Below are positions 1-64,000 of a stretch of 64,000 bases of DNA, in pieces. The DNA comes from Lobulomyces angularis (taxonomy: Eukaryota; Chytridiomycota; Chytridiomycetes; Lobulomycetales; Lobulomycetaceae), in NCBI GenBank assembly GCA_027604685.1, contig JADHYX010000005.1, positions 1-64,000 of the forward strand, given 5' to 3'. The notes below the pieces were generated by a model. That model made no database searches and was not told where the DNA came from. It saw only the letters and a list, made by a program, of their open reading frames with translations. A program made the position numbers and the translations under genes. Position 1 is the first letter of the stretch, and every line of letters starts with the position of its first letter.

Positions 1-220
1 TTGAAGGTTATATAGTAGATGGTAGTAGACCAAAGCATCTTTGTAAATAATATAGATTTATTTTCAACTTAGTTTTCTCTATGTTAATATTTAAATATAT
101 GAATTGGTGTTTGTTGTATTATTTTTATGAATATTTGATAAATGTTCAAAAGATAATGTGCGAGTGCTGGCTATTTTACGCCACAAGGTTAAATAAAATA
201 AAAAGTTAGTTTCTTTTGCC

Positions 221-2669
221 ATGAATCCCACAGACCCTCCATTAACTTCAAAAATCAAACCTATCAGATCTTTAAGAGGAACCATCAATTCCAGAGCATG
301 GTTACTTTCTTTTTATTTTTTTCTTCTAACCAATTTTTTCTTTATTTTCCATCCACCAGTAACAATTGTAGGTAAATCACTTTTTTTTTTTTTAATGTGG
401 TTTTTAAAATTTGATTCTTTTTTTTTTCTAACTTATTTCTTTTTTTTTTTATTAACAATACAATTTAATAAAATAAAAAAAGAGTAAAAAAAGTTAAATG
501 TGATGGTGTCAATAATTCCGTTTGTTCAAGATGTAAAAAAAAAAACATTTCTTGTTTTTATCAATCTGGAAAAAGAGGTAAATAAAACTTCTTTTTTTTA
601 AATTTTTTTTTCTTTTTGTTTAAAAGGCCAAAAGGAAAACCAAATAGTAGATACCACAACGAATTTTTCTCAACTCTCAATATCATACCCGTCATTACCA
701 TTTGATGACTACAGCAACTCATTTACTGTCAATAACTCAAACTTTACTTTAAATCTTAATTTAATACCGGAAGTCAATTTAAATACAAGCAATAATAATA
801 ACTTATTTTCTGACCAACAGGCCTTAATTACTGATGAACAAAAAACTGATTTTGATAATTTTGACTATCGTTATTTATTGGATATTTCAAGTATTATAAT
901 TTTGTAATTTATTACTAACAAAGCGTACTTAATTTTTTTATTTTTTTTGGTTAATAGACATGTTTTTTAAAAATGCATGTTTTATTCCCTCTCAGAATAA
1001 AAGTTTCATTTACGAAATTTCAACTGAGAAGAGTTTGTCACATTTTTCAACTGGCAAAACTCCTGTTACCTTTCCTGAAAGTAACGAAGCATTGCAGGAT
1101 TTTAAAGATTATCCCAACAAAACTATCCTACACTTTCATTTACTAAATAGGCTTTTTACTACCAACTTGATAACTTTGATAAATTTTGCTCCCAGAAGAT
1201 GGATAGAAGCAATACTGGAAAACAATCCAAAAGGAGTTTTTAACAAAAAAATTTTTTTCGAATTCCTTTCTAAAACTTCACCGGCTGTTCTAAATATCAT
1301 GCTGGCATACGGTTGTTACAGAACTAACCATGCTCTCCTTTCAGATTTGGAATTTGGTGGAAGTCAAACAAAGGCCTCTGGGTTTTTTCTTTATAAAGCT
1401 ATTGAAGGATTAAAACAATTTGACGAAAATATTAAATATCAATCAGATGTTTTAGAAACAATGTTTTCAATTGGTCAACTCTTTTATTTTTTAGGAATAC
1501 CTAATAAAGGATATATGTGGTTAAGACAGGTAAAGCATATATTTTTTTTTTTATATTTTATTTACTTCTTTTATTTTTCAAATAAAAAAAAAAAAAAAAG
1601 GTAGGACTAGCAGCAGAACGGTTTAGCTGGGATAGTGAAATTAATAACCCATTAATCTATACAGAAATTGAAGAAAAGTATTTAAATAAAGATGATATTA
1701 GGGATAGAAAAATTTTGTACACGCATTTAATGATTGTTTCAACAATTGTTGGATCTCCAATTGGTAATATATCTTTAAAAAAAAAAAAAAGAAAAGAATT
1801 CAATTATATTAAAAATAAAATTAATGACAGGTGATGATAAACATTTATTGGAAATGATCAATCAACCATTAGCTGTAGAGATGAATAGATTTACGGATGA
1901 AATTGGCAGATCTAATTTGTATTCAGCGGAAAACAACAAAACGGTATTACAAATGTGCTTTTTAAGCAGACAAGTGCAAAAATTTTGTAGTAACTTAAAT
2001 AACTTAAGTCAAGAAAGCGATTTAAATTTTAGTTCAATGATATTGACGACAAATATCCACGATCTTCATGATTCTATGATAAATTGGTACAACGGATTAC
2101 TTTCAGAAAAAAAAAGTTTCGATAGTTTACTTGATTTTGTTGAAAATTTCAGTTTAATCATACAAAAGGAATGGATAAAAGGAATATTTAACATTTGTCT
2201 AAACGTTTGGTGGTTGACTAATTTTGTTAAACTGCACTATGATAACTATTTTAAAAAAAAAAATGTTTCAACTTTTTCGACTGTGAGAAATAAAGAATTT
2301 TTAATGCTGAACAGTTTAGAGCTAATACTTTTAGGAACTAGGGCGATATCCAGCATTCTGTTAATAGATATACCAGCAGAGGTGGAAAATAACATACAAA
2401 TAGAACCTTTTAACTTTGGGACGACCGTTGATATATTAATTGGATATAACTTAAGCGAAGTGATTGAAATTAACCTGGAGATTTTAAGAGTTTTTAGTAG
2501 CTGTCCAGAGTCCTCAAGTTGGGTGGGAAACATTGAAATAAAAAAAGAAGTTTTAAATTTTCATTTAAAAAATATATTTTTTAAAGTATTGGAAAAAAGA
2601 ACTAATTGTCCCTTGTCTCAGAATAAACATAAACATTTTAAGAATGTATTTGAAAATTTTATTTTGTAG
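221..2669 (+). CDS. Zn2Cys6 (fungal binuclear cluster) transcription factor, 7 exons
   Basis: Likely a sequence-specific nuclear DNA-binding regulator. My exon model is 221-300, 360-371, 483-577, 627-890, 958-1529, 1601-1763 and 1831-2669, an unbroken frame of 674 codons. The zinc cluster is assembled from exons 1-3: A-C-N-N-C-R, then VKKVKCDG, then CSRCKKKNISCFYQSGKRG, i.e. the six cysteines of a Zn2Cys6 domain at about residues 27-60. The remaining ~600 residues resemble the long alpha-helical middle-homology region of such factors, but I recognise no specific pathway regulator. The first exon has the same length (80 nt) and phase as the first exon of the second Zn2Cys6 gene at 6600, so the two are probably paralogues. 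The 12-nt exon 2 is unusual. Domain call is strong; target genes are unknown. Confidence 0.85.
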
Positions 2670-3833
2670 GTTTTTTTTTTTTTTTTTGTAATATTCATAA
2701 AATTTTGTTATTTTACATGTTTTAGAACTTTTTATTTGTAACTATATTTATTTTTTTTGTTATTATTAATATTTAAATATTTAATTGAATTTGTGTATTT
2801 ATTTTAAATTTTTTAAATGACAATATTAACACGAAATGGAATCGAATTTATGTTGCACAGAATAAAAATTACCTTTTGCAAGAATGCACTAAAAGTCTTT
2901 AAACACCGTGACTAAATGGAGTCTAAATGGAGTTTAGAGTCTAAATCTCTAATATAGACCATATGAAATTATAATTGTATATTTTGTAGATTAAAGTTAT
3001 ATTGTTATCTCTGCCAAGAACTTTTGTTGTGATTCTGAAAATTTGAAGAATTATGGCAAAAAATGCATACTAAATGGGACATATTACTTGCCATTATTAT
3101 TACTACTCTTAATCTGTTATCTAGTAAACAAAAATAGATCTTATTTGTTATGTTGGGAAAGAGATTTTTGAGTTTAAATTTCAATTTAAAAAAAAAAAAT
3201 TGATATTAAAAAGGAATATGTAGAAAAATTCTTTTTTTTTTTTATGGATTAGAACTTGATACTTCTTAAAAGAAAAATAAAAAAATAATAATTAAAAAAA
3301 AAAAAAAAAAGTTAATCACTTCTCTCATTATTATTAAAAATATTATTAATATTTTCAATTAATTATAAGTTTTTTATAGAACTCAGATGTATTTAATTTC
3401 TTTTTTAATTCTCAATTTTATTATGCAAGGTTTATTATTTATTTTTTACTCTACAAAAAAAAGCCAAATTTTTTAAGTGTAACAGAAAGCCAGGGTCACA
3501 TCAGCAATAAAGCAAATGAATTGTAACTTTCATTTCAATTTTGTAATAAATCTTCAAAAAAAAAAAATTAAGTTACAATGCAGTGTTTTCTAATTAAAAC
3601 ATTAGTTTGGTTTCTTAATAAAGAAAATAAATTGCTATAGGTTCTCTATTAAAATGTGGAAATTTTTTTTAGCAAAAAGAAATTCATTCTACTTTGGACT
3701 CTCGGAGTCATAGAATCAGAACAAAGATTTTTAAATTCAGATATAGCGAATTTCTTCTACTCTCAAACCGATCCAGAAGAACATTATTTTTCAATCAATG
3801 ATTGAAGTGTTTTTTTCTATTAAGTAAAATTCG
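2670..3833. other. Intergenic, A+T-rich
   Basis: No open frame of convincing length or composition on either strand. It holds T and A homopolymers, plus an imperfect short direct repeat near 2913-2950 (two copies of an ACTAAATGGAGTCTAAATGG-like unit). The last ~100 bases are presumably the promoter of the trypsin-like gene. Nothing else is supportable. Confidence 0.5.
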
Positions 3834-3842
3834 TATAAATAG
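3834..3842 (+). promoter_or_regulatory. Candidate TATA box of the trypsin-like gene
   Basis: TATAAATAG lies 59 bases before the ATG at 3901, a plausible position for a core promoter with a short 5' UTR. Support is sequence match and position only, in a region where A+T-rich words are common by chance. Confidence 0.4.
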
Positions 3843-3900
3843 CAACTAGTTTGAGTCGTTAATTAAAATTATATTTTTAAAATAAAAAAATATTTAAACA

Positions 3901-4886
3901 ATGAAATTTTTAACATTATCAGCTATTTTAATTGCAGTTCAATCAGCACCATCCTTTGAAGATGCTGAAATCGCACCTTGGTTCAAACCTTCTATCGTTG
4001 GCGGTGAACCAGTAGCAAATCAATCAGTTTACCCTTGGGTTGCAAGTATCTCCATTAGTGGTTCAAGTCACTCTTGTGGAGGTACTTTAATTGCTAAAAA
4101 TCTGTTGTTAACTGCTGGACACTGCTCTGCAGGTTGATATCTACAACACATTGCCAAGTATTTATTTTTTTTTTTTTAGGTTCTGCAAGTTCAAGGAAAG
4201 TGACTGTGTGGAGATATGACATTTCCAAAACAGCTGCTTCTGAACAAGCTGTTCAATATTCGGTTGAGAAAATCATTACTCATCCATCTTATACAGGCAG
4301 CCCTGTTCCTGTAATTATATTTATTAAAAAATTCATCTAATTATTTTTTTTTTAAAAAAAATGCAGCTAAATGATGTTTCTGTTTGGGTACTAAAGCAAA
4401 CTTCAAACCCTGCAAATCGTGTTGTTCAAACTGTCAATTATGCTAAAACTGCTGACCATCCACTTTTCCCAGGAAAAGTAAGAGCAATTGGTTGGGGAAC
4501 CACTAGACAAGGTGGAGGTGGTAGTTTAGCAACCAAACTTAGACAAGTTGATATAAATTTAATTTCAAATGCTGAATGCAAGAAAAGTTACGAAAGCCAA
4601 TATCCAAATGGTGTTCCAGATTCAACAGTTTGCGCTGCTGAAGCAGAAGGTTTGTTATAATTTACAGTTATTTTTAATAATGAAATATTGTTTAGGTGGA
4701 AAGGACACTTGTCAAGGAGATTCTGGAGGGCCATTATTCCAAACTAATGAAGCTGGAGAAGTAGTTGTAAGTGGTGTTACCAGCTGGGGAATTGGTTGTG
4801 CTGATAAAGGAAACCCTGGAGTATATGCTCGTGTAGGTTCCTTTTCAAGTTGGATTGATGCACAAGTTGCACAATATGCTGCTTAA
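3901..4886 (+). CDS. Secreted trypsin-like serine protease (S1 family)
   Basis: Extracellular endopeptidase of the chymotrypsin/trypsin clan. Exons 3901-4132, 4180-4310, 4367-4649 and 4696-4886 give 278 residues in frame. A signal peptide ([17 protein letters not shown]) is followed by a short propeptide. The zymogen cleavage/activation start is IVGGEP. The triad is visible: His in LLTAGHC, Asp in LNDVS at the start of exon 3, and Ser in CQGDSGGPL. The Asp six residues before the Ser ([10 protein letters not shown]) is the S1-pocket aspartate expected for trypsin-like Arg/Lys specificity, and the SWG motif follows. AATAAA at about 4920 could be the poly(A) signal. It is one of three secreted proteases of different families in this window. 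Confidence 0.95.
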
Positions 4887-6599
4887 GTTTTTTTAGTATA
4901 TTTAACAGAAAAATGTATAGAATAAAGTAAAAAATTAGACTATATAGGCTGTTTGTTACTGAAATTATATATTCTATAAACTTAAATTGTGAACTTTCTA
5001 CAAACGTAAACTTTTAAAGAAGATTATTTTTACTCTTTGTTTGGTTGCATAACATTTTCACAAATATCCTTAAAGAATTAATTTGGAAAAAAAAAAAAAA
5101 AAAGAGAACAAATAAAAAAATAAAAAAAAAGGGGAAAATTGAAGGCAATTAAAATAATTATTTTTTTTTTTGATGTTTACAGTTTTTTACAAAAATAAAA
5201 AATAAAAGGGTGAAGTTTATTATCGTATTTCAATAAAAATTAAAAAGAAATTAAAATTTTGTTTAGCAACAAAAAAACTAGAAAAAAAAAAAATAGATTG
5301 AAATTATTTGTTGGAATTGAACATTATAATAAATCAAGATAATTGTATAAAAAAAACCCAAAAAAAAATATATTTGTAATTCCTCTACATATGTAGTAAG
5401 AGATAGGGAGAGTTGTACAAGCATTTTTAACTAGTGCGGAATGTGGTTTGTTTAAAGAAAATAGAATGGTGACACTATATAATAAGACAGTATTCTTTTA
5501 TAATAGTAAATTTATTATTGATAAGGGTAAATTTTACTTTAATTTTATGCAAGAAATGTGAAGAATATGAAACTGAGAGTACAAATACTAGAAGATGTAG
5601 GATTTTGTGTAATTGCGGTGGATTCTTCGATTGAATCAAGTGTAAACCCTTGTGCGCAGGGAGTATTACAGTAATATTAAACTATTATTAAAGACTTAAT
5701 ATAGTTAGTATAAATGTCTATAAATGTGCATAAACTCCCCGAAAATATATGGATTGCCACAATCATGAAGCTTGATGATCCTGTGACCTATGATGAGGTT
5801 TTTTGTTTGTGGAAATAGGAGATAAGGAGATGGTTCAGAAATATTATAGAATTCTAACATCTTCCATTTAACACATTAACTCAGGACTATGAGAGTTGGT
5901 TAAAAAATAACCAAAGTTTATTTATAAAAATTATTAAAATAAGATGGTTGTATACAAAAAATGAAGCTTGATGTGGTTGTAAAGAATTCAATGAAGCGAT
6001 ATGTGGGTTGTGGGTAATTTATATAATAAAAGTCACATGCTGTAAAAATTAAATCAGAGTGACTAAAAAGGATAAACCAGTAGATGACAGATAAATAAAA
6101 AACAAAATAAAGCTTGTCAATGAAATTGTAGAATAGAGTAAATTACTGTAAAGTTTGTTTTATCCTAATGATTTGCAACGACAGCATTTTCTAAAATCAA
6201 AGTAAATTCAACCATCAACTAATTAGGATAAAAACAATCCACATCAATCCACCCTTTGCTTTAAAGGATATGCAGGACCCATCCTAACTAATTTATAGCT
6301 ATTGTAACACTAAGTGAATTTAACATACTAAAACCATTAACTTTAATAAAATATATAATCCAACCTTAAAAACTAATGAAATAAAAACCAATCCATTTAA
6401 CTCGGCAACTGCGAAGTTAATGTAAAATTTGGCTTTTTTGAAATCAATAAAGCTGCGGTCACAAAATAAAAAAAAAAAAGTTGCTTCAGCTTGCAGGAAC
6501 TGTTCATGTTTCCCCGACATTTCCGCTCAAAAAATTTAATTCCGAACTTAAAAAAAATTTAAAATTTATCCTACAAATTTTATATCTGATAAAAAATTT
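4887..6599. other. Intergenic, with possible gene relic
   Basis: A long stretch without a complete gene. The part from about 5540 to 6060 has less extreme base composition and short open pieces in shifting frames (see the relic entry). The rest is A+T-rich spacer, including presumptive promoter sequence for the Zn2Cys6 gene at 6600. Confidence 0.45.
5545..6060 (+). pseudogene. Unidentified decayed coding relic with Cys-rich segment
   Basis: Several short stretches read like protein but in different frames, separated by stops. Near 5545-5640 there is a Cys-rich piece (LCKKCEEYE...RRCRILCNCGG), and near 5745-5817 a piece containing WIATIMKLDDPVTYDEVF. I do not recognise the family. A mutated transposase or zinc-binding protein is possible, but this is inference. 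Chance reading frames in composition-biased DNA are the main alternative. Confidence 0.2.
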
Positions 6600-7724
6600 A
6601 TGAAAGCAACTAACCCTACTTCACAAAGTAAGACTTTAAAAAGAGGTTCCATCTCTTCGAAAGCTTGCCAAAGGTGTAGGTAAAAAAAATTATTATTTTT
6701 TTTTTGTTTAGTGGGGACTTCTTTTTAATTCTTTCTGTAAATTTTTTAGATTAAAAAAAATTAAATGTGACAGTGTTAGTGAATTAAATTGCTCAAGATG
6801 TTTGAAGGATTCTGTGAATTGCGTTTATTCCACTGAAAAGCGTAAGAGAGGTCCTGCCGTTAAAAATCCAATTATTTCAAACACTAAAACTAATGTTGTA
6901 AGTGTTGACGATTTAAACTCTCTCAATAAAGGAACTTCAATAAAACAAGAAGAAGGAAATAAGAAAAGTTTTAATACCAATTTGAATGGTCAACCCACTC
7001 ACTTCAACCTGCCTTCCTTTTCTTCCCTTTTTTCTACTTCTGATCCTCAATCCGCCAAATCTGATCCTTCTGCTAAAGATGATATACTTTTTAATGATAA
7101 TACCAATTCTCTTTTAAATAATAATAATCAATCCCCTAGGCAAACAAATCTTCAGCTGGATCGTACCAAACTGCACTCTATCCAAGAATACTATTATTCA
7201 AATGCTTCTGAGGTCTCCAATGGAAAAGAAAATGATGGTAGCAACTATTCCTATCTTTCGGTATTTAAAGAGTCCTCTCCGGTGAGCTCAACTACTTCCT
7301 TACCACCTTCTCCAACTCCAATTCCAAAGCACATCTCTAATACCCATTATGTTTTTAATTTAAAGACCAAAATTACAAATTTTACTGATTGTATAGATGA
7401 AAGTAAACCAAATATAGTATCAAAAGTTTCAACAACAACCTTCAGAAAAGCTTGTCAAAATTGCAGGATAAAAAAAAGAAAGTGTGATGGTAAAATAGGT
7501 GTTTCCTGTTCAAGGTGTTTGAACGAAAGTAATGAATGTATTTATTTTCAATCTACTAGAAAGCGTGGTATGATGCATTTTTTTTTCCCTTATTTTTTAT
7601 CTTTCTTTTTTTTTTTTCCTTGTAATTAGCTTCAAAACTTAATGAAAAAAATATTATGGAATTTAAAAATTGCATTTTACCTCAACATAACCGTTTATCC
7701 ATCTCTTACCTGACTTCTTCCTAA
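6600..7724 (+). CDS. Transcription factor with two Zn2Cys6 domains
   Basis: Putative nuclear DNA-binding regulator. Exons 6600-6679, 6750-7567 and 7630-7724 make 330 codons in frame. The first zinc cluster begins in exon 1 (KACQRCR) and continues in exon 2 (LKKIKCDS...CSRCLKDSVNCVY). A second complete cluster lies near the C-terminus within exon 2 (KACQNCRIKKRKCDG...CSRCLNESNECIYF). The ~190 residues between them are Asn/Ser/Pro-rich and probably disordered. The C-terminal exon adds only ~31 residues, so the usual middle-homology domain is missing. Exon 1 length and the intron after C-x2-C-R match the gene at 221. Two clusters in one fungal chain is rare. Domain recognition is strong, function unknown. 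Confidence 0.85.
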
Positions 7725-8295
7725 CAAAAAAAAAAAAAAAAAAGTATCATTTTTCCTAATTTAAAAAAAAAAATTTTTTTCTTTGTATAAATTTTATCTT
7801 TTTTTTTTTTAATTATATATTTTTTTTCTTTTAATTACTAGATTTACTAAAATTAAAAATTTACTAATACTATAAGCAAATAGAAAAAACTACAAATATA
7901 AAAAAATTCTGTTATTGTGATGAATTATTAAGATATTTTAAAAAAATAATTTTTAACGACAAAATTTTTGATCTTTACTGTATTTACAAAAAAAATAATT
8001 CACTAGAACAAAAAAATTTTTAAAGTTGGTCTTTTTTTTTTTTTTTAAATTTGTAAACTTAAAAATTTTTTGTGATTGGTATAAAAAAAAAATAAAATAA
8101 AAAAAATAAACAATTGAAAATTATTATTTTCTAAAAGTTACTTTAAAGAAAAAAAAAAGAACACATAATATTTGATTAAAGAAAAAAAAAAAATTAATAA
8201 CATATCATCAGATTCTTTAAAAAGAATTTTTTAATAAGAAAAATATAATTAAACATAATAAAAATTAAAAAAAGTTTAATTTTCATTTTTTGAAG
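7725..8295. other. Intergenic spacer
   Basis: Almost pure A+T with long T and A runs. I see no coding or RNA signal. It separates the end of the two-cluster transcription factor from the GPCR start. Confidence 0.6.
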
Positions 8296-11200
8296 ATGAA
8301 ACCAATAACGATAACGACGTTAACGTTATTAACTATTTTACAGCAAATAAAGACGCAACTTGGACAAGATAACCAGAAATCTCTTGTTAATAACATTACT
8401 TTCGCCCTAGCTCTGCCTTACTCTGTTGCTGGTGATTTACCTGATTATCTTATGTATAAAAGTGTTTTTCCGTCCATATCTACTACATTTGTTGTAAGAG
8501 AATATTTGAAATCTGTTAATGCTAATTACAGGTTTTTAAAAAATAAAATTTTTAGTAACATTTTTTTAATTTTTTTTTAGTATATTGCCTAATCTAACAG
8601 TATTATTAAGTCCGGTGGATACGTATAACAGTGGGTAAAACAAATATAAAACATATTAAACTTTTAATTTAAATTATTTTTTCTTTTTAACAGATATGGA
8701 GCAATGTATGCATCATCACAAATTCAAAATCAACTAAATGCCTTTGCCGTCATTGGAGAAATTTATCCTGAAAATACACAAAACTTAGCTCCTGCGTTTG
8801 GATTTTTAAACATTCTCCAATGTAAATATAAATTTATATATGAAATATAAATAATTACAAGAATACCTCCTTTTTTTTTGATCTTTTTTTGTTTATCTAT
8901 TATCTTTCCTTTCCATAGGTATCCCTTCTACTGCTTCAATGTCTCTGTCAAATAAAAATGACTTCCCTACTACTTTTCAGACTGCAAGTACTGCTGCACA
9001 AATTGTAAGGACAAAAAGAAATCTAATAACAATAAAAATTAAAAAAAAAAAAATACTATTTAATTATTTTTATTTATTTTATTTTTTTTTTATTAAATTT
9101 TTATTAAAAGGCAAATGCAATGATTGATTTATTAGTTAGTTTAAAATTTAATATGACTTCACTTTTAATGACAGATTCAAATTATGGCAGGTAGAGAAAT
9201 TAAAGAAAAAAAAAAATCTTAAAAAAATCATAATTTATTAGCGCATTTGGGGATCTGCTTAGTAAGAGGGCAGCAGTTAGAGGAATAAAAGTAAAAATGG
9301 TACAAAGTTTCAGATCAAAATCAAAAGACTACACAGAAGAATTGAAACTACTAAATTCCACAAAAGCAAAAGTTTTTTTAATCCAAGCAGAAATGTTTGA
9401 CTTTCAAAACATAATGATTTCAGCAAAAAAATTAGGTATGATGACTGCAGATTACGCATATGTGGTAGACAACGGATACGATCACGACATCGTTGTTGCC
9501 ACAAATAACCGTTTCGAACTAACAAGCGAGCTACCAAACTTGGCTGGTATATTTCAAGTTCAATCTTCTATCCCTGATACAGAGGAAGCAAATTATTACA
9601 AAAAAGTGTGGAAAGACTTGTTTCCCTTCAATTCTTCATTTTCAAGTGATAAAAATTGTAGTTCTTTTGCGAACTCCAAAAATATTTCCGTTGGTGACCA
9701 ATATGCAATCCCTGAAACAGTCAGTGGTTGTTTTCCTAAAACAGATATTTGGGCTGGTAGAATGTCTTCAATGTATCTGAGGCTAAATAACAGAGTGCCT
9801 GAATTAAAATCTTATGTGTATTTTTCAAATATTTTCTTTTATTTTTAATCAAAACAAAAAAAAAAAAAGATTTGATGCATTGCAATGTGTAAAAAGTCTA
9901 GTAGAAATTTTCGATCACAACTTAAAAAATAACATAATTGATTTTGAAGATATCAAAAATACTTATAAATCAAAGACATCTGGAAGATCTTTACAACAAT
10001 TGTATGGTAACGATGTTACTGAACTAATTAATTCTGCTAACATTGATGGGTAAAAGAAATGTACTTATTTCATGCTAAATTTTTTTTTTTTCCTTTTTGT
10101 TTCTTAATTTAGATGGGAAGAAAAAATGATTGTGGATAACAACGCCGACGTTTCAAAAGACCAATTTATATATAATTACCAATTTAACCCAGAGTTAAAT
10201 ATCTCCATGCCTGTTCACGTTGGGACTTGGAAACACAAAAAAAATGATTCAAACATAGAATTTTTCGCAAAATACTCTTTTATTGATAACAGTCCGACAC
10301 CGCCTCGAGAACCTTTGATTTTGGTTGAAATGGTCCCCCTATTTTTTTACGTAAGATACGGATTTGCTGCCAGCGTTGTTTGTTGTTCAATTTTTACCGT
10401 CTTTTTAGGAGTCTACATGTTAATGAAGAGAGAAGTTAAAGTTTTTCAAGCTGCTTCTCCAGTTTTCTTATTCCTGTAATACATACAATAAAATAAAAAA
10501 TAACATTAAATTGGTTTGATTTTTTTTGGTTGTAAAAGTATTGTTGTTGGTGCAAACATTAGTTACATTGGAGCATACGTACAAATAAATGAACTATCCG
10601 CATTTACCTGTGTTGCAGCACAATGGTTTAAATACTTGGGTTTTGCTATGGTAATAAATAAAAGAAGGCATAAAAAAGTTTTTAACAGACTACAAAAAAA
10701 ATATTTTTTTTACTATTTTGCTAGGTATTTGGCTCTTTATTAATTAAAACTTATCGTATTGAAATAATATTCAATTCTAAAAGTAAAAAAATTTCAATCA
10801 GAGATGGTAAAGCAAAAAATAAAAAAAAAAAAAAAAAAACCTTACAACTGACCTTAAAAATATATTTTTTATAAGGCTCGCTATTAATAAAATTATGGGG
10901 ATATTTATTTTTTTGGATAGCATTATTGACGATATATACCATAATAACCTCAATTCGGCCATACGTTTCTCATAACCTAAAACCAGGAAATGTGATAGAT
11001 AATGAAATAGTTTCAGTTTTTCAAACAGATTTATGCGAATATCAATGGTTCAACTACGTATTACTAGGGATAGTATTGTTGACTCTTCTTTATGGTTGTT
11101 TTTTGATTTTTTCTGTTAGAAATACACCTTCCGCCTTTAACGAATCAAAATGGATTGGTAAAGAAAATTACATATAAAAAATTTAAATTTTGTTAATTTT

Positions 11201-11723
11201 TTTTATTGGTTTCTTTTTGTATTAGCTTTTTCAATTTATAACTGGACATTTGTAGGAATAATAGTGCAAATAATCATAATTACTGCAATAACAAATCCAG
11301 ATATGATCTATGCAGCAGAAGCAGTTATGGTTATTTTAACTCAGACTGGTGTTGTTGCATTATTATTTATTCCAAAAATTATAAAAATTAAGAAGGTAAT
11401 TTTTTTTTTGTGATTTTCTTTACAATAATTCTTTTACCAAATAGGGAGAAGGAGATATTTTAAGTACTGGTTTCAAAACTAACTCCAACATGGAATCAGG
11501 TTCACCAACAACGTCACCACCACTGTCAACAATGGGAAAGAGTAATATGTTTAGAAACCCCAGTAGACCACAGGTAGGAAACAGTAGAGAAGGAATTAAC
11601 AGCAATGCTAATTTAATAAATATGGACTTGACTACTACAAATTTGAACAAAAGTAATGGTATAATTACTGCTGGTGTAAAAATTTCAGATACTAGACGTG
11701 CCTCAGATTGGACGAGTGAATAG
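8296..11723 (+). CDS. Class C (GABA-B-like) G-protein-coupled receptor, 13 exons
   Basis: Plasma-membrane receptor with an extracellular ligand-binding venus-flytrap (ANF-receptor type) domain followed by a 7-TM domain. Exons: 8296-8531, 8581-8634, 8694-8821, 8919-9004, 9111-9190, 9242-9817, 9870-10049, 10113-10475, 10539-10650, 10725-10806, 10876-11157, 11226-11395, 11445-11723, giving 875 residues in frame. The start is the first ATG, after TTGAAG. A signal peptide is followed by about 480 extracellular residues. TM1 starts at PLFFYVRYGF. TM2 contains SPVFLFLIVVGANISY, and TM3 ends FGSLLIKTYRI, the hallmark class C motif. TM4 to TM7 follow, TM7 with ILTQTGVVALLFIPK. The ~90-residue cytoplasmic tail is Ser/Asn/Thr-rich. 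The ligand cannot be read from sequence. Such receptors occur in early-diverging fungi. Confidence 0.9.
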
Positions 11724-11789
11724 CTAATAAATTATTTTTGGTTGTATAGATTCATTATTGTTTAAACAAAAAATTTTATTTAAATTATT

Positions 11790-11826
<37 letters not shown>

Positions 11827-12328
11827 TATAAGTTATAGTTTTTTGGTAACAGTAAATTTGGCATGATTTCTACAAAAGAAACAAATCTGCATCACTCTGC
11901 AATGGTGTCCCCAGTCGCTAAAAATAGAACAATAAAACGCGTCACGAAAAACAAAAAGTAGTTTCATTTATATAACTATTAGCTAAATTGTTTAAAAATA
12001 TTTTTTATTTTGAAAACAATGTTTAATACGTGGATTTTTGTACAGCAGCTCAAACAAAGTTCTATTTTTAAAATGAAGCTCTTACCATAGCACTTTTTGT
12101 ACCTTAAATTTTTTCATCCTCCGCTCTTTTTTTTTTTGAATTCAACCAATTAATTTTTTTTAGTTACTTGACGATCAAAGGGTAATTAAAAAAAAATAAA
12201 AAATACGATAGCATTTTAACTATAAAAGTATTTTTTTTATTTTTTTTTTTTAAAAAAAATTAAATAAAAATAAAAAACCAATAAAAACAGACCACATAGT
12301 TTGCTCTATAAGTTAGTGTGGAAAAATA
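11724..12328. other. Intergenic spacer before chitin synthase
   Basis: T/A homopolymers with one less biased island at about 11860-11965, listed separately. The rest holds nothing I can support. Confidence 0.5.
11863..11961 (+). CDS. Possible small ORF, 32 residues, basic C-terminus
   Basis: An ATG-initiated frame between two long genes, with a composition noticeably less A+T-rich than the spacer around it. It ends in a Lys/Arg-rich stretch (AKNRTIKRVTKNKK). No family recognised. It could be an exon of a larger unrecognised gene, an upstream ORF of the chitin synthase mRNA, or chance. Confidence 0.2.
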   Translation: MISTKETNLHHSAMVSPVAKNRTIKRVTKNKK

Positions 12329-14751
12329 ATGGACAACCAATATATTCCTGGTGCATTTCCAATAAATTCTAACCTAAATAATACCTTTCAGAACCCAGTG
12401 TCATCTCGGCATATTAACCACAATTCGGAACCTCATGAAGTCATTAACATGCAACAGCGAAATTTGATGCCCAGTCCAGGAAGACAGGAAATTTCAACAA
12501 CTAATAACCTTAATTCCTATCAATCCATGCCTTCTAATTCCAATGACACTATTCAAATCGATGGTAGAACTTCTGACTATACTTTTTTGGACTCTACACA
12601 AAATGATCAGTCGGAAAACGACACTACTCAAATTTTTGCTTCAAAACCATACTATAATCGTAATTAAAATAAAAGAATATTATATTGTGATAATGATAAT
12701 TTTTTTTTTTTTTTTTTTTTGTAGCTGGCTATCCACCACATTTACAAGCACTTCAGGGCCAACAGCAGTGGCAATCTCCGCAACGACAACAACTTCCACC
12801 ACAAAACCAACAATATCAACAGTATGGACGACACATGGAACCAAGAGTACATGCAGTAAACTTTGGGAATTATTATAATAATCAAAATATGTTACCAGCA
12901 CCATTGTTTCAATTTAAAACAAAAAAAACCATAAAACTTACCAAGGATGGAAATTTTGTTGTTGCTATTCCTATTGCTTCTAGAGTGTTACCTGAAAAGA
13001 ATTCTAAACAAGGAAGAGAATTTTCAACTTTAAAATGTAGAAAATTAAATAAAAAATTTTTTTCTGCATTTTTTTTTTAATTGTTAATATAACAAAATTA
13101 ACATGAATTTAAATTTGTCTTTTTTCGTAGATGCTGCAGTTGTTGGAGATCCCGATGAATTTGTTGGAAGAAAATATTCATTGAGAGCAAAGGAAATTGG
13201 AAGAGTTACTGAATTATTTATTGTTATAACTATGGTAACGAAATGGAAAAGTTATTATTTTACTTCAACCACTTAAGTCTATATTTCAAAAAATAATATG
13301 AATAACTTAAATTTATGAATTAATTTAGTACAATGAAGATGAAGAATTGTTTTCAAGAACCTGGAATTCTGGTGAAATTTTTTTTTTTTTTTTGTATTCT
13401 AATAACATGAAATTTTTAAGTGAGAAAAAATATTAAATATATTTGTTCCAAAAAAAATTGGGGAGAGGATGGATGGAAAAAGATAGTTGTATGTGTAGTT
13501 TCAGGTTTTTCTTTTTTTATTTTTTTTTTCTTTGTTATTTCCTTCTCTTCTTGTAAAAATTATTTTTGGTATTTTTCTTAATTTATTTATTGAAAAAATA
13601 GATGGACGTGAAAAAATACAGAAAAAGACTTTATCATACCTGGGTACATATCATTTTTAAAATTAATTTTCTAATACAATGTTTATTCTTGTAATGTTTA
13701 AAAGGAATCCTAGGTTGCTATCAAGATGGTGTGATAAAAACATCTGTGACAGGACAACCTGTATCAGGTTTCTTAAATTGAATACTGTGAAAATTTACTT
13801 TTTCATATGTAGCCCATGTGTTTGAATACACAACTCAAATTGGCTTAGACAAAGATCATAATATAAAAAAAGAAGCTCAAATTCCGGTTCAAGTTATATT
13901 CTGTTTAAAGGTATTATTGTAATATAGAAAAAAAATTTTTTTTTACAAAAAAATAAAGGAAAAAAATGCAAAGAAGATAAATAGCCACCGATGGTTTTTT
14001 AATGCCTTTGGAGCAGTTTTGAACCCAAACGTTTGTATACTGATTGATGTAGGAACAAAGCCAACGGAGCCTTCTTTATTTAATCTATGGAGCAGTAATA
14101 AAAATTTTCAATATTTACTTAATCGGTTTAAGCCTTCAATAAAAATCCGTATTGCGGAGGTGCCTGTGGTGAAATATTTACTGAGACAGGTGACAAGTTT
14201 GAGCAAGTTTGCATAAATCCTTATAAAAATAAAATTATTTTAGGCCATTGTGGGGTGAAATTATTAAACCCATTAGTTGCGGCACAAAATTTTGAGTATA
14301 AAATGAGCAATATTCTAGATAAACCTCTTGAGTCCTGTTTTGGTGTATTACTTTAATTCGCCAACGATTTTTTTAAGCTAATTTTTTTTTAATTTCTATT
14401 TTTTGCATCTAGTTTATATCAGTTTTACCAGGTGCTTTTTCAGCTTACAGATATGCTGCTTTGCAGGATGGACCTTTGGAGAAATATTTTGCTGGGGAAA
14501 AAATGAACGGCGACGTCAACATTGCAACAGCCAACATGTAATTTTATTAACCTTAGATGCAATCTTTTGAATTGGTAATGTACTTAGGTATTTAGCAGAG
14601 GATAGGATTCTCTGCTTTGAACTAGTAACGAAAAAGAATCAAAAGTGGATTTTAAGATATGTCAAGGGAGCTAGTGCCGAGACTGATGTACCAGATTCCA
14701 TTGATGAGTTTATCTGTAAATATTTCTTTAAACTTTAAACAAAATATTCAT

Positions 14752-14783
<32 letters not shown>

Positions 14784-16346
14784 TTATATTATTTTAGCTC
14801 AAAGAAGGAGATGGTTAAATGGATCCTTTTTTGCTGGAGTTTATTCACTTTCTTGCTTTTACCAAATTTTTAGATCAAATCATTCTTTTGGAAGAAAAGC
14901 TGCCCTGTTAATTCAATCATTTTGTAAAAAAAAAATTAAAAAATAAATGCGATAACTAAATATGTATACACCTTTTTTTAAGATAATTTTATCAATTTAC
15001 TATTTAACTGGTTTGCCGTTGCAAATATTTACCTCATATTTTACTTCTTGACAGCAAATTTGACAATTGGGGCTACTGCATATCTTGGTCCAAACTCAAT
15101 TTTTTCTTTTGGTCCGACAGTTGGAATAGTACTTACTATCTTATTCAACCAAGTTTATTTTGTAGCAATGTTTCTCATATTTTTGGCAAGTCTTGGCAAT
15201 AGACCGCAAGGTATTAATTCAATGATAGTTCTTAATATAAAAAATAAATGTAAAAAAATTAAAAAATTTAAAATGATGTTTTTTTTTATTTTTAGGATCA
15301 AAAGTGATATACGGTATTTGCTTTTTTCTTTTTTCATTTATAATGACAATAATGTTATTTTTGGTAAAATAAGCGTTTTTTTTTTTTGGTTTTTTTCTTT
15401 AAAAGTAAATTTTTTTTTATATTAATTAGAGTGCTTGGACTATTTACCTCGAAGTTCCAAAATCTCAAACAGAGTGGAATAATATCTATGGCAAACTTTC
15501 TGAACCTTATTTTTTTGGTAAATAAAAAATGAAAAATTTTTCTTTTTTTATAAATATATTTTTAGGCTTACTTATCTCGATATTTTCTACATATGGTGTT
15601 TATTTATTATCGAGTTTGATTTATGGAGAACCTTATCACATGTTTACAAGTTTTGTTCAGTACCTTTTATTTTTGCCCTCTTTTACTAACATTCTGATGG
15701 TTTATGCATTTTGCAATTTACATGGTGCCTTTTTTTTTGGTTATAATTTTTTTTTTAAAAAAATTTTTTTTTTTGTAATTTTAGATGTCTCTTGGGGTAC
15801 TAAGGGATCTACTACAGAAAATATAGATTTAGGTAAGAAAATGTTTTCTACAGAAAACTAAGTAAGAAATACTTTAAAACAAAAATAGCTCCGGTCGAAG
15901 TAGTTCAAACTGATAGAGGTGTCATTCAAGCAACCACAGACTTGCCTGTCAACCAAAACGACATTGACAATAAATTTTCTGATTTTTTGGAACAGCTAAA
16001 AACTAAAGTTGATATCAAAAAAAAAAGCATTGATCCAAAAACCTTACAGGAAGATTATTTCAGATTATTTAGAACGAGAGGTATTTTACTTAAATGAATT
16101 TTTAATCTGTGATTTATTTATTTTTTTTTATGTTTTTTTTCTTTTTAACTTTAAAAAGTCGTGTTGTTCTATGTCTTTACTAATACCTTATTGATCTTGG
16201 TGATGATTACTCCATACATATCAAACAACTTTGGTATAACTAGTGTCACTGATGATAGAAATTTGTATATGACCTTTATATTATGGTCAATTGCCGCTTT
16301 ATCAATAGTTAGATTTATTGGAAGCGTCACCTATTTAATGCATTGA
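12329..16346 (+). CDS. CHS: Chitin synthase (division 1 type), 21 exons
   Basis: Integral membrane glycosyltransferase (GT2) that polymerises UDP-GlcNAc into chitin. My 21 exons (12329-12659, 12725-13036, 13131-13234, 13329-13371, 13421-13504, 13602-13643, 13705-13767, 13813-13910, 13959-14094, 14133-14189, 14244-14344, 14413-14537, 14588-14715, 14798-14923, 14983-15210, 15296-15363, 15430-15517, 15566-15724, 15785-15832, 15889-16080, 16159-16346) sum to 906 residues in frame. A Gln/Asn-rich N-tail precedes the catalytic region: [67 protein letters not shown], the EDR motif (YLAEDRIL) and QRRRW with LNGSFF. A cluster of TM segments follows, with [17 protein letters not shown] and a last TM pair. 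The 38-nt intron at 14095-14132 is among the smallest here. Confidence is very high. Confidence 0.97.
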
Positions 16347-16702
16347 TCAATACGTCTGCGATTTTTTAGAAATATTTTTGTTTGAAAAAATTAAAATGAA
16401 TTTCTTAAAATTTGTAACTAAAAAAATTATATATTTTATGTAAATTTTTTGTTTAATTTTTTTATTGTATAAATATTTATATGTACACACTTTCTTATTT
16501 TATAAAAATAAAATAAAATAAAATAAGTATCTGTATATTAAAATAAAAATTATGTATTTATATTAAAAAAAGTTTTTGTACTAAAATATTTTTTCAAATA
16601 TAAAAATAATTTAAGAATTTTAAAGTTTTTTTAAAAAAAAAAAAGAAATAAAAAAAATTTATTATTATTTTATTTTTGAAGTAAATGCTTATTAATGGTA
16701 CA
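16347..16702. other. Convergent 3' spacer
   Basis: A+T-rich sequence between the chitin synthase stop (plus) and the minus-strand frame ending at 16703. No coding signal seen. Confidence 0.55.
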
Positions 16703-17003
16703 GGCTACCTTTTCTTAAAACCTGAAGTGGGGGCAGAATACGATGAATACATAAAAAATAAGGAAGAGGTTCCAAGAGAATCATCGTCATTATTGTCATC
16801 AGAATCTTCATGATCTTCATAATCGTCCGAGTCCGGTATCTTTTTTCGTATATTGTTTGACTTATATCTTGGGGATGTAGCATCATTTAAGCTGGTATCG
16901 ACGTTGCTGACGACAGATTTATTTTGTTTAGTTGAAATCTGTGACGATTTATTAGTTTTTAAATTTGATGGTGTTTGTGTTGATAACAAAGTAACTGGTT
17001 TTC
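16703..17003 (-). CDS. Ser/Asp-rich open frame abutting an assembly gap, probably a 3' exon
   Basis: Minus-strand frame with no ATG at its open end. It begins at the N-gap (KPVTLLSTQTPSNLK) and ends in TAG. It encodes about 98 residues, with an acidic run (DSDDYEDHEDSDDNNDDD) and a Tyr/Ser-rich end. Its position and strand make it a candidate last exon of the gene at 17304-18326, but the intron would be about 300 nt, longer than neighbours, and contains the gap. Low-complexity composition gives no family hint. Confidence 0.35.
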
Positions 17004-17013
17004 NNNNNNNNNN
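17004..17013. other. Assembly gap (10 N)
   Basis: Ten undetermined bases next to a poly-A run. Ten is probably a placeholder length, so true distance and even contiguity across this point are uncertain. Gene models on either side should be treated as provisional. Confidence 0.95.
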
Positions 17014-17218
17014 AAAAAAAAAAAAAGATATTTATGTTATAAATATTGTGTTTTTAAAATGATTTATTTTGTTTTATTTTATTTTTTTTAACAAACTTAA
17101 TTATTCCTTTAATTTTTTGTGGTGGGAGTATTTCCATTTCATTTTTCAAACTAGATGAGTAATATAGAAATAAAAAAAAAAATTAAGTAGATTTTTATTT
17201 TTATTTATTACATATTCG

Positions 17219-17298
17219 AAGATAAAGATGCTTCGCATACTGATGTTGGTAATGACATTGAGAGAAGATTATTACTTGATAATTTAAAAAAAAAATAA
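17219..17298 (+). other. Exon-like plus-strand open segment
   Basis: Reads FEDKDASHTDVGNDI then ERRLLLDNLKKK and TAA, with a composition unlike its poly-A/T flanks. It could be the last exon of a plus-strand gene whose other exons are lost in the N-gap. I do not recognise the protein. It lies inside what would be an intron of the minus-strand gene, so at least one of the two models is incomplete. Confidence 0.25.
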
Positions 17299-17303
17299 AT
17301 ATA

Positions 17304-18326
17304 TCAATAAAAAAAAAAAAAAAAAAAACAGGTGTACTTAAAAAAATCATCATGTGAGGAGATCAACGCTGTAGAGATCCTTTGAAAAACGTGACGTTTA
17401 GTTAAAAATTGGTTATGTAAAAGAACAATTTTTGTTACATTAAAATAAACTTCCCAGTTTAAATTTATTTCTTCAAAAACCTTAAATTGTAATTTTCCAG
17501 TAAAAAAAATTGGTTTAAAAGTTTCTAAAAAACTTAAACAATTTTTTTCTTTTCCATTTTCTTCTGTTAACTTTTTTTCTACTTCCAGTAAAAACTCAAC
17601 ATTTTTTATTTTGGAATTGCAATCGGAAGGTGAACAAATTGAATCCATTGAATTTATGGTAGAAGTGAGTGGTGCATTTAAATCTAAAGATGGTTTTTCC
17701 ATACTGGTGTTTACTTCTCTCCCATTGTGTGCTGTAACAGGTGGTTCGACTTTTTCAACACCCGTATCGATGTAAAAGTTGTATTCAATGAGCTTGTCTT
17801 TACTTTGGAGTACATTTGAAAGGTTTAACGCTTCTGTTGTTGAAGTTGTTTCAGAAAATACTGCTGGTTGCAGCTGAGTTGCGGTGACCTGCAAACTAGT
17901 CTGAAAATCGTCAAAGCTGTACAGTACTTGTAAAGTGGCAGGAGAAGTATTTGGTAAATAAAATCTTCCTTTTAATTTATTGTCAACAAAAAGTATTTCA
18001 GGTTCAGTTGAAATTTCCGGTATATAATTAAAACTTCTGTCATTTTCGGTTTTATCATCATCATCATTAGAAGAAAAGAAATTATTTACTTTTTGTTGAG
18101 GAGGTGTTGGGGAATTATTTACAGAAGGATCTGCTATTGATATTAAGTAATGCTGCTTGTATTGATTCTCATCCGTCGAATGCTTATAAGGGAGGGAAAT
18201 ATGTATTGTTTCCACTATATCCATGTTATTAAAGTGCAAGATTTTTGATTTTCCCCATCCTATAGATTTTTTTGGATGTGTTGAAATGCTGGATATAGGT
18301 GAACTATATTTGCTATACTTTTTCAT
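17304..18326 (-). CDS. Uncharacterised protein, possible CBM21-like domain
   Basis: Starts at an ATG on the minus strand (MKKYSKYSSPIS) and is open for about 325 meaningful residues before a poly-T tract. A GT donor probably follows codon KYT at about 17333, so the last residues of the raw frame (poly-Phe) are likely intron. Residues ~110-160 (DNKLKGRFYLPNTS...LQVLYSFDDFQTS) faintly recall the glycogen-targeting CBM21 module of PP1 regulatory subunits (substitutions around the VRYTFDNW-type core), and KILHF near the start is only loosely like an RVxF PP1-docking site. This is weak similarity, not an assignment. The C-terminus probably lies in the exon at 16703-17003 across the gap. Confidence 0.5.
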   Translation of the reverse strand: MKKYSKYSSPISSISTHPKKSIGWGKSKILHFNNMDIVETIHISLPYKHSTDENQYKQHYLISIADPSVNNSPTPPQQKVNNFFSSNDDDDKTENDRSFNYIPEISTEPEILFVDNKLKGRFYLPNTSPATLQVLYSFDDFQTSLQVTATQLQPAVFSETTSTTEALNLSNVLQSKDKLIEYNFYIDTGVEKVEPPVTAHNGREVNTSMEKPSLDLNAPLTSTINSMDSICSPSDCNSKIKNVEFLLEVEKKLTEENGKEKNCLSFLETFKPIFFTGKLQFKVFEEINLNWEVYFNVTKIVLLHNQFLTKRHVFQRISTALISSHDDFFKYTCFFFFFFY

Positions 18327-18788
18327 AAAATTTATGTTAAATCTACTTTTTTTATTTTTTTTAATTTTTTATATTTTTTTTGTTGTTTTATCATTTTCTA
18401 CTTTTATTTTGTTTGTTTTTTTTTTTATTTTTCAATTTTTCTTTTGATTGGATACAAAAAAAATAAATCAGAAAATGAAAAAAATCAATTAGAAAATTAA
18501 AAAAAAATTAAAAAAATTTTTGCATATAATGACTTAATATTGTTATAATATTTGATAAATAAGTTTGTTTACAAAAAAGTAAAAAATTGAACTTATTTTT
18601 GACTAAAAATCTATTAAATTTTTTCTTTTGTTTTTTTATTTTTTAACTTAAAATTACAATTATGTTCAAATCATTTTGAATTAAAAAAAAAAAACAAATT
18701 TTTTTTTTTAATATCTTTAAATATATAAAAATTAGATTAATTCTATATTTATGATTTTTTTAGTTGTAATCTTTTATTTTATTTTTTT
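18327..18788. other. Intergenic spacer
   Basis: Very A+T-rich sequence between the start of one minus-strand gene and the stop of the next (BRWD-like). No coding signal. Confidence 0.6.
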
Positions 18789-21700
18789 TTAATCACTGTA
18801 AATGAAATCGTCAACATCCTCGTTCAACTCAGATATTTCCTTTTCCAATTCAAAATTATCTTCACTCCCACTGTAATACTCAAATTCATCGTCTTCATCA
18901 TCACTAATCTTTGGTTTCAATCTTTTGCGATTTCTTAGATTTTTAGTGGTTGATTTCTTTTTTTTATTAGAGGTTGAGGCTGGTCGGCCTCTTCTTGGTC
19001 TTTCGGGTATATTATTTTGCGAAAGATTACCGTCTACAGTAACATCCTCCGTTTCAAAGTCCTCTTCAAAATCTTCGTCATCGCTTATTATTTTTTTTTT
19101 TTTTTTGATAATGCCCTTTGAACCTTTGATATTTAATTCATCTACTTCCTCCACATCTAAATTAAAATCGTCATCTTCAACAATACTCCTCGATTTAAAA
19201 GAGGTATTATAAGTTTTAGTAGAATTTAAACGATTAACAGTTGGAGCTTTTGACGTCCTAATGTTGGATTCTGCAACCAGAGGTTCCTTTCCTTTGCCAA
19301 GCGCTGATAAATTATTAGATATAATTTCCTCATCGTCTATTAGAAATTCTTTATTATCTGGGGAGTTTATTTATATAAAAACAATTAATCTTAGTTTTCA
19401 AATTTTATTTTTTTTTCAATTTTTGAATTTAATTACCAACTTCACATATATTGTTAAGAACAACTGCTAAGTCAAACTTGGAAACTTTGTACAGGTCGCA
19501 TTGGGGGTCATTATAAAACATTGCATTAATTCTCATCATTTCTACGTCATTTCTAACAGCCTACAATATTCAGTAGCGTAAAAAAAAGTTTAAAATTTAC
19601 CATTGTTCTTCGATAAAAATTTCGTAGCAGTCTTCTTTTCACTAATCCAAAGTCCACTGGGTAAGAAATTAATTGAAGGTACTCTGGAAAATCTTGATAA
19701 TTTACAGCTGCTTTAAATGGAAAAAACTTTTCATCTTCCATACACTCATCAACAATTTTTAAAAGTCTCTCTTTCTCTATTTATTGAAAAGGTTTAAAAA
19801 AAGAAAAAATCAAGTCAAACCCTCATCATCAATACTATTTTCCAATACTAAAAAATCTTCAAACACAACTTCAGTTCCAAACAAATCCTCCACAACAACT
19901 TCCCAAGGAGAAATAAGACTCACTTCATCTGAAGTTTCTTCACTTTCCTCTTCTGCAATCCACTTAACGCTGACGGATTCCCAGAGACTACCATCTTCCC
20001 TAATACTCTTCACAACTGCTCTATTGACTTTTCCCTCAATTAAGCAATATACTTCTTGGTCTAATTTCAAACTTTGCATTAAACCTTTAAAATACACTTC
20101 ATGTAAAATTAAAAAAGGAGCAATTCCATTTTCCTCCTAAAAGAAATACTTTTTTAGGTTATATCGCTTAATTATGAAACTCACCCAAAATTCAATTTCA
20201 AACTCCTCAGCAAAAAAGCCATCTGTACAAGTTTCCAGACTAGTTATGTCTGGGGGTAGATATCGAGATTCCTGTCGATAGTTATAAATTTTTAGCGTTA
20301 AAATTGCTTTTGGGTATGGAACACTACAGTCATCGTAATTAAACTTCCACTGAACCTTATTCACTTTACAAAAAAATAATTCCTCTCCAAATAAATTATT
20401 ATTTAATCCATGGTAGAATATATCATTATAAAATTTAAATTTGCTTGATATTATTTCTTCTTCCAATAATGCTCTATTACTTTTTAAATCCGTTGCAATA
20501 AACTTAGAGCTTTCTAAAAACTCCAGATGACCTGTTTTTATATATACTAGTGTATCTCCTATTTGCGGTAAATAAGAAGTAGGGTCATAAGAATCAGCTG
20601 AAACCCATTCACAGCATTTTAAAATGGAAGGTTCCTCCAATTTCGCACTGCTTGTAGAACTATCGGAGTAATCTTCAGTATCTGAGTCGTTCTGATACTT
20701 TAGTAATTGTCTCTTTCGCTTTTGCTTCAAAGTAAGGGAACTACCAGTAACACCTACACTTGCATCACTTCGCGTTAACATTCGCTTTTTCGATGAAGGC
20801 CCGATTGTTTTCCCACCACTTGATGTGTAAGCTCTCTTCCTAGTATTGGAGCCACCTTTTGAACTTGAAGTAGCACTACTTCTCTTCTTTGGTGTAGTAT
20901 TTTTAATAATTTCTTCAAAATCTTCATTATCGGAAGCAACAAAATTATTGTTATCCAAAGAGCAGTTATCCGAATCTTCTTCTTCTTCTTTGTCCTCCTC
21001 ATCTTCAACAAATCCCCCTCCTTCATAATCCAAATCATCAGGGTTATCTGCTTCGATAGGAATCATAAATACAGGGTCGTAATACTGAACTTCGGGTTGC
21101 GCTGCTTCACTTTTCATTAGCCTCTTTCTTCTACTCAACTCCTTTTGATCATCAATGGGGTTTGAAGATGCGATTTCTAATAATAAGCTCTCAGATTCCC
21201 CTGCTTTTAAAACATTTTGCTCCTCAACTCGATTCATTAAATCGTTGCGAAAGTTTTCCAGTTCCATTTCTTCAGAATCTTTGAATTTTTTTGTGGTGCG
21301 TAAAATCAAAAAACTGGCATGTTCGGGATATGGTTCTAGGAATGCATCGCAAACTAAACCTGGATTGAGCAAATGAATAAATCGATCCGTCCTGTTATCA
21401 ATTAAATTTCCAGATAATATATCATATCTTAAGGGATCCCAATCTGATTTAAAAAACTGCTGTAAAGGTCTATAATTAAAAATTTAGCTTGAATTTTTAC
21501 ACCAAATAAGTATTAATTACATGCTTTTATAATTATAGATTAATTTTTGAGATGTTTTCGAACCCAACAAATGCACGTCCCCATTGTGGTCGGAAACAAT
21601 AACTTGAGTTCCATCTTTCCAATTGTTAATTTTATAGAAAAAAAAAAAGCTATAGATAAAACCTGGCGAAAAATCGGCGCAAAGAAGTGATCCACCTAAC

Positions 21701-24010
21701 TGAATTCCTAAATAGATATTGTAAATTTGAAAATTAAACATTAAATTATAATTACGATTCAGTTCCTTTTTTCGTTCAACATCCCAAAAAACTAAACTGC
21801 CGTCATAAGAGCCTGTCATTAAAAGCGATGGAACGGTAGGATGACAAGCAAGAATGTAAACTTCATTGGTGTGTCCTTTTAATGACGCCAATAAGTTTCC
21901 ATTATATGAATCCCACACCTTAAGAAGTTATTAAAAAAGTAATTTTTGTGATCAAATACATGGAAATAAAAATCAGAAGTACTACTAAACACTTTTTTGT
22001 CATCTTGAGACCATTCAATGGAATCAATTAAAGTCTTATGAATTCCGGTCTCAGGGGGAAGTTGGGTGGCCGGGATCCCACTATTTAAGTTTGGTTGCAA
22101 ATTAGTTTCCTCAGCGTTACTATCATTTATTGCTTCCATAACGCTCTTAACGTCAACTACATTTTATAGTTAAAAGCTGCAAATATTAAAAAAATATAAT
22201 ATTACGCAAAATAGACAACCACGTCTTGGACTTTATGTCAAATTTCCATATTTTTGCTATCCCATCTCTACTTGAGGCCAAAATACGGTCACCATTGTTA
22301 CTAAACAATACCTCAAGAACGCTAACTTCATGCTTTAAATTTATCAACAGCTTTGGTGCCCTTGCATCTAACTCGTCATCCCTGTCAAAATACGACTTCA
22401 TTAATTTTAAACTGTTTACAGAATCATTCTGATTGTTTTCGATACTATTACTAGACGTTAATCTTTCAAAAAGAAAAGATTTGTTGGGCGAGGAGAACTC
22501 GGGTATAGGAAATGCAAAAACATAAACAAAACCATCATCTCTTCCCACTGCATATTTTGAACCGGTTGGATTAAAACTAGATGACCTAATTCTGAAGGGT
22601 TCTTTCGAGAGTTTTTTTTCAAAAGGCTTAAAACAAAGTAAAGTAAAATAGCGGTACTCATTGGAAAATTTTTACCGTGGTAGGAAACTTTTTTGTTCGC
22701 AGATTGTATTCGTAAAATTTTGATTGTCCATCTGCACAATTAACAACCAACCAAAGGTTCTTTTTTGTAAACGTAGGAGAAAATTTTATATCATTTATTT
22801 CACGATTCTAAATAAATTTTGTTTTCTTAGCAGCACAAATATTTTTTTTACCAAACATAATACAGAGACAGGTTCATATGTCTGAAAATCCCAAACTCTG
22901 ACGGTCATATCTGAATGGGCAGAAGCTAACAATGTATTATCTCCATTTATATCCAAGTCTACAACAACTAACAAATAATTCTATTTTAAAATTTTTTTAT
23001 TTAAAATAAAGAGTAAATTGAAAAATTTAAAAATTTTTTACTTGATGCGTTCCTGTATCCTGAATTCCTCTTATAGTTCTCAACAACCAACCGGATTTAG
23101 AACACCAAATTTTTATTAAATTGTCATCTCCTCCCTAAAGTACAATTTTATTAAGTACAAAAAAATTTAGATGAAAAAACATTACTGTTACGAACTTAGA
23201 CCCTATTTTATCAAAGGTACAACAATAGACTGCGTTGGTATGACCTAAATTTTAAATGAAAGAGAAAAAATTTTTTAACGTTTCTAAGTAAACAAAATTA
23301 CAAAACCTCTCATTGACGCTAATTTTTTGTATTTTGCATTTATGCTGGTTATATTTGTAAATTGATTTGAAGGCACTCCTAGCTTTTTTGATCTCAAATT
23401 TAAAACTAAAAAAATTTTTAATAAATATCCAAATTCCAAGTTACCAAAATTATTGATATCATTGGAATTTTTTATATTGCCTCTAAATCGATTTAACGGG
23501 GAATATTTTTGTGGCGAAATTTTAGCAGCAGAAATTAAACTTTGATTAAGTTTCAAATCGGAATTAATATATTCTCTTAATATGCATTCTAACAAGTTAT
23601 TTTTGATATGAGGTAACTTTTTCACCTAAAAAAAAAAGGTAAAGTAAAAAATTAAAAAAAAAAAAAAAGTTTAAAAATAAAATTAATTAAATTTTTATAC
23701 AATATTTTCAAGTAATTGATTGTGTGGCTTTCCATTAAAATCTATTCTTGGTGGTAATAAATTGAAGTTATTGTTTTGTAAAAAATTAATTTCTTCTAAG
23801 ATTGTTTTTGAGGTCTTCGTTAATTTTGAATTTTTTAAATATAACGTAATCAAAAGTAAGATTTCTATTAAATTTTATAAATATTATTAAGGAAAAATTT
23901 TGATATTTACCTTGATTTAAGTCATCCATTTTTTTTAAACATGATTTGGTGTTACATAAAATTGAAGCTGTAAGTTGTGAAGTAAGATTGTCTTCATCGT
24001 CTTTCTGCAT
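18789..24010 (-). CDS. BRWD/PHIP-family WD40-repeat and bromodomain chromatin protein
   Basis: Large nuclear protein of about 1,400 residues that likely reads modified histones. Read from ATG at 24010 down to TAA at 18789 with short introns. Order: helical N-terminus, a WD40 propeller (LGHTNAVYC-like unit near 23250, VRVWDF, NNGDRILASSRDGIAKIW at ~22260, VWDSYNGNLLASLKGHTNEV at ~21880, FSPDGTQVIVSDHNGDVHLLG at ~21600), a long acidic/basic linker, then the region aligned with the PHIP cryptic Tudor segment (LPQIGDTLVYIKTGH at ~20550; WESVSVKW...SPWEVVV at ~19950). A bromodomain follows (FPFKAAVNYQDFPEYLQLIS, YPVDFGLVKRRL, then NDVEMMRINAMFYN at ~19530). The C-tail is Lys/Asp/Glu-rich. Animal members carry two bromodomains; I find one. 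Family assignment is firm. Confidence 0.92.
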
Positions 24011-24935
24011 TCAAAGATGTATCGAAGGAGCAGAGCAGGAGGATTTCCATAATAATCTGGTGGGTAAATTGTTGTGATGTAAGAGAGAAAAGCGACTGTG
24101 TGTCAGAAGCTGTGTGATGGAACTTGTTTTAAATTATCATTTAATTTTTTTGAAATTCTAAAAATTATGTTGTATTACAACATTATAACTAAAAACAAGT
24201 CAAGACTTTGTTTAATGCAGCCCAGCGAAGACTAAGGGACTCCCGCAAAAAAAAAACCTAAAACCGCTATGTTTCTGTTCCATAGAGCATTTTCTATCTT
24301 TATTTTTTAAGCTGTTTCTCGACAGCACAAGCAGAATTTTCTTCTCTCTTTACTGCAATTTTCGCATCCCAAAATCTACCAAATCTCCCAATTCAGTATG
24401 CATAAAAGTATCCATCTTAAATGTTAATAGAACTATAACCAAAAGTTGACTACTTCATAAACCACATTCACTCGCATAACCTACTAATACTTTCCATATA
24501 TATCTTTATTTCGTTGCAGCAACTCATAAAAACTATTAAATAAAAAGAGCTTTCTTTCAAAACCATTCATCCTTTGGTAATAAATTTTTACATATTTTTA
24601 AACAAGGTTGTTTGTTTCAGCAAAGGTCCTCACAAACTTACTGGTGCAACATTTTGCACTTCCAATCTTCAATAAAATTTTTTGTAGGAAAAACATAACA
24701 CAATCTTGAAGAAAGTAAAGTATTTTTTTGTATTTATTAGAGCTACATTATTAGAACATATGATATTCCATTTTAAATCTCTCATATCAGGTAACTTCAT
24801 AGTAAAACAAATTTCAAAAATAATTTCACATTCCAATTCAACGGAAAAATGTTTACAAAAAGAGTATTGTGAAATAGAATAAATAATATTTTAGTACTTA
24901 AAAAATACATTAAATTTCCGAATATAAATATACAG
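24011..24935. other. Spacer between two minus-strand genes
   Basis: Over 900 bases with no convincing gene. The segment 24200-24700 is somewhat less A+T-rich than usual spacers, but all frames are broken and no RNA structure was evident by eye. It contains the upstream region of the BRWD-like gene. Confidence 0.45.
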
Positions 24936-26074
24936 TTAAATAAAATTTCTACACATTGTGAATTTATCCTGAAAAAATTTGTAATAAGTAATAAAATTAC
25001 CAATATCATTAAATAAACCAAAAATTTTTAAAATCTTCTTAATCTTAAAATAAAAGTTAAAGAAAATAAATAAATTCAGAATAAACTTCATTCTCAACAT
25101 TAGCTCTTTGTTAAATTTCTTCCTGTTACTTCCCACACAATAGCCAATAGTATTTATTGCAAATCCTACCGCCTTCCTTACTATTCCTTTATTTGTTAAG
25201 TACAAAGATAGTACAACAAGACTAATTTTTTAAACAGGATTAAAAAATTTTGCTAACAATAAAAATTTTTACCTTGAATCCATAAAGAGGTCCTGCGTTA
25301 CTTTGTTATTGTAACATTTATTAATAACAATTTGTTGTTCAGCAATAATTTTAGAATGGTTATTAAGTTTTTCTCGATACTAAATTTGCGTTAATAGAAG
25401 TACATTCAAATTTAAAAAATTTCACCTCCATAATACTTTCTTCCAAGATCAACCTTGTATTATCCAGAGAAACTTTTAACTTCTTCAAGTTTTCTTTTTC
25501 AACAGAAACAGTGTTTTCTAAACCTGATATCGTTTCTTTCAAGTCTTTTATAATCAAATATCCTTTTGAAATTTTATCCTACAAAAAAAATGCATTTTTT
25601 AAAATTAGGTATTGTAATGTAACTTTGCTACCAGTAATCTCTGATTACTATTAATGTTACTCAAATTCATAAAATAGCTACATGAATGCAGTTTGGTGTT
25701 GATAATGTTAATCTTTTCTTGTTTTTGAAATCCAACTTTTAATTTGCTTAAAAAATTGTTGTATGTTAATTCTTTGTTGGAAAACTGTTCAACTGCTAAA
25801 AATGGCCAAAAAAATAATGAAAAAAAGAAGTTAAAAGAAAGGTTCAGACAATAAAAGTAATATAAGAATAAAAAGAAAAAAAATAAAAAAAAGAACCTTC
25901 TCCACTACAGTCCAAATTTAAATCATTTAATTGTAACAATAACTGTTTGGAATAATCTAATAATAAGTTTAATTTTTTAGGGTCATTTTCCTTTTTTAAC
26001 AATTCCAAAGACAAATTAGATGTTGAAATTGTCAAATTTTTCAAGTTGGTTAACTCGTGAAACTTTTTTTCCAT
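24936..26074 (-). CDS. Coiled-coil protein with hydrophobic C-terminal segment
   Basis: ATG at 26074 (MEKKFHELTNLKNL). Exons joined by eye: 26074 to ~25897, ~25798 to ~25633, ~25579 to ~25427, ~25381 to ~25275, and from ~25229. The chain is rich in Leu/Lys/Glu heptads (LIIKDLKETISGLENTVSVE...LKKLKVSLDN), predicting coiled coils across about 200 residues. It then has a segment VVLSLYLTNKGIVRKAVGF and a hydrophobic stretch (FILNLFIFFNFYF), possibly a membrane anchor. The stop is either TAA just after LFNDIG, if a last short intron is used, or the TAA at 24936. I do not recognise the family; a vesicle-tethering or organelle-anchored protein would fit the architecture but is speculation. Confidence 0.55.
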
Positions 26075-26392
26075 TATACCACGTAAAAAAATTTATTTCT
26101 GTAATAAAATTGCTTCCAAAAATTAAAAAAACTATAGTGAGAAAACCGATATAGTTTTTTTTAAAAAATAATTTGAAGTTTTACAGAAAATTTTTTTGAA
26201 AGTTTAAGGACCAAAAACTTTGAAAATGTACAAAAAAAAATTTTTTTTTTTGTATCCAAAATTTTCACTAATGGCAAAGAAGGACATTATCTTGTAAATG
26301 GTCAAATCCAGTAAAGGATTATTTTTAAATAGAAAAAAATGATGTTATTTACATCCTGTTAAAATTTTAGACTTTGATGTATTATTAAAATA
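26075..26392. other. Divergent spacer
   Basis: Lies between the minus-strand coiled-coil gene start and the plus-strand fragment at 26393. A short plus frame (MYKKKFFFLYPKF...KKDIIL, near 26226-26296) could be a first exon, but no splice phase I tried joins it to the downstream frame. Confidence 0.35.
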
Positions 26393-26886
26393 GTGAAGGT
26401 GAATTGGACACACCTTTGGCAAAAATGCAATGAGCTTTGTGATGAATTTGAAAACATTGAAACTTTTGTTACCTATTGTCCTGTGAATACACCTGCGATT
26501 TTAAATGATAAAGATTTGAAAATTAATAAACAAGAAAAATTTAAAATAGAAAAACGGAAATTCAAACAACAAGTTCAAGTGGTTGATATTATTTAATGAA
26601 AAAAAAATTTATCATATTTTTTATTTTTTTAGAATTTAATTTTAAGTGAAGACAAAATTGGTGTAATAAAAAAAAACACAAGCGATGAGGGAGATGTTTA
26701 CTTTGTAACACCAATATTTTCTAATGCAACTTTATTAAATGTGAACATAAATCAAATGGACAATATTTGGTGTTGAACTCAGTTTTATGTTGTCAAAGTG
26801 TCATGATGAAGAATGTGAAGATAAAAAAATTCAAATTATAAAATCTATCAATTACCGCTCCGTAAACTATTGTAAAACTTCACAAA
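26393..26886 (+). pseudogene. Broken or incompletely modelled coding fragment, very weakly NSE4-like
   Basis: Open plus frame from GTG at 26393 (VNWTHLWQKCNELCDEFENI...), an intron at about 26592-26631, then NLILSEDKIGVIKK...YFVTPIFSNATLL and MDNIW before a TGA at about 26776. One base out of frame the coding character resumes (VELSFMLSKCHDEECEDKK). No ATG start could be spliced on. The layout (FV-x-P-x-F, then DNI, then SF) is faintly reminiscent of the NSE4 C-terminal domain, but I would not assign it. Its 3' end overlaps the outer end of the Fanzor-like inverted repeat, so insertion of that element may have broken it. Confidence 0.3.
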
Positions 26887-26962
26887 TTTAATAAAACTTT
26901 AATTTTAAAAAAAAAACTAAAGAAGAAAAAGCTAACAAGAGTTAAGTTAATCCACAGTTATA
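26842..26962 (-). repeat. Shared 3' tail of left copy: candidate omega-RNA/right end
   Basis: Downstream of the left copy stop, about 120 non-coding bases match the tail of the right copy (for example AACTGTGGATTAA, AGCTTT...TCTTCTTTA, AAAGTTTTATTAAA and AATAGTTTA). Conservation past the stop codon argues that the mobile unit extended beyond the ORF. In TnpB/Fanzor elements this is where the guide RNA scaffold and right end lie, so an omega-RNA relic is a reasonable inference. Confidence 0.4.
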
Positions 26963-27840
26963 TTAATTCTTTAGCCGCCATTGAGCGCAGACGATGTTTT
27001 TCCTAGTTGTTTTATTTTTCCATCTCAACAAAAAGTTATTTAAAATTAAACCTTTCATTAAAATGCATTTTGCCGCGTCTTCATCTCTTCGAACCGTTTT
27101 GTTACATTGGCTACAAAAATAGTTTGAAATTTTTGGATCATTTAGCTTCCACAAGTTGAACAGGTTTTGTTGTGTATGCTTCATTTACTAAAAAAACTTT
27201 ATTTCCTAAACACTTAGCTTTATGAAGTAGGCGATCTTTAAATTGATTAAAACTTAACATTTGAAAATCTTTCTTTAATGTTTTATTCTATGAAATTTGA
27301 ATCGTGGCTTTTGATATCTCCATTAAATATTACATACTTTTTTTATTAGATCATTAATAACATCGTAGTGAAGTTGTTTGACTATATTTTTGATTTTGGT
27401 TCCCTTTTAATTAAATATTTTTTTCTAAGTGGTTTTTTTTTTCTGTTCTTTTTTAAAATCCAGATTTTTTTTAGCAGTTCAATTTCATATCGAATTATTC
27501 TTAATTTTTTTTGCTCTTGGGTGTAGTTAGTAAATTCTGAGTTTGAGCAAACCGTTAATAATTTCTTAATCCAGGGTCAACTCTACAGTAAGTCTCATGT
27601 TTTATGTTTGCTGAAGGTTCTACTTAAAATGGTATTATCAAAAATATCTAGTTCCTTCCTTACTTCATTTACAATCACTTGTTACTTTAAATCTTGGCAT
27701 TTTTTACCTCACCTTCCACATTTTATTTTTTTATTTTTTTTTTTAAATTGTTTAGGATAAATTTGTAAAAAAGTTTTTTGGTGGTTGATAGCATGTTTAG
27801 GAATATCAATTACTTGATTCAACACAGTTTTTTTCTTCAA
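26963..27840 (-). pseudogene. Left Fanzor-like copy (C4 zinc ribbon + RuvC), frameshifted
   Basis: Minus strand. From the N-terminal side: fragments VIDIPKHAINHQKTFLQIYP at ~27780; RuvC-I YCRVDPGL with GAC at 27574-27576; a Lys/Glu-rich region (LRIIRYEIELLKK); NGDIKSHD at ~27310; LSFNQFKDRLLHKAKCLGNK at ~27230; VNEAYTT at ~27175; then KLNDPKI, FCSQCNKTVRRDEDAAKCIL at ~27055-27120, and a stop at 26963. Compared with the right copy it has lost one A in the run before the first CxxC and one A just after it, and has stops near the RuvC-I motif. It cannot encode an intact protein as written. Confidence 0.65.
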
Positions 27841-27841
27841 C

Positions 27842-28452
27842 AACAATAAACATGAAAGCTATTGTGGAGTTGACCGTGGTTTAAAGAGATTTTTTAATAG
27901 TTTGTTCAAATTCCGATTTTACTTACTACACAAGATCAAAAAAAAAAATTAAGAAGATTTGAAAGAAAATTGAATTACTAAAAAAAAACTAGAATTTTAA
28001 AAAAATAGAGAAAAAAAAAGCTTTGCAAAAAGTATTTGATTAAAAGAGAAACCAAAATCAAAAATATAGTCAAAAAACTTCACTATGATGTTATTAATGA
28101 TTTATTAAAAAAAAATGATGTAGTATTTTATGGAGATATCAAAAGAAACGATATCATTCAAATATCCTACATTAAAACGTTAAAGAAAGACTTTCAACTG
28201 CTAAGTTTTAATCAATTTAAAGATCGCCTACTTCATAAAGCTAAGTGTTTAGGAAATAAAGTTTTTTTTAGTAAATGAAGCATACACAACAAAAACCTGT
28301 TCAACTTGTGGAAAGCTAAATGGCCCAAAATTTCAAAGAACTATTTTTGTAGCCAATGTAACAAAACGGTTCGAAGAGATGAAGACGCGGCAAAATGCAT
28401 TTTAATGAAAAGTTTAATTTTAAATAAACTTTTTGTTGAAGTGGAAAATTAA
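27842..28452 (+). pseudogene. Right Fanzor-like copy (RuvC + C4 zinc ribbon), frameshifted
   Basis: Plus strand, truncated at the N-terminal side. SYCGVDRGLKRFF gives RuvC-I with Asp codon 27872-27874. LIKRETKIKNIVKKLHYDVI runs from 28037, DVVFYGDIKRND at ~28110-28155 is in the RuvC-II position, then LLSFNQFKDRLLHKAK. The T-run at 28262-28269 has 8 T where the left copy has 7, which shifts the frame just before VNEAYTTKTCSTCGKLN (28270-28320). FCSQCNKTVRRDEDAAKCIL (28344-28403) and a stop near 28450 follow. The distance from the RuvC-I Asp to the TT pair is about 138 codons. The published Fanzor pattern D-x(125-275)-[TS][TS]-x2-C4-x-RD fits. Confidence 0.68.
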
Positions 28453-28610
28453 AAGAAAAAACACCCTCTGCGCTCAATGCCGGTTAAAAAACATTATACA
28501 ACTGTGGATTAATTTAACTCTTTTTAGCTTTGTCTTCTTTAATTTTATTTTAAGTTAAAGTTTTATTAAAATTTGTAAAGTTGTCTAATAGTTTATTGAG
28601 TGGTGTAAAG
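28453..28610 (+). repeat. Shared 3' tail of right copy: candidate omega-RNA/right end
   Basis: Mirror-image partner of the tail at 26842-26962, ending around TAATAGTTTATTGAG at ~28587-28602. Its outer boundary is fuzzy because similarity fades rather than stopping at a clear terminal repeat. It sits directly upstream of FANCD2 and therefore overlaps that gene's presumptive promoter. Confidence 0.4.
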
Positions 28611-28673
28611 TCTTTAAACATTTTTTAACACTTTTTCTTCTAAAACCCTTGTACTGAAAAAATTTTTGATAAA

Positions 28674-31600
28674 ATGAATGAAGGTAAAAAGCATCCTTGA
28701 TGGTTATTTCTATGCTGTTGTGCAATTAACATATTTTATTTTTGCCAAGATTATTCCATAGAAGTTCAAAACCTTAGAAATGAAACTAACAAGGTAATAA
28801 TTCAAATCAACGACAAATTAAGAGATGGTAAGACCTTTTTCACTTTAGAGCAACTTAAACTGTTTTTGAATATTAGAGCCAGATGTTAAGGACTTAATGG
28901 AGCTGCTCGTAATTACCATTTTAAATTATCATGATTCGAATTCGGTTCATTCTGCATTGGAAAATTTGTCATTTTCCATTCAACCACTGCATCACGAATT
29001 GTTGTTTAAGATCCTTTACCAAAACTTGACTTCTTCTTATATTATTCCGTTTTTAAATGTATTTGCCAGTTTACATATCAGTAACGAAAACTTGGACGAC
29101 ATTCATAATCATGTTTTAAACATATTAAGCTCAGCTGAGTTAAATCAACTAGTGATAAAAATCTTTTAATTTTTTTTATTTAATTCGTGTCTCATTTATA
29201 GCCGATAATGATACGATTTCTTTTGCAAACAATTGATTCTTCAAAAAGTAGAAGAATTTTGATAAAATTTAGGAAAAATTTGGACTTTGAAAATATATAC
29301 CGCACTTCCTCAGGCGACCAAACCACACTCTACCCTGAAACTCTTATAATAGGTTCGCAAATTTAATATCCATTTTTTATTATTTTTTAATTTTTGAAAT
29401 CCAGAATCGTTAAAAATGAGTATTAGGTTTCAAAAATTTATCATACAAGATTTACTCTCAATTATTCAAGAAGTTAAGAATCAGGTATGAATTATATACA
29501 TATATATATTTTTTAATTGATTTTATTATTTTATTTTATTTTTTTAATATTCTTAAAATTAGAATGAATTTCTTCAATTCGATATCATAACACTAATATT
29601 AATCACTTCCATTTCCCCTGCGAACAGAAGGAAATCTCTTAATTTATTACAGGAACTTCTTATAAGAAATCTAATATCTGTTGAATTGCTATTAGACACC
29701 CTTAGACAACATACTAAAGGTCTAAGAGAATATATTAAGGATATTTTGAGCATAGGGGACGAGTTTTTAAGAAATTCTTACAATAGCGGTGATAACTTGG
29801 CAGAAACTTTTAAAGGTATCGTTTAAATTTAGAATTTTTTACATAACATTAAACCAATTACAAATTAAAAATTATTATAATATTAATATTTCCATTTTTT
29901 TTGTAGGTATAAATGAAGTCATATTTAATGATGGTGACACTTGGCATAAGCAAGAAATTATTGGAAACCTGGTGACACATATTGGATCCGGAATTGAAAA
30001 CGAAATTGGTTTTTTCTTAACCGATAATTTTAATTGTTAAAAATTTTTTACACACAGACGTTGCCCTTGATGTACTGCACACACTGTCGATTTCAAATCC
30101 CGAAGGAGTCAACCTTTTTATTGTCTTTATTAAAAACATTCTTGACTGTAAGGCTAATTCCAATTTTTTCTTAACTCTTTAACAAATTTGTTTAAAGATC
30201 TTGATAATCTTAGTATGCTCCGAATTAAAAGCTTATTTGATATTTTTAGCATTCTTGCAGTTAAGGTAACTTCAAAAAAAAATCAACAATATTTATATTC
30301 TTAGACAAACTCCACCTCTTCGACTTCAGAGTCCTTAATTTCTGAGTTAACTATTTTTATAAGAAAGCAGCTAACAAGTCATAATGAAAAATATAAACGA
30401 ATTGGCGTAGTAGCTGCATTATCTATGATACAGCGCCTAGGGGCAGTTTTGGAAAGCAGAACCGAAATAATCAATCAAAGTGTAGAAATGTTAGAAATGA
30501 TTTTAAGGTACTGCAAACAAAGCGCAGTAAGAAAAAGAGAAATTTTATCCTTATTTAAAAATAAATCAGGTTTGCTTATCATTAACTTTCGATGAGTTAT
30601 CGTTTTTGTTAACAAACAAAAAACTCCATACCTCAATTGTTACGTTTGTTCAAGAACATATATCGAGTAAATTTATAGAATGTTTTATAATTACTTCAGA
30701 TGAATACTTAAAATTATTGGAATTTCAAGATTTATCAAGAATGAGATCAACACAAGAAAAGTCAAGCTCTAGTCAAAGCTGGCTTCCAAATAGCTATTTA
30801 AAAATTGAGAAATGGATGCGCTTAAACGAAGAGTGTAGTGATGAAGTCGATAATTCAGTAAATATTTTTCCGCTGGTTACAAACGCTTTCTCTAATTCAA
30901 CTCATGGAATTTATGAAATTGGTTCAACTTCCTCTTCAGCCTCAAATAATAATGTTATTACTTGGTTTAACAATGCTCATTTTGTTTCGTTGCTTCCCTC
31001 CATTTTTCGATTGTACCAAACCTTACAAAAACATGACAATGACGATTTAGAAGATATTGATTCTATTTTAGGAGCTTCAGTCGTTATGTTTAAAAACCTA
31101 GATTTAAGTGTAATTTTTAAAATTGAAAATATTTTATTTTCAATTTTGTAGACCTTAAAAGCTACTAATGGAAAGGAAATCAAAGAGAGTATGTGTTCAG
31201 CGTTATTTATTGCTATTAATTGGTTTCGGGAGTTAATTAACGCTTTTTGCTATGATTTGAAAAACGAAGATTTTGTACGAAAAATTATGCAAAGATTGAG
31301 AAACATTATTATTTTGGAGAAGCAGTTAATTGAATTGGCAGAATCAATGCATCGATGGATCCCAATCGGCCTAACTGAAGATGACTTAAGTGCGCTGAAG
31401 CTGGGAGGTAGCACTGCCAAACTTGTTCAGCATCCTTCAGAAAAAGATGATATTGATGAAGAACCTTTAAACGAAGTATCGAACATGTCAAATAAAAATA
31501 AAACGGTGAGACTCATGTTAATTAACATTTTTATGAAGTATTTCATAGAATCATAGAAACGCCAAAAGCAATGGATTATTAGGGAACAACGAAAAAAAAA

Positions 31601-33954
31601 AAAAATTTAAAGGTAAAGCCAAAATTTCAACTGAAATTGGAAGATTTAGTTCAGTGGGTGAACTAAGAAGTATCTTTCGAGAATTTGAGGTACTTTTAAA
31701 TATGTTTTATACTAATACAAATGCATTTGTTTCTTTTAGGTAAACTTATTTCTGTTGTTAGAACTGGACATTGTCGATGAAGAAAATGAAAGTGAAAATT
31801 TTGAAAAACTGGAAGTAATAGGAAAGATTCAAAAATTTAAATTAATTTTTTTTTTTTTCCAATTCAGTTTTCGACGTTAAAATACCTATTAGAAGATTTA
31901 CATCTGAAGATTGTAGAAAAATTTTCACTTACGAAGAAAAATCACAAAACATCAAACTCACTTTCTGGGTCAGGCTTTTATTCGCTAAACAGAATTAGTA
32001 CTGCAGTTTTTATAGAGAAAGTGATTATTTTAATACCATCAATGTGTAAAATTTTTGAAAAATTGTTTAATCAACTCTCTGATCTGGTAATTAATTCTTT
32101 AAATTTTCATTACTTATACTGTAGTCAGCGGATGTGACGAACAAAAAATTGCGAAAAGAATGTTTTGAATTATTACTCAAATGTTTCGAAGTTATGCTCA
32201 ATTGGAACGGCTTCAAAATGGAAGCGAGGCATCAATTAAATTTGAAGGCTACATTGCAGATATTTTCTAACAGATACATTATGAAGAAAAAGCGTAATAA
32301 TGGAGACAATAATGAAGCTGATGACACGGGGGACGACCAAAAGCAAGAAACGAGGACTGAAGATCAAATTTTAAATTCATTTCACTATTTTAGTATGTTT
32401 ATTGTAAAAAAGCAAAATGACATGGAAGAGACCTTGAATTTGGCTAATAACTTAATACTATTAAGATTAATGGATACCATCACAACTTTTTTTGACCCAC
32501 ACTTTATAACTTTAAAAAATTTTACTAGCGACGACGTAATCGAAGATATCGAAGAAATTAGAAAACTTTATTATATGAAAAGTAAGTTGAGGTTATGTGC
32601 TGAAGCATTTTTAAAGCAGAACTGGGAAGACAAAAAAAAGGTTTATTATAGAAAATAATCAATTATTAACAATTTCAGAGTGACCAATTGTCTTATCTTC
32701 TTCAAAAATTTATTGGTAATATACCAGAAGATGAAAAAAAGTTGGACATGATAAGATATCATGTTAATACTGTTTTAAAGTCTTATGCTGTTGGAAATGA
32801 GGAGGTTTTGAGAAAAAATCCATTTTTATTTAAGGACAATTTTGCTGTATATTACAAGGTAGGCTTTAAATCATTTAATTTTTTTTTTTTTTTTTATAAA
32901 TTCCACATTTAGATACTTTTTGTTGAGTTAAACAATGTTTCCGTAAATTTAAAAGTGGAGGAAAACAATGAAAACCACTTGGAATTAATGGAGCAAATTG
33001 TAAAGACATTTGTGAATCTAATTGATTTGATAAAAATCCAGTCTGTGAATAAATTAATACTCAATGTAGCATTAAAAAAGGGAAAAAGTTTTATTGACAT
33101 TTTTTTAAAAGTTTTATTTCCAATTTTAAAGAAAAACTTCAAACATTTTAAGGACAAATCTACTACCGTTTTAAAAGCTTGTCAAATTGGTAAAGTGCTT
33201 TAATTTTTATTTACGCAAATTTATTTTATACTTTTTTTTTTAGGTACCAGAATATTGCAAACTGCCTGTAATGAATCTAAAGTCGCAAGAGACACTAATC
33301 TATTATCAAGTGTTCCAGGATTAAAAAAATCACTGGAAATGCTTTTATATCAAGTAAAAATAATGTTGGCAGATCAAGGTTTTTCCTCTGCTTGGTTCAT
33401 GGGTAAAAACTTAATCAAATACATTGGAAAATAGTAACAACATATATTTAAGGAAATTTGAAACACAAAAATCTAGCAGGAGAAGCGATATCTTCACAAA
33501 TTCCGAACGAAAGCGAGGAAAGCGAAGACAGTAATGACGGTAGTCAAAGTGATGATGGTGTCAATGATGCATATCAAAATAGAGAAAACTCAGATGTTCA
33601 ATCAAGGACAGAAAAAGAGATCGAGGAAGATGCAGAGGAAGTGGAACATGAAGAAAATGTATAGAAAATACTTTTGTAAAGAAGAAATAATTCTTTTTTT
33701 TTTTTTCGAAGTTGCCAAAAAAGAGAAAAATTAGCACATCAGCCAAATCAAAGGAAAGAGATATACATTCACCGAACAAGGCACAGTTAGGATATAGTAG
33801 TTCTGGTAGAAAATTATCCAATTCACAAATCAACTCCAGTGATGATGACGAAGTAAATAACAATAAACAAATTGTAAATGATTCAAGTGACAGTAAAGAA
33901 GATAACAATATAAGTGTTAGTATGGATGTTTGCGAATCTGATATTGAACTTTAA
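28674..33954 (+). CDS. FANCD2: FANCD2 homologue (Fanconi anaemia DNA-crosslink repair)
   Basis: Nuclear clamp protein of interstrand-crosslink repair, normally monoubiquitinated with FANCI. About 1,300 residues over some 20 exons. The 10-nt first exon is 28674-28683; the next are 28750-28827, 28877-29151, 29202-29352 and 29405-29484. Diagnostic blocks: DTWHKQEIIGNLVTHIGSG (~29950), ALDVL...NPEGV...ILDYLDNLS (~30060-30220), NEKYKRIGVVAALSM (~30385-30430) aligned with the human ubiquitin-acceptor Lys561 neighbourhood (KYK-LIG), then MCSALFIAINWFRELINAFC (~31191-31250), LAEAFLKQ-like CAEAFLKQNW (~32600) and WFMGNLKHKNL (~33394-33470). The acidic tail contains a basic NLS, PKKRK. An in-frame TAA precedes the ATG, so this start is fixed, yet about 190 N-terminal residues of the human protein have no counterpart. 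Family call is firm. Confidence 0.93.
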
Positions 33955-34056
33955 TTAAATTTTTAATGTTTGAGTTTACTACTACTTAATTTAATTATGA
34001 GCTATTAAAAGTTGTTTTTTAAAATAAAAAAAAAAAAGCTTAAAAAAAAAGCCAAA

Positions 34057-34940
34057 ATGCAAAAAATAATATATGTTTTGATATTATGTATAGTAAAAGC
34101 TCAGTTAGATACGATATCTCAAGTTATTACACCAGCATCACAAACCCCTGTAGATTCAACTATTTCTGCACCACAACCTATACTTCCAACTTCTGTTGAG
34201 ACTTCAATCATTTCAATTCCAGCTTCTGTTGAGACTTCATTCATTTCAATTCCAACTTCTTCAATAACCGCTCCTATCAATCCACCTTCTTCCGCTTGTA
34301 TTATAGGCGGCAAACCTAATCCCTCTGGATTCATGTTCAATTTTCCAATCAACACCGACTTAAGTTTTTATTTCGCTGGCACTCCATTTTTTATATCATG
34401 GTCATATGATACATCTTTACCCTTTAGTGCTCCTAAAAACAGAATTGTCCTTCAATACCAAAAAGCAAGTTTAATTACTACTGACTCAAAATGGATTACC
34501 ATCAACGACACGTTACGTCCAAATGCCCTTTTTTACAATTGGTAAGCACCTCTATTTTTAAAAGTTTTTATTAATGCTGCTATATAGGACAATTCCAGAA
34601 ACTGGTAGTGGTTTATTCAAATTAAAAATATATGGAGATGAATATTCTAAAGAAGGAACAGATGTTTGCTTTCCCCAAAACTTTCCTGCTCCAAGTATAT
34701 CACCACCGTTTAAGATTAGCAATGTTAAAAGTATAATTGCAACAACAGACAAGTTTCCTCCTAATGCTGGTTATACTTCATACAGCAATCTGAATTTTCT
34801 AGTATTTTCAACTTCAATTTTCGTTTTCTCGTTCAATAATATATAAGAAAGATGCAAGGGAATTGTTAACACTCGCTACCAATGATGGTAGTACTAGTTC
34901 AGTAAGTGATTTGCTTGCTGCAGTTGTCTCCATAGAATAG
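34057..34940 (+). CDS. Secreted KRE9/KNH-like Ser/Thr-rich protein
   Basis: Exons 34057-34541, 34588-34801 and 34848-34940 give 263 residues. A signal peptide (MQKIIYVLILCIVKAQ) leads into a Thr/Ser/Pro/Ile-rich region with two near-identical units around SVETS-x-ISIP. The second half has the layout of the KNH/Ser-Thr-rich GPI-anchored family: FPINTDLSFYFAGTPFFISW, a beta strand RIVLQYQKAS, and the W-T-IP-x-TGSGLFKLKIYGD ending. Such proteins act in the cell wall. Without the last intron the frame would end in a hydrophobic tail at 34846; I prefer the spliced version because that tail is just a translated T-rich intron, but a GPI signal cannot be excluded. Confidence 0.65.
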
Positions 34941-35355
34941 ATTTTTTTTATGTGTAAGATAGATATTAAACTAAGGCAAACTACATTTCCTATTATTAAT
35001 AAACACTAACTATTGTAGAAAATGCTTTGCATCAAGATGAAATTCTTACTACAAAAATCACAAAATGTTATGTTAATATAAAGGTTTCAAGATTAAACAA
35101 AATTTTCGTGCGATTTATTCATTAAACTTAAAAGAAGTAGGCTTTAAATACTTGTAGGCTCAATCGACATGGGAACTTTTTTTCTCTTAGTTGTGAACTG
35201 ATTATTCACAAGAAATTTTTTCCAAATTATTTATAAAACTTCATACTTAAATTGCAAAATTCTTATTCACTCATTAACCTGAAAACTTGCTAAATATAAG
35301 ATAGTTTTTATTTCTCAAATTATCAAAACATTCGTTATATTAATTCATTAACATA
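34941..35355. other. Intergenic spacer
   Basis: Composition less extreme than average, but no ORF or structural RNA evident. Contains the presumptive promoter of the mitochondrial TPR gene. Confidence 0.5.
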
Positions 35356-37376
35356 ATGATGAAAACAATTTTGAACAAGAAATTTCTTCAAAGAAGTAAT
35401 GTGTTTTATTTAATGCAACCACAGATAGTTCATCTCCTCAAATATAGAAAATTTCATACTATTGAAAACTTAAAACCCCGTGGAATTTTAACAAAAAAAG
35501 CATTTAGTTATCAAAACTTTTCACAATTTAGTACAGTGATTGATGAGGAAGTAAAAAAAAGGAGAAGAAAGCCGTTTTATAAGCGGCCTTGGATCTACAT
35601 TGCTATACTATTATGCAGCTTACCTTTAGCTTACAAAGGCTTACTTTTATATGTCGCCTGGACATCCTTCCCACCCAGTGTAAGAGTGTTATTGAGAAAT
35701 GCTCTCGCTTCTCAAAATAATTCTGAACTTGAAAAAGCAGAAGCATTTTTATTAGAAGCCATTGAAGAGTCTAAGCGAGTAGGATTATCCGAAACTTCTG
35801 ACGCTATGAATGGTACGTCGAAGTTTGTTTTTTTAATTAGACTTATATATTGTTGAACAATAACAAACTTTATAAATTTGAAATTATTAATATAAAAAAT
35901 TTTCCTATTTTTTCTTTTGCAGGTATAATTTACCACTTGGAATTTATATTGGAAAAACAAAATAAGTTTCATGAGGCAACGTTAAGTAAGAACGTGTATT
36001 TAAATTTTCTTACATGATAATATAAAGTTTTAATAAAAAACTGGTTGACTTTATTGAAATTTTGCGGAAAGGAAATGGCAAGTTTCGAAAATTTAAAAGT
36101 TGAAGTCGAACGAGGTGAAACGGATAAAGTGCTGCGAAAGTTTGGATTAATTCATCAAGTCATTACTGTAGCATCAAAGTAAAAATTAATCCTTTATTAA
36201 AAATGGAATTTATTATTTCCAAATAAAAGAATTAGTGATGTTTTTTTGAGAGCAGGGAATGTTAAAGCAGGACAATTATTTTTAGAATGGACAACGAAAA
36301 GTCTGTTAGGTTGGACCAGTGATCCTGTTGAATTGCTCAGGGAAGTAGAAAAAACGATTCAAGACCAAAGCAGAGATATTGAGACACTTATTGACGAGAT
36401 TTCTTTAGATACCAGTTTTTATTCCAAAGTTCCACCATATTTAGAAAATAAGGAAATAGAAGGGCTAACATCGGATAATTTTAATGTTTTAACTCCAGGT
36501 TTGAGAATGAATTTTCTTCAACTATCTTATAATTTTATAGCGAAGTGGGCCTCACCATTAGCGCTAGGCGCAACTTTAGAAATGTTAGCTCATACTTTTA
36601 CCTTGCAAGGTAACTATAAAGTTGGGTAATTTTCTGCAAACATATATTTTAATCTAACTTAAAAAATATTGGTGATTTTATTAGGGCGGCATTGTATATA
36701 AGAGCTTTGCAATTGGTGGATGCTTCAAAACCAAAAAGTGGCCTAACAAAAAATAGTTTTGTAGCAACAGAGTTATCTGTGCCGGAAGTTGTATAAAAAA
36801 TTTTAACACTAAAATCTGTATATTTCTAATGATAAAATTCGTTTAGCTTTGTAGAAAATCAATTTTATCCAACAATATCTCCAGTAAGAAATAATTAAAT
36901 TATATTTTAACTCTTCCTTTTGAACTTTTAGACTGCTTTGTTGAGTTAAACAACTTTAAAGAAGCTGAGAAATGGTCAGTTAAATCTGTGGAAGAAGCTA
37001 GATTGAGCGGCGAGGTAAGCATTTTTAACAGAAACTTTTTATTTGTAATTTTATCTGCATTTAGAATTGCGAAATTTGTGCAGTGATAGGTATGATATTT
37101 TTTTAAGATGCAATTATTAACTAGTTATATAGCGGAATTCGGTTTAGCAAAAATTTACGAGGTTTGATCATTAATTTTTACAATATTAAATGATACAAAA
37201 AGTTTATGAATGAAAAAAAAATTGCCTTAAAACACTTTGGAAAAGCTCGAGAATTGGCAATAAAAATCGGATATCAACAAGGCGTAGATTTGGTCAAAGA
37301 TGCAATATTAAGAATGAAGGAGGAAGAGAAACAATCTGATGCAACGGTTGATATTGGGATAGCGAAAGTAGATTAA
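35356..37376 (+). CDS. Mitochondrial TPR protein, Mgr3/TTC19-like
   Basis: N-terminus is basic and Ser/Phe-rich (presequence-like). A Lys/Arg patch KKRRRKPFYKRPW comes before one TM helix (IYIAILLCSLPLAYKGLLLY), and the soluble TPR domain follows. Repeats are legible: ELEKAEAFLLEAIEES (exon 1), LTLLKFCGKEM, ALGATLEMLAHTFTLQGNYK...AALYIRAL, FKEAEKWSVKSVEEARL, and IALKHFGKARELAIKIGYQQG. The architecture matches Mgr3, the yeast i-AAA protease adaptor, and animal TTC19; I infer a role in inner-membrane protein quality control. Several short introns, the first at about 35815. The gene ends TAA at 37374-37376, convergent with SETD3 on the other strand. Confidence 0.7.
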
Positions 37377-37588
37377 TCTAGGATATAAACTTTCTGAAAA
37401 ATTTATTTATTTGAATGAATGTATAACATCTGAAGTATAAGGAATTATTGATTTTAATTGTTTAAATAAATATATTTGTAAAATTCTAATTCTTACAATT
37501 AATTCATTATTTAGACACCAATTGATTTTTAAGTAAACATCATTTAACCACCGTTTCTTTTTCTGCTTCTAATATATCTACAAAAAAT

Positions 37589-39425
37589 TTAACATACTAT
37601 GATTTCTTTCCTTAATTTACCTATTACGTCAGTAAGTATTTTACGTTCCATGTTCCTAATGTAACAAGAATAAAGAAATTTGAAATCTCCATCATGGGAG
37701 TTAATTAAAGGTTTTAACACATTCAACAAAAGTTTGCATCTATTTAAAATAAAATTCATTATTTTTGCCTGTTCTTCTTTGGAAAATTCATTATTCTGAT
37801 CTTTTATATTGTCAAGAAAAAATACTTTCAAAAATTTAAAAATTTCAGCATTTTGAAAGTTAGAATGTAAAATGTGCGGTGAAATTTCGAAGAATCCGGT
37901 ACTGAATTTTTTAAAAAAAAAAAATTTTTTTTAATATACATAGTAAGAAACAAAAAAAAAACTAACTTTTTTACTCTCATATTATTTAAAATGTTTAATT
38001 TTTCATTGTAAAGTTTGTCACCTTTTGCCAATCCTAATTGGAATTTGAATGTGTCGTTGAAATTTTCTTTTTCAGAACAAAATCCGGAATATATTAACAA
38101 ATCTTGATTAGATCTATTTCCATATGTTATGTAAACTTGATTATCTTTAGGATAATCCTTATTAGAATATGTTTCACTGGATTCAGATAAGTTTATATAC
38201 TCAGTAGAAATCTTCAATAAAAAATAGAATGTAAAAAATAAATTATAACTAAAAGTATATACCTCTCCATCTTGATGATTGAACATATCATAGAATGGAA
38301 TTAAAGCTAAAATATCTCCGTAACTTTCTGTGGATACATGATTCTGCCTTGTCATAATAATTCCAATGCAGTATAAAAATTTATCTAATGTAAAATTTTT
38401 GAAAAAGTAAAAGTTTGTTCTCTAAGGAATCAATTATAAACACAAAATAACCAAAAGATATTTTTTAATATTGATTTACCTCAAATAATTTATATATGTA
38501 CACATACTGCATAAGTACTCTTTTTAATAGCTGACTGACTTCATCTATAATAAGGTTTAAAATGATATTGCCAGTTTTAAATCAAACCATAAAAAGATGA
38601 CCCCTTCAAAAGTGATAAATCTGAAAAACACCAAAACATAGGTAATTCAGTAAATTTAGGCAAAACATTCTTTTCAAATAAAATTAAGAAAAATTATTAA
38701 CCGCTAATAAAAAAAAAATTAATTGATTTATTACTTACAAAATACGGATCATAAATTGAATTATTTGTTTCTCTTTCTAACATGAAAAATAATGCTAATT
38801 GCAAACTAGCATTATTTTTCAAAAGTGGATCGTCTTTATACAATAATCCCAACTGCGAGTCCATATAGTTTTTGTGCGTTATAAATAGTTTTGAGTTTAA
38901 ATGCAAAACCAAATCACCTTTTTTGATATCCTCTTTAGCGAATAGCCCATAGCCTGTAAATTAAGACGTTTTAATTAACTAAATATTCTTATATATTTCA
39001 CTTTTGCACATGTAATGACTTTTGGTTCAAAAAGCCAAGACTCAAAATCAAATTTAATTTTCAAATTTTACCTTCTGAACATGGCCTAATATCCAGATTC
39101 GTAAAAAAAGTTGAATCTTTTTCTGATAACCAGTTTCTAAAACATTTAAGAGAATCAGTTTTTTTTTTTGTTTTTATTTTTTCATTCCGGAAGTTAACGG
39201 AGTTCTTTTTTTGCTGCATTATTAACTCATCTTTACAGTCTATTAAACTTTTTAAAAAGTCTTTTGGTTGATTTCTTTGTATATTGTCAATACATTTTAC
39301 TGGAAGAAAAAAAATTAGAAATTATAATTGAATGTTTATTAGCTAAAATACAAATTTTTTTTTTAACATTTTAAAGTTTTCTTAAAAGAAGTATTACTTT
39401 ACAAACCTAATTTTTCAAACTCCAT
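37589..39425 (-). CDS. SETD3-like SET-domain protein (actin-histidine methyltransferase family)
   Basis: Begins MEFEKL at 39425, spliced to VKCIDNIQ at ~39303. The SET domain is split as in SETD3/RLSMT proteins: EGYGLFAKEDIKKGDLVL (~38940), LQLALFFMLERE (~38800), LPKFTELPMFW (~38650), then the hallmark MTRQNHVSTESYGDILALIP with FYDMFNHQDGE (~38355-38265) and QVYITYGNRSNQDLLIYSGF (~38090-38140). The C-terminal Rubisco-LSMT-type substrate-binding helices follow (LGLAKGDKLYNEKL; EEQAKIMNFILNRCKLLL). In animals SETD3 methylates actin His73; substrate here is inferred from the MTRQN and NH motifs. The stop used is TAA at 37589; a little more C-terminal sequence (LEAEKETVVK in the next 60 bases) looks coding but would need an implausibly short intron. 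Confidence 0.82.
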
Positions 39426-40001
39426 GAAGAGAATCACTTTGCTATCCAATACACCAAACAGTAATTTTTTTTGTAAAAAATTTGCAAAAAAAGTTAACTA
39501 TACAAAATTTAGCTTGCAAAAATCAGAAAAAATAATAACTGAGGTTAACTGCATTGCTTTAATGACACCTATTGATAATAAAAAATTCACAATTTGTTTA
39601 ATAAAAATTTAAAATTTTCCTTTTAAACTTTTTTATTATTGTAATAATTAGCAATTATATTTTATATTTGGTAGAAGGAATATAAATATTTTTAAACAAA
39701 CTGCATACACTGGATAACAGGCTGAATAGTAGCAGTGCTATAACCAAAAATATACAGAAAATTCAAGACGTACCCATCAAACCCACTTATGACAGTTTCA
39801 TGTCTGGGTTTGATTGTAATTTACATTATAAAGAAGTATAGCCCATAAGAATAGTCCGCATTTAATACTAGGCAAAAAGCAATATTAGGTTGAACTCTAA
39901 ATATTTACTTCCATTACCTGTAATAAAATCAGGAATTTCACGAATATTCTAGAAAAAATTCTAAAAGTTTTTTTTCCATTATCTTTAATTAAAAAATTAA
40001 A
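39426..40001. other. Spacer between divergent SETD3-like and subtilase genes
   Basis: Contains a 62-codon plus-strand frame from ATG at 39424 that overlaps the SETD3 start codon. It is Lys/Asn/Phe-rich with no recognisable domain and I treat it as chance. The remainder is the shared upstream region of the two genes. Confidence 0.45.
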
Positions 40002-43000
40002 ATGAAAAAATATACAATACTATTATGTGTTTTTTTGATTTCAATAAAATTTATTAAATTAACTGCTTCAAAAAATATTTTAAAATTAAAAAATAAATTT
40101 ATTATAGAAACTAAGTTCGCAATAGATGGGCATCATTCAAGTAAAACAGAAAAAAAAATTGAAAGAACAAATACAAAAAATTTTAAAAAAATTTTAAAAT
40201 CGAATGGTTTTAAAATTCTAAGCGAAACTGACTTTGATTTAAATACTAAAAATGATAACCAAGAAAATAAAAATATTGATAATACAAATATGGTGACTTC
40301 CACTTTTTTTACCATTGAGTATGGGCAAAAAATTGACATAACAGGTCATCCATCAGAAGATGATGATATAGTTGATGCACATAACATTCTTTTATCCATG
40401 GAGGAAATTACAGAAGTCTATCCTATGGTACACAAAGGGATTAAAATTAATTTTACTTCCTAACTCACTTTTTTGTGCAGATGGAATATGGTGTACCAAA
40501 AACTGTAAAATCCAAAAACAATAGAGTCAGAAAGCATCATAAAGACAATAGGTTGGATGAAAGAGACACCACCTCAATAACGGAAAAGCATTTTGGAATT
40601 GATAAATTAAAATCTTTGGGTTACTTTGGCACTGGATATAAAGTAGGAATTATTGACACAGGTGTTGATTATACACATCCCGCTTTAGGTGGCGGGTTTG
40701 GTCCAGGTTTTAAAGTAGGAGTAGGATATGATTTTGTCGGTGATGCATACGGAAGTTTCTCTTCTACGGCAACGCCAGATGAGGATCCAATGGATTGTGT
40801 TGGTCATGGAACTCATGTGGCAGGAATAATTGCAGCAGATACTTTTGGTCCCAATGGATTGATAGAGGGTGTTGCAAATAACGTTACAATCGGAGCTTGT
40901 AAGAAAAATTTATATGTTTTGGAAATTTTAAATATGGTTTAAACCACTTAATAAATATTAAATAAAAATTAAGATAAAATTTTTGGGTGCGACGGCTCAA
41001 CAACAAGTGATTTGATCATACAGGCACTAAAAAGAGCTTATAACGATGGTATGGATGTAATTAACTTATCAATTGCTGAGGCAGGTTGCCTAGTGGTAAC
41101 TAAATCTGAAGTTTAATTAATACATAATAATGTTTACAGGATACTGCAGTATCCAAGTTCGCTTCCTTAATTTCTGATAGAGGTGTTCAAGTTGTAGTAG
41201 CTCAAGGAAATGACGGTTTTAATGGACTGTTTACTTGCGGGTATTAAAATTACCATAATGCAGTTAATTTATAAAGTACTTTTTATAGTTCCCCAGCACT
41301 CGGAAAAAATGTTATTGCAGTGGGATCAGTGAATGGATTTGATCAAATAACTAATTATTTTACTGTAAAATATAACACAACTTCAATTGATGATATATAC
41401 AAGAGTGATGTTGAGAGAACTTTCAAATACGAAAGTTACTTGGGATTTGATGGTAATCTGAATTTAAATTTAAAACCAAGCACAAAATTTAGAAAAAATT
41501 TAACTGATGATGGATGTGCTGGATTTGGTGATGAAGAATTTTTTCTAAATACAATTGGTATAAGAAATGTAAGTAGTTATTTATTTACTTTATTTTTCAG
41601 CTCTGCTAAGAGTTCCTACAGATTGTGATATATCTGTTAGTTATTTTAATGCGATTTTATCTGGGGCAGCTGGTGTAATGTTTTATACCCAATCTGAAGT
41701 TTATGATGATAAGGCAATTGACTATTCTAATTTAAGAAAGTTCAATAATGCAACATGGTATTCAATCTCTGGATTAGACGGTTTAAAATTTAATTTTTAG
41801 TAAACATGGAAGTTAACAGTTACGTTTTATTTTTTTTTAGGAATTCATTTGTCGGAATTAGCATGCAATCAATTAAATCAAAGTGTTTTTATAGACTGGT
41901 CTGAAACAGTACTTCTTGATGGAAAAGACGCAGGGGTAATGTATGAATCGTCCTCATGGGGCCCCCGAGCAGACCTTGAAATTAAACCTGATGTATCTGC
42001 ACCCGGTATTATTAAAAATGAATTTCGTTAGAATTAAAACTATTTTTAAAAGGGGCATATATAGCAAGTACATATCCTTTATCAAAGTCATATGGGGATG
42101 GGTATGCTATTTTGACTGGAACTTCCATGGCTTCACCATTTGTTGCAGGATGTATTATTCTAGCAATGGAGTTTTTAAAAAATAATAACATTCCCTTTAC
42201 ATCTAAAGAAATTATTAATTACATTATGACTACAGCTTCACCAGTTAATTCGAAAAATAGTGGGTTGGAATCAATCTATCGTCAAGGCAGTGGATTAATT
42301 CATTTAAATAATATTTTTAATCCAAAAACCTTACTTTCGCCTTCAAAACTTAGTTTGGGTTCTGTTAACATTTTTGAAAAGGTGTTTCTAAATTTTACAA
42401 TAAAAAACGTCAAATTTGCAAAAGCAGAAAAGGATGGCTTAAATTCGTCTCAGTGTTACAAAGTATCTTTTATTGAAACAAATAATTTGGATTTGAATTT
42501 TGAAAAAATCAATACTGAAGTTGATGTAATATCAAACGCAGAACAATTGGGAACAAAAGAAAATTCAAACCTTTTTGATTTATTTAAAATAAATTGCCTG
42601 GACTTTGATTTTATTACCGACTATATTAGTATTAATTCCAATGAAGCTAAAAAAGTTGAATGCTACCTGGAATTAAAAGACAGATTATTAGAACTTCAAC
42701 AAGTTAACTTTCTGTTTGGTGGATTTATTCAGGTTTCAAATATTTTCAGTGAAGAACAACTTAGAATTCCTTTTGCTGGCTTTTTTGGGAATTTTAGTCA
42801 AATAAGTGTAATGGATTTGGTATGCATTATGATAAATCAAAAAAGGTTAATATTATTCTCTTACTAGTCCAAAGAAGCTCCATATTTGGTGGACCCCCAA
42901 AAATTCCAAAAATACAACAAATTTAGTGATATATTAAGGATAAATCCAAAAAACTTTAACTTTCCTATTTTAAATCTGTTCTTAAATATCCCTACCAAAC

Positions 43001-43302
43001 TTATTAAACTCGATGTTTTAGATGAAAATTTGCAATACAAAGGAAAATTTAAGAATTTAATAAATCTTCCTAGAAGTTTAAATCAACAATATTTACAAAT
43101 TTTGTGGCCAGCGAAATTTAGTATAAATAACACGCAACTGATTCAATGTTCCAATGACATTATATACAGACTTAGAATTACTGCCTACAGATATGACGGG
43201 AGTTTCCAGACGTTTTACACTTCTGGAATATTGTTTACTGATGCAGAAGAAATTGAAGACACCAACAATATTTTAGGCATTCCTGTAACTGGATGGCTGT
43301 AG
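40002..43302 (+). CDS. Secreted subtilisin-like serine protease (S8) with PA insert
   Basis: Extracellular endopeptidase with an N-terminal signal (MKKYTILLCVFLISIKFIKL) and an inhibitor-I9-like propeptide. The catalytic triad is complete: Asp in VGIIDTGVDYTHP (~40645), His in GHGTHVAGIIAA (~40801), Ser in LTGTSMASPFVAG (~42106-42145). A protease-associated (PA) type insert lies between His and Ser (ILSGAAGVMFYTQSEVYDD), and the oxyanion Asn is in VVAQGNDGF. C-terminal ~350 residues look like the Fn3-type beta domains of large fungal subtilases. Introns include 40428-40480 (with a CTAAC branch-point-like motif), about 40902-41004 and about 42010-42052. I see no C-terminal anchor. Confidence 0.92.
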
Positions 43303-43398
43303 AGTTTTTATTTTTTTGCAAAAATTTTTTTTTTTTTACTACTATATTAAATAAAAATTAACATGCTGTAACACAAAGTAACATTAAAATAGCTTTTA

Positions 43399-44829
43399 TC
43401 AGTAAAATTTATAATTCTCAATTACACTTTCTAAAACTTCAAAGGAATCTTCCAAATCCGACTCAATTTCCCCATACTTTTGGTACCAATGAAGAAAAGC
43501 TTTACTTTTAAAAATTAATTTTCCTTTACGATTCACTTCTTCCAAATAATTTATAATTTCGTTCGAGTTTTTAACCAATGTCAGTGAGTTGTGATCAGTC
43601 TTTTCTTGATTAAGCGAATACAAAAGCATTAAACTATTTTCCGGCTCATAAACTGGTTTTAAATGTTCCCTGAGTTTCTTAAAATTTAAGGTTTTCTGAA
43701 ACTGGAATTGAGATTCGAAAGTATTAGTTCGAGTTATCAATTGGGCTCCATAAACTCTTCCAAAAAATGCATTATTTTCATTATTGAAAAAATAAGAAAA
43801 TCTTACTTAGATTTAAGGTTTAAAGTTGAAATTAATTGAGAGGTAATATCTTCCCAGCGATCAAACTCATCCCTTAACCATTATTAGAATTAGTTTACAT
43901 TTATCTTACAGTTCAAGACTTTCCGCCTCATTAAATTTCAATTCAGAAATAGGGTTTAAATTAATAAGATAATCAAACCCATCAAAATACTCCAAATTTT
44001 TAACATCATTAAAAATTGGTTTAAACAAATTTTCTATACTACTTTTAATATGTAAGTTGATGTTCTGTAAATCGATTTGGTTGGGTTTGTTAAATTTGTT
44101 ACGTTTTGACAATTTGTTAAAAATTTTCTCATTTTGAAAGAGAATTATTGAATCAGAGTATTTCTGCATCCAACCTAGCGTCAATACTGTATTGTAATGC
44201 TGCAATGTAGTTTCTCCAGTAATAAAAGGAGAAATGCTAATATTTTTTCATTTAATTTACAAACTACTAAGACTTACGGTATTGAAAAGATGTACTTTTT
44301 TGGATAATTATTTCTCAGTTCTTGAACTAACCTTGATCCTAATCCACTACCGGTACCTATAAATAATTTGTTTTTAAAATCAAACTCTTTGAAATACCTC
44401 CAGCTATAATTAAAAAAAAAAAAGAGCTAATGTTGAAATTTTAAAAATTATTCATTAACTACCAATCGAATGTAGAACTAAAATTCCATCAATAGAGCAA
44501 TCTACTTCCAAAAAACCATTTATTTGCAAAATTAAATCATCCACACTTTTGTTGCAGTTAAATCCACAAGACCAGTTGTTTCCTCTACCAGATAATTGAG
44601 AAAATGATAATTTATTCAAATTTAAACAATTTTGTAAATTTTTAGTCGTCTTATTCTCGGTATCTACATAAAGTCTAGTTAAATAACATGCATTTGAAGT
44701 TTGACCATTAATTATTTTTCCAATTTGAACACCACACTAAACATAAAAAGAAGGTGTTAGATACAATTTTGATGGAAGTTTGCTAAACGCAAGGATTAAA
44801 CATACTTGGCCAACACATATTAAAATCAT
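43399..44829 (-). CDS. TUBD1: Delta-tubulin, 7 exons including a 6-nt microexon
   Basis: Centriole/basal-body tubulin, expected only in organisms that build triplet microtubules and flagella. Exons on the minus strand: 44829-44806, 44736-44463, 44403-44398, 44356-44278, 44236-43910, 43872-43807, 43756-43399; total 377 residues in frame. N-terminal GTP-binding motif is MILICVGQCGVQIGKI, and RGNNWSCGF matches the NNWAxG region. The tubulin signature AGGTGSGLG is completed only if the 6-nt exon is included. TGETTLQHYNTVLTLGWMQ precedes a divergent C-terminus ending ENYKFY. It is shorter than typical (~450), mainly through internal loss. Divergence is high, so delta versus another centriolar tubulin rests on these motifs. 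A decayed copy lies at 52260-52930. Confidence 0.78.
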
Positions 44830-45417
44830 CCAATTGAATTTCCATCAGAGAAAACCCTGACAATATGTTTGTTGTTTCCAAAGTTATTGGTAACTGTTAA
44901 ATTGTTCATGTATTTTAAGAGTACTGACGTCTTAGACGATCAATATATAACATACTAACACTGTTTTTGTATGATAACAGTTTAAGCGTAAACAATCATA
45001 TTATTTACTATTTGAAAATGAGGATGGAATAAAAATTCAATAATTGGTTGAATACTTAAATCTACCTATATTGAAGAATACTTTGTTCTAAGTACTTCTT
45101 CATTTTGAGTGGATTTAGGTGTTTTAACCTGACAACTTAACTCATTTAAAGGACGCATTAATGGATAGTATGGGTTGCTTTGGAATTTTTAAATTCATCA
45201 GAAAAGATGAAGTTACGGGCACTCAAAGTTTCTGTCTAATTCAAAACTTGGGTTGGAATGTGTTAATCAAAGGATTGTTGTTTATTTAATGCATTTGTGG
45301 AGTTTGAAAACATTTTAAATTTCAAAGCTTGGGAAATATTCTTTGTCATAAAATTTTGAATGCTAGATAATACACTTATTGAATTCAAAAAAAAACAATT
45401 GCTCCATTAATAATTTA
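44830..45417. other. Intergenic spacer
   Basis: Divergent promoter region between delta-tubulin (minus) and the F-box/ankyrin gene (plus). A 42-codon plus frame near 45162-45290 (MDSMGCFGIFKFIRK...) has no recognisable domain and is probably chance. Confidence 0.45.
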
Positions 45418-46706
45418 ATGACTGCAATAACGTCGTTACCAAATGAATTATTAGAAAAAATTTCAAATTATTTAGACTTTAAAGATTTTAAAAATTTTAC
45501 TTATGTGTCAAAAAAGCTTTATTTACCTCTTTTTAAGTGCATTGATAGTAAACTACTTTTTATGACAATGAAACTTAACAAAAAGAATTATTTTATGAAA
45601 ATTTTAAACAATCCATTGATAGATTTACAACAATTCGAATTTAAAAAACTTAACGGTCTGTCTCACTCTACTTTTTTCTACTGGGCAATAAAAAATAATT
45701 ATTTCGATGTATTTGTTAAATTATTAAGAAAGAAGTTAGATCCCTCAATACACAACAATTTACCAATAATTATGGCTTGTGAATACGGTAAATTACATTC
45801 TTTAAAATAAGTTCCTTTCTTGCAAATATAGTTATTATAGTTATTTATGTTGAATTTTTATTTTTTAAATGCATCTTAGGACACATTGATATGGTCAACG
45901 AATTATTAAAAGACTACAGAGTTAATCCAGCAGCGCAATCAGACAGAGCAATTTTAGAAGCCAGTCGATACGGGCATCTTGTAATAATTATTACTTCTTT
46001 TAAATTTATATACTTTTTGTAGAGTGTTGTAAAAAAGTTATTGCTGGATATAAGAGTTGACCCATCATCGCTGAACAATTATGCAATTAAGGAAGCGTGT
46101 CGTTTTGGCAGAGCTGAAATAGTTAATTTTCTCGTAGCAGATCCTAGAATCGGTATGAAAAAAAGTACATTTTCAGATATATACTTAAAAAATTTTTAGA
46201 TGCATTTGATAACAACTCGGAGGCACTTTGTTGGGCATCGCAAAATGGGCATTTAAACTGTGTTAAAGAACTTTTGTCTAGTTCACTTATAACTGCCATA
46301 TCAACTATTGATTCCCTGATTTGGGCTTTCACTAATGAACGTTATGACATAATCAAATATTTACTTGAAGATGGTAGAGTGGATCCTTCAGAGGAAGATA
46401 ATTTTTGTATTCAACAAGCTTCTAGAAAAGGTATTTCCAGATATAAACTTTCATTAATTAAAGCATTATGACTTGTAGGCTACGTTGAAATTGTGCGTAT
46501 ACTTTTGGAAGACCACAGAGTAGATCCAACTGCTAATGAGAATTATGCTTTAATATGGTAATAGCCATTTTTTGCCAAATTTAAAATTAAATATAATTTT
46601 TTTCAGGTCTATACGTTTAAATTATGATGATATTACTGAATTATTGATAAGTGATATTCGTTTGAAGAATTACAATATTTCTGGGTTAATGCAGCATTAT
46701 AATTAG
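45418..46706 (+). CDS. F-box and ankyrin-repeat protein
   Basis: Start chosen at ATG 45418 (MTAITSLPNELLEKI), because the frame upstream begins with TTG and the F-box motif LPNELLEKISNYLDFKDFKN follows at once. Exons: 45418-45787, 45880-45980, 46023-46152, 46200-46430, 46479-46557, 46607-46706. After the F-box come about seven ankyrin-type units, e.g. HIDMVNELLKDYRVNPAAQS, SVVKKLLLDIRVDPSS, AEIVNFLVADPRI, IIKYLLEDGRVDPSEED and VEIVRILLEDHRVDPTA, most with the D-x-R-V/I-x-P ending. It probably acts as a substrate receptor of an SCF ubiquitin ligase. These V-DP-type repeats are common in expanded families of early fungi and amoebae. Confidence 0.82.
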
Positions 46707-47574
46707 ATTCAAAGTATAATAATTTTGATGTATAAAATATTTGTTATTACATTGTGTATATTTGTACCATATAGTTTTAGTAAAATAAAATTTACTATTT
46801 ATATCAAAATGTGCTTTAGCCATATCTTCATGGGATATTAATTGCCATTATCAACTTATCACTCATTATTCACAGTATTTTGACTGTAATTTGTGGATTA
46901 TTGTTTATTTCTTTTGATCTATTTTCTTGTTCATACAATACTTAATTTCTCCACTTCCAAAAATTTCTCAGTTTGAAAATTTTCCCTCATTACAATTAAA
47001 AAAATTAATAGCAACAATTTGCAATCTCTTCAGCATGCATTGAAAGTCTGCAAGAAATATTTTCGTTGGATTTAATTATCTTGTTAAATTTTTTAAGTTC
47101 CAAAACAAAGTAGAATAATGCAGAAGGTTTCCCCAAAGTTGAGAATTCAAGTTATTCAAAGCAAAGCATGCGGCATACCTTTTTGGATTATTCCAGAAAA
47201 ATGCTGAATTGCAGAAATTTATATGTTAAAAATAGGGAAAAATAGTGTAAAAATTAAAAAAATTTTACACACAATTTAAGAAGACACATCAATTGGAAAA
47301 ATAAGATACATTCTTCAGTTGTGAACCAATGATGGCCCTTTTAAGAAGAAACATATAGCTTTTCCCAAGACGCTAATCTAATAACTGTGCTGTAAATTTA
47401 CATTTTTCCTGTTTCCTAAAAATTCTTAAGCATTCTATTTGATGGGCTTGAAATCGCCCTTTTTGTCAGATAAACTACTTTATAAGCTGTATTATCTAAC
47501 CCTAAAATATATATACACAATATATAGATAAAAAGTTATCTTAATATAGATTTATTATAAATAGAAATTACATT
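46707..47574. other. Intergenic spacer before fungalysin
   Basis: About 870 bases of moderately A+T-rich sequence, no supported gene or RNA. TATAAATAG at 47556-47564 is only 11 bases before the fungalysin ATG and so is not a good TATA box; TATATATACACAATATATAG at 47508-47527 is better placed. Confidence 0.45.
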
Positions 47575-50454
47575 ATGAAATACTCACTCTGTTCTGCTGC
47601 TATCTTTGCGTTAGCTTCCTCTTTAAACTCCCCATTAGCTTCAAATCAGTTATCAACTCCCAGTGATGTGCCAAAATTTGTCCAATTTCCAGCCAGCTCA
47701 GAAATCTTTGAAGTTGAAAATTCCAGAGCGCTATTAAATGCAATAAAATCTGAGGAAGAACAAGGAGCAATTGCGAAAACTTATTTAGCAAAATATCTTC
47801 AAATAGAAGAAGCTGATATTCTTTTAACTTCTAGGTAAACAAAATTAAAAATTACAGAAAAATTTATTATTAATGATAGCGTCACTACTTCCAACGGAGT
47901 TGCTAATATTCACTTTGCTCCTACTCTGAATGGTTTACAGGTTGTCAATTCAGTAGGAAACGTTAACATCGACCAAAATGGAAACGTTTTGGGAGTTTCT
48001 ACATCGTGGATTCCTAAAGAAGTTGAGGTTAAAAAAAAAGACAGTTTAACGGGAGAGCAATTTTCTGCAACTGAAGCTTTAAAAATTGTTGCTAATAGAT
48101 TAAACATTAGTTTCGATGATTCCAGATTGGTGCAATCTGCAAGTTTTGCTGGTACTGACGCAGTAGATATATCTGGATTTAGCAACTTTGGTGCAGTTGA
48201 AGTTACTGAAAAGCTTTATAGAACTGCTGAAAATACTTTAGAAAAGGTTTATGACCTCGCTATTCCTTTAAAAGATAACTTCCATAATGCATTGTACTAT
48301 TACTTCACATAAATTTTTTAAATATTTGCTTATTTTCAAGTGTCTCCTTATCATCTAAAGAAGTTGTGGGAGTTAATGACTGGGCTACCCACGAAACAAA
48401 TGTTGAATTTAAAAACGAGCCTGTCAAGCGATTGGCCAAAAGAGCCGACTTCACTTACAATGTTGTTGGTTTGCCAAATCAGGATTTCTCAGAAGGTCGT
48501 GTAATAGTAAAAAATCCTGCGGATATTATTGCATCGCCTAATGGCTGGTATTTGAATTCGGCTAATTTTGTAAATGATTTTTTTTTGTTAATAGGCATGA
48601 TGATGGTTCAGGAGAGAGAGGTACAACAAGTGGAAACAACGTTCAAGCCCAGGATACACAAGGAGCTGCTAGACAATTACCAGAAAACAGTTCTTTTAAT
48701 TTCGATTATCCGATCAATGAAAATCAAGCTCCTGTTAAAAACTGGCAAGCTGGTTTAGTTAATACATTCTACGTTACAAATGCAGTGCATGATATTGCCT
48801 ACCATTATGGTTTTGACGAAAAATCTGGAAACTTTCAAAAAGACAACTTTCAAAAAGGTGGTAAAGGAAATGATCATGTTATTGCTAACACTCAAGACGG
48901 GGATGATACTAATAATGCTAACTTCCTCTCCCCTCCAGGTACCAAATATTGTAATTTATAAAAAATTTGACTGGTTGTTTTGAAAAATAGATGGTAGAAG
49001 CGGTGTTATGAATATGTATCTTTTTACGCAGACTAATCCTGGTCGTGATGGCGACTTGGATAATACAATCGTTATTCACGGTAAGTAAAAACTCTGAAAT
49101 GCACTTATATTTTGTTTTCTTTATTAGAGCTTATGCATGGTATTAGCAACCGTTTAACTGGAGGTCCAAATAACGCTAATTGTCTTTCAAATTCTGAATC
49201 GGGCGGTATGGGAGAAGGTTGGAGTGATGCCCTTGCTTTTATATTGACTGCGAAAGCCAGTCACACTCGTAATGATGATAGAACTGTAGGTGCCTATGCA
49301 GTTAAAAACCGTAACGGTATTAGAAACTACCCATTTTCTACCAGTTTGAAGTCAAATCCTCAAACATACAGTGACGTAAGCTCAAATGTAATTTTAAGTT
49401 ATTAACACTTTTTTTAGATCAAAAAGAGTCCAGAAGTTCATAATATTGGGGAAATTTGGGCCAACATCCTATTTGAAGTCTATGTAAAATATATCTAAAA
49501 AATATAAATTAAATGTTTAATTTTAAAACGAAACATTAGTGGAATTTTGTTGATAAATCAGGATTTTCTTCAGAATTCATCAAGGATGCTAAGAGTGGAA
49601 AAGGAAACACTGACTTTTACCAAATTTTAATGGACGGTATAATTACGCAGTTATTATAAAAAGTCTTAATAAAAGAAAATATCTAGGATTGAAACTTCAA
49701 CCATGTAATCCAACTTTTGTTAGTGCTAGGGATGCATTGTTGCAAGCTGATAAGGCTAGAGGTTCTAAATACACTTGCGAACTTTGGAAAGGTTTTTCAA
49801 AGCGGGGGTTAGGTCCAAAAGCAAACTCATATAAAAATGATTTTGAATTACCTTCAGGTAACTTTTTTTAAGTTGGGACTTGTAACTAATATTTTTGCAA
49901 TTTAAGTTTGTCAAGGAGTTACCACTTCCGTCATTGAAACTACAACTACCACTTCTAAAGTTGCAACAATTATGGAAACATCAATTGAACCCACATTGGA
50001 GCCAACTTCAATAGAACCCACTATAGTAGAGCCAACTTCAGAAACTCCTGAAAACACAGAAACTTCAGTAGAACCCACTATAGTAGAGCCAACTCCAGAA
50101 ACTCCTGAAAACACAGAAACTTCAGTAGAACCAACTACAGTAGAGCCAACTATAGTAAAACCAACTTTAGTAGAAACTACTTTAGTAGAACCAACTTCAG
50201 AAATTCCTATAGTTACAGAAACTTCAGTAGAGGCAACTCCTGTTGTCACATCTGTAGTTCCCACCACTGTTTCCCAATCTACACCACAACCAAATGTTTG
50301 CGCTCATAGTGTGTGTAAGAGAGGATTGCCATTAAGAAAAACTTGTAACTCCTGTGTAAAAGCTGTTTGCTATTATGATTCTTATTGTTGTCGTAAAGCT
50401 TGGGACAGTAGATGTATTTTTAACGCTAAAATTATCTGTGGAGCTAATTGTTAG
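47575..50454 (+). CDS. Secreted fungalysin (M36 metalloprotease) with Cys-rich C-terminal module
   Basis: Zinc endopeptidase secreted by fungi to digest extracellular matrix/keratin-like substrates. Signal peptide [16 protein letters not shown]; an FTP propeptide follows ([20 protein letters not shown]). The catalytic domain includes [20 protein letters not shown], then the zinc site [16 protein letters not shown] and the downstream ligand in [26 protein letters not shown] and [14 protein letters not shown] are typical. An intron (49081-49127) splits HELMH between His and Glu codons. After the protease comes a Thr/Glu/Pro repeat linker (units of about [19 protein letters not shown]) and a terminal module C-x2-H-x2-C...[16 protein letters not shown]...WDSRC that resembles a module in myxobacterial secreted proteins. 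The protease call is certain. Confidence 0.93.
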
Positions 50455-50653
50455 AAATTTTTTATATCTGTTAGTCTGTTAACTAGTTAGTATGTATAAT
50501 TTTTAACTTCTACAAATAAAAAAAAGAAGGATTTTTTATTTTAATGGGCAACTTAACTGTAAGTTTACAATGAGAAATACGTTCACTTTAATTTGGATAT
50601 ATTATTTTTTACTGTAACAATTTAACTTACATTCTAACTTTTCTAAAACCACG

Positions 50654-52117
<1,464 letters not shown>

Positions 52118-52259
52118 CAAGTTTCGATTTTTTTTTATGGTAAGAATTTATCAAAGTCAAAAAAAGAAATAGTGTTAAAAGTTACGTTGAATTAATGATA
52201 CAAATGTATATCTAACTTAAAATTTTGTGAAATGAAATATATATTTATTGACATTTCAG

Positions 52260-52930
52260 AAGTCATTAATATCTTCATTATGTCAGTAAATTTTCAAAGG
52301 GATTTGGAATCTCCTTCTAACTCACAATATATCTGGTACCAATGAAGAAAAACTTCTTTTTTAAAAATTAACATTGTTTTACAGTTTACTTTTTTTTTTA
52401 ATAATTTAAAATTCCTTTCCAGTTTTAACAAGTTAAGTGAGTTGTGATCAATTTTTTTTTTGCATACCAATACAAGTCCATTATCCTATCTTTCAGCTCA
52501 TACAGCGTTTCTAAAACTGACAAAGTTTCTTAAATTTTAAATCTTTTTGGATCTGGAAAATGTGAATGGAAAGCATTTGTTGAAGTTAATTGATGTGTTC
52601 GATTTAATTTGCAATACACACATCAATTTCAATTCCAAAAGAAAATCAGGATCATGCTTAGATTTAGTCTCTACTTATTCCTTAACTTAGATTTAGTATC
52701 CTCTCACCAAATGTTCTTATTCTCTTATTATAGTTAGTTTACCATACCTTTACATATCCAGACGTTCACTCCTTTTAGGCTATTCTACGGACGGTAAAAT
52801 AGATATTAGAGGTGAGATATAAACTTTCATGTGTAATCTTTCAAAATTTAGACTTCTCAAGTTTTTTCTATCTTCCAACTAAACCTTCAGTTCCTGTAGG
52901 TCTTCAGCATTATTATTCTAATGACATATG
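52260..52930 (-). pseudogene. Delta-tubulin pseudogene (3' portion)
   Basis: Minus-strand sequence that tracks the delta-tubulin gene at 43399-44829. Best matched blocks (plus-strand view): CTGGTACCAATGAAGAAAAA followed by CTT...TTTTAAAAATTAA at ~52333-52370 versus 43479-43515, AGTGAGTTGTGATCA at ~52437 versus ~43585, and TTATTATAGTTAGTTTAC at ~52725 versus ~43880. Order is the same, but indels and stops interrupt every frame. Similarity weakens beyond about 52900. It is a decayed duplicate, inserted between GCN5 and the TTLL gene, about 8 kb from its parent. Introns of the parent region appear to be represented, suggesting DNA-level duplication rather than retrocopying. Confidence 0.65.
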
Positions 52931-53033
52931 GAAAGGCTAACTCAACACCAACACTTCAAACTAAGGTGCTTTCACACAAAAATGTGTAACACTAGTCGTT
53001 AAAACGCGAAAAAAATAATAGCAAATTGTATGG

Positions 53034-55807
53034 ATGAGTGAAAATAACACTGCTATGATAACATATAAAACTGCAAAAAAGCGCAAACAACAAGTAATTA
53101 ATACAGAACTATGCAAATACGAAATAATAGATGAAAGTTCCAACGAAGTTGGTTTAAAAGTTACTAAAACGGGAGACTTAAAGTGGTCAATATTTTGGAT
53201 AGATACAGGTGTTTCCATTGAAAGAATTCTAGAGATGGAGGTAATATGCGTTAACACTCGAATTCTAATAAAAACAATATTTAATTTTTAGCCTATCCAA
53301 AAAATAAATCACTTTCCAGGGATGCAGGAAATCTGTCGAAAAAATTATTTGGCACGTAATTTAAGTCGACTAAATAGAATGTTTCCAAAAGACTACAACT
53401 TTTTCCCTAAAACATACATTTTACGAGACTTTAAAGATTTAAGTGATTTTAAGGTAGCATCATCATCTGTAAGGTCAAATGCATTCATAGCAAAACCTGA
53501 AAGAGGCTGTCAAGGTATGGGATTTATAGATTAGAATATTTAACATCAATGTATTTTAGGAACCGGAATATTTTTATTTATGAATGTTAAAGATTTGCAA
53601 AAAAAATTAAACAATTCAAGCCAGGACAAAAGAAATGAAATTATCAAGTAAGTATTTAAATTCGATTCAATTTTTTTTTTAAAACCTTAAAATAGTTTTA
53701 ACGACATTATTGTTCAGTCTTATTTATCGAAACCTTTTCTTATTGATGGGTACAAGTTTGATCTAAGAGTTTATGTGTTGGTAACTTCGGTAGATCCACT
53801 AAGAATATTTATATATGAGGATGGTTTGGCTAGGTTTGTAAAAGAAGAGTTTAAACTACTAGAAAAACTTTAGATTTGCGACCGAGCCTTATCAACAGCC
53901 TTCAAAAAGCAACATAAATGACGTTTTTATGCATTTGACAAATTATGCAATTAATAAACATAACTCGAATTTTGATAACGACGCAGATTTTTGTAAAGGC
54001 TCAAAAAGAACAATCTCAGCAATATTGAAATTAATTGAAACTCTTGGTCATGATACAAGTAAAATTTGGAAAAGGATCTCGGATTTAATTAATAAGACAG
54101 TAATTACCATTCAACCCCAAATAAGGAAAATACTTAAAGCCTGTTTTAGAAATCCTACCGTTAATTCTGGGTTAAAAGGTAACTTTATAACTGAAAGTGG
54201 GCCAGTATTAGGAAGTCAATGTTTTGAAGTATTAGGTAAGGTTTTAGATTTTTAAATATTTTTAAGTAAACGTCTTATAGGATTTGATATATTTCTTGAT
54301 CATAAATTAAAACCTTGGCTATTAGAGGTAAACCATTCTCCAAGTTTTAGCTGCGATAGCATTTTGGATTACCAAGTAAAAAAAGAACTAATAACAGATA
54401 CTTTAAGATTGATACAGATTGATCCATTGATAATAAAAAAATTTAACAAGGATCAAAAAGATAAAACCAAGAAAAGGTTATTTAACTCTTCTAAACCGAT
54501 AAAAGTATTTGATCAGGAAAAGGAAGGAATGGCGTTTACCTCTTGTAACCCCACAGAAAAAGCTAAAACTAGTGTAAAAACTGCAGAGATTTGCATTACT
54601 GAGAGTAATGATGTGCTTTCTGCATTTCAGCATTTTGATGAAAACAGAGAAACTTCTGCACCAGGTTTAACAAATTTCGTAAAAAATTTGGTTGACAATT
54701 GTTTTACAAACAGCTGCGGAAAATACTGCCTATTTAAAAACAGAAAATTTAGGATCAGAATTTTATTTTAATGAATTTGGAATTAGTGACATGGAGATGG
54801 AAAATGATGCGTTCAGTGCATTAAACGTTATGGCTCAGCAACATGATGAAGCGTCACAGAGGCTATTAAAAGATTATCATAGTAATTATTCAAAAGTTAA
54901 ATTGGACGAGTTAACTGAATATGAAAATGGAAGATTAGGGAAGTTTCAGAGGATTTTTCCACCAGATGATGAGGGCAAATTATGTCACTATTTAAAGTTA
55001 ATAGAAACGAACGAAGCACTTTTCGGGGAAACCATTGCTAGTAAAGCAAGAAAAGATTTTATTAAAAAAAAAAATGTTATTGATATGAAAAAAACCCAGC
55101 GATTAAAAAATGAAAAATTTAAAAAAATTAAACCCAAAAAATACCGAGTTAGGGAAAATGATGCAGTTTCAAACATTTCAAATTTAAAAGATAGCCAAAA
55201 AGGAAAAGTAGCGGAAAGTTCATTAACGGTTAATATGGACAGTCAATTAAAGGACAGTACATCAAATCTTGTTGAGAAAAGAATAAATAAAAAAATTATA
55301 CCCCAGGTTAAGGCTTCCTTAAAGCTAAATGTGGAATCTGTAAATGACAGATTTATGAAAAGTCTTCTGGTAGAAAAGCAATATTCAGTGGATGAACTGA
55401 GTAGTTATGAAGAAAGAAAAAACTATTTTTTATCATCAAATAATATCGAACAAAAAAGTTTCAAATATCAAAACAAATTTAAAAAAACTAAGGAGAAAAG
55501 CTTGGAAGAAATTTTTTCACGATATATATCTAAAACATCACTTAGTAACATCGCAGGCGATTTAAGTGTAGAAAACATAAATAGCGGTACTACAGCATAT
55601 TATAAAAATGACCCACAGCAGGGATATAAAAATCACATCAACATTAAATACTCTCAGGAAAACATAAAAGTCAACGATTTACAATCAATTTTAAAAGTAG
55701 GTGGAAATTTTAGTATCAGCAAAAATGCATTGTTTCCTTCAACAATACCAAAACCGCTACTTGCATTAAAAAAAAATTGTAAAAGGCACTCAACTGAGTT
55801 TGATTGA
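53034..55807 (+). CDS. Tubulin polyglutamylase, TTLL6/4-like
   Basis: ATP-grasp ligase adding glutamates to tubulin, normally in axonemes and basal bodies. Exons 53034-53240, 53292-53514, 53560-53647, 53696-53833, 53874-54235, 54281-54664 and 54714-55807 give 831 residues in frame. TTL-domain motifs: [46 protein letters not shown] (nucleotide loop), [34 protein letters not shown], and the metal/ATP site [20 protein letters not shown] followed by EVNHSPSF. Next comes the basic microtubule-binding region and [17 protein letters not shown], typical of TTLL6. The last ~300 residues are Lys/Ser-rich and unrecognised. It complements the delta-tubulin gene as evidence for a flagellum. Confidence 0.92.
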
Positions 55808-56098
55808 TAGTAGTTCTAAAAAAATTTTAGTAAAACAGTATTTTAGAACAAATAAAATGTTATTTAACTCATCACGAAGTATTACTTTAGAATGTAAACA
55901 AATTTTTAGTAGTAGAATGATCATTTAAATAGTTAAAGGAGGCTTCCTAATTGAACTTCAGTTGTTTCAAATCAAATCTCTGTTTTAATGTGGGACAAAG
56001 TGCCACTTCACAAGTTCATCCAAAGTTTACAATTCTATTTTTCGTTTTATTAAAGAAACTGCATCATACTACACTATATAGTAATTTAACTCCTGGAA

Positions 56099-56964
56099 AT
56101 GGATAGACTTAAACAGATAAACTATCAAACTTTATTAGGTAATCGTTAATATCATCAGCTAGAAAATTTTTTTTATGACTTACCAAAAGTTGCTCTTATA
56201 ATTTAATTTAAATAATATTATATTTGGCATCCTACTCTAATTAATTTATTAATAAATAAAAAAATTTTTTTTTTTTTTCGAACTGTTTAGATAATGTTTG
56301 TTTGGGAGTTGGAACATTTTACATAAGTGATCCTTTATACAAAAGTCGCAGTGTAAGTACTTTACTTGTAATGACATTTGGAGGAAAAAAAATTAGAGGA
56401 ATTGCTTATATATCATATGCTTTAAGATTGTTAAAAAGGCTACAGAATACTTCTGTTGAGGATCTGAGTTGCTCTCTTGGACTATTTAACCCACTGGCAT
56501 ATGGAATTGTTGTTGGATTATTTTTTACTTCTGGTTATTTTAATTTGTTTCTGAAACAAAAAAACAAAAAATCGAAGGGTGATGATAATAGCTTATTGAA
56601 TTCTATAGTAGGAGGAGAAGAAGATTTTGTAGATATCACAAAATCTATGACATCTGAAGATTTTATTAAGAATGAGAAAAAATTAAAAAACCGTCAAGAT
56701 GTGGTTAAAAATGAAAATGATGTGATTTTAAAAATGAATAACGATAAGCGGCTATTTAAAGAATCGGGAAATCCAACTCTTAATTTTTTTAATCACACAA
56801 CGCCAGGGTCAAATTTTATTGGACGTTTTGGTTTGATGTTAAAAAATGATGAATTCTTTTTTGCATTTGGTAATCAGTATGATCAACGTGATGTAGAAAG
56901 GGTTGAGGATGTGCTAGCCTCCACTAGTATGATAGAGGAGGGAAGATTGACGGAATTGAGTTAG
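56099..56964 (+). CDS. Unknown membrane-associated protein, 237 residues
   Basis: Two exons, 56099-56138 (MDRLKQINYQTLL) and 56291-56964, joined in phase through a T-rich intron. The N-terminal third has hydrophobic segments (VSTLLVMTFGG; YGIVVGLFFTSGYFNLFL) that could be membrane spans. A charged Lys/Asp/Glu-rich middle follows, and the C-terminal part contains NFFNHTTPGSNFIGRFGLML. I do not recognise the family. The ATG was chosen because an in-frame alternative inside exon 2 would need a TTG start. Confidence 0.55.
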
Positions 56965-57127
56965 TTTTAACACTTAAAACTAAGTAACTCGAAAAAATTA
57001 TACATCTCATTTTATAAATTTAGGATAGATATATATTTTATTATATTTAATTCAATGTAACTTCTACTTTTTCTTTTTTTACGCGAAAACAATATTGTTG
57101 AAGAAAAATCCAAACAAAAAAAAAACA

Positions 57128-57689
57128 ATGAATCCTTCAGATGCACAAGCAAACTCTTACATGGCATTAGCAGATTTAGATGTAGTTGACAGATTGATTG
57201 AAGATGAAAAATCAATTCCTGATATATATTCATACTTTGAAATAATAAGGTAAAAATTTGGATTTTACCGTACTAAGTTTAAAAAATAAAGGAATGACAT
57301 TTCTAATATTGACAAAGCAGGAAAGGACCTTTTTCAAGTGAAAACTACTTTTAATACTTTTGATAAATCTATTCCAATGGGATTAATGAATGTCACTAAA
57401 GACAAGACTGAAAGTGACCTCTCACAAAAAAAAACAATACTTAGTTTGGCGAAAAGTGTAACCAGACCAAAATTTGGATTGAAGTCGCTTTCTATGCTGC
57501 AGGACAACTTGCTAAGGACTAACGAAATTATGGATGATATCAAAAGGGTAAGAAAAAAAAAAGTTTGAAGTTGGTTTTAACATGTTTAAGATATCCAAAA
57601 TTCCAGATCAATATGCTACTGCCGTTGAAAGTTTGGAGGGTAAAAGTTTCGCAAAAAACAATTTTAAAATTAAAGGTATTATTATTTAG
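57128..57689 (+). CDS. Unknown small protein, 158 residues, 3 exons
   Basis: Exons 57128-57249, 57292-57547 and 57591-57689 are in phase. The protein starts MNPSDAQANSYMALADLDVV. It is charged, lacks membrane segments and has helical stretches (KSLSMLQDNLLRTNEIMDDI) suited to a complex subunit. An alternative acceptor at 57606 gives a less protein-like end, so I chose the acceptor at 57590 (ISKIPDQYATAVESLEG). No family recognised. Confidence 0.55.
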
Positions 57690-58202
57690 GTTTTTAAAAG
57701 TTAATTATTCCAATTAAGAAAAAAAAACTTTTAGTTGTGTAACGAAACGAATTTAGAAAAATTTGTGGAATTTTCACTTTTAAAAACTCTTTCTAAAATG
57801 AATTTTTTTTTTTTAAAGCAACTATTAATCTCCATTTTAAAAAAATCAATAAATTTTTAATATAAAACTTTCAAAAAACTACCAATTTTCCAGTCTAACA
57901 TTGTTACAATTTACAATCTTAAAAAAAAAAATTGAATTAATTAAAAGATTGCATTGCATTAGAGCATTTAAGAAATTGCTTTGAAAGTTAAAAATTGTCA
58001 CTGGTGTACAATAAACAAAAAAATATCAATTCTATTTGAACTAAATTGTTAAATGTCTATCAGTAGCATTTATAAAATTATGATTTTTGTACCTAATCCA
58101 TGCATTTAAATTTAAAGTAGTTTTGAAGAGATAAGTTCTAAATTTCAAATTTTTCAGCTTATAAACAAAAAAGCAAATCAACAGAGTGAAGTAAAATACT
58201 AG
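57690..58202. other. Convergent intergenic spacer
   Basis: A+T-rich DNA between the stop of the 158-residue protein (plus) and the DNA ligase stop (minus). No coding signal. Confidence 0.6.
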
Positions 58203-61200
58203 CTAATACTCAAAATCATCATCAACACCAGTCGCGCCGTTATTTTCACTTTTTCCATTTTGAACACTAACCTGACTTTCATACATGTCTTTAACCTAAT
58301 AAAAAATTCAATATAGTTTAGTATAGAAGTAAAAACATACTTGGTGACTGGTTGTAGCATCGGTTGCATTTTTATCTTCTCTAATTCGCATAAATCTAGG
58401 AAACCTATTTTAAATTGTTAATAACATCTAAAACCCTATTAATAATTGGTAATTTGCACCTTAAACTGATTCCTTTCTCTTCGTTTCCATCAATTAATCC
58501 AGTAGCTGCTTGGTGAACAGGGGAGATTGATAAATCAGCAGCTTTTACTTCAAATACCTAAAATAAAATTCAAACTTAAAAAATATTTTTCTGCAAAAAT
58601 TTACAATTTTAGGATGAAACCATATGTCAGGTTTATGGTTTGGAGTATCACTGTAAGAGTAACTTTCCGACGGGCCATCAACATCAATTATATCTTGGAA
58701 AAATTTAAATTGATCAGTTAGATTTGCTTCAGAAAATCCTGTACCAATCTATTAAATATTTAATTTAAATTTTTCTAATTTTTTTTGTCACCTTGCAAAT
58801 GGTTTGAAATTTTTCAGATTCTTCATCAAAACAAGCTAACAGATAACCACCGTATACACCCGTTCTTTTTCCTTTGCCAAAGTATGCCCCAATTACCACC
58901 AAATCTAGCGTATCACCAAATCCTTTATATTAAAAGTAGTTGATTAACTGCAAAATAAAATATTACCTTCCAGATAATCCTTCTTCACTTTTAACCAGTT
59001 CCTGCTTCTTTTGCTAGGCTCATATGTTGCCTCAGATTCCAACGTCTTTACCATCAAACCTTCACAATTCCCTATAATGGAATCATCTAGAAATGTTTGT
59101 ATCTCTTCTATATTTTTGGTATCGATGCTTTTTGCAAATGCAAACTTTCCCTCTATTTCTTTAAAATTCTGAAACATTAAAGCTCTCCTTTCTTTTAAAC
59201 ATTTTCCTGTTATAGCCTGCACACATGTTACATTTTTATAATGTAATGAACATACCTCACCATTAAGGTATAGTAAATCAAATGCAAAAATGCAAACGGA
59301 AACTAACACGTCTTCTTCCTGAACATCCTTCCTTTTTCTGGTTTGTAACACTTGAAAAGGAAGAATGCACTTTTTGCTAACATCCCAAGCGACTGCTTCA
59401 CAGTCTAAAACAAATGATTCCACTACATCAATGGGAGCCTCTGGCATTTGTACAATTATATCAGGATATTTCGCACTTAAGTTTTCGGAGTTTCTAGAAA
59501 AAACCTGGAAAATATAAACCTACAGTATTACGTAATGTTAACTTACCATAAGCTTCTTTTCTCCTGAGGCATCCCTAAACTGATGAATTTGGGCCCTTTC
59601 ACCGTCATACTATTAAAAATATGTTAAAAAAAGGAGTAGTGCCTTTTACCTTGTATTCACAAGTAAAGGTCATTCCCACAAATCTGTCCAGCACTTCTGT
59701 CAAGCTTTTAGTTGGGTGAGCCAGCATGGGTTTCAAAGGAAACCCTAGTTTTCAGTAGTGTTAAATAAATAAAATTTCAAAATAAATGAACTAAACCTGG
59801 GGTTAATTTACAATGATCCGGAAGTTCCCCAATTCCATACCTTAATAATGCTGGAATTATAACATCGTAATTTGGTATTTCACTAACATAATTAATTGTG
59901 TATAGAAAAGTAAAACCTAAACACTTGTTTTAGTATTGCATCGGCTTTTGAAAGCTCCTTCTCTAACTTATCTTCTTTTAAATTTTTAGAATTGGGATCA
60001 GATAGTACAAAACTTCTTGCGAGAGCAGCTAAAACTGAAAGTGACATTAGTTTTAATGGTGAAGGAAACTGCAAACCAGTTCTCTCAGCCAAACCAATTC
60101 TTAACTTTCCTTCCAAGGATCTAACAAAAAATTTTGGCTCTTGATCTTGACATTGCATTAAAATTCTCACAATTTTGTCAATTTTGGTAACTTGTGACTA
60201 ACCGAATAAACGTTGGTGATGTAAAACGTTAGTAATGCATTATAACATCCGCCATTACCTTTGTGCCTGATATTGATGCGATCTCGTAAAGAGTGTCAAA
60301 AACTTGAGCAATTGTTAACCCTTTTTTCATTTTATTAGTATTTTTCGCAGAAAAAGAGTGATCTATTCTCTTTTGACCCTTTTTATTATCCTTGGGTTGT
60401 AAACATAAGTTAGTAGCGCAAAAAGATGCCTTACTTGAGCCACTTGACCTAGATCACCCTTCTTACTGTGCTCTTTTTTAATTAAAGCTAGAGTTGACCC
60501 TGTAACTTGCCCTATGGCTTTCATTATTAATGATTCACCAATACCAAATTCCTTTCCTTCAGCATCAGGACATATCTAAAAAAGTATAAGTATAAGGCAA
60601 GAAGTATTAACCTTGTTTAAGCATAGATACACTGCCTTGACCAGACTATCTGGGTCACGCTGTATACATGTTAAAAAAAAATTTTGCAAATACTTGGTAA
60701 TTTGAATTCTAATTCAAATATTTATTGAGGGAATGTTTTTAATCGCATAACGTTACCTTTTTGTGGTTGCCTCAATTAACTCAAAAACTTCACACAACTC
60801 TAAGTAAGTTACCACAGCTGAGCCAGAGCTAGCTTCATTTTCACAAATTACAGAACTTGACGAGGTGTTTGGAGCAGAAGTTTCCATTACCATGGTTGTT
60901 GTCGTTTCACTCATTGTGCCTTGTTGTTTTTAGATATAAATTTCTTTAATAATTGTCAAAATTTAGCTCGTACTAGATTTTAACGGTTCAATACTTGCTT
61001 TCACTGCTAATATTTCAGAACTTATTTTCTTTGAGGTATATTCCTTTTTGGTATCTTCGTTTTTTACAACATCTATTTTTATTTTTTTTACTTTTATACT
61101 GCTTTCGCCTCTATTTATTTGAGCAATATCTTCAATTCTAGTCTCATCGTTAATCTCTCTCTTGAAAAAGTTTTTGATGCTAGATTGATTTATTTTTTTT

Positions 61201-61211
61201 TTTGAAGACAT
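58203..61211 (-). CDS. LIG1: DNA ligase I (ATP-dependent replicative ligase)
   Basis: Joins Okazaki fragments and completes excision repair. The N-terminus carries a PCNA-interacting PIP box, QSSIKNFF ([16 protein letters not shown] at 61211), and a basic region. Exon 2 restarts at [12 protein letters not shown] (~60910). The N-terminal DNA-binding domain follows ([48 protein letters not shown]). The adenylation motif is [14 protein letters not shown] with the nucleophilic Lys codon at 59652-59650, exactly at an exon end. Later motifs: [44 protein letters not shown], then the OB fold with [39 protein letters not shown] and [20 protein letters not shown]. It ends DDFEY at 58203. All six nucleotidyl-transferase motifs are present. 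Confidence 0.95.
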
Positions 61212-61742
61212 GTTGTTTAAATTTAATTTTCGTGAGGAAAATGTAAAGGTTCTAATTAATGGTCTACTTAAAAGATTAAAAGCAGTAATGTTGACGTAGC
61301 GTGGAAGGACTAATTTTTCAATAATATAGAAGGTTTTAAATTATATGTGAACAACTTCAAAACAAGGGTTTTTTCCTAACAAGAGCAACTGAAGAATAGG
61401 ATTAAATCCTAAATATATTTGTCAAATTTTTGTCTATTTCCATTAAATATAATAACCATGTATTTAAATTAAAAATAAATCTCGACTTCCCTAAAGATTT
61501 TATGAAACTTGAGTAGAAGTAAAGCATTTTTCAAATTATTGTCGCAAGCAAAACGACTTACTTTAGTCCTGTTTAATTTCATAAACTTCACTTTTCTTTT
61601 TTTTCTTCTTTAATTGTTTGATTTAGCCATTTGATGAAAAAAGGATAATATTATATATAACTTTATTAATATTTAAAATTAAATAAAAAAATAAATAATA
61701 ATTATATCAGAATATGAAAATATATAATTTTATGTAAATTTA
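61212..61742. other. Intergenic spacer
   Basis: Separates DNA ligase I start (minus) from the PP2C-like stop (minus). A+T-rich; includes the ligase promoter. No ORF or RNA supported. Confidence 0.55.
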
Positions 61743-64000
61743 TTAATCAATTATAGTAGGACTAATTACTTGTATTGCAATGTGATCCATTTTTGCAAAA
61801 GGCACTAAGAATGGTTTCAAATACTTTAATTTCATATACTTGCTTTTATTTTCTTCGATGGTTTTTTCACATACATTGCTAGGACTTGGATTATTGACAC
61901 AAAAATTTTCTTTCGCAGTATCTAAGATATTCTTCTTTCCCCACGTTGTTTCTTTTAAATAACTGTGATGTGATTCGTAAAGTTCTCTTTCACCTGAAGT
62001 TACAAATTTAGCAAACTCGGTTAATTTTTCGATTATGGCCACAGGAGAATTATTATTTTCTCTTTCTTTTCTCCTTCTACTAGCTGAGTTATAATTGATA
62101 TTACAATTTGTGAAATCTTGTGAGGTCCTATTATAAGTGCGATCAGACTTTATATTCTCGGTAGAGTTAGATTGATCTGAGCTTTCTTCGAAAAGGTCGT
62201 ATGGTTGATATAAATTGTTGTTAAAATAGGTGATATTCTCGTTAAGAACAATATTTAAAATTATTTGTTTTAAGTTTTTAATTTTTATTGCGGCTTCCGG
62301 TATTTTTCTGGTAAACTCCAGCCAGTTTTCTTTGGGATCCAAATTCACCTCATCTGGTTCTTTTTTAAACGCAGGTCTTTTGTCTAATTCTGGCTCTGTA
62401 TAATCAGGCATTGCAAGAATTGAATCCAGAGTTGTTTTTAGTTCTACCTGCTCCATAAAAGGAATTCCAATGGAATTGGCAAACGCTTGTGCCGAATTTG
62501 GTGTACGAAATAGTTGAGGAGGATCAATGCAGTCTCCAAGCCCATCGGTGCTAAACAATACAATATCCTCTCTGGTTAACAGAACTTGCCCAAAATGTAG
62601 GTTATTTCCTTTGCATCTTAATCCACTTTTGCTTACTCTCCTAGGCTGCTGCTTTATATCTGCTATGGTTGGTGAAGTAGCCTTTTGTGAAGTGGGCCTC
62701 CCCCAATCTTCTTCACTCCAAAAATGCATTCCATAAAGACGCTTTTGATCTCCATGATGGCCTCCCAGTCCACCGGGTGTCGAGGAAGTATCAATTCTAG
62801 CTTTTTCTGTTGATGTTGGTTCTTTTAGGAGAGAAACCCATTCTTTAGTTTTGTGCTGAAATAACTGTACTTCAACATCTCCGGTTACTGCAAAGCAGCA
62901 TACATACTCGAAATCGTGTTGCTTATTCTCTAATTTCAATATAACAAAAAAACTGGCAGTTGTGGAGCCTGCTTCTTGAACATTTTTACAGTTTTGATGA
63001 CTCTTAACTATAAGCTTTTGGAGCCACTGAAATATAACATGTGATGAAAGTGAATTTAATGTTGAATCAACACTTGTTTTCTTGCAATTATTTTCTCTAA
63101 CATCATCATTCGAATCAAGTTGGGTACTGCGTTCCGTAACAGTGCTTGGAGTTAGTAAATTGAGTAACTCGTCAATCATTTGATTGACGGTTGCTAAAAT
63201 GATGTTGCTAGCAAGTCTTGGAGCAAACCCAGAACCGCTTCCATCCACAGTGGCACCTACTGCAATACCTTTGTTTACTACTACAAAGTAACCGTCATTG
63301 TTCGGGTCGCTAACTAGCACTTTTTCTTTCAAAACCATTGCCGGATCAGTTGATGTAGGTTGCACATACGGATAAGAAGCTGTAAGAACTGCTTGGTACT
63401 TTGATTTTTCAGTCTGAATTTCTTTTAAAAGGGTAAAATCATGGAGTGGATGCTCACTAGTTCCTGCAACTACTTCTTTGTTATTTATTTGGACGCATCT
63501 GAAATCAAATCGTTCGTCTACTTTATGCTTTTGCAAGCAAATCTTTTGTCTAGTCACCGAATTGGGTTGAATATATATGATTGGCAAAAATTTCCAATGA
63601 GAGCAGTGTGCTTTCCTTGTTACATTCCAATACTTTTCTATCGTTGCAGTATAAATTACTAACAGAGGGTCTACCAAATCCAGATGATTTTGAAATTTAT
63701 TAAATATTTTTTCCAGACGATGAATTAAATTTAAGACATCCTTGATGGTTTGGGTTTTTGAAATTTTATGATGCTGAATTTGATCAGGTGAGAGAGATAT
63801 TCGTTTTTGTAAACTTTTTTTTTTCGGTAAATCAGACTCACCATAATCTGAAATATCTTGCAGTTTTTCTAATTCTTGCTGCATTTCAAAGTATAAGTTT
63901 TTAACTAAATTTACAATTTGAATTTCTTCTTCGGTAAAATTTTGAGATTCAGGTAAAACTGCATTATTAAAATTTTCTTTGTCATTGGTTTTGAAAATTT
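61743..64000 (-). CDS. PP2C/PPM-type phosphatase-like protein, 5' end outside the window
   Basis: Minus-strand frame open from the window edge to TAA at 61743 (over 750 codons, no intron seen). The Met at 63884 is not necessarily the start, because the frame remains open upstream (NFTEEEIQIVNLVKNLYFE). PPM-fold motifs: VNKGIAVGATVDGSGSGFAP (~63210-63275, normally ADG-x-G), RLASNIILATVNQM, AGSTTASFFVIL (~62960), FAVTGDVEVQLF, REDIVLFSTDGLGDCIDPPQ (~62510-62565, the acidic DG metal site) and a last strand KMDHIAIQVI (~61780). Long low-complexity inserts interrupt the fold. The usual first acidic cluster is not obvious, so catalytic competence is uncertain. Fungal proteins with this VADG-x-x-WG-like layout are poorly characterised. 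Confidence 0.7.
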   Translation of the reverse strand, partial: IFKTNDKENFNNAVLPESQNFTEEEIQIVNLVKNLYFEMQQELEKLQDISDYGESDLPKKKSLQKRISLSPDQIQHHKISKTQTIKDVLNLIHRLEKIFNKFQNHLDLVDPLLVIYTATIEKYWNVTRKAHCSHWKFLPIIYIQPNSVTRQKICLQKHKVDERFDFRCVQINNKEVVAGTSEHPLHDFTLLKEIQTEKSKYQAVLTASYPYVQPTSTDPAMVLKEKVLVSDPNNDGYFVVVNKGIAVGATVDGSGSGFAPRLASNIILATVNQMIDELLNLLTPSTVTERSTQLDSNDDVRENNCKKTSVDSTLNSLSSHVIFQWLQKLIVKSHQNCKNVQEAGSTTASFFVILKLENKQHDFEYVCCFAVTGDVEVQLFQHKTKEWVSLLKEPTSTEKARIDTSSTPGGLGGHHGDQKRLYGMHFWSEEDWGRPTSQKATSPTIADIKQQPRRVSKSGLRCKGNNLHFGQVLLTREDIVLFSTDGLGDCIDPPQLFRTPNSAQAFANSIGIPFMEQVELKTTLDSILAMPDYTEPELDKRPAFKKEPDEVNLDPKENWLEFTRKIPEAAIKIKNLKQIILNIVLNENITYFNNNLYQPYDLFEESSDQSNSTENIKSDRTYNRTSQDFTNCNINYNSASRRRKERENNNSPVAIIEKLTEFAKFVTSGERELYESHHSYLKETTWGKKNILDTAKENFCVNNPSPSNVCEKTIEENKSKYMKLKYLKPFLVPFAKMDHIAIQVISPTIID

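Follow-up and report, generated by a model that had tools for sequence, protein, structure and literature searches.

Fanzors are eukaryotic relatives of the proteins from which CRISPR nucleases came. Their catalytic fingerprint has been described as a DPG in RuvC-I together with a RuvC-II glutamate six residues ahead of the zinc finger (PMC10711439, in excerpt), and their proteins as following the pattern D-x(125,275)-[TS][TS]-xx-C4 zinc finger-x(5,50)-RD (PMC3627910, in excerpt). The Fanzor1 element SPu-1 carries 33-bp inverted repeats and putative TA duplications (PMC3627910, in excerpt), whereas IS607 elements recombine at GG, without terminal inverted repeats or target-site duplication (PMC6188088 and PMC10711439, both in excerpt).

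The family reported here shares the catalytic fingerprint, fungal hosts, and many copies with the fungal Fanzor1 elements (SPu-1 and others), but the inverted repeats and TA duplications of SPu-1 were not seen in it. Its likeness to Fanzor2, the eukaryotic and giant-virus homologs of IS607-type TnpB such as L79, extends to the DPG, the alternative glutamate, the C4 zinc finger, and GG at the ends without a terminal inverted repeat in the two-ended copies found here. Unlike Fanzor2, every copy examined here is broken, the assembly yielded no TnpA, and two copies form a head-to-head pair with an identical block. We consider it likely that this pair consists of two dead, 5′-truncated copies of a TnpB-only, IS607-type Fanzor2 element that were joined at a microhomology and in which one block was later homogenized. 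It is a known kind of relic, ordinary apart from the stretch apparently copied from arm to arm. It contributes a further Fanzor2-like family, apparently extinct, whose ends are defined and whose guide-RNA scaffold is plausible, from a fungus-like genome rich in AT. The known Fanzor mechanism is left unchanged; the locus is one example of how families of this kind spread, and die out, in eukaryotes.

Results

Two inverted Fanzor arms

The window (the whole 64,000-nucleotide stretch of DNA analyzed here) is part of contig C5 in an assembly of 20,758,374 bases and 533 contigs. It is AT-rich (24 to 35% GC per 2 kb) and has a eukaryotic appearance, its genes being split into short exons. Positions 26855 to 28603 hold two inverted arms, each the frame-broken 3′ part of a Fanzor gene. 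Complementary blocks of 32 to 129 nt (71 to 100%) tile 26854 to 27608 against 27842 to 28604, and arm-to-arm alignment gave 86% identity over 752 ungapped columns. The inverted arms of ~750 bases described in an earlier sequence-only reading were thus recovered, aligning over ~750 bases where that reading had set a threshold of about 200. In a tblastn search with an intact homolog (P0001; E-values are for the 64-kb window), the right arm matched at E = 9.1e-42 (51% identity over 27904 to 28434) and matches to the left arm were spread over three frames (E = 2.3e-13, 8.8e-12, and 1.5e-11). Stops and frame changes interrupt these matches in both arms. Both arms are dead, and the earlier identification of the locus as a Fanzor relic holds. 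The main features are as follows.

26855..27841, minus strand: left copy, a decayed 3′ part (~990 bases) that is 5′-truncated at the joint (DNA matches to copies C189, C8, and C159; P0001 tblastn in three frames)
27836..28603, plus strand: right copy, a decayed 3′ part (~770 bases) that is 5′-truncated at the joint (DNA matches to family copies; P0001 tblastn, E = 9.1e-42)
27835..27841, no strand: head-to-head joint CTTCAAC (both sides aligned to copies C189, C8, C159, and C363)
26855..27020, minus strand: noncoding 3′ end of the left copy, closing ...GAGCGG (right-end alignments)
28440..28603, plus strand: noncoding 3′ end of the right copy, a putative guide-RNA scaffold (right-end consensus fold)
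6712-7629, 22186-22671, and 42022-42867: Zn(2)Cys(6) domain, WD40 repeat, and subtilase-like exon (profile matches)

The gene 3′ ends of both copies face outward, and the copies meet without a spacer. At the joint, about 6 of the 7 bases of CTTCAAC are common to both meeting element segments, a microhomology judged by eye. The right copy begins at ~27836; the left copy reaches ~27841 and includes ~227 more bases toward the gene 5′ end. Two origins had been proposed from sequence alone, a palindromic element and a duplication by inverted insertion: the pair is not a symmetric palindrome, and a simple inverted insertion, though possible, is not the favored origin.

The pair lies upstream of exons resembling FANCD2, a DNA-repair gene, which occupy plus-strand positions 28701 to 33203 directly downstream of it. 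The FANCD2 profile (PF14631) matched 31152 to 31553 with E = 2.9e-12, and three other exons matched more weakly, under the cutoff; a PDB search of these exons returned FANCD2 for one (E = 0.0022) and no match for another. Ordinary genes elsewhere in the window are marked by a WD40 repeat, a subtilase-like exon, and, at 6712 to 7629, the Pfam domain "fungal Zn(2)-Cys(6)."

Catalytic motifs and nearest relatives

The motifs of the Fanzor pattern occur in each arm in broken frames, where their spacing is inexact; all those read earlier were found again in both arms. A copy elsewhere in the genome, C78, retains T-T-K-T-C-x2-C ... C-x2-C ... GRD in an open frame. RuvC-I reads RVDPG in the left arm and GVDRG in the right; across copies, the triplet is DPG in the left arm and in C123, DRG in the right arm, and DPR in C78. 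NEAYTTK is present in both arms, C78, and C123, that of the right arm lying in a different frame from its upstream part, and both arms encode CSQCNKTVRRDEDAAK.

27570..27581, minus strand: RuvC-I V-D-P-G, left copy (sequence, P0001 tblastn)
27869..27880, plus strand: RuvC-I V-D-R-G, with the proline lost, right copy (sequence)
27310..27321, minus strand: G-D-I-K at the canonical RuvC-II place, without glutamate, left copy (P0001 tblastn, frame -2, NGDIKSHD)
28132..28143, plus strand: G-D-I-K, right copy (P0001 tblastn, FYGDIKRND)
27180..27182, minus strand: alternative catalytic glutamate codon (NEAYTTK), left copy (P0001 tblastn; alternative-glutamate rule from PMC10711439, in excerpt)
28277..28279, plus strand: alternative catalytic glutamate codon, right copy, frame shifted relative to the upstream part (sequence)
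28298..28380, plus strand: four-cysteine zinc finger and RuvC-III R-R-D, not in a single frame, right copy (sequence, P0001 tblastn)

The remark that RuvC-II reads GDIK without a clear glutamate was correct, because GDIKSH is invariant at the canonical place in 10 of 10 aligned homologs and the alternative glutamate, six residues before the zinc finger, is present. Among the C123 homologs (120 of the 206 matches listed), 115 of 120 fit the search pattern, all 115 with the glutamate, and 105 of 120 had DPG and the alternative glutamate together by pattern. Judged from these alignments, GDIK in place of the canonical RuvC-II glutamate is a trait of the family. The zinc-ribbon profile proposed earlier as a check (OrfB_Zn_ribbon, PF07282) scored 25.8 bits against the window alone, just under its cutoff of 26.3, yet the homolog match is significant; the same profile gave 54.8 and 56.3 bits against C78. 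A 143-residue piece of C78 matched the NCBIfam model guided_TnpB with E = 3.7e-17 and 62.7 bits, under the model's whole-protein cutoff of 100.

Searches of the PDB pointed to a single structure. The TnpB-like L79 was the only match to the C123 read-through (E = 1e-22), the best match to C78 (E = 7e-17; next, 8e-4), and the best match to a profile of ten homologs (E = 8.8e-44; next, 9e-17); for the window's own right-arm piece (89 residues) it ranked first at a nonsignificant E of 0.033. No chain named Fanzor was listed among the PDB matches to C123, C78, or the homolog profile. L79 (PDB 9b0l) is presumably a mimivirus gene. No mention of mimivirus or of a pseudoknot was found in the available part of PMC11423790.

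The family in the genome

A genome search with right-arm DNA hit 20 contigs, with 24 matches in all when the query is counted. The family comprises about 20 decayed copies in the same genome. At least one of seven element segments (E up to 1e-5 over at least 40% of the segment, the segments' own source copies counted) was carried by 23 of 28 stretches searched. Among these 23 copies, the 3′ end was present in 20, the zinc-finger region in 17, RuvC-I/II in 12, the middle in 10, and the N terminus, 5′ leader, and left end in 5 each. The left-end count follows removal of a sixth match, at C112, which was rejected as a stray match downstream of the C112 right end. Most copies came from 3′ queries; the left-end query added one copy (C13b) and two further weak matches, C115 and C64. 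We considered LINE-like retrotransposition, given variable 5′ ends and a common 3′ end, and disfavor it because the right end is not followed by poly(A) and because four copies lack internal parts yet keep both ends: C102, C159, C363, and C13, whose left end is partial.

The intact copy that the sequence-only reading had suggested looking for did not emerge: none of the family copies translated has an uninterrupted full-length frame. Protein matches lacking a stop numbered 3 of 28 in one genome search (the longest, in C78, 141 residues) and 2 of 9 in another. Viral contigs were searched with the alignment of ten homologs rather than the window's own copies; of the 120 matching stretches, a relative is encoded by 101, and we kept 80. 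The match with the best E-value had 30% identity to P0001 (E = 2e-43), the highest identity was 49% over 61 residues, and no close viral source was seen among the viral contigs matched in this way.

Descent of the two arms

Outside alignment columns 358 to 586, the divergence of the arms is about that of separate family copies. Those columns form a block of ~230 bases in which the arms are ~99% identical.

28202..28437, plus strand: near-identical block, right copy, a proposed gene-conversion tract (arm alignment, shuffles, site counts)
27027..27256, minus strand: near-identical block, left copy (arm alignment, shuffles, site counts)

Within limits chosen after seeing the data, the block holds 3 arm differences in 184 polymorphic sites, a result matched by 0 of 10000 shuffles. 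We compared each arm with copy C189, counting sites at which only the left arm agrees with C189, only the right arm does, or only the two arms agree. These counts were 3, 0, and 21 inside the block, 44, 19, and 30 in the first block outside it, and 14, 15, and 10 in the last. Sites at which the arms agree thus stand to sites at which one arm agrees with C189 as 21:3 inside and 40:92 outside (Fisher P = 1.7e-7 for C189; across six comparison copies, P ranged from 7e-12 to 0.0017). In trees of the middle block, the two arms come out as sisters (82/67), with C112 as their neighbor (89/67). In the last 165 columns (segment C), the right arm groups with C112 (94/91), and in the last block the left arm falls near C189, C31b, C102, and C159 with poor support (35/75).

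The simplest reading is that the arms are copies of different descent that were joined head to head and then homogenized over ~230 bases. Such copies would have been joined at a short microhomology, probably when two members of the family underwent end joining or a template switch, and the ~230-base stretch would have been homogenized later. A somewhat unlikely alternative is that the arms are sisters produced in situ by an inverted duplication, through fold-back or template switching with a loop of ~227 bases, and that the segments outside the block simply diverged. The arms do abut at a microhomology without a spacer, both are truncated at the same point, and in the first block (segment A) sister arms are compatible with an approximately unbiased (AU) test (P = 0.229). 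In the last block, however, the same test rejects them marginally (P = 0.046), and there the right arm sits with C112. Moreover, outside the near-identical block the left arm alone shares 44 + 14 sites with C189, more than the 30 + 10 shared by the arms only, and the sequences flanking the two right ends are not related as inverted copies, whereas those at locus C18 are.

Ends and type of the element

The 20 aligned right ends stop at about the same place, ...AAATTTGTAAAGTTATATTATAGTTTATTGAGCGG (poorly kept in C9 and C14), and the common 3′ end of the aligned copies reads ...TTTATTGAGCGG. GG closes the element at this boundary in 13 of the 20 copies and is missing from 7. A full left end was found in three copies on two independent flanks, and GG abuts it in both: C102 and C159, with one common host flank, read ...AAGAGG/GTTATTTT, and C363 reads ...TTAGAGG/TGTTATTTT (slashes mark junctions). 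In a 16-base scan allowing up to 4 mismatches, the left ends of these copies showed no right-end motif in inverted orientation. GG at the right end and immediately left of the left end is shared with the IS607 family, as is a terminus complementary to a hairpin loop, which recalls the loop pseudoknot of ISXfa1 (PMC10711439, in excerpt). In contrast to that family, no tnpA was found here, and a host gene fragment accompanies some copies.

Because L79 is the nearest solved structure and the ends have this form, the evidence favors Fanzor2 as the closest group. A six-frame search that is blind to introns found no match to PF00239, the profile for the IS607 TnpA serine recombinase, in the assembly; the same search was positive in 10 of 14 control genomes. 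We therefore call the family a TnpB-only relic rather than a complete IS607 element. It looks like an extinct relic of IS607 type, by its end structure only. A living element, estimated at ~2.2 kb, would encode one RNA-guided nuclease with a Fanzor active site, which would cleave unoccupied sites and so let repair restore the element, and the element's movement would need an IS607-type serine recombinase of the kind not found in the assembly.

A separate question, overlapping with the alternatives for the pair, is whether the element was a Fanzor of a DDE or Helitron-type transposon, which we regard as unlikely. The missing IS607 TnpA would suit such an element, as would one common 3′ end in 20 of 23 copies beside a left-end segment in only 5 of 23, as has been described for CRe-1, a Helitron Fanzor family (PMC3627910, in excerpt); the GG at both ends, the lack of an inverted right-end motif at the left ends of C102, C159, and C363, and L79 as best solved relative all argue for IS607 type instead.

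A candidate preinsertion site lies at C147, downstream of a gene that we take to be phosphatidylserine decarboxylase-like. Its flank reads ...AAGAGG/ACGAAGCC, and C102 and C159 match the left part up to the GG but not the right part. Their right flanks differ, which speaks against a clean insertion. The 3′ part and downstream flank of the C147 gene (the fuller copy, C147:9700-12700) recur beside the Fanzor element at three other loci: C102:52218-52748, C159, and C31b. Either the host fragment traveled with the element or the loci were rearranged.

Putative guide-RNA scaffold

RNAalifold on 16 right ends returned only a 5-pair hairpin. Its loop, CGCTCAAT, is complementary to the element's last bases, ATTGAGCG, in the consensus of these ends.

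28471-28478 facing 28595-28602, plus strand: loop CGCTCAAT and terminus ATTGAGTG, right copy (consensus word search)

This pairing came from a search of the consensus for complementary words and was noticed before being tested; with the terminus fixed and the rest of the consensus shuffled, 5 of 5000 shuffles matched or exceeded it. A proposed fuller fold of 32 pairs had 82.7% of cells pairing, against 81.8% in shuffles and 36 to 47% when slid, and its covariation score was reached by 39 of 500 shuffles, no more than relatedness could give. Rfam had no match in 26500 to 29000 at E up to 1. A loop pseudoknot has been reported for ISXfa1 and predicted for Fanzor2 (PMC10711439, in excerpt). It is plausible from these sequence comparisons that the 3′ end served as a guide-RNA scaffold and that the guide began close to the end of the terminal GG.

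Proposed exchange between the arms

The arms of human Y-chromosome palindromes are kept alike by gene conversion. The Fanzor pair likewise has a near-identical block between inverted arms amid diverged sequence, but here it is one short tract (~230 bases) in a transposon relic. We read the block as gene conversion between the arms, perhaps from right to left. If so, it suggests that dead Fanzor copies still recombine. Exchange between Fanzor copies was not found in the open-licence literature, judged by those titles and starts of abstracts that were listed.

We applied the shuffle comparison to 12 other copy pairs. Eight had no significant stretch, including C189-C363 (P = 0.53) and C78-C123 (P = 0.21). 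Significant stretches were present in left arm-C189 (P = 0.0002), right arm-C189 (P = 0.0003), left arm-C78 (P = 0.0039), and C78-C189 (P = 0.024), and part of the signal is therefore regional conservation. Such conservation is at the center of a further, quite improbable explanation, in which two already truncated copies inserted independently, came to abut, and never exchanged sequence, the block being alike only through functional conservation. The block does span the well-conserved zinc finger and RuvC-III, and both arms are significantly close to C189 there. Yet C189-C363 and C78-C123 have no such block, and within it the arms depart jointly from C189 at 21 sites and from C363 at 29, whereas they disagree with one another at 3. 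An assembly or amplification chimera that joined copies of different loci would account for the microhomology, and a collapsed repeat in a 533-contig assembly could fake an identical block; we hold this to be very improbable for a locus inside a 134-kb contig, in which a partly identical, partly diverged pair is unlike a simple collapse. Most remote is the notion that outward-facing right ends, as in the pair and at C18, are a route by which a repeat-less IS607-type element acquires palindromic, inverted-repeat ends, which, if true, would be a step toward the Fanzors of inverted-repeat transposons and would mean that the pair moved as one unit, explaining its unrelated outer flanks.

Other observations

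At C18, the right end and at least ~19 bases of host flank are present in inverted orientation upstream of the same copy (53316-53397 versus 54710-54793), which we take as a rearrangement. Two other copies share ~500 bases upstream at 89% (C123:48558-49041 and C78:36489-35984). This piece reads open on the opposite strand in C78 and represents either a segmental duplication or transported host sequence. The genome also holds a second, different, and mostly broken Fanzor-like family (C107:42505-42960, C247, and other contigs) with the motif CDEYYTSQTCPxCL; it scored 33.1 and 35.8 bits with PF07282 and gave 30 protein matches, most of them short or with stops.
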